From Candidatus Rokubacteria bacterium 13_2_20CM_69_15_1 (GTDB lineage: Bacteria > Methylomirabilota > Methylomirabilia > Rokubacteriales > CSP1-6): a stretch of DNA of 35,497 bases. The stretch is from assembly GCA_001914535.1 (NCBI GenBank), contig MNCR01000068.1, positions 29,526-65,022 of the forward strand, written 5' to 3'. Every line of letters begins with the position of its first letter. Positions within the stretch are counted from its first letter, which is position 1. Below the pieces are notes generated by a model. That model was not told the DNA's origin and did no database searches. It worked only from the letters and a program-made list of their open reading frames with translations. Positions 1 to 35,497 of the stretch are shown here, piece by piece. The position numbers and the translations under genes were made by a program.

Positions 1-60
1 CTCCCGGAGAAGGAGCGCTGGGAGATCGTGAATTACATCCGCACCCTCAAGGGGAAGTAA
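1..60 (+). CDS. 3' end of a CDS, probably c-type cytochrome-like (partial at window edge)
   Basis: Frame 1 reads LPEKERWEIVNYIRTLKGK-stop; the 'ERW.IVNYIRTL' ending is typical of cytochrome c domain C-termini. Confidence 0.55.
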   Translation, partial: LPEKERWEIVNYIRTLKGK

Positions 61-84
61 GCTCGCCGGCGCCGACGTCAGATA

Positions 85-120
85 CGCCCCGCCGCGACCC
101 GGCGGGGCGTTCGTTTCTCG
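85..120 (+). terminator. Rho-independent-type hairpin
   Basis: Perfect 10-bp stem CGCCCCGCCG (85-94) / CGGCGGGGCG (100-109), 5-nt loop, followed by TTCGTTTCTC. Confidence 0.7.
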
Positions 121-122
121 GC

Positions 123-1076
123 ATGCGCGTGTCGACGATCGACGTCGGTAGCAACACGGTCCGGCTCCTCGTCGCCGACGTGGTCGGCGCCACGAGCTGG
201 CAGGTGGTCGAGCAGCACCAGACCGTGACGCGGCTCGGTGAGGGGCTCGCGACCGCGGGCACGCTCGGCGAGTCACCCATGGCGCGCACGGTGGCGGTGG
301 TGAGCGAGTACGTGGCCCGCGCCGAGCGCTTGGCGGCCGAACACGTCCGGGTCGTCGCCACGAGCGCAGTGCGGGAAGCGGCGAACGGGCGTGCGTTCGT
401 CACCGCGGTGGAGCGGGCCACGGGCCGTCGCATCGAAGTCGTCAGCGGGGAAGAGGAGGCGCGGCTCATGCTCCGGGGCGTGCGGTCCGGCCTCCGGGGG
501 CTCGCCGGCAGCATCGTCACGTTCGACATCGGGGGCGGCTCGACCGAGTATGTGCTGGCGGAGAACGAACGCGTGCGCACGGCGGTCAGCCTGCGTCTCG
601 GCGTCGTCCCGCTCGCCGAGCGTTTCCCGTTCGCCGACGGAGTCGACTGGAACCGCTACGCGGTGCTCGCCGCCGAGGTGCGGAACCGCCTCGAGCGTGA
701 GCTGCCGGCGGCGATCCGGAGCGCGCGGGTCGCGCATCTGGTCGGCACCGCCGGAACGGTGACGACACTCGCGGCGCTCGATCTCGGTCTCGCCGAGTAC
801 GACCCACGCCGCGTCCAGGGTCACCCGCTGACCCGGGCGGCGGTCGAACGGCTCCTCGCGCGCCTCGGCAGCTTGCCGGTGACGGCGCGCGCAGCGCTGC
901 CGTGTCTCGAGCCCGGGCGGGCGGACCTGATGATCCCGGGCATCGCGATCGTGACGGCGACGCTCGACGCCCTCGGCCTCGAGACGCTCGTTGTCAGCGA
1001 CTGGGGCCTGCGCGAAGGACTCCTCGCCGACGTGCTCGAGGCGCGCCACGAGTCTCGGCCGGACGCTGCTCCTTAA
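123..1076 (+). CDS. ppx: Ppx/GppA family exopolyphosphatase / guanosine pentaphosphatase
   Basis: 317 aa; MRVSTIDVGSNTVRLLVADV and TFDIGGGSTEYVL are ASKHA phosphate-binding motifs of the Ppx/GppA family. Confidence 0.9.
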   Translation: MRVSTIDVGSNTVRLLVADVVGATSWQVVEQHQTVTRLGEGLATAGTLGESPMARTVAVVSEYVARAERLAAEHVRVVATSAVREAANGRAFVTAVERATGRRIEVVSGEEEARLMLRGVRSGLRGLAGSIVTFDIGGGSTEYVLAENERVRTAVSLRLGVVPLAERFPFADGVDWNRYAVLAAEVRNRLERELPAAIRSARVAHLVGTAGTVTTLAALDLGLAEYDPRRVQGHPLTRAAVERLLARLGSLPVTARAALPCLEPGRADLMIPGIAIVTATLDALGLETLVVSDWGLREGLLADVLEARHESRPDAAP

Positions 1077-1980
1077 GCTCTCGACCCGGCGCCGGATCGG
1101 CGATGTGCTGGCTCGCCTTCCGGCGGCGCGGCGGTTCGTCCACCGGTTCGTCGCCGGTGAGCGCGCCGAGGATGCGCTCGAGGTCATCGCACGGCTGAAC
1201 GCACAGGGGCTTCGCTGCGCCGTGACGCACCTCGGGGAGAACGTCGCCACCCCCGCCGACGCCGCTCACGCGGCGCGCGCCTACGTGGACGTGCTCGGCG
1301 AGATCGAGCGACGGAGACTCTCCGCCGTCCCGTCACTCAAGCTCACGCACCTCGGGCTCGATCTGGGTGAGGCGGTATGCCGCGCGAATCTCGAGGCGGT
1401 GCTCGCGCGCGGCCGCGCCAGCTCCACGCTCGTGTGGATCGACATGGAATCCACCGCATACACCGACCGGACGCTCGGCCTCTACGCGCGCGTGCGACCG
1501 TCGTTCCCCAACGCCGCTTGCGTGGTCCAGGCCTACCTCCGACGCACCGAGACGGATGTCGAGCGGCTGATCGAGCTCGGCGCGACGGTGAGGCTCTGCA
1601 AGGGCGCGTACCGCGAGCCGCCCGAGCTCGCCTTCCCCGACAAGCGCCAGGTGGACGCGAACTACGCACGGCTGATGGACCGGTTCTTCGCGGCCGACGC
1701 ACAAGCGCGCGGCGTCTACGTGGGCGTCGCGACGCACGATGAGCGGCTGATCGCGCAGGCCCGCGACGCTGGCCGGGCGAAGGGGATCGCGCGCGACCGG
1801 TTCGAGATCCAGATGCTCTACGGGATCCGGAGCGCCCTGCACGGGCGCATCACCGCGGACGGTCTCCGGCTCCGGGTGCTCGTGCCGTACGGCGAGGATT
1901 GGTACGGCTACTTCATGCGCCGGCTTGCCGAGCGGCCGGCAAACCTCATCTTCTTCCTCCGCCACCTGTTGCGTCGCTAG
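991..1980 (+). CDS. Proline dehydrogenase (monofunctional PRODH)
   Basis: Motifs LTHLGLD, WIDMESTAYTDRTL, VQAYLRRTETDV, RLCKGAYREP, VGVATHDERL, FEIQMLYGIR, VPYGEDWYGYFMRRLAERPAN. The start is uncertain because the ORF start overlaps ppx; in-frame NTG codons at 991, 1066 and 1105 are possible. Confidence 0.9.
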   Translation: MSATGACAKDSSPTCSRRATSLGRTLLLKLSTRRRIGDVLARLPAARRFVHRFVAGERAEDALEVIARLNAQGLRCAVTHLGENVATPADAAHAARAYVDVLGEIERRRLSAVPSLKLTHLGLDLGEAVCRANLEAVLARGRASSTLVWIDMESTAYTDRTLGLYARVRPSFPNAACVVQAYLRRTETDVERLIELGATVRLCKGAYREPPELAFPDKRQVDANYARLMDRFFAADAQARGVYVGVATHDERLIAQARDAGRAKGIARDRFEIQMLYGIRSALHGRITADGLRLRVLVPYGEDWYGYFMRRLAERPANLIFFLRHLLRR

Positions 1981-2025
1981 GAGGCTCGTCACCTGTTCCG
2001 TCGCGAGGGGGTTCGCCATCTGTCC
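1963..2025 (+). repeat. 27-bp imperfect tandem repeat (about 2.3 copies) spanning the PRODH stop codon
   Basis: CACCTGTTGCGTCGCTAGGAGGCTCGT (1963-1989), CACCTGTTCCGTCGCGAGGGGGTTCGC (1990-2016), partial CATCTGTCC (2017-2025). Confidence 0.8.
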
Positions 2026-2030
2026 GTGAT

Positions 2031-2059
2031 TTGACACGGTCTGGAGCGCCGACTATGCT
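2031..2059 (+). promoter_or_regulatory. Sigma70-type promoter upstream of the HNH-uvrB-uvrC genes
   Basis: TTGACA (2031-2036), 17-nt spacer, TATGCT (2054-2059); next ATG is at 2072. Confidence 0.7.
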
Positions 2060-2071
2060 AAGTCGTTAAGT

Positions 2072-2602
2072 ATGGATGAAATCGCGGTATTGGTGCTCAA
2101 CTTCACGTTTGAGCCCCTGCATTTCACCAACGCCCGCCGCGCCATCACGCTGTTGCTCGCGGGCAAGGCAGAGGCCGTCGAGGCCTCCCCGCGCGTGGTC
2201 CGGTCGCCGTCGGTCGCCTTCGCGCTGCCGGCCGTCATCCGGCTCGCAGTCTACATCCGCAAGCCCTTCCTCGATCGCGTCGCCTTCAACAAAAAGAACA
2301 TCCTGCGCCGCGACGGCTACACCTGCCAGTACTGCAATCGGCGCGGCGAGCGGCTGACGGTCGACCACGTGGTCCCGCGCTCGCGCGGCGGCGAGACGAC
2401 CTGGGTGAACGTGGTGGCGGCGTGCCTCAGATGTAATCTGCGCAAGGGCAACCGGCTGCCCGACGAGGTCGGGATGCGGCTGATTCGCGAGCCGGTGCAC
2501 CCCAAGTTCGTCTTCTCGACACACATGCTGCGGCACCCGCACGCGCACTCCCTCCTCGACTCGTGGCGGAAGTACCTGCTCGCCGTCCCGACACCGTCCT
2601 GA
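2072..2602 (+). CDS. HNH endonuclease family protein
   Basis: 176 aa; RRDGYTCQYCNRRG...LTVDHVVPRSRGGETTWVNVVAACLRCNLRKGNR has the HNH core with CxxC pairs. N-terminus VLVLNFTFEPLHFTNARRAITLLLAGKAEAVE is typical of a widespread stand-alone HNH family. Confidence 0.9.
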   Translation: MDEIAVLVLNFTFEPLHFTNARRAITLLLAGKAEAVEASPRVVRSPSVAFALPAVIRLAVYIRKPFLDRVAFNKKNILRRDGYTCQYCNRRGERLTVDHVVPRSRGGETTWVNVVAACLRCNLRKGNRLPDEVGMRLIREPVHPKFVFSTHMLRHPHAHSLLDSWRKYLLAVPTPS

Positions 2603-2616
2603 CGTAGTCCAGGGCC

Positions 2617-4599
2617 GTGTTCCGGCTCGCCTCCGAGTATTCGCCCCGCGGCGACCAGCCGCAGGCGATCGCCGCGCTCACGCGCGTCGTCCTCGAGGGC
2701 CGGCGTCATATCGTCCTGCGCGGTGTGACCGGCTCGGGCAAGACCTACACGATCGCCAACGTCATCGCCAACGCCGACCGCCCGACGCTGGTGATCTCGC
2801 CGAACAAGACGCTGGCGGCGCAGCTGTTCAGCGAGTTCAAGGCGTTCTTCCCGGACAACGCCGTCGAGTACTTCGTCTCCTACTACGACTACTACCAGCC
2901 CGAGGCGTATATCCCGCAGTCGGACACGTATATCGAGAAGGACGCGCTCGTCAACGACGAGATCGACCGCATGCGCCACTCGGCGACGAAGTCGCTGCTC
3001 GAGCGCCGCGATGTGATCGTCGTCGCCTCGGTGTCGTGCATCTACGGCATCGGCGCGCCCGACACCTATCAAGGCATGCACCTCGAGCTGCGCGCGGGCG
3101 AGGAGATCGACCGCGACGAGATCATCCGGCGGCTCGTCGCCGTCCAGTACGAGCGGAACGACTACGACTTCCACCGTGGCACGTTCCGGGTGCGGGGGGA
3201 CGTGGTGGAGATTTTCCCGGCCAACGAGGAATCCGTAGCCCTGCGGGTCGAGCTGTTCGGCGACGTCGTGGACGCCCTCCACCGGATCGATCCGCTCAAA
3301 GGCTCCGTGCTCGAGCGCGCGGCCGCGGTCCATGTCTATCCGGCGAGCCACTACGTGACCGAGGCGGGCCAGCTCGAGCGCGCGATCCAGACGGTCCAGG
3401 AGGAGCTCGAGGAGCGACTCGCCTTTCTCAAGCCGAAGAACCGGCTCCTCGAGGCGCAGCGGCTCGAGCAGCGCACCCTGTTCGACATGGAGATGCTGCG
3501 CGAGCTCGGCTTCTGCCACGGGATCGAGAACTACTCGCGCCACCTGACCGGCCGGCGGCCGGGGGAGCACCCGCCGACGCTGATCGACTACCTCCCCAAA
3601 GACGCTCTGATCATCATCGACGAGAGCCACGTGGCCGTGCCACAGGTCCGGGGCATGTACTACGGCGACCGATCCCGGAAGGAGGCGCTGGTCGAGTACG
3701 GCTTCCGCCTGCCGTCGGCGTTCGACAATCGGCCGCTCACCTTCGAGGAGTTCACGCGCGCGACGGGCCAGACGGTCTACGTCTCGGCGACGCCGGGGCC
3801 GTACGAGCTCGAGCTCGCCGGCGACGCCGTCGCCGAACAGGTGATCCGCCCGACCGGGCTCATGGATCCGAAGATCACCGTGCGGCCCGCGAAGGACCAG
3901 GTGGACGATCTGCTCGCCGAGATCCGCGCGCGGGCCGAGCGCAACGAGCGCGTCCTGGTCACGACGCTCACCAAGCGCATGGCGGAAGATCTCACCGAGT
4001 ACTACCAGCAGGTCGGGCTCCGCGTGCGCTACCTGCACTCGGACATCGACACGCTCGACCGGGTGGCGATCATCCGCGACCTGCGTCTCGGCAAGTTCGA
4101 CGCGCTGATCGGGATCAACCTCCTCCGCGAAGGGCTCGACATCCCGGAAGTCTCGCTGGTCGCGATCCTCGACGCCGACAAGGAGGGCTACCTGCGCTCG
4201 GGAACCTCGCTGATCCAGACGGCCGGACGCGCCGCTCGGAACGTCAACGGCGAGGTCATGATGTACGCCGACCACGTCACCGACTCGATGGCGGCGACGA
4301 TCCGCGAGACCGAGCGGCGCCGCGAGCTCCAGGCCGCCTACAACCGGGAGCACTCCATCACGCCCGAGACGATCCGGTCGTCGATCCGCGAGCTCCTCCA
4401 GACCATCTACGAGCGGGACTACTACACGGTCGAGGCTGAGGCGCCCGCCGAGGAGCGGTTCGAGTCGCCGGCCCATCTCGCCAGGCGGATCGCCGAGCTG
4501 GAAGCGCGCATGAAGGAGGCGGCGCGGCGCCTCGACTTCGAGCAAGCCGCCGAGCTCCGCGACCGGATCAAGGCGCTCCGGCGGGTTCAGCTCGCATGA
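2617..4599 (+). CDS. uvrB: UvrABC excinuclease subunit B
   Basis: 660 aa, GTG start; [15 protein letters not shown] Walker [13 protein letters not shown] beta-hairpin, C-terminal UVR domain. Confidence 0.97.
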
Positions 4600-6428
4600 C
4601 CCTCGAGGAGAAGCTCGCCCACCTGCCCGACCGTCCGGGCATCTACATCTACCGGGACGCGAAGGCTCAGGTCCTCTACGTGGGGAAGGCCGCCTCGCTC
4701 CGGAGTCGCGTGCGCTCGTACTTCCAGGAGTCCCGACCGCGCGACCCGAAAACCGACGCGCTCGTGCGCCAGATCCGCGACCTCGAGTACCTCGTGACCG
4801 ACAACGAGCTCGAGGCGCTGATGCTGGAGGCAAACCTCGTCCGCAAGCACCGGCCGCGGTACAACATCATCCTGAGAGACGATAAACACTACCCGTTCTT
4901 GAAGCTGACGACGAACGAAGCGTTTCCGCGACTCCTGGTCGCACGACGAGTCCACAACGATGGCGCGACGTATTATGGCCCCTTCTACCCCGCGACGGCG
5001 ATGCGCGAGACGCTCAAGCTCACGCGTCAGCTCTTTCCGTTGCGAACCTGCTCGATCACGATCGACGGCACGCTCGAGCGCCCCTGCATCCAGTACGCGA
5101 TCCACCGCTGTAACGCCCCGTGCACGGGGTGGGAGACCCGCGAGGGCTACGCCAAGACCGTGCGCGATGTGATGCAGTTTCTGGAGGGCCGGGACGAGGA
5201 CCTGGCGCTTCGCCTCACGCGGGAGATGGAGGAGGCCGCGGCCGAGGCCAAGTTCGAGCGCGCCGCCGTGCTGCGCGATCAGGTCCAAGCGCTCAACACC
5301 GTGCGCGAGCGCCAGAAGATCATCTCGACGGACGAGGTGGACCAGGACGTGATCGGCGTCGTGCGGCAGGGGAGCGACGCCTGCGTCGAGTTCTTCTTCG
5401 TTCGGAAGGGGCGGCTCGTCGGGCAGGAGGCGTTCTTCTTCGACAAGGTCGCCGGCTGGGCGGACGGCGAGATCCTCTCGGCATTCGCCAGGCAGTTCTA
5501 CGCCAAGGCCGTGGTCCCCGCGCCGGAAGTTCTCGTCTCCGAAGAGCTGCCGGAGGCGGAGCTCACGACAGAGTGGCTCTCCAGGCTCGCCGGCCGACGG
5601 GTCCAGATCGTGGTGCCCCAGCGGGGGCCCAAGCGCGAGTTCGTCGCGATGGCGGAAGAGAATGCGGCGATCGCGCTCCAGAACCACCTCCTCTCCCGCG
5701 ACGACCGCCAGCAGGTGGTCCTCGAGGGGCTGCGCCGCGCGCTCGCCCTCCCCGGGCTCCCCAACCGGATCGAGGGGTACGACATCTCGCACGTGCAGGG
5801 CAGCGAGCAGGTCGGCTCCCAGGTCGTGTGGGAGAACGGGAGCATGAAGAAGGACGACTACAAGCGCTTCCGCATCAAGACCGTCGCTGGCGCGGATGAC
5901 TTCGCCGCGCTCGGCGAGGTCCTCACGCGGCGATTCGCGAGGGCGCTGGAGCAGGGGACGCCCCTGCCGGACCTCGTCCTGATCGACGGCGGCCGCGGCC
6001 AGCTCAACGTCGGGCTCAAGGTGCTTCAAGACCTCGGCCTCGATTACCTCCCCGTGGTCGCGCTCGCCAAGCAGCAGGAGGAGGTCTACGTCGGCGAGAG
6101 CCTCCACCCCCTGGTGCTCGACCCGACGTCGCCCGCGCTCCACACGCTCCAGAAGATCCGGGATGAGGCGCACCGCTTCGCGATCACCTACCACAAGAAG
6201 CTCCGGTCGAAGCGGACCCTTCAGTCCGTGTTGGACGCGATCCCGGGCGTGGGACGTACGATCCGCACGAGCCTCCTCAAGACCCTCGGCTCGGCCCGGC
6301 GCGTACGCGAGTCGTCGGTGGCCGAGCTCGCCGCGGTCCCCAAGGTGACACCGAAGCTCGCGCAGCGCATCTTCGACCACTTCCATCCAGCGGAATCCAT
6401 GGAACCGGAACGGGGGTCCGGAGGTTAG
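4596..6428 (+). CDS. uvrC: UvrABC excinuclease subunit C
   Basis: 610 aa; GIY-YIG N-terminus (GIYIYRD...VLYVGKA), cysteine set RTCSI...RPCIQY..HRCNAPC, UVR domain, C-terminal HhH (IPGVG). ATGA overlap with uvrB. Confidence 0.96.
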
Positions 6429-6469
6429 AATGCTGAAGCCAACCGGGCACGCGAGGGGGTGATACCCGC

Positions 6470-6724
6470 ATGAAGAAGCTCATGGCAGTGACCGCAGTCG
6501 TCGTAGGCCTGACGTTCACGGCCGGCACGGCGATCGGGATGATGTGCCCCACGCTCATCAAGCAGGGGCGCGACGCCGCGGCGAAGATGGACGCGAACAG
6601 CGAGAAGGTGAAGAAGGCCGTGTCCATGCTGGACAAGGCCGAGGCGTTGCACAAAGAAGGCAAGCACGCGGATTCGGTCAAGGAGGCCAACGAAGCCCTC
6701 GGGATGCTCGGCGTGAAGAACTAA
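6470..6724 (+). CDS. Small predicted exported helical protein of unknown function
   Basis: 84 aa with signal peptide MKKLMAVTAVVVGLTFTAGTAIG, one Cys (MMCPTLIKQGR), then two predicted helices. Strong Shine-Dalgarno GAGGGGGTGA about 9 nt upstream. Confidence 0.75.
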   Translation: MKKLMAVTAVVVGLTFTAGTAIGMMCPTLIKQGRDAAAKMDANSEKVKKAVSMLDKAEALHKEGKHADSVKEANEALGMLGVKN

Positions 6725-6730
6725 GAAATC

Positions 6731-6800
6731 GGGAGGGGGCAGGCTCCTACGCTCGGAACGACACTCGCTCGGAGCCCGCCCCCTCCCTCTCTCTGCCTTT
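6731..6800 (+). terminator. Large GC-rich hairpin with pyrimidine tail
   Basis: GGGAGGGGGC (6731-6740) + GGCTCC (6742-6747) pair with GGAGCC (6771-6776) + GCCCCCTCCC (6778-6787) across one A/C mismatch; followed by TCTCTCTGCCTTTCCC. Confidence 0.75.
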
Positions 6801-6881
6801 CCCGCCGGCCGCTCGAGGCGGCGTCGAATCCCGGGCGCTTCTTGCTCCTGTCGGCTAAGTATGTAAAACTCTAGCCCAATT

Positions 6882-9371
6882 ATGTCGACCGATCGATATC
6901 CATATCGAGAGATCGAGGCCAGGTGGCAGCACCGCTGGGAGGAGGCCAAGCAGTTCCGCGCCACCGAGGACCCGGCCCGCCCCAAGTTCTATTGCCTGGA
7001 GATGTTCCCGTATCCCTCCGGCCGGATCCACATGGGCCACGTGCGGGTCTACGCGATCGGCGACCTGCTCGCCCGGTACAAGTGGATGCGCGGCTTCAAC
7101 GTGCTCCACCCGATGGGCTGGGACGCGTTCGGGCTCCCCGCGGAGAACGCCGCGATCGAGCACGGCGTCCACCCGGCGATCTGGACCTACGAAAACATCG
7201 ACAACATGCGGGCCCAGCTCAGGAAAATGGGCATCTCGTACGACTGGGACCGCGAGATCGCGACGTGCGATCCCACGTACTACAAGTGGGAGCAGCTCAT
7301 CTTCATCCGGATGCTCGAGCGCGGGCTCGCGTACCGGAAGCGCTCGACCGTCAACTGGTGTCCCTCCTGCCAGACGGTCCTGGCCAACGAGCAGGTCGAG
7401 GACGGCCGCTGCTGGCGGTGCGACTCCGAAGTGACACCGCGCGAGATCGACGGCTGGTTCTTCAAGATCACCGCGTACGCCGAGGAGTTGCTCGCCTGGT
7501 GCGACCGGCTCCCCGGCTGGCCCGAGCGCGTGCTCACGATGCAGCGGAACTGGATCGGCCGGAGCGAGGGCGCCGAGTTCGACCTTCCGGTAGCCGGGCG
7601 GCCCGCGGTCAAGATCCGCGTGTTCACCACGCGCCCAGACACCGCCTTCGGCATGACGTACGCCGTGCTCGCGCCCGAGCACCCGCTCGTGGACCGGCTC
7701 GTCGTCGACGAGCGCGAGCGGGCCGCCGTCGCGGCGTTCCGCGCCGAGGTCGCAAAGGAGTCGGAGATCGAGCGCCTCGCCGCCGATCGGCCCAAGCGCG
7801 GTTTCCGTCTCCAGGCCCGCGTCGTCAACCCGTTCAACGGGGCGGAGATCCCCCTCTTCCTCGCCGACTACGTGCTGATGGGTTACGGCACGGGCGCGAT
7901 CATGGCGGTGCCGGGCGAGGACCAGCGCGACTGGGACTTCGCCAAGCAGCACGGCCTGCCGATCGTCGAGACCGTCACGCGCCCCGACGGGTGGTCGGGC
8001 GGAGCCTACGCGGGCGACGGAATCAAGATCAACTCAGGCTTCCTCGACGGTCTCACCGTCGCCGCGGCGAAGCGGCGGGCGATCGACTGGCTCGTGGCGA
8101 ACGGGCTCGGCGAGGCGACGGTGAACTACCGGCTCCGCGACTGGGGGATCAGCCGCCAGCGGTACTGGGGCGCGCCGATCCCCGTGCTGTATTGCGAGGC
8201 GTGTGGGATGGTGCCCGAGGCGGAGGAAAACCTCCCTGTCGTCCTCCCGCGCGACGTGCAGATCAGCGGCAAGGGCGGCTCGCCGCTGGCCGAGGTCGCG
8301 AGCTTCGTCAACGCCAAGTGCCCGCGCTGCCGTGGCCGCGCGCGCCGCGAGACGGACACGATGGACACGTTCGTCGAGTCGTCGTGGTACTTCCTGCGCT
8401 ACTGCTCGCCGCGATACGAGGGCGGCATGGTCGAGCGGGCCGCCGCCGACTACTGGATGCCCGTGGACCAGTACATCGGCGGGATCGAGCACGCCGTCCT
8501 CCACCTCCTCTACGCGCGCTTCTACACGAAGGTCCTCCGTGACCTCCGGCTCATCAAGCTCGACGAGCCGTTCACCGCGCTCCTCTCGCAGGGGATGGTG
8601 ATCAAGGACGGCGCCAAGATGTCCAAGTCCAAGGGCAACATCGTGGATCCGGACGAGCTGATCCGCACGTTCGGCGCCGACACGGCGCGCCTCTTCTCGC
8701 TCTTCGCCGCGCCCCCCGAGAAAGATCTCGACTGGAACGACCACGGCGTCGAGGGTGCCTCGCGCTTCCTCAACCGCGTCTGGCGCTTCGTGATCGGCCA
8801 TCTCGACGAGCTCAAGGCTCCCGGGGCCACCGCGCGCGGCGTGCCCGCGTCGGAGGACGGCCGGGCGTTTCGGCGGGTCATCCACGACACGATCCGGCGC
8901 GTCACCGACGACATCGAGCACGACTTCCACTTCAACACCGCGATCAGCGCGGTCATGGAGCTGGTCAACGCGCTCTCCGTCTTCGACGGACACCCCGGCG
9001 GCCGCGTCCCGCCCGCCGAGCGACCGCCGCTCCTGCGCGAGGCGGTGGAGACGATCCTCCGCTTGCTCGGGCCCTTCTGCCCGCACATCACCGAGGAGCT
9101 CTGGTCGCAGCTCGGTCATCGGGAGAGCGTCTTCACGCAGCGCTGGCCGACCCCCGACCCCGACGCGCTCAAGAGGGAGGAGGTCACGGTGGTCGTGCAG
9201 GTGGACGGCAGGGTGCGCGGCCGGCTCCTCGTGGGCGTCGACGCCTCGGAGGAGCGGATCCGGCAGCTCGCGTTGGCCGACGAACGGGTGAGGCCGTGGG
9301 TGGCCTCGCGCCGCGTGGAGAAGGTCGTCGTCGTGCCGAACCGGCTCGTCAACATCGTGACGCGCGCATGA
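6882..9371 (+). CDS. leuS: Leucyl-tRNA synthetase
   Basis: 829 aa; PYPSGRIHMGH (HIGH), Zn motif CPSCQTVLANEQVEDGRCWRC, KMSKSKGN. Confidence 0.97.
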   Translation: MSTDRYPYREIEARWQHRWEEAKQFRATEDPARPKFYCLEMFPYPSGRIHMGHVRVYAIGDLLARYKWMRGFNVLHPMGWDAFGLPAENAAIEHGVHPAIWTYENIDNMRAQLRKMGISYDWDREIATCDPTYYKWEQLIFIRMLERGLAYRKRSTVNWCPSCQTVLANEQVEDGRCWRCDSEVTPREIDGWFFKITAYAEELLAWCDRLPGWPERVLTMQRNWIGRSEGAEFDLPVAGRPAVKIRVFTTRPDTAFGMTYAVLAPEHPLVDRLVVDERERAAVAAFRAEVAKESEIERLAADRPKRGFRLQARVVNPFNGAEIPLFLADYVLMGYGTGAIMAVPGEDQRDWDFAKQHGLPIVETVTRPDGWSGGAYAGDGIKINSGFLDGLTVAAAKRRAIDWLVANGLGEATVNYRLRDWGISRQRYWGAPIPVLYCEACGMVPEAEENLPVVLPRDVQISGKGGSPLAEVASFVNAKCPRCRGRARRETDTMDTFVESSWYFLRYCSPRYEGGMVERAAADYWMPVDQYIGGIEHAVLHLLYARFYTKVLRDLRLIKLDEPFTALLSQGMVIKDGAKMSKSKGNIVDPDELIRTFGADTARLFSLFAAPPEKDLDWNDHGVEGASRFLNRVWRFVIGHLDELKAPGATARGVPASEDGRAFRRVIHDTIRRVTDDIEHDFHFNTAISAVMELVNALSVFDGHPGGRVPPAERPPLLREAVETILRLLGPFCPHITEELWSQLGHRESVFTQRWPTPDPDALKREEVTVVVQVDGRVRGRLLVGVDASEERIRQLALADERVRPWVASRRVEKVVVVPNRLVNIVTRA

Positions 9372-9871
9372 CGCTGCGGGCCCCGGCGCTCGTGGTCGCG
9401 GTGGCGGCGCTCGCCGGCTGCGGCTATTCGCTCCGCGGTAACCTCCCGGACCGCATCAAGACCGTCGCCGTCCCGGTGTTCGTGAACCGGACCTCCGAGC
9501 CCGCGGTGGAGAACTTCCTCACCCAGGCGGTCGTGCACGCGTTCTCGACCAACGGCCGTCTGCGGGTCGTCAAGCCGGAGGAGGCGGACGCGCTCCTCGA
9601 GGGCGAGGTCGTGGGCTATCAGATCCAGCCACTCGCGCTCGACCCGCGCGCCAACATCCAGCAGTACCGGCTCCTCGTCACGATGAATCTGAAGATGCGC
9701 GACGTGCGACGCAACACGCTGCTGTTCGAGCAGGCGCGGTTCCAGGAGAAGTCCGACTTCCGGGTGGTCGGCGCGGTCTCACAGACGATTGCCCGGGAGG
9801 AGACCGCGTTGCAGGCGGCGGCGGTGGACATCGCACGGGCGATCGTGAGCCTCGCGATCGACCGCTTCTGA
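9368..9871 (+). CDS. lptE: LPS-assembly lipoprotein LptE-like
   Basis: ATG at 9368 (ATGA overlap with leuS); MTLRAPALVVAVAALAGCGYSLRGNLPDRIKTVAVPVFVNRT has a lipobox LAGC and the LptE family pattern. Confidence 0.82.
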   Translation: MTLRAPALVVAVAALAGCGYSLRGNLPDRIKTVAVPVFVNRTSEPAVENFLTQAVVHAFSTNGRLRVVKPEEADALLEGEVVGYQIQPLALDPRANIQQYRLLVTMNLKMRDVRRNTLLFEQARFQEKSDFRVVGAVSQTIAREETALQAAAVDIARAIVSLAIDRF

Positions 9872-9874
9872 TCG

Positions 9875-10879
9875 TTGGACTCCACGGGCTTCCTGCGACT
9901 CGTCGAGCGCGGGGAGCTGCCGCCGGTGCTTCTGCTCCACGGCCCGGACGCCCAGCTCCTCGACGATGCGCTCGCTCTCGTCACGCGCGGCCTCTTCCCC
10001 GACCCGTCGAGCGCCGCGTTCGGCCGCGAGGTGCTCGACGGGTCCCAGACGGACGCCGAGGCCGTCGTCACCTCGGCGATGACGCTCCCGCTGATGGGCG
10101 GCGTGCGGCTGGTGGTCGTCCGCCACGCCCAGGCGCTCGGCCCGCGGAACGCCGCGGCGCTCGGCGCCTACGCCCGCGACCCGAACCCCGCGACGCGTCT
10201 CGTGCTCCTCGGCGACGAGGGCCTTCGCGCCTCGCGCGACCGACGCGCCGATCACTGGCTCGTCCAGACCTTGCCGGCGGCGGCGATCGTGGACCTTCCG
10301 GCCCGCCAGGGGCGCGAGCTCACCCGGTGGCTCTGCGAGCGCGCGGCGGCCGAAGGGCTCCACGTCAGCGAGGAAGCCGCAAAGCTCTTGCTCGAGTGGG
10401 CGGGGGAGGACGGGGCGGTGCTGCTGGGCGAGGTCCGCAAGGCGGCGCTCGCTGGCGGCGCCGACAACCGGAGCGTCGGAGTCAACGAGGTCGGCGCGAT
10501 CGTCGGGGAGCACCGCCTCGCCGACATCTTCGAGCTCACCCGCGCCGTGCAGCGCCGGGACCTCGGCCTCGCTCTCAAGACGCTCGAGCGGCTGCTCGCC
10601 ACGGAGGAGCCCATGCGCATGCTGGGTCTCCTGGCGCGCGACCTCCGTGTGGCGTGGACGGTGCGGGCGCTCGTGGAGCGGGGCCAGTCGACCGCCGAGA
10701 TCGCGCGCGCCCTGCGGTTGCCGCCTGCGGTGGTCGACACGTGGAGCCGAGGGGACCCGGCTGCGCTCCTGGCCGAGAAGCTCACGCGGTGTTGGGACGT
10801 CGAGCAGCGGGTCAAGTCGAGCGGCGCGCCGCGCGCGGAGCTGACGCTGCTCGTCGCCGACCTGTGTGCCGGGCGGTGA
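9875..10879 (+). CDS. holA: DNA polymerase III delta subunit
   Basis: 334 aa, TTG start; VLLLHGPDAQLLDDAL, MGGVRLVVVRHAQ, C-terminal HolA fold. Confidence 0.85.
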   Translation: MDSTGFLRLVERGELPPVLLLHGPDAQLLDDALALVTRGLFPDPSSAAFGREVLDGSQTDAEAVVTSAMTLPLMGGVRLVVVRHAQALGPRNAAALGAYARDPNPATRLVLLGDEGLRASRDRRADHWLVQTLPAAAIVDLPARQGRELTRWLCERAAAEGLHVSEEAAKLLLEWAGEDGAVLLGEVRKAALAGGADNRSVGVNEVGAIVGEHRLADIFELTRAVQRRDLGLALKTLERLLATEEPMRMLGLLARDLRVAWTVRALVERGQSTAEIARALRLPPAVVDTWSRGDPAALLAEKLTRCWDVEQRVKSSGAPRAELTLLVADLCAGR

Positions 10880-12216
10880 GCCTCCGCGCGCTCGCGCTGC
10901 TTGTCTGTCTCGCGTGTCCCGTCATCGCACGCGCCGAAGGCCGAGCGCGCCCGCCGGCCCCGGCGTCACGGCCCGAGCCACTCCGCGCCGGCGCCGCGAT
11001 GGTTCCGCTGCGCGTCCCGGTGGGCACGCCGCTCGCCGGCTACGGGAGCATCCGACGCCGACTGCCCGTGCCGGACCTCCTCGGCCTCCACCCCCACGCC
11101 TTCTGGTTCAAGCCGGGCGAGGGGGAGCTCGACGCGCCGGCCGCGCGGGCGCTCGTGCTCGAGACGGTGACCGCCCGACTCACGTGGGTGACGGTGGATC
11201 TGGTCGCGGTGGACCGAGCGTTCGTGGATGCCCTCCGGCAGCGGCTCGAGGACGCGGGCTCGCGGCCCGGCGCGCTTGTCGTGTCGGCGTCCCATACCCA
11301 CTCGGGGCCCGGCGCCTTCCTCGACTCATGGCTGATGGGGATCCTGGCGGCCGATCGTTTCGACGGGGAGGTGCTGCGGGCGTTCCTGGACAGCGTCGTC
11401 GAGGCCGTGCAACGCGCCGAGACGGGGAGAGCGCCGGCGCGTCTCGGCGCGGCCCGTATCGACGGGCCGCCGCTGACGGTGAGCCGGCTGGACCAGCCGG
11501 TCGATCCTGAGCTCGTCGTGCTCAAGGTCGCCTCACCCTCGGGCGCGCCGATCGCGCTCCTGTGGAACTATGCGATCCACGGCACGATGCTCGGGTCGCG
11601 CAATCTCAAGTACTCGGGCGACGTCATGGGGGTGGCGTCGCGCGAGCTCGAGCGGCGCTTCCGGGTTCCGGCGCTCTTCGTGAACGGCGCCGTCGGCGAC
11701 GTGAGCCCCCGCCACCACGGCCCCGCCGCGGCGGTCGCCGACGGCCGGACGCTCGCCGCCGCCGCCGACGAGGCGTGGGCGCGTGCGACTCCCGAGCCGC
11801 TGGGCGCACTCGTGATCCGGACCGCGCGGGTGCAGCTGCCCCCTCCCGCCGTCTCGCTCCGGAACTGCACCCGGCGCTGGGTGCCGAGGACGTTGACGCT
11901 CCCCCTCGGGCGAGCGCTGCCCCGCGAGACCGAGCTGATCGCCGGCACGCTCGGCGAGACGGCCTGGGTGACCATCCCCGGTGAGCTCCAGGCCCAGCTC
12001 GGACGCACGCTCAAGGAGGCGGGCCAGGCCGCCGGGATGCGCGCGTTCGTCGCTGGTGTGTCGAACGACTATCTCGGCTACTTCCTCACGGCCGAAGACT
12101 ACGACAGAACCGCCTACGTCGCCTGCGCGAGCCTCTACGGCCCGGAAGCAGGTGCGCGTCTGATTCGCGCGGCGGTGGATCTGCTGCAGGGGCTCGCCGC
12201 CGAGGATCAGCGGTGA
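10876..12216 (+). CDS. Neutral/alkaline ceramidase N-terminal domain-like exported protein
   Basis: GTG at 10876 (GTGA overlap with holA). Signal peptide SLRALALLVCLACPVIARA; VSASHTHSGPGAF, NYAIHGTM, YSGDVMGVASRELERR, FVNGAVGDVSPRHHGP are ceramidase-family motifs. Confidence 0.8.
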   Translation: MSLRALALLVCLACPVIARAEGRARPPAPASRPEPLRAGAAMVPLRVPVGTPLAGYGSIRRRLPVPDLLGLHPHAFWFKPGEGELDAPAARALVLETVTARLTWVTVDLVAVDRAFVDALRQRLEDAGSRPGALVVSASHTHSGPGAFLDSWLMGILAADRFDGEVLRAFLDSVVEAVQRAETGRAPARLGAARIDGPPLTVSRLDQPVDPELVVLKVASPSGAPIALLWNYAIHGTMLGSRNLKYSGDVMGVASRELERRFRVPALFVNGAVGDVSPRHHGPAAAVADGRTLAAAADEAWARATPEPLGALVIRTARVQLPPPAVSLRNCTRRWVPRTLTLPLGRALPRETELIAGTLGETAWVTIPGELQAQLGRTLKEAGQAAGMRAFVAGVSNDYLGYFLTAEDYDRTAYVACASLYGPEAGARLIRAAVDLLQGLAAEDQR

Positions 12217-12458
12217 GCGGCGAGTCGGCGGGCGAGGGCGGACTTCTTGCGGGCCGCGGTGTTGCGGTGGAGCACGCCCTTCGACATGGCCTTGTCGAGA
12301 GCGCGGATGGCCTCGAGGATCGCTGCGGACGCGGCCGCACCTTCCACGGCACGAGCCGCCTTGACCAGGGTGCGTACCCGCGATCGCACGGTCCGATTGC
12401 GGAGCCGCCGTCGCTCGTTTTGCCGGATACGCTTCGTCGCCGACTTCGTATTCGCCAC
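12207..12458 (-). CDS. rpsT: 30S ribosomal protein S20
   Basis: 83 aa: MANTKSATKRIRQNERRRLRNRTVRSRVRTLVKAAR...RNTAARKKSALARRLAA; GTG start with AAAGGAG SD. Confidence 0.96.
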   Translation of the reverse strand: MANTKSATKRIRQNERRRLRNRTVRSRVRTLVKAARAVEGAAASAAILEAIRALDKAMSKGVLHRNTAARKKSALARRLAAHR

Positions 12459-12535
12459 GTGAACGCTCCTTTCGCCACACCACCGTCGCCACGCACGGCC
12501 TCGGAACGGGCCGCGGGCCGCGTCGCACGCGGTGC

Positions 12536-12564
12536 ATCATGCCCGAATAGCGGGGCGATTTCAA
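12536..12564 (-). promoter_or_regulatory. Candidate rpsT promoter
   Basis: Minus strand: TTGAAA (12564-12559), 17-nt spacer, CATGAT (12541-12536); about 70 nt leader to the rpsT start. Confidence 0.5.
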
Positions 12565-12565
12565 G

Positions 12566-14143
12566 GTGAGCTCGACCGAACGACAGGTCGTCCGCGCGCT
12601 CGGCTCCATCGGCAGCGCCACGCTGCTGAGCCGCGTGATCGGCTTCGTCCGCGACATGGTCGTGGCGCTCGCGTTCGGCGCCGGGCCGGTGACCGACGCG
12701 TTTTTCGTCGCCTTCCGGATCCCCAACATCCTCCGCCGCCTCCTCGCCGAGGGGGCGCTCTCGACGGCGATGATCCCGGTCTTCTCGGAATATTTCGTGA
12801 CGCGCTCGCGGCCCGAGGTGCTGCGGATGCTCCGCGCGGTCCTCGCATCGGCGCTCGTCGCCCTCGGCGCCACGGCGCTGCTCGGCGCCGCGACGGCGCC
12901 GTGGATCCTGACGCTGATCGCGCCGGGCTTTGCCGACAACCCTGCCCAGGCGGAACTGGCCGTACTCCTGACCCGCGTGATGTTTCCCTACATCGTGCTG
13001 GTCGGGCTCGGAGCCGTCGCCACCGGCGCCTTGAACGCGCAGGGGCGGTTCTTCGCGAGCGCACTGGGCCCCGCGCTTCAGAATGTCGGGATGATCGCGG
13101 CGATCCCGCTCCTGATGACACGCGTGGACCCGCCGGTCCTCTCGCTCGCAATCGGGGTGCTGGTCGGCGGCGTCGGCCAGCTCCTGGTCCAGCTGCCGAG
13201 CCTCCGCCGGTGCGGGCTCCTCGTCCTGCCGACGGTCGAGTTCCGCCACCCGGCGCTCGCGCGCCTCGGGCGCCTGCTCCTGCCTGCGGTGTTCGGTCTG
13301 GCCGCGGTGCAGGTGATGCTCTTCGTGAACACGCTCCTTGCCTCGCTGCTGCGCCCGGGCTCGATCTCATACCTCTACTACGCCGACCGGGTCATGGAGT
13401 TCCCGCTCGGCGTCTTCGGGATCGCGCTGGCGTCGGCGTCGCTGCCCGTGATGGCCCGGCAGGCCGCGGCAGGCGAGACACGGGCGGTGACCGAGACCCT
13501 GAATTTCTCGCTCCGCCTCGCCCTGTACGTCTCGCTCCCGGCCATGGCCGGGCTCGTGATCTTGCGCGCGCCGATCGTCCGCGTGCTCTTCGAGCGGGGG
13601 CGATTCGGGCCCGCCGAGACCGCGGCGACCGCCGACGCGCTCGCGTGGTACGCGATCGGCCTCGCCGGCTTCGCGGGCTCGCGAATCGCCGCACAGGTGT
13701 TCTACGCGCTCGGCGAGGCGGGTACCGCCGTTCGCCTCGGCATCGTCGCGGTCGGCGCGAACGTGGTCGCGGCACTCCTGATGATGGGACCGTTCGGCCA
13801 CGCTGGCCTCGCCGGCGCATCGTCCGTCGGCGCGTACGTGAACCTCCTGGCGCTCCTCTGGGCGGCGCGGCGCCGTCTCGGACCGCTCGGCGGCCGTACG
13901 CTCTGCGCCAGCGCGGCGCGGACGCTCGCGGCGACGGTCCCCTTGCTCGCCTGGTGCGCGCTGGCGCTCGCGGTGTGGCCCGCGGCGGGCTCGCTCTCCG
14001 TGGAGGTCGCGTGGCTCGGCGGGACGATTGGGGGAGGCGTCGCCCTCTTCTGGGGAGCCAGTGTGGTCCTCGGCGTGTCGGAACGCACCGCGCTCCACCG
14101 GATGGTGTCGCGGTCCGAGCCGAGGGACGGCGTCAGCGCGTGA
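12566..14143 (+). CDS. murJ: Lipid II flippase MurJ (MviN family)
   Basis: 525 aa multi-TM; LLSRVIGFVRDMVVALAFGAGPVTDAFFVAFRIPNILRRLLAEGALSTAMIPVF. Confidence 0.95.
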   Translation: MSSTERQVVRALGSIGSATLLSRVIGFVRDMVVALAFGAGPVTDAFFVAFRIPNILRRLLAEGALSTAMIPVFSEYFVTRSRPEVLRMLRAVLASALVALGATALLGAATAPWILTLIAPGFADNPAQAELAVLLTRVMFPYIVLVGLGAVATGALNAQGRFFASALGPALQNVGMIAAIPLLMTRVDPPVLSLAIGVLVGGVGQLLVQLPSLRRCGLLVLPTVEFRHPALARLGRLLLPAVFGLAAVQVMLFVNTLLASLLRPGSISYLYYADRVMEFPLGVFGIALASASLPVMARQAAAGETRAVTETLNFSLRLALYVSLPAMAGLVILRAPIVRVLFERGRFGPAETAATADALAWYAIGLAGFAGSRIAAQVFYALGEAGTAVRLGIVAVGANVVAALLMMGPFGHAGLAGASSVGAYVNLLALLWAARRRLGPLGGRTLCASAARTLAATVPLLAWCALALAVWPAAGSLSVEVAWLGGTIGGGVALFWGASVVLGVSERTALHRMVSRSEPRDGVSA

Positions 14144-14234
14144 GCGTCACGTAGCACGCGCCGAAGCGGACGCTCCGAGCGGCGCGGGTTTCGCGATTCG
14201 CGAGCGCCGTGATAAGATTCGACGTGGTCACTCT

Positions 14235-15119
14235 ATGACCGAGGCGGTCGTTGAGTATCTCGGGGCCCTGCAGACGGAGCAGGGAGCGTCCCGAAATACT
14301 CTCGCCGCCTACCGCCGTGATCTCACCGACTTCACCGAGTTTCTCAGACGCGCGCGGTGCGCACTCCCCAACCTCGCTCCTGACGACCTGGTCGTCTACC
14401 TGGACGGCCTGCGCAGGCGAGGCCTCCGCCCCTCGAGCGTCGCTCGCCGAATGTCCGCCGTCCGTGGCCTCTACCGTCACTTGCTGCGCTCCGGGGCGCT
14501 GGACCGCGATCCCACGGAGTACGTCGAGATCCCGCGGCGCGGGCGCTCGCTGCCGCGGACACTGTCGCTCGAAGCCGCCACGGCGCTCGTGGAGGCGCCT
14601 GACACGACCGAGCCCCGCGGTCTGCGCGACCGCGCGATCCTCGAGCTCCTCTATGCCACGGGGATGCGCGCCTCGGAGTGCCTCGACCTCAAGCTGGAAG
14701 ACCTCAACCTCCAGGCTGGCTACGTCGTCTGCACGGGCAAGGGGCGCACGCAGAGGCTCGTGCCGGTCGGCGCCGAGGCGGCCGCCTGGGTCGCGCGCTA
14801 CATGAAAGAGGTGCGGCCGCGCCACACGGGCCGCCGCGACAGCGGCCGGCTCTTCGTGAACCCCCGCGGCGGCCGGCTCTCGCGCCAGTCACTCTGGGTC
14901 GTCGTGCGCCGGGCCGCGGCGCGCGCGGGCCTCCGCGGCCGGTTGTCGCCTCACATGCTGCGCCACTCCTTCGCGAGCCACCTGCTCCAGGGCGGCGCCG
15001 ACCTCCGTTCCGTTCAGGCGATGCTCGGTCACGCCGACATCGCGACGACGCAGATCTACACCCATCTGCCGACCGCCGCACTCACGCGGATGTACCGGCG
15101 GTTCCACCCGAGGGCCTGA
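14235..15119 (+). CDS. xerD: Tyrosine recombinase XerC/XerD family
   Basis: MTEAVVEYLGALQTEQGASRNTLAAYRRDL...; LLYATGMRASE, HMLRHSFASHLLQGGADLRSVQAMLGHADIATTQIYTH has the R-H-x-x-R...Y active site. ORF start at 14028 overruns murJ; ATG 14235 is more likely. Confidence 0.93.
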   Translation: MTEAVVEYLGALQTEQGASRNTLAAYRRDLTDFTEFLRRARCALPNLAPDDLVVYLDGLRRRGLRPSSVARRMSAVRGLYRHLLRSGALDRDPTEYVEIPRRGRSLPRTLSLEAATALVEAPDTTEPRGLRDRAILELLYATGMRASECLDLKLEDLNLQAGYVVCTGKGRTQRLVPVGAEAAAWVARYMKEVRPRHTGRRDSGRLFVNPRGGRLSRQSLWVVVRRAAARAGLRGRLSPHMLRHSFASHLLQGGADLRSVQAMLGHADIATTQIYTHLPTAALTRMYRRFHPRA

Positions 15120-15120
15120 G

Positions 15121-16761
15121 GTGGCGAAGCGCGCCCACGCCTACCCGCAGGCGAGCCTGGTGGCGGCCGACCTCGTGAACGTCGCCGTGGCGCGGGCGTC
15201 GGCGCCGATCGCCATCGGCGCCGCCTTGCGGCTGGCGCGGAAGCGCGACGCGGCGATGGTCGTGACGGAGGGGCGGTACCTGCTCCGGGAGGACCTCGTT
15301 CGGGCGAGCCTCCTGGGCCTCGACGACCTGGCGTCGACCACCGTCGCGCGCGACCTTCCGTGCGTGGAAGCGGGCGCGGGTGAGGTGACGGTGCGCCGAC
15401 TCCTGGCCGGGGGCGCGCCGCTCGTCGTCGTGCGCGACCGGCGGGGCCCGCTGGGCGCTATCGCGGCCCGAGGCGCGACCCCGGCTCAAGTTCCCATGGC
15501 GCCGCGCGTGGCGCACCGCCTGTCCCCCGACGCGCGGGCGCTGCTCGAGTCGATCGGACGGCGCGCCGCGACGCAGGGTGCGCGCGCATTCCTCGTCGGC
15601 GGGATGGTGCGCGATCTGTGGCGTGACGCGGAGGTGACGTGGGCCGACCTCGATGTCGTCGTCGAGGGCGACGGCCCCGCCGTCGCGCGCGAGCTCGCCC
15701 GCGAGCTGGGCGGCTCCGTCCTCGAGCATCGTCGCTTCCTCACGGCGTCCGTCGAGGCGCCGCGCGCTGGACGGATCGACGTGGCGACCGCACGGAGCGA
15801 GCGCTACGAATCGCGGGGGGCACTGCCCCGGGTGATGCCGGCGGGGATCGACGCGGATCTGAGACGGCGCGACTTCACGGTCAACGCGATGGCCGTCGAG
15901 CTGCACTCGGGCGCCTTCGACCTGCTCGATCCCTTGGGCGGCCGCGCCGACCTCGCCCGGCGGCGACTACGCGTGCTCCACCCGCTGTCGTACGTCGATG
16001 ATCCGACGCGCATGTTCAGGGCCGCGCGCTACGCGACGCGCTTCGGGTTTGTGCCGGACGCGACGACCGCCCGAGCCCAGACGCTGGCGCTCCGGCTGGT
16101 GCCGTACCCGGCACTCTCGGGCCAGCGGATCGCCGCCGAGCTCGGGCGGATCCTCGACGAGGCACGCGCCGACCTGACGCTGGTACGCCTCGGGAGGGGC
16201 GGCGCCTTCCGCCTCCTGGACCCGCGGTACCGTTTTACCGCCTCGACCCGGCGCCTCGTCGCGGAGCTACCCGCGGCGGTCACCTGGGCGCGGCAGCGCG
16301 GCCTCGACGTCGACCCGGTCGGGCTCGCCGCGCTGGCCCTCACGAGCGACCAGCCGCACGCGGTGGCCACCGCGGCGCTCGAGCGAATCGCGTTCGTGGG
16401 CGAGCCACTCGCGCGGCTCCGCCAGGCCCTGGCCGAGGGGCGGGCGCTCGTCGCTCGGCTGCGCGAGGCGAACACGCCGAGCGCGCGGGCGCGGGTCCTT
16501 CGTGAGCAGCCACCCGTGGGGCTCGGGTGGCTCTGGCTCCTGGGCGACGGCGGCACGCGCGCCGCGCTCGACTGGTACCTCGGCCTCGACCGCGCGCCCG
16601 TCGCGCTCTCTGGCGACGAGGTCATGGCGCTCGGCGTTCCGCGCGGGCCGGCGGTGGCGCGAGTGCTCGCGGAGCTCCGGGACGGGCGCCTGGACGGGCG
16701 CATCACGGACCGCGACATGGAGATCGACCAGGTCCGACACCTGCTCGCGAAAGGAGGGTGA
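15121..16761 (+). CDS. CBS-like + poly(A) polymerase head domain tRNA nucleotidyltransferase (CCA/A-adding family)
   Basis: 546 aa; [14 protein letters not shown]...[49 protein letters not shown]-terminal ~120 aa resembles a degenerate CBS pair ([26 protein letters not shown]). Confidence 0.85.
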
Positions 16762-16762
16762 G

Positions 16763-18364
16763 GTGGCCACGAAATACATCTTCGTGACCGGCGGCGTCGT
16801 GTCATCGTTGGGCAAGGGACTCGCGGCCGCCTCGATCGGGTCACTCCTGGAAGCCCGGGGCTTCGGGGTGACACTGCAAAAGCTGGACCCCTATATCAAC
16901 GTGGATGCCGGCACGATGAGCCCGTACCAACACGGCGAGGTGTTCGTCACCGACGATGGCGGCGAGACCGACCTCGACCTGGGCCACTACGAGCGGTTCA
17001 CCTCGGGCCGCGTGACGCGCGACCACAACGTGACCACGGGGAAGGTCTACTTCTCGGTGATCCAGAAGGAGCGGCGGGGCGACTACCTCGGACGCACCGT
17101 CCAGGTCATCCCGCACATCACCGACGAGATCAAGGCGTGCATCCGTCGGGTGTCGCGGGACACGGACGTCGTCATCGTCGAGGTCGGCGGGACCGTGGGC
17201 GACATCGAGGGGCTCCCGTTCCTCGAGGCCATTCGACAGTTCAAGAAGGACGTCGGCCGCGAGAACGTCATTTACGTGCACCTCACCCTCGTGCCGTTCA
17301 TGCAGGCGGCCTCGGAGCTCAAGACCAAGGCCACCCAGCACTCCGTGAAGGAGCTGCGGGCGATCGGCATCCAGCCGGACATCCTCCTCTGTCGCACGGA
17401 CCGGTACCTGCCGCCGGGCATCAAGTCGAAAATCGCGCTCTTCTGCGACGTCGAGGAAGAGGCGGTCATTACCGCCAAGGACGTGGAGACGATCTACGAG
17501 GTCCCCCTGGTATTCCACAAGGAGGGTCTCGACGAGATCGTCACGAAGCTCCTCGGGCTCGAGCCGCGGCCGTGCGACCTCTCACGCTGGGAGGCGGTCG
17601 TGCGCCATGTGAAGGCGCCGCGCGCCGAGACGCGGATCGCCGTCGTGGGCAAATACATCGACCTGAAAGACTCATACAAGAGCCTCGTCGAGGCGATCGC
17701 CCACGGCGGGATCGCCAACGAGGCGCGCGTGGACATCCGCTGGGTGGACGCCGAGCACGTGGAGCGGAACGGCGTCGAGGCCCACTTCGGCGACGTCCAC
17801 GGCATCCTCGTGCCCGGCGGCTTCGGCGATCGAGGCATCGAGGGCAAGGTCCAGGCGGTCCAATTCGCGCGAGAGCGGCGCGTCCCGTACTTCGGGATCT
17901 GCCTGGGGATGCAGTGCGCGGTGATCGAATACGCGCGCCACGTCTGCGGTCTCGCGGGCGCCAACTCCACGGAGTTCGAGCCGCGCCCCGCCCACAACGT
18001 GATCGACCTCCTGCCCGAGCAGCGCACGATCGCCGATAAGGGCGGGACGATGCGCCTGGGCCTCTATCCAATCGTGCTCGGCGAGGGAAGCCTCGCCTCG
18101 CGCCTGTACGGACAGGGGATCATCCAGGAGCGGCACCGCCACCGATACGAGGTCAACAACGACTACGTCCACAGGCTCGAGAAGCACGGGCTCCGGATCT
18201 CGGGGATCTGGGCGGAGAAGCAGCTCGTCGAGATCATCGAGATCGCGGAGCACCCGTACTTCGTCGCCGGGCAGTTCCACCCCGAGTTTCGCTCGCGGCC
18301 GCGGGACCCGCACCCGCTCTTCGCCGGCTTCATCCGCGCCGCGCTCGAGCACGCCTCGGCATGA
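16763..18364 (+). CDS. pyrG: CTP synthase
   Basis: GTG at 16763: (M)[25 protein letters not shown]...[39 protein letters not shown]; GATase motif FGICLGMQ. The longer ORF start (16502) overlaps the upstream gene. Confidence 0.97.
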
Positions 18365-19200
18365 CCACACGCCCGGTCGCGGTCGGCCCCATCACGATCG
18401 GCGGAGGCGCCCCCCTCGTCCTCATCGGCGGCCCCTGCGCCATCGAGGACGAGCGGCACGCCCTCATGACGGCCGAGCGCCTGGCCGCCATCGCGGCCGA
18501 GCGCCGCGTGCCGTTCATCTACAAATCGTCCTACGACAAGGCCAACCGGTCCTCCGTCAACAGCTATCGTGGGCCGGGTCTCGTGGAGGGACTCCGGATC
18601 CTGCGCAAAGTGCGCGAGACGGTGGGGGTGCCGGTGCTCTCCGACGTCCATCAGGTCAGCGAAGTGGATCCGGCCGCCGAGGTGCTCGACGTCATCCAGA
18701 TTCCGGCCTTTCTCTGCCGCCAAACCGACCTGCTGCTCGCCGCCGCCGCAACCGGCAAGCCGGTCAACGTCAAGAAGGGGCAGTTCGTCGCGCCGCGCGA
18801 CATGAAGAACGTCGTCGACAAGATCCTGTCGAAAGGGAACGAAGCGATCCTCCTCACGGAGCGGGGCACGAGCTTCGGATACAACAATCTCGTCGTCGAC
18901 ATGCGCGGCCTGGCCGTCCTGCGCGACCTCGGCTACCCGGTCGTCTTCGACGCCACCCACTCGGTGCAGCTGCCGGGCGGGGCGGGGGACCGGTCCGGCG
19001 GCGAGCGGAAGTACGTCCCCGCGCTCGCTCGGGCGGCGGTCGCGGTCGGGATCGACGCGCTCTTCATGGAGATGCACGAGGACCCCGACCGGACGCTCGC
19101 GGACGGCCGGCCGCTCTCCGACGGACCGAACATGCTGCGGATCGACGACCTGCGGCGGCTCCTCGACGAGATCACCGCGATCGCTGCGGCGCTCGCCTGA
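18361..19200 (+). CDS. kdsA: 3-deoxy-D-manno-octulosonate 8-phosphate synthase
   Basis: 279 aa; [53 protein letters not shown] overlap with pyrG. Confidence 0.96.
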
Positions 19201-19214
19201 TAACGCGCGGTGGA

Positions 19215-20213
19215 ATGGGAAGCCCCTCGGCTCTCGATACCATGACCCGGCGCGACCTGCGACAGCTGGCCGAGCGCGTCCTCCGCCTCGAGGCCGAGGC
19301 GATCCTCGGGCTGATCCCGAAGCTCGACGCGAGCTTCGATCGCGCCGTCGATTTGCTCCACCGCTGCACCGGGCGCGTCGTCGTGACCGGCATGGGCAAG
19401 TCGGGGCTGGTCGGGCGCAAGATCGCCGCGACACTCGCCTCGACGGGGACGCCGGCGTACTTCCTCCATCCCGCCGAGGGCGTCCACGGCGACATCGGCA
19501 TGGTGGCACGTGGCGATGTCGTCCTGGCGCTCTCGAACTCGGGGGAGACGGACGAAGTCCTCGCGATCCTGCCGCCCCTCAAGCGGCTCGGCGTGCCGAT
19601 CGTGCTCCTGACGGGGAGCCCGACCTCTCCGCTGGCGCGCCAGTGCGAGGTGGTGCTCGACGTGAGCGTCCCCGAGGAGGCGTGTCCGATGAACCTCACG
19701 CCGACGTCGAGCACCACCGCGGCGCTCGCCGCGGGCGACGCGCTCGCGATGGTCCTGCTGGAGCTGCGCGGGCTCAAGCCCGAGGACTACGCGGCGCTCC
19801 ACCCGCGCGGCACCCTCGGCTGGCGCGCGCTGGTTCGTGTTGCCGACCTGATGCTCACCGGAGACTCCATTCCCGTCGTGAGCCAGGCGATGCCGCTGCG
19901 CGAGGTCATCGTGGAGATGACGAAGAAGCGCAAGGGCGTGACGACCGTGGTGGACGCCGCGGGCCGCCTCGCCGGCGTCATCACGGACGGCGATCTACGC
20001 CGGCTCCACCTGCGCGGCACGCCGATCGACGTCCTGTGCGCGGGCGAGGTCGCGGCGCGCGAGCCGAAGACGATTCACGCCGACGATCTCGCCGCCAAGG
20101 CGCTCGAAGTGATGGAGAAGTGGGAGATCACGAGCCTTGTGATCGTCGACGCCGACCGTCGGCCCGTCGGCCTCATTCATCTGCACGACATCCTGCGCGC
20201 GAAAATCGTCTAG
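19215..20213 (+). CDS. kdsD: Arabinose-5-phosphate isomerase (KdsD/KpsF, SIS + CBS domains)
   Basis: 332 aa; VVVTGMGKSGLVGRKIAATLASTGTPAYFLHPAEGVHGDIGM, ALSNSGETDEV, C-terminal CBS pair. Confidence 0.95.
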   Translation: MGSPSALDTMTRRDLRQLAERVLRLEAEAILGLIPKLDASFDRAVDLLHRCTGRVVVTGMGKSGLVGRKIAATLASTGTPAYFLHPAEGVHGDIGMVARGDVVLALSNSGETDEVLAILPPLKRLGVPIVLLTGSPTSPLARQCEVVLDVSVPEEACPMNLTPTSSTTAALAAGDALAMVLLELRGLKPEDYAALHPRGTLGWRALVRVADLMLTGDSIPVVSQAMPLREVIVEMTKKRKGVTTVVDAAGRLAGVITDGDLRRLHLRGTPIDVLCAGEVAAREPKTIHADDLAAKALEVMEKWEITSLVIVDADRRPVGLIHLHDILRAKIV

Positions 20214-20293
20214 GACGCCGTTTTCCCTTCTCGCGCCGAACGGGCTGTGATAGGCTGGTACCGAATTTGCATCTACGTTCGATACTCCGATTG

Positions 20294-20875
20294 ATGACGT
20301 CGTACAATCCCCGACTAAGCGATCCACGACGCTTGGCCGGCGTAATCCTCGCTGTCGTGGCGGTGTTCGTGATCGGCGTGGCCGGCACGCTGGTCGCGAA
20401 GAGCCGAACGGTGCGCGTCGAGCCCGCGGGACCAGCGGCCTCCAGCGCCGACCTCCACATTAAAGAGGTCGAGCTGGAGGAAGTGTCGGGGGGCGTGCGC
20501 TGGCGGCTCAAGGCCGAGCAGGCCCTCGTGTTCGAGCCGCAAGGGCGCACGGCGCTCAGGAAGATCGCGGTGAACGTCTTCGAGCGGGACCGCTCGTGGA
20601 CGATGGTCGGCGAAGAAGGGGACCTCTTTCAAGCGACGGGCAACGTGGAGATCCGGCGAAACGTGGTGTTGACCTCCAGCGACGGGATGCGGCTCGAGAC
20701 GAGCGTGCTCCGGTGGCAGGGCGCCGAGCGCCGGCTCTGGACCGACGCGCCTGTCCGCCTCTCGGACGGCGGTACGGTGGTGGACGGGACGGCACTCGAT
20801 GTGCGCCTGGGGGGCGAGACCGCGACGGTGGCCGGGCGCGTGCGCGCCACCTTCGCGCGACACCCGCGGCGATGA
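20294..20875 (+). CDS. lptC: LPS export system protein LptC-like
   Basis: 193 aa, N-terminal TM helix then ADLHIKEVELEEVSGGVRWRLKAEQALVFEPQGRTALRKIAVNVFERD; position directly before lptA-lptB. Confidence 0.85.
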   Translation: MTSYNPRLSDPRRLAGVILAVVAVFVIGVAGTLVAKSRTVRVEPAGPAASSADLHIKEVELEEVSGGVRWRLKAEQALVFEPQGRTALRKIAVNVFERDRSWTMVGEEGDLFQATGNVEIRRNVVLTSSDGMRLETSVLRWQGAERRLWTDAPVRLSDGGTVVDGTALDVRLGGETATVAGRVRATFARHPRR

Positions 20876-21438
20876 AGCGCTGGGCCACGCAGGTACCGGC
20901 CATCGCGCTCGGGCTCGCGGCCCTCACGATCCCCACGCACGTTCCCGCGCAGGGGGCTCCACCGGCCGGCGCCGGGGCGAAGGCCGATGGGCGCCAGCCC
21001 CTCACGGTCGACGCCGACCGGATGGAGCGGTTGGGCAAGGAGAGTCTCGTCATCTTTACCGGGAACGTCGTCGCCCGCCACGACAACTCGGTCCAGTACG
21101 CCGACCGGATGGAGATCTACCTCAACGAGAAGGGCGGCCGCGTGCTCCGGAGCGTCTCGACGGGCGGCGTCCGCGTGATCACGCGCGACTGCCGTACCGC
21201 CACGGCCACGCGCGCGGAGTACCTCGACCTCGAGCAGCGCGTGGTCCTCATCGGCAACGCGCGCGTCTGGCAGGACGACAACGTGGTCAGCGGCGACACG
21301 ATCACGATCGACCTTTCCCAGGACCGCTCCGTCGTCCAGGGCGGTAAGCAGGAACGCGTGAAGGCCGTCTTCTATCCCCGCGGAGACGGCAAGAAGGACG
21401 ACGGGGGTCGTAGGTCCGGCGAGCCCTGCACCAACTGA
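20872..21438 (+). CDS. lptA: LPS transport periplasmic protein LptA (OstA-like)
   Basis: Signal peptide; PLTVDADRMERLGKESLVIFTGNVVARHDNSVQYADRMEIYL. ATGA overlap with lptC. Confidence 0.9.
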   Translation: MKRWATQVPAIALGLAALTIPTHVPAQGAPPAGAGAKADGRQPLTVDADRMERLGKESLVIFTGNVVARHDNSVQYADRMEIYLNEKGGRVLRSVSTGGVRVITRDCRTATATRAEYLDLEQRVVLIGNARVWQDDNVVSGDTITIDLSQDRSVVQGGKQERVKAVFYPRGDGKKDDGGRRSGEPCTN

Positions 21439-21456
21439 CCGGGTGGGACTGAAGAG

Positions 21457-22179
21457 ATGGAAGGGCTCGTCGCGCAGGGGCTCGTGAAGTGGTTCAAGAG
21501 CCGAAAGGTCGTCAACGACGTGTCGCTCGACATCCAGCGCGGAGAGGTCGTCGGTCTCCTGGGCCCGAATGGCGCGGGCAAGACGACGTCGTTCTACATG
21601 ATGGTGGGGCTCCTGCCGACCGATGGCGGCCGCATCTTCCTCGAGGGGGACGAGATCTCGCGCCTGCCCATGTACGCGCGCTGCCGCATGGGCATCGGGT
21701 ACCTGCCGCAGGAGTCGTCGGTCTTCCGCAAGCTCACCGTCGAGGAGAACCTTCTGGCGATCCTCGAGACGCTTGACTTGTCGAGCGACGAGCGCCGGCA
21801 GCGAGCGCGCGAGCTCCTGGCCGAGCTCGACCTGACACCGCTGGCGCCGTATCCCGCCTACACGCTCTCGGGCGGCGAGCGGCGGCGGCTCGAGATCACC
21901 CGCGCGCTCGTCACGTCGCCGCAGTACCTGCTGCTCGACGAGCCCTTCACGGGCATCGACCCGATCGCGATCGGCGACATCCAGGAGATCGTCGGCCGGC
22001 TGCGCGAGCGCGGCATCGGGATCCTCATCACGGACCACAACGTGCGTGAGACGCTCGCGATCACCGATCGCGCGTACATCCTCTACGATGGCAGGATTCT
22101 GGTGTCCGGCACCGCCGCCGAGATCGCCAACAACCCCGTCGCGCGCGAGATCTACCTCGGCGACCGGTTCACCCTCTAG
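21457..22179 (+). CDS. lptB: LPS export ABC transporter ATPase LptB
   Basis: 240 aa; [75 protein letters not shown]. Confidence 0.97.
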
Positions 22180-22199
22180 GGGCGGGGGAGCGGTCGGCC

Positions 22200-23615
22200 A
22201 TGGCCATGGAAGCGCGCCTCTCCCTCCGGCAGAGCCAGCGGGTCGTCATGACTCCGCTGCTCCAGCAGGCGATCCAACTCCTGCAGCTCTCCACGCTCGA
22301 GCTCCAGGAGGTCGTGCAGAAGGAGCTCCTCGAGAACCCGCTCCTGGAGGAGTCGCCGGCGGAGGACGGTGCCGAAGCGCCGGAGGCGAGCGAGGCGGGG
22401 CCGCCCCCGGCCGCCGAACGACAGACCGACGACCTGCCATTCGACCCGATCTCCGTGATGTTCGACGAGCCCGAGGAGCGCTCCCTCGTCGCGCAGGAGG
22501 AGCGCGAGGATCCTCCCTTCGAGAACATCGCGCGGTCGGCCTCGTCGCTGGCCGACTACCTCGAGGATCAGCTCCGGTTCGCCACCGAGGATCCGGTGGC
22601 CCGGCGGATCGGCGCCGAGATCATCGGCAACCTCGACGAGGACGGGTACCTCCGGGCGGAGCTCGCGGAGATTGCCGGCCGCTGCGCCTCGACGCCCGAG
22701 GAAGTCGAGCGCGTCCTGACCGAGGTGATCCAGCGGTTCGACCCGATCGGCGTCGGCGCGCGCACGATTTCGGAGTGCCTGCTGCTCCAGCTCCGGGCGA
22801 ACCCGCCGGTCGACCCGGTATCCGTCGAGATCATCGAGCAGCACTTCGAGGATCTGAGCCGCCGCCGCTACGCGGACATCGCGCGGGCGCTGAAGTTGCC
22901 GGTCGACCGGATCATGGAGTCGGTCGAAGAGATCATGGGGCTCGAGCCCAAACCCGGCCGCCGCTTCGGCGGGAACGACTCACGCTACATCGTGCCCGAC
23001 GTCTTCGTCTACAAGCTCGGGAGCGACTACACGGTCGTCCTGAACGAGGAGGGGATCCCCCGCCTACGCGTGAACTCGCTCTATCGGTCGCTGCTCCGGA
23101 GCTCGGGCGACGAGGCCCGCCAGTACGTCGAGCAGAAGCTCCGTTCGGCTCTCTGGCTGATCAAGTCGGTCGACCAGCGGCAGCGCACGCTGCGCAAGGT
23201 GACGCAGTCCATCGTGAAGTTCCAGCGCGAATTTCTCGACAAGGGGCTGCCCTACCTCCGGCCCCTGTCGCTCCGAGACGTCGGCGAAGACATCAGCATG
23301 CACGAATCCACGATCAGCCGCGTGACGACGAACAAGTACGTCGAGACGCCCCAGGGGCTGTTCGAGCTGAAGTACTTCTTTCACAGCGGCATCGCCTCCG
23401 GCGACGGCGAGATGGTCTCCTCGGTCTCGGTGAAGAAAATGATCCAGGACCTCCTGGCGAACGAGGACGCCACCAAGCCGCTGTCCGACCAGGAGGTGGC
23501 GGGGATCCTCAAGGGCCGCAGCCTCACGATCGCCCGGCGCACCGTCGCGAAGTACCGGGAGGAGCTCGGCATCCTGCCCTCGCACCAGCGCCGGCTCCAG
23601 CCTCGGAAGCGGTGA
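22200..23615 (+). CDS. rpoN: RNA polymerase sigma-54 factor
   Basis: 471 aa; Gln-rich region I (LRQSQRVVMTPLLQQAIQLLQLSTLELQ), RpoN box ARRTVAKYREELGI. Confidence 0.97.
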   Translation: MAMEARLSLRQSQRVVMTPLLQQAIQLLQLSTLELQEVVQKELLENPLLEESPAEDGAEAPEASEAGPPPAAERQTDDLPFDPISVMFDEPEERSLVAQEEREDPPFENIARSASSLADYLEDQLRFATEDPVARRIGAEIIGNLDEDGYLRAELAEIAGRCASTPEEVERVLTEVIQRFDPIGVGARTISECLLLQLRANPPVDPVSVEIIEQHFEDLSRRRYADIARALKLPVDRIMESVEEIMGLEPKPGRRFGGNDSRYIVPDVFVYKLGSDYTVVLNEEGIPRLRVNSLYRSLLRSSGDEARQYVEQKLRSALWLIKSVDQRQRTLRKVTQSIVKFQREFLDKGLPYLRPLSLRDVGEDISMHESTISRVTTNKYVETPQGLFELKYFFHSGIASGDGEMVSSVSVKKMIQDLLANEDATKPLSDQEVAGILKGRSLTIARRTVAKYREELGILPSHQRRLQPRKR

Positions 23616-24514
23616 GGGATCCAGCGGCTTCCGGCGCCCGGTCCGCGGACGAGCCCCTGGCCGTCGTCTTCATCACCGGACTCAGCGGCGCCGGCAAGAG
23701 CTACGCGATCAAGTGCTTCGAGGACATGGGCTTCTTCTGCGTCGACAACCTCCCCACGACGCTGATCCCGACCTTCGCCGATCTCATCACCCGGCCGGGA
23801 CAGACGATCCGCCGCGTGGCCCTCGGGGTGGATGTCAGGGAAGGAGAGTATCTCTCCCACCTGCTCGATGCGATCCGCGAGCTCAAGACGCGCGGCCACG
23901 CGGTCGAGGTCCTCTTCCTCGAGGCCAGCGAGGAGGCACTCGTCCGGCGTTACCACGAGAGCCGTCGCCGCCACCCGCTGGCCGCCGACGGCAACGTGCT
24001 CGAGGGCATCCGTGCCGAGCGCAAGGCGATGTCGCACCTGCGCGAGATCGCCGACCGGATCGTCGAGACCTCGGGGCTCACCGTCCACAAGCTCAAGGAG
24101 CTCCTGGTCGAGCATTACGTGACACCGCGAGCGCGGGCGGGCCTCACGGCCTCGCTCGTGTCGTTTGGCTTCAAGCACGGCGTCCCGTTCGATGCCGACC
24201 TCGTCTTCGACGTGCGCTTCCTCCCGAACCCGCACTTCATTCCGGGCCTGCGACCCCTCGACGGGCGGGACGCGGGCGTCCGGCAGTTCGTGCTCGACAA
24301 CGCGGAGGGCCGGGAGCTCGTCCAGCACCTCACGGATTTTCTCAAGTTCCTGCTCCCGCGCTACGAGCGCGAGGGCAAGGCATACCTGACAATCGCGATC
24401 GGCTGCACCGGAGGCCGCCATCGCTCGGTGGCGCTCGCGGAAGCGCTCAAGCGGTTCCTGGACGAGCTCGGCTACGCGCCGACCGTCGTGCACCGGGACC
24501 TGGAGAGAGAGTAG
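23612..24514 (+). CDS. rapZ: RNase adapter protein RapZ / P-loop nucleotide-binding protein
   Basis: GTG at 23612 (GTGA overlap with rpoN); VFITGLSGAGKSYAIKCFEDMGFFCVDNLP, SFGFKHGVPFDADLVFDVRFLPNPHF, AIGCTGGRHRSVALAE. Confidence 0.95.
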   Translation: MRDPAASGARSADEPLAVVFITGLSGAGKSYAIKCFEDMGFFCVDNLPTTLIPTFADLITRPGQTIRRVALGVDVREGEYLSHLLDAIRELKTRGHAVEVLFLEASEEALVRRYHESRRRHPLAADGNVLEGIRAERKAMSHLREIADRIVETSGLTVHKLKELLVEHYVTPRARAGLTASLVSFGFKHGVPFDADLVFDVRFLPNPHFIPGLRPLDGRDAGVRQFVLDNAEGRELVQHLTDFLKFLLPRYEREGKAYLTIAIGCTGGRHRSVALAEALKRFLDELGYAPTVVHRDLERE

Positions 24515-24520
24515 AGGCCG

Positions 24521-26614
24521 GTGACGCATGGGCGGTTGCCGTTTTGCTTCGGGATCCACAACCATCAGCCGATCGGGAACTTCGACCACGTGCTCGCCGA
24601 GGCGACGGAGCGCGCCTACCACCCGTTTCTCGAGCGCCTGCAGGCGCGACCCGAGGTCCGGCTCACCGTTCACTGCACGGGGAGTCTCCTCGAGTGGCTG
24701 CGCGAGCGCTCGCCCCGCACCTTCGACCTGCTCGCGGCGCTCGCCGGCCGCCGACAGGTCGAGCTGCTGACGGGCGGGTTCTACGAGCCGATCCTCGCCG
24801 TTTTGCCCGATCACGACAAGTTCGGTCAGATCGAGCGGCTCACCGCGTTCCTCAAGACGCACTTCGGCGTGCGTCCGCGCGGGATGTGGCTCGCCGAGCG
24901 CGTGTGGGAGCCGCACCTGCCGCGCGTGCTCGCCGAGGCCGGCGTCGAGTACGTGCTCCTGGACGACAGCCACTTCGCGCTGGCCGGGCTCGACGCGGAC
25001 ACGCTCGGAGGCTACTACCTCACCGAGGACCAGGGCTTCCGGCTCCGGGTCTTCCCGATCAGCCAGCGGCTCCGCTACCTGATCCCGTTCGGGGAGGTCG
25101 AGGCGAGCCTCGAGTATCTGGCCGCGCGGCGCGGTCGCGTGCGAGCGGTGACGATGGTCGACGACGGCGAGAAGTTCGGCGCGTGGCCGGGCACGCACGC
25201 GCACGTGTACGAGAAGGGGTGGCTCGACCGGTTCTTCGACCGCCTGCTCGCGAGCGACTGGCTCGAGCTCACGACGCTCTCGGACGTCGTGGATCGGGTG
25301 GAAGCGACCGATCGCGTCTACCTGCCCACGGCCTCGTACCGGGAGATGGGCGAGTGGGCGCTCCCCGCGGGCGCTCAGCGAAGGCTCGGGCAGGCCAAGC
25401 ACGAGCTCGAGCAGCTCGGCGCCGGGGCCGAGTACGCCGACGTCCTCCGGGGTGGCTTCTGGCGCAACTTCCTGGCGAAGTACCCCGAGGTCGCGGACAC
25501 GTACTGGAAGATGCTTCGTCTGTCGCACGCCGTCCGCGCGGCGCTGGCGCGGGCCCCGCACGATCGGGATCTCGTCCAGGCGCAGATCGCGCTCTGGCGG
25601 GGCCAGGCGAACGACGCCTACTGGCACGGCGTCTTCGGCGGCTGCTACCTGCCCCACCTCCGCCGCGCCGTGAAGAGCGCGCTCCTCGAGTGCGAGCGCC
25701 GGCTCGCGGACTCGGGCGCCACCCCGATGCCCGTGTGGACGCGTGAGGACGGCAACGGCGACGGGTACCAGGAGGTCTACGTGAGGACGCGGGAGCTGGC
25801 GGTGACACTCAACCCGGCGCTCGGCGGCGCGATCACCGAGCTCGGCTACCTCACACGCGACCTCGACGTGGCGGACGTGCTGGCGCGCCGCCCGGAGGCC
25901 TATCACGCCGACGTCCGCGCGCGGAGCGAGCAGCCGGGCGCGCCGGCGCTCCGCACCATCCACGACGCGCCACCGCCCAAAGAAGCCGGCCTGGAGACGC
26001 TGCTCGCCTACGACGACGTCCGGCGCGGCTCGCTGCTAGAGGGTTGGTTCGACGCCGGGGCCTCGCCGCTCGACCCCGTGTCGCCCTGGGCGGCGGCCGC
26101 GCGCGCGTTCGCCACCGAGCCCCTCGCGTGCACGGTGGGCGCGGCGGATGGAGGCGTCGTCGTCACGTTCACCCGAGAGGTCCAGGCACCCGTGACGGTC
26201 GAGAAGACGGTGACCATCCGCGACGCGACCGTCCAGGTACGCTACCGGCTCGGTACCGCGGGTGCGACCACGATCAGCGGGAGGTGGGCGGTCCAGTTCA
26301 ACCTGGCGCTCACGGCGGGAGATGCGCCGGGGCGGTATCTGACGGCGCCCGGCCGCCCGTCGCTCGGCAGCACGGGACGCGAGCGGGGCGCGGGGGGGGT
26401 CACGCTGGTCGACGAATGGATCGGCGTGCGGGTACGTCTCGAGTGGGTGCCCGCCGCCGAGCTCGCGTGGGGCCCGGTCCAGACCGTGTCGGTGTCCGAG
26501 GCCGGCTACGAGCGGATCTATCAGGGAACCGCGCTCCTCGTCGTTTGGCCGGTCGAGCTCTCCGCGCGCGCGGGGCGTGAGCTCGGCGGTACGATCACGC
26601 TGGAAGGGCCGTGA
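24521..26614 (+). CDS. GH57 family 4-alpha-glucanotransferase/alpha-amylase with DUF1925/DUF1926-like C-terminus
   Basis: 697 aa; HNHQP, GMWLAERVWEP (nucleophile region), MVDDGEKFGAWPGTH (acid/base region); C-terminal beta region REDGNGDGYQEVYVRTRELAVTLNPALGGAITEL. Confidence 0.9.
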   Translation: MTHGRLPFCFGIHNHQPIGNFDHVLAEATERAYHPFLERLQARPEVRLTVHCTGSLLEWLRERSPRTFDLLAALAGRRQVELLTGGFYEPILAVLPDHDKFGQIERLTAFLKTHFGVRPRGMWLAERVWEPHLPRVLAEAGVEYVLLDDSHFALAGLDADTLGGYYLTEDQGFRLRVFPISQRLRYLIPFGEVEASLEYLAARRGRVRAVTMVDDGEKFGAWPGTHAHVYEKGWLDRFFDRLLASDWLELTTLSDVVDRVEATDRVYLPTASYREMGEWALPAGAQRRLGQAKHELEQLGAGAEYADVLRGGFWRNFLAKYPEVADTYWKMLRLSHAVRAALARAPHDRDLVQAQIALWRGQANDAYWHGVFGGCYLPHLRRAVKSALLECERRLADSGATPMPVWTREDGNGDGYQEVYVRTRELAVTLNPALGGAITELGYLTRDLDVADVLARRPEAYHADVRARSEQPGAPALRTIHDAPPPKEAGLETLLAYDDVRRGSLLEGWFDAGASPLDPVSPWAAAARAFATEPLACTVGAADGGVVVTFTREVQAPVTVEKTVTIRDATVQVRYRLGTAGATTISGRWAVQFNLALTAGDAPGRYLTAPGRPSLGSTGRERGAGGVTLVDEWIGVRVRLEWVPAAELAWGPVQTVSVSEAGYERIYQGTALLVVWPVELSARAGRELGGTITLEGP

Positions 26615-27651
26615 GCCTCGACAACCCGCGCGCCATCTCCGAAGCCGATCCCCACCGTGTGGCGGAGATCCTCGCCGCCTTTCCGGCGCAGTGTCGCGAG
26701 GCGCTCACGCTCCGCTGCGAGCCGCCCCTCCCACGGCGGCGGCCGCCGCTGGTCATCGTCGCCGGGATGGGGGGCTCGGCGGCGGGAGCCGACCTCCTCG
26801 CGGCCTCGAGCCTCGAAGAGCTCGACGTCCCGATCCTCGTCCACCGGGGCTACGGCCTCCCGGCGGCCGCGGGCAAGCACGCCCTCGTCGTTGCCCTGTC
26901 CTACTCCGGCGAGACGGCGGAGGTGTTGTCGGCCGCAGACGCGGCGCTCGCGCGCGGTGCCCCTCTCGTGACGCTCAGCGCGGGCGGGCGTCTCGGGGAG
27001 CTGGCGCGGTCGCGCCGCCTGCCGCACGTGCGGCTTCCCGGCGGGCTCATGCCGCGCATGGCGCTCGGCTACCTTTTCTTCGGCCTGGCGGGGGTCCTGA
27101 CCGACATCGACCTGGCCGTCGCGACCGAGGCGGAGCTCGCGGCGGCGGTGGCTCGCCTCGAGCCCCTGGCGCGCGAGCTTGCGCCGGCCCGCGCGGCACC
27201 AGGGAACGAGGCCAAGCGGCTCGCGCTGGCGATCGGCGACCGACTGCCGGTGATCTACGGCGGGCCCGCGACGGGGGCGGTCGCCTACCGCTGGAAGACG
27301 GACCTGGAGGAGAACGCGAAGCTCCTCGCCCTGGCCGGGGCCCTCCCCGAGATGAACCACAACGAGATCGAGGCGTGGCGCGGTCCGGCGGCACGCGATC
27401 GGCACGTCGTCTTCCTGCGCGAAGAGGGCGAGCCGCGTGAGATCGCCCGACGCTTCGCCGTGGTCCACGATCTGATCGGCCCCGTGGCGGGGGGCGTGAG
27501 CGAGTGCTGGGCGCGCGGGGCGGGGCGGGTGGCACGGCTCCTGGCGCTCGCGTACGTCGGCATGTGGGTGAGCTACTACGCGGCGCTCGCGCGCGGGGTG
27601 GACCCGTGGACAGTGGAGCTGCTCGACGAGGTGAAGCGGCGGCTCGCGTGA
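26611..27651 (+). CDS. Bifunctional phosphoglucose/phosphomannose isomerase
   Basis: 346 aa; GMGGSAAGADLL, LVVALSYSGETAEVL, LPEMNHNEIEAW SIS-type PGI/PMI motifs. GTGA overlap with the GH57 gene. Confidence 0.88.
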   Translation: MSLDNPRAISEADPHRVAEILAAFPAQCREALTLRCEPPLPRRRPPLVIVAGMGGSAAGADLLAASSLEELDVPILVHRGYGLPAAAGKHALVVALSYSGETAEVLSAADAALARGAPLVTLSAGGRLGELARSRRLPHVRLPGGLMPRMALGYLFFGLAGVLTDIDLAVATEAELAAAVARLEPLARELAPARAAPGNEAKRLALAIGDRLPVIYGGPATGAVAYRWKTDLEENAKLLALAGALPEMNHNEIEAWRGPAARDRHVVFLREEGEPREIARRFAVVHDLIGPVAGGVSECWARGAGRVARLLALAYVGMWVSYYAALARGVDPWTVELLDEVKRRLA

Positions 27652-27669
27652 GGCTCGGCGCGGGGCTGG

Positions 27670-27698
27670 TTGAGGGGCACGGAGCGGCATGTTACAGT
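27670..27698 (+). promoter_or_regulatory. Sigma70-type promoter of metK
   Basis: TTGAGG (27670-27675), 17-nt spacer, TACAGT (27693-27698); SD GGAGG at 27721-27725. Confidence 0.6.
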
Positions 27699-27730
27699 GA
27701 CGCAACTCGACCGGGTTGGCGGAGGATACG

Positions 27731-28882
27731 ATGGCGCGTGACGAATACCTGTTTACATCCGAGTCGGTGACCGAAGGTCACCCCGACAAGATCGCAGACC
27801 AGATCTCCGACGCGGTTCTGGACGCGATCATCGGCCAGAACCCGACCGGCCGTGTGGCATGCGAGAGCCTGCTCACGACCGGGCTCGTCGTCGTGGCAGG
27901 CGAGATTACGACCTCCTGTTACGTGGACATCCCGCGCATCGCGCGCGACACGATCCGCGACGTTGGCTACACTCGCGCCAAGTTCGGTTTCGACCACGAG
28001 ACGTGCGCGGTGATCACGGCGATCGACGAGCAGTCCGCGGATATCGCCATGGGTGTCGACGCGCTCGGCGCCGGTGACCAGGGGCTGATGTTCGGGTATG
28101 CGTGCACCGAGACGCCGGAGCTGATGCCGATGCCGATCATGCTCGCGCACAAGCTCGTCATGCGCCTGAGCGAGGTGCGGAAGAAGGGCATCCTCGACTA
28201 CCTGCGGCCCGACGGCAAGTCGCAGGTCACGGTCCGCTACGTCGACGGCACGCCGCGGGCGGTCGAGACGGTCGTCGTCTCGTGCCAGCACAGCCCCGAC
28301 GTCACCATCGAGCGGATCCGCGCGGACGTGGTCGAGCACGTGATCATCCCCACGATCCCGTCCGAGCTCCTCGACTCGAAGGCGTGCGTCTTCCATGTGA
28401 ATCCGACGGGCCGGTTCGTGACCGGCGGCCCGATGGGCGACACGGGTCTCACCGGGCGCAAGATCATCGTCGACACGTACGGTGGGTCGTGCCCGCACGG
28501 CGGCGGCGCGTTCTCGGGGAAGGACCCGACGAAGGTCGACCGGTCGGCGTGCTACATGGCGCGGCACGTCGCCAAGAACGTCGTCGCGGCGGGCCTCGCC
28601 ACGCGCGCGCAGGTGCAGGTCGCGTACGCGATCGGCGTCGCCGACCCCGTGTCGATCATGGTCGAGACGTTCGGGACGGGCAAGGTCACGAACGCGGTCC
28701 TCGAGAAGCTCGTCCGCCGTCACTTCGACTTCACCCCGGCCGGGATCATCAAGTACCTGAACCTGCGCCGGCCGATCTACAAGCAGACGGCGGCGTACGG
28801 ACATTTCGGACGCTCGGAGCCCGCGTTCACCTGGGAGCGGACCGATCGCGTGAAAGACCTGCGGGACGACGCGGGTATCTGA
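27731..28882 (+). CDS. metK: S-adenosylmethionine synthetase
   Basis: [33 protein letters not shown]...; [25 protein letters not shown] 27731 with SD preferred over upstream TTG 27716. Confidence 0.97.
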
Positions 28883-28884
28883 AA

Positions 28885-28934
28885 TCGGAGGGGGCCTCTG
28901 ACCGACGGGCTCCGCCCTCTGGGGCCCCCTCCGA
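28885..28934 (+). terminator. GC-rich stem-loop after metK (terminator or attenuator; no clear U-tract)
   Basis: Perfect 12-bp stem TCGGAGGGGGCC (28885-28896) / GGCCCCCTCCGA (28923-28934) with inner GGGC-TCC-GCCC. Confidence 0.6.
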
Positions 28935-28955
28935 AGCCTTCCCCAGGATTCGATC

Positions 28956-28974
28956 GCGGCGGCAACGCCGCCGC
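28956..28974 (+). repeat. Second perfect hairpin in the metK-ahcY spacer
   Basis: GCGGCGGC (28956-28963), AAC loop, GCCGCCGC (28967-28974). Confidence 0.7.
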
Positions 28975-28996
28975 TCGCAGCGGTGAACTCGCCTGA

Positions 28997-30304
<1,308 letters not shown>

Positions 30305-30325
30305 GAGCGTCCGCGCCAGGACGCC

Positions 30326-33028
30326 ATGAATCGCGGCCAACCTGTCGTCCTGCTGCTGCTCCTGTTCCTGGCCCTGAGCCTCGTCGCCCAGTTCGTCCCG
30401 CTCTACACCGACTGGCTCTGGTTTCAGGAGGTCGGCTATACCGAGGTCTTTACCACCACGCTCGCCCTCCGCGGGTCACTCTTCGCAGGGCTGGCGGTCG
30501 GCGTCCTCATCTTCCTCTACGTCAACCTGACCTTCGCGGCGCGAACCGCCGCGCCCGACGTGATCTGGGAGCTCGAGGACCAGCTGGGCCTGCCGGGGCG
30601 GGTGGTGATCGAGCCGCTGATCCGCCGCTTCCTCCCGGTCGTGCTCCTCGCGATCTCGCTCGTGGCGGGGTTGCGCGCGACCGTCCACTGGGAGACGGTG
30701 CTCGGGTATCTCAACGCCGTCGAGTTCGGCCGGAGCGACCCGCTGTTCGGCCGCGACCTCGCGTTCTTCGTCTTCGTCCTTCCGTTCTGGCGGCTCGTGT
30801 ACGGCTGGGCGATCACGCTGATCATGAGCACGATCGTCCTGACGCTCGCCGTCTACGTCCTGCAGCGGAGCCTGGTCCTCACGACGCGCGGACCGCGCCT
30901 GGCGGCCGGCGCCCGGACGCATCTCTTGGCGCTCGGCGCGCTGGCGTTGGCCGTCAGGGCCGGCGGCTTCTGGCTCGACCGGTTCGAGGTGGTCTTCTCA
31001 CCCCGCGGGATCGTGTTCGGCGCCGCGTACACGGACACCTACGCCTCACTGCCGGCCCTCGGCGTGCTCGCGGTGGTCAGCGCCGTCGCCGCCGCGGCGT
31101 GTCTCGTACAGATCACCCGCGCCGGCCTCCGCCTCGTGGCGGGCGGCCTGATCGTCCTCGGCCTGGTCTGGGTGATTGGCCTCGGCATCTACCCCGCGCT
31201 GCTGCAGCGCTTCAGCGTGACGCCGAACGAGCTCGTCGCCGAGCGGCCGTTCATCGAGCACAACATCCGAATGACGCGCCAGGCGTACGGCCTCGACCGG
31301 ATCGAGGAGCGAAGCTTCCCGGCCGACGAGACCCTCGACGCCCGGGCCCTCGAGCGGAACGCACCGACGATCGAGAACATCAGGCTCTGGGACCACCGCC
31401 CGCTGCTGCGCACGTTCGGCCAGCTCCAGGAGATCCGCACCTACTACAAGTTCGTCGACGTCGACAACGACCGGTACTCGCTCAACGGCGAGTACAAACA
31501 GCTCATGCTCTCGAGTCGGGAGCTGTCGTACGCGCACCTCCAGTCGCGCATCTGGATCAACGAGCACCTGACCTTCACCCATGGCTACGGCGTCGTCGTC
31601 GGACCCGTGGCGCGAATCACGCCGGAGGGGCTGCCCGAGTTCCTGGTGAAGGACATCCCCCCACAGTCGAGCGGCGGCTTTCCGGCGATCACGCGCCCCG
31701 AGATCTACTTCGGCGAAGTGTCGAACGAGTACGCGCTGGTGCGCACGCGGCAGCAAGAGCTGAACTACCCGTCCGGCGACCAGAATGTCTACACGACGTA
31801 CAGTGGCACGGGCGGGATCCCGATCGGCGCCTTCGCTCGGAAGATCCTGTTCGCGATCCGGTTCGGCGAGATCAAGATCCTCCTCGCCAATGACCTCACC
31901 GCCGATAGCCGGATCATGATCTATCGCGCGGTCGTCCCACGCGTCCGCCAAATCGCGCCGTTCTTTCGATTCGATCGCGACCCGTACATGGTGGTCGCGG
32001 ACGACGGCCGTCTCGTGTGGATGCTCGACGGTTACACGACGACGGACCGCTACCCGTACTCGGACCCCGTCCCCGGCGTGGGCAACTACGTGCGCAACTC
32101 CGTGAAGGTGACGATCGACGCCTACCACGGAACCGTGCGGTTTTACCTCGCGGATCCGACCGACCCGATCGTGCGCGCCTATGGACGCGCGTTCCGCGGG
32201 CTATTCCAGCCGCTCGACGCGATGCCCGCGGACCTGCGCGCGCACATCCGCTACCCCGAAGACTTCTTCTCGATCCAGGCACGGAAATACGCCACGTACC
32301 ACATGAAGGACCCGCAGGTGTTCTACAACAAGGAGGACCTCTGGACCCTCCCGCGGCGGGCGGTCGAGGGACGCGAGCGGGACATGGAGCCGTACTACAC
32401 GATCATGCGGCTGCCGGGCGAGCGGAAAGAGGAGTTCATCCTGCTCACGCTCTACAACCCGAGCCGTCGCGACAACATGATCGCCTGGCTCGCCGCCCGC
32501 TCGGATCCGCCGAACTACGGCAAGCTGCTCGTCTATGACTTTCCGAAGCAGAAGCTGGTCTTCGGCCCGCGCCAGATCGACGCGCGGATCGATCAGGATC
32601 CGGTGATCTCGCAGCAGCTCTCGCTCTGGAACCAGCGCGGCTCCACGGTGATTCGCGGATCGCTGCTGGCGATCCCGCTCGATCAGTCACTGATCTACGT
32701 CCAGCCGCTCTATCTCGCCGCGTCGGAGCAGGGGGCTTTGCCCGAGCTCCGTCGCGTGATCGTCGCCCACGGCAACGCGATCGCGATGGAGCCGACGCTC
32801 CAGCAGTCGCTCGCACGGATCTTCGGCGGCCGCGCGCCGACTGCGGCGCGCGGGGCGGCGGCGCCCTCGGCGGCGCTCGACACGGCGGAGACGCGGCCTC
32901 TCGCGCAGCGGGCACTGGAGATCTGGAACCGCGCCCAGGACGCGCTGCGGCGAGGGGACTGGGCGAGCTACGGAACCGAGCAGAAGCGGCTGGAGGAGAC
33001 GCTCCGCGCCCTCGCGCAGTCCAAGTAG
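30326..33028 (+). CDS. UPF0182 family membrane protein (COG1615)
   Basis: 900 aa; N-terminal TM helices with YTDWLWFQEVGYTEVF, later QAYGLDRIEERSFPA, TYYKFVDVDNDRYSLNGEYKQLMLSSREL. Confidence 0.9.
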   Translation: MNRGQPVVLLLLLFLALSLVAQFVPLYTDWLWFQEVGYTEVFTTTLALRGSLFAGLAVGVLIFLYVNLTFAARTAAPDVIWELEDQLGLPGRVVIEPLIRRFLPVVLLAISLVAGLRATVHWETVLGYLNAVEFGRSDPLFGRDLAFFVFVLPFWRLVYGWAITLIMSTIVLTLAVYVLQRSLVLTTRGPRLAAGARTHLLALGALALAVRAGGFWLDRFEVVFSPRGIVFGAAYTDTYASLPALGVLAVVSAVAAAACLVQITRAGLRLVAGGLIVLGLVWVIGLGIYPALLQRFSVTPNELVAERPFIEHNIRMTRQAYGLDRIEERSFPADETLDARALERNAPTIENIRLWDHRPLLRTFGQLQEIRTYYKFVDVDNDRYSLNGEYKQLMLSSRELSYAHLQSRIWINEHLTFTHGYGVVVGPVARITPEGLPEFLVKDIPPQSSGGFPAITRPEIYFGEVSNEYALVRTRQQELNYPSGDQNVYTTYSGTGGIPIGAFARKILFAIRFGEIKILLANDLTADSRIMIYRAVVPRVRQIAPFFRFDRDPYMVVADDGRLVWMLDGYTTTDRYPYSDPVPGVGNYVRNSVKVTIDAYHGTVRFYLADPTDPIVRAYGRAFRGLFQPLDAMPADLRAHIRYPEDFFSIQARKYATYHMKDPQVFYNKEDLWTLPRRAVEGRERDMEPYYTIMRLPGERKEEFILLTLYNPSRRDNMIAWLAARSDPPNYGKLLVYDFPKQKLVFGPRQIDARIDQDPVISQQLSLWNQRGSTVIRGSLLAIPLDQSLIYVQPLYLAASEQGALPELRRVIVAHGNAIAMEPTLQQSLARIFGGRAPTAARGAAAPSAALDTAETRPLAQRALEIWNRAQDALRRGDWASYGTEQKRLEETLRALAQSK

Positions 33029-33075
33029 TCCCGCCGTCGACCGAATCCCTCGGCGAAGCCCTCCTGCGAGCGAAC

Positions 33076-35433
33076 TCAGGTGCGGGCGCGGAGGAGCAAC
33101 GAGACGCCGAGCCCGAGGAAGATGATGTTCGCCGTCCACGCGGCGAGGAGCGGGGGCAGGAGATCGGCGCGGGCGAAGGCGAGCGCGACGTAGTGCACGA
33201 CGAGGTAGCCGGCCATGATCGCGAGCGCGAGGCCGACGCCGAAGAGCCGCCCACCGCGCGGTGACTGGAGCGCGAAGGGAATCGCCACGAGAACCATGAC
33301 CAGGTTGACGAGCGGGAACGAGAGTTTCGCGTACAGCTCGACGAGATACTTGCGGACCTGGAAGCCCGCCGCCTCGAGCTGAGCCACGTAGTCCTTGAGC
33401 TCGAGGTAGCTCATGGACGTCACCGGCTTCTGGATTCGGATGAAGTCGTCGATCTCCTCTTTGGTGTCGAGCGCGGTCCACACGAACGGCACCGTCTGCA
33501 CCTTCCCGTCGGGACTGAGCTCCCGAAACGCGCCCTCGCTGAGCTCCCAGCCCACCGGCGTCCAGTGGGCGCGCCGCGCGTCGAGGCGGTCGACCAGGCG
33601 AAACTCGCGGTCCACCTCGAGGATCGTGACGCCGTACATATCGTTCGTCCCCGGGTGGAGGAGCTCCACGCGGAAGAAGCGGCTGTCGGAGCTGCGCACC
33701 CACAGATGGAGCCGCGACTGCAGATGCCGCGGCGCCTGGCCGCGGATCTTCACGCGGTCCACTTCCTCGCCGCGCTCGTTCAGCACGGGCAGCACCAGCT
33801 CCTGGAAGAGCCCCGCGCCGATCGCCGCGGCGATCCCGAGGCCCACGATCGGGACGCTCACGCGGTAGAGGCTCACGCCGGCCGCCTTCAGGGCGGTCAG
33901 CTCGTGGTGCTTCGAGAGCGTCAGATAGAGGAAGATCGTCGCGACCAGCACGATCGCGGGGAGTGCCTCGTGGAGCGCGGCCGGGACACGGTAGGCGAAG
34001 TGCTCGGCGATGTACAGGAGTGGCGGCTTGATCCGGAGGTATCGGTCGAGCGTCTGCAGGAGGTCGATGACCACGAAGAGGACGGCCGCCACGGCAAGCC
34101 CGAATCCCGTGAAGGTCAGGTACTCGCGGACGAGATAGCGGTCGACGATGTGCGTCGAGTGACGTGCCTGGGGTGACTCGTGGAGCCGACCGTGGCGCAT
34201 CGGGTGGCGCGGCTCCCGACCGCCGAGCGCCTCCAGCAGGCGCCACAGGAGCGGCAGCGCGGGCGCGCGCCACTCGCGGGCCGTTGCCACGAGAAAGCCC
34301 CCACCGACGAGGGTGAAGAGCGCGTTCGGCGCCCAGATGGCGATCCCCGCGGGGACCTGCAGCCGGAGCGCCGCGCCCTCGAGCGACGTCATGACGAGGT
34401 AGTAGGTGAGGAGGATCGCGAGGCTCCCCGCGAAGGCAACCGACCGGCCACCGCGATGCGAGCGGATCGCGAGCGGGAACGCGACGAGCGCGAAGACTAG
34501 CGCCGCGAGGGGGAGCGCGAAGCGCTTGTGGAGCTCGATCAGGTAGGGCGCGCGCCCGTGCCGGTCGGCCCGGAGGTCTGCGACCCGCGCGGCGAGCTCG
34601 GCGAGCGTCAGGTCCTTCTCCGGCTTCTCGATACGCGGCGCGCCCTTCAGCGGGGAGTCCACTGACAGGTTCAGGTCGTAGACCCCGAAGAGGGTGTAGC
34701 GGTAGCGGGCGGCGCTCGCCGCACCACCCGACGTCGCGTCCTTCGACAGGCCCTTGGGCGGGTCCGCCGGCATCACGTCGGCCTCGCTCACGGCACCGTT
34801 CAACAGGCGGAGCGTGATACGCCGGTCCAGCTCGTCGGTCAGGAGCCTTCCCTCGCGCGCCGTGATGATGCGAGAGAGCTTCGGGTCGCGCTCGTCGGAG
34901 ACGAGGAGCCCGCGCAGGGCGACCTGCGAGGCGCTCACGTCCTCGACGTAGATGATCACGTCTCCGAAGGTCGTGTTGAAGACACGCTCCTGGAGCCCGC
35001 TCGCCGCACGGGCCTGGACGATCCTGAACAGCTGGCGCTGGAACTCCCGATTCGCCAGCGGGTTCACGGCGAGCGTGAGGCCGGCCGTGACCCCAGTGAT
35101 GACCAGGGCGACCGCGAGCACGGGTCGGAACAGGCGGAACGCGCTCACCCCCGCCGCTTTGAGCGCGATGATCTCGAGATCGCCGGCCAGGCGACCGCCA
35201 GCCAGGAGGATCGCGATCAGGAGCGCCATGGGCAGGGTGTGGGCGAGGAAGGACGGGAGCATGTAGACGAGGAGCTGGACGACCAGGTAGAAGGGCACGC
35301 CCTTCGTCACGACCAAGTCGGTCAGGTGATAGATCCGGTCGATGATGAGGAAGAACGTGAAGAGGGCCCCGCCGAAGGCGAAGGGCGGGATGAGTTCGCT
35401 CACGATGTACCGGTCGAGGACGAGCGACCTCAC
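33076..35433 (-). CDS. Fused LptF-LptG LPS export permease (two LptF/LptG domains in one ORF)
   Basis: 785 aa, GTG start. Internal duplication: LDRYIVSELIPPF / VDRYLVREYLTFTG; EIIALKAAGVSAFRLFRPVL / ELTALKAAGVSLYRVSVPIV; YLIELHKRFALPLAALVFALVAFPLAIRSHRGGR / YLVELYAKLSFPLVNLVMVLVAIPFALQSPRGGR. Confidence 0.92.
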   Translation of the reverse strand: MRSLVLDRYIVSELIPPFAFGGALFTFFLIIDRIYHLTDLVVTKGVPFYLVVQLLVYMLPSFLAHTLPMALLIAILLAGGRLAGDLEIIALKAAGVSAFRLFRPVLAVALVITGVTAGLTLAVNPLANREFQRQLFRIVQARAASGLQERVFNTTFGDVIIYVEDVSASQVALRGLLVSDERDPKLSRIITAREGRLLTDELDRRITLRLLNGAVSEADVMPADPPKGLSKDATSGGAASAARYRYTLFGVYDLNLSVDSPLKGAPRIEKPEKDLTLAELAARVADLRADRHGRAPYLIELHKRFALPLAALVFALVAFPLAIRSHRGGRSVAFAGSLAILLTYYLVMTSLEGAALRLQVPAGIAIWAPNALFTLVGGGFLVATAREWRAPALPLLWRLLEALGGREPRHPMRHGRLHESPQARHSTHIVDRYLVREYLTFTGFGLAVAAVLFVVIDLLQTLDRYLRIKPPLLYIAEHFAYRVPAALHEALPAIVLVATIFLYLTLSKHHELTALKAAGVSLYRVSVPIVGLGIAAAIGAGLFQELVLPVLNERGEEVDRVKIRGQAPRHLQSRLHLWVRSSDSRFFRVELLHPGTNDMYGVTILEVDREFRLVDRLDARRAHWTPVGWELSEGAFRELSPDGKVQTVPFVWTALDTKEEIDDFIRIQKPVTSMSYLELKDYVAQLEAAGFQVRKYLVELYAKLSFPLVNLVMVLVAIPFALQSPRGGRLFGVGLALAIMAGYLVVHYVALAFARADLLPPLLAAWTANIIFLGLGVSLLLRART

Positions 35434-35455
35434 CGCTCTGTTGTACCATAGCCAC

Positions 35456-35497
35456 GTGGACCGGCCCTCGCGAGAGCTCCTGACGGTCGCGCTCGTC
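35456..35497 (+). CDS. Possible 5' end of a divergent CDS running off the window
   Basis: Open GTG frame VDRPSRELLTVALV to the window edge; too short to assign. Confidence 0.25.
   Translation, partial: MDRPSRELLTVALV

Follow-up and report, generated by a model that had tools for sequence, protein, structure and literature searches.

The LPS-extracting ABC transporter LptB2FG(C) has been solved in E. coli, Vibrio, Klebsiella, Pseudomonas and Acinetobacter, and in solved LptB2FG the ratio of LptF to LptG is 1:1. In the solved complexes the transmembrane (TM) helix of LptC is placed between LptF TM5 and LptG TM1 (PMC6744409; PMC10094684), and the E. coli coupling helices contact LptB through glutamates E84 of LptF and E88 of LptG (PMC10094684). 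Here we describe a gene, lptFG, in which the two subunits are joined in one frame. It lies in a 35,497-nucleotide stretch of DNA from the soil bacterium Candidatus Rokubacteria bacterium 13_2_20CM_69_15_1 (hereafter the window), and we put at about 85% the probability that it codes, as a single chain, for the transmembrane part of the LPS-extracting ABC transporter, working as LptB2FGC with F and G tethered.

The original prediction of a single 785-aa frame holds as to the frame and its extent but required correction as to strand and start: the gene is read from the minus strand beginning at a GTG, and on the plus strand that frame has stops (Table 1). In an hmmscan search of Pfam the whole protein scored 523.8 bits against PF03739 (cut-off 27.9) over two stretches. 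Its first half scored 321.7 bits against the NCBIfam LptF model TIGR04407 (equivalog cut-off 230) and residues 429–782 scored 345.5 bits against the LptG model TIGR04408 (equivalog cut-off 240). That two full LptF/LptG domains reside in one chain, LptF and then LptG, is borne out by sequence, by relatives and by a structure model, and the two are not encoded as separate polypeptides, there being one frame and no conserved internal start. The halves are joined by a basic linker of about 36–40 residues (PALPLLWRLLEALGGREPRHPMRHGRLHESPQARH and flanks). We checked the proposed linker segment for stops and none is present, and its proposed cytoplasmic location agrees with the sequence, the relatives and the model.

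Table 1. Coordinates of lptFG, its parts and candidate partner genes in the window.
Feature	Position	Strand	Remarks
lptFG fusion gene	33076..35433	(-)	GTG start at 35433, TGA stop at 33078-33076, 785 aa
LptF half	34264..35433	(-)	aa 1-390: six TM helices and jellyroll; TIGR04407 and model
Linker	34156..34272	(-)	aa about 388-426: Arg-rich, predicted disordered, short helix at model residues 392-403
LptG half	33079..34158	(-)	aa 426-785: six TM helices and jellyroll; TIGR04408 and model
Contig-end stretch	33112..35497		99.9% identical to congener G001, vs ~87% in neighbouring part of contig
Frame containing lptE	9296..9871	(+)	PF04390, residues 54-185
lptC	20213..20875	(+)	one N-terminal TM helix; PF06835; start inside frame
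Frame containing lptA	20596..21438	(+)	PF03968, frame residues 138-243; gene start further in
lptB	21457..22179	(+)	ABC ATPase partner, 240 aa; PF00005; adjoins lptA/lptC

An AlphaFold model of the lptFG chain alone, built from 32 sequences and without LptB or LptC, was of moderate confidence (pLDDT 76, pTM 0.70). It contains 12 TM helices together with two jellyrolls and two coupling helices; the linker is loose and of low confidence, with one short helix. The helices of the LptF half span residues 2–41, 47–83, 86–92, 97–141, 290–323, 328–355 and 361–384. Each unit shows six TM helices and a periplasmic jellyroll, both in the model elements and in the Foldseek matches, which are the LptF and LptG chains of solved LptB2FG(C) complexes (target TM 0.6–0.85 at about 20% identity; 6mit_G at 0.85 for LptG and 6mit_F at 0.74 for LptF). 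A phmmer search of the PDB returned the same families. Since no single PDB chain spans both halves, we infer the pairing of F with G. Glu87, in the LptF coupling helix (residues 86–92), is the equivalent of enterobacterial E84, and Glu511, in the coupling helix of the LptG half, is that of E88; both are invariant in the aligned relatives. The basic cluster of LptG TM1 that binds lipid A phosphates (K34, K40 and K41) falls, in a weak alignment, on D457, D463 and R464 of the window's protein, with R467 and K469 nearby. In the same weak alignment, Asp at the position of the LPS-binding Lys34 of enterobacterial LptG is common to the split class-mates.

All four partners of an LptB2FGC system, LptB, LptC, LptA and LptE, are encoded within the window, as are kdsA and kdsD-like genes. 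Convergent to lptFG is a gene for a 900-aa UPF0182 membrane protein (30326–33028), found at the same position in three congeners. Between these two genes in congener G001 lies a dispersed, REP-like palindromic repeat of about 85 bp (L027:6103-6193) that occurs at many intergenic places in all four genomes of the genus (G000–G003).

PF03739 is present in 55 of the 57 genomes of the source genome's GTDB family. We fetched the loci and read the frames, and the LptF–LptG junction is a single open frame in every one of the 54 genomes in which it is assembled, a count that leaves out G045 (terminal fragment only) and G040 and G046 (no match). The gene is broken elsewhere in G005, G031 and G033, with the junction itself open. 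The fusion is also found in two further families of the Rokubacteriales, read in G092 (825 aa) and in G094, where the contig end cuts LptG; G093 was left out. Both halves are spanned by 47 named GTDB records of Candidatus Rokubacteria/Rokuibacteriota (Methylomirabilota), 3 being broken inside a half and 1 ending early. The fusion is a fixed state of the order Rokubacteriales and no peculiarity of one genome. Two findings had been named in advance as speaking against it, namely split genes in all relatives and a stop or frameshift in the linker. Neither was encountered: the family relatives are fused, and the linker is uninterrupted in the window and in the relatives.

Other orders of the Methylomirabilia carry two genes, with lptG either overlapping lptF by 4 bp or starting at most about 40 bp after it. 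Gene order is the same as in the fusion, but the genes are separate, and fused and split forms lie apart in both half-trees. The fused sequences of the phylum form one clade in the LptF tree with a support of 100. In the LptG tree the support is 93, where two distant split paralogues, wrongly labelled fused, fall outside the true fused clade, which itself has 97. Since the fused forms of the phylum make up one clade, they point to one event. The fusion would probably date to the ancestor of the Rokubacteriales, in which a tightly packed lptF–lptG pair lost the stop codon of lptF; pairs packed in this way persist in other orders of the class. Within a split-gene genus of the Methylomirabilia, genome G066 has a 702-aa frame (L097:4397-6502) in which LptF is joined to LptG minus its first 50 residues; a deletion, a frameshift and an independent fusion are candidate explanations for it.

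Fusions are also present in unrelated bacteria. Sampling one genome per family, together with direct reading of frames, we found the fusion in G128, G149 and G150, which belong to a small phylum whose fourth genome was without a match, and in 41 of 41 sampled genomes of the large class of G180, in another lineage. The latter count takes as fused any two units found on one contig with the same frame length, and the frames themselves were read for G180 and G323. In 395 kb sampled from G323, a rough motif screen together with a single family scan turned up no acidobacterial marker, so the class of G180 is not assigned to the Acidobacteriota. In the class of G174 four genomes are fused, one of these being cut by a contig end; further fusions occur in G183 and in G201, whose class-mate G327 is split. 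Examples outside the phylum are the loci L186, L185, L183, L187 and L215, and no plasmid-borne fusion was among the matches listed in a tblastn search with the L186 protein. These proteins have the same order as those of the Rokubacteriales and a similar size (759–901 aa), and their linkers, basic and 43–75 aa long in the five examined, are separately derived. The fused state requires five changes on a tree of concatenated LptF and LptG, at least three of them forced by well-supported branches. A single origin of all fusions is rejected on this tree (delta lnL 233, AU p = 1.8e-5). The Rokubacteriales and G128-type fusions lie apart in it, and a common origin of these two is not rejected in the half-trees (AU p = 0.35 and 0.29). 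The fusion is therefore recurrent, and it is fixed in some lineages. Since F precedes G in the cases examined, the side formed by TM6 of F and TM1 of G, where LptC and LPS enter, is the one tethered each time. Whether this repeated, class-wide fixation in the order F then G in all examined cases reflects selection on gate mechanics or on LptC-independent extraction, and not the drift of compact operons, is a speculation that we consider rather doubtful.

One rival reading is that two genes were merged by a missed stop or frameshift; the terminal position of the window's gene on its contig and its chimera-like match to a congener speak for it. Over 33112–35497 only 2 of 2386 positions differ from G001, as against 87% identity to G001 in the adjoining 4.6 kb of contig C90, and the window ends where C90 ends. 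Another contig of the same genome, C78 (locus L026), begins 82 bp inside another fused lptFG, 86% identical, and continues with genes found upstream of lptFG in G001–G003, which is the expected flank. The simplest reading is that the native lptFG is the copy on C78 and that DNA of a co-occurring relative was appended to the end of C90; the stretch 33112–35497 is thus probably an assembly chimera, a recombination tract or a second copy being the alternatives. The completeness of the genome is 76%. The joint of the chimera, however, falls within the gene at about 35 bp from its 3' end and well away from the linker, the second lptFG of the genome, on C78, is fused as well, and the same single frame recurs in dozens of independent assemblies and in the one-contig genome G323 of another lineage. 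Chance or sequencing error is excluded for the architecture since relatives share the same frame, and with the junction open in their independent assemblies we rejected a missed-stop artefact, to which we give almost no credence. Doubt about the provenance of this copy does not touch the fusion, because all lptFG copies in the genus are fused.

A more serious challenge is that one frame might yield two proteins, with LptG made also or only from a start within the linker, or the chain cut there, and the subunits working separately. Indeed, an in-frame ATG with an upstream GGAG lies inside the linker of the window's copy and of its near twin G001, and a loose, basic linker such as the model predicts is a plausible protease site, cleavage at which would be invisible in sequence. 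Yet about ten genes, the copy on C78 included, lack any ATG, GTG or TTG both in the linker and in the first LptG residues, so that a separate LptG start is not the general rule; elsewhere neither the position of a start nor a motif upstream of it is conserved, and an internal start as a general mechanism was found to be unsupported. Furthermore, the frame is held across an order and arose again elsewhere, whereas two genes independent of each other would lose their common frame over time. The linker is 34–38 aa long in most genera (up to 63 aa), is basic without exception across the fused relatives (net charge +2 to +17, median +6), and opens with a P-A-x-P-x-x-WR motif conserved in many near relatives. 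Most pairwise dN/dS values of the linker are below 1 (for example 0.10/0.43, 0.19/0.52 and 0.23/1.1), with much less constraint than in the LptF and LptG domains, and in a few species divergence over the roughly 35 codons is near neutral (dN about equal to or greater than dS). Such a pattern is what would be expected of a translated tether and shows that the linker is under some selection as protein. Taken together, the conserved linker length, the dN/dS values mostly below 1 and the linkers without start codons argue, at the level of sequence, that LptG is made within one chain, and we regard two separately working subunits as unlikely. Less likely still, and in our view very improbable, is that lptFG encodes a diverged single-chain permease paralogue exporting a lipid other than LPS. 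Identity to solved LptF and LptG is low (about 20%), Lys34 of LptG is replaced by Asp in the weak alignment, and we know of no characterisation of the LPS of Rokubacteria. Against this stand LptF and LptG scores at equivalog level, the presence of lptA, lptB, lptC, lptE and Kdo-synthesis genes in the same window, and the fact that the fused gene is usually the sole LptF/LptG of these genomes. With these partner genes in the same window, the lptFG product most likely works as an ordinary LptB2FG with F and G tethered.

Additional copies were seen in some genomes. G038 (L073) and G041 (L076) have, besides fused lptFG, a second and strongly diverged split PF03739 pair, the two genes adjoining, which is possibly a different lipid exporter. 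G018 has, besides two ordinary copies, a third, long-branched fused LptF–LptG copy of 769 aa (L050:5586-7892).

In a tethered LptB2FGC the two six-helix bundles would take their usual fold and form a pair, and each half would dock one LptB through its own coupling helix, by way of Glu87 and Glu511. The TM helix of LptC would insert at the gate that is flanked by TM5 of the F half on one side and by TM1 of the G half on the other, and LPS would be extracted and then handed to LptC/LptA. The basic linker would connect TM6 of F with TM1 of G on the cytoplasmic side; since the LptC helix sits at TM1 of G and TM5 of F, this would place the linker on the side of the LptC/LPS gate. It would strictly couple the synthesis and pairing of F and G and tether the gate, with no new chemistry implied; the consequences for the gate we infer. 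It is reasonable to suppose, as was originally proposed, that the fusion fixes LptF:LptG at 1:1.

LptB2FG is a drug target that has been studied as a transporter with a two-subunit TMD, and whole lineages build it with a single chain. Fused proteins offer natural single-chain constructs to structural studies, and could be used to ask if F and G need the freedom to come apart at the LptC/LPS gate. In surveys that expect two genes, a fused gene of about 800 aa may score as one orthologue or as neither. According to a survey of outer-membrane genes, Acidobacteria apparently lack lptF and lptG despite being LPS diderms (PMC8871954), and such gaps could stem from fusion. Among open-licence literature we found no paper describing an LptF–LptG fusion, which may have been described elsewhere, and the double LptF–LptG architecture may be in domain databases already.

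Compared with the LptF and LptG of LptB2FG(C), the lptFG product has the same folds, two jellyrolls, the coupling-helix glutamates and the LptB, LptC, LptA and LptE partners, but it is one polypeptide with a basic linker in place of two subunits. Both TMDs are likewise carried in one chain, and so covalently paired, in those ABC exporters known as full transporters; unlike in these, the NBDs (LptB) of the lptFG system stay separate. The fusion is thus a real, clade-fixed and recurrent variant of a well-known transporter and not a categorically new one.
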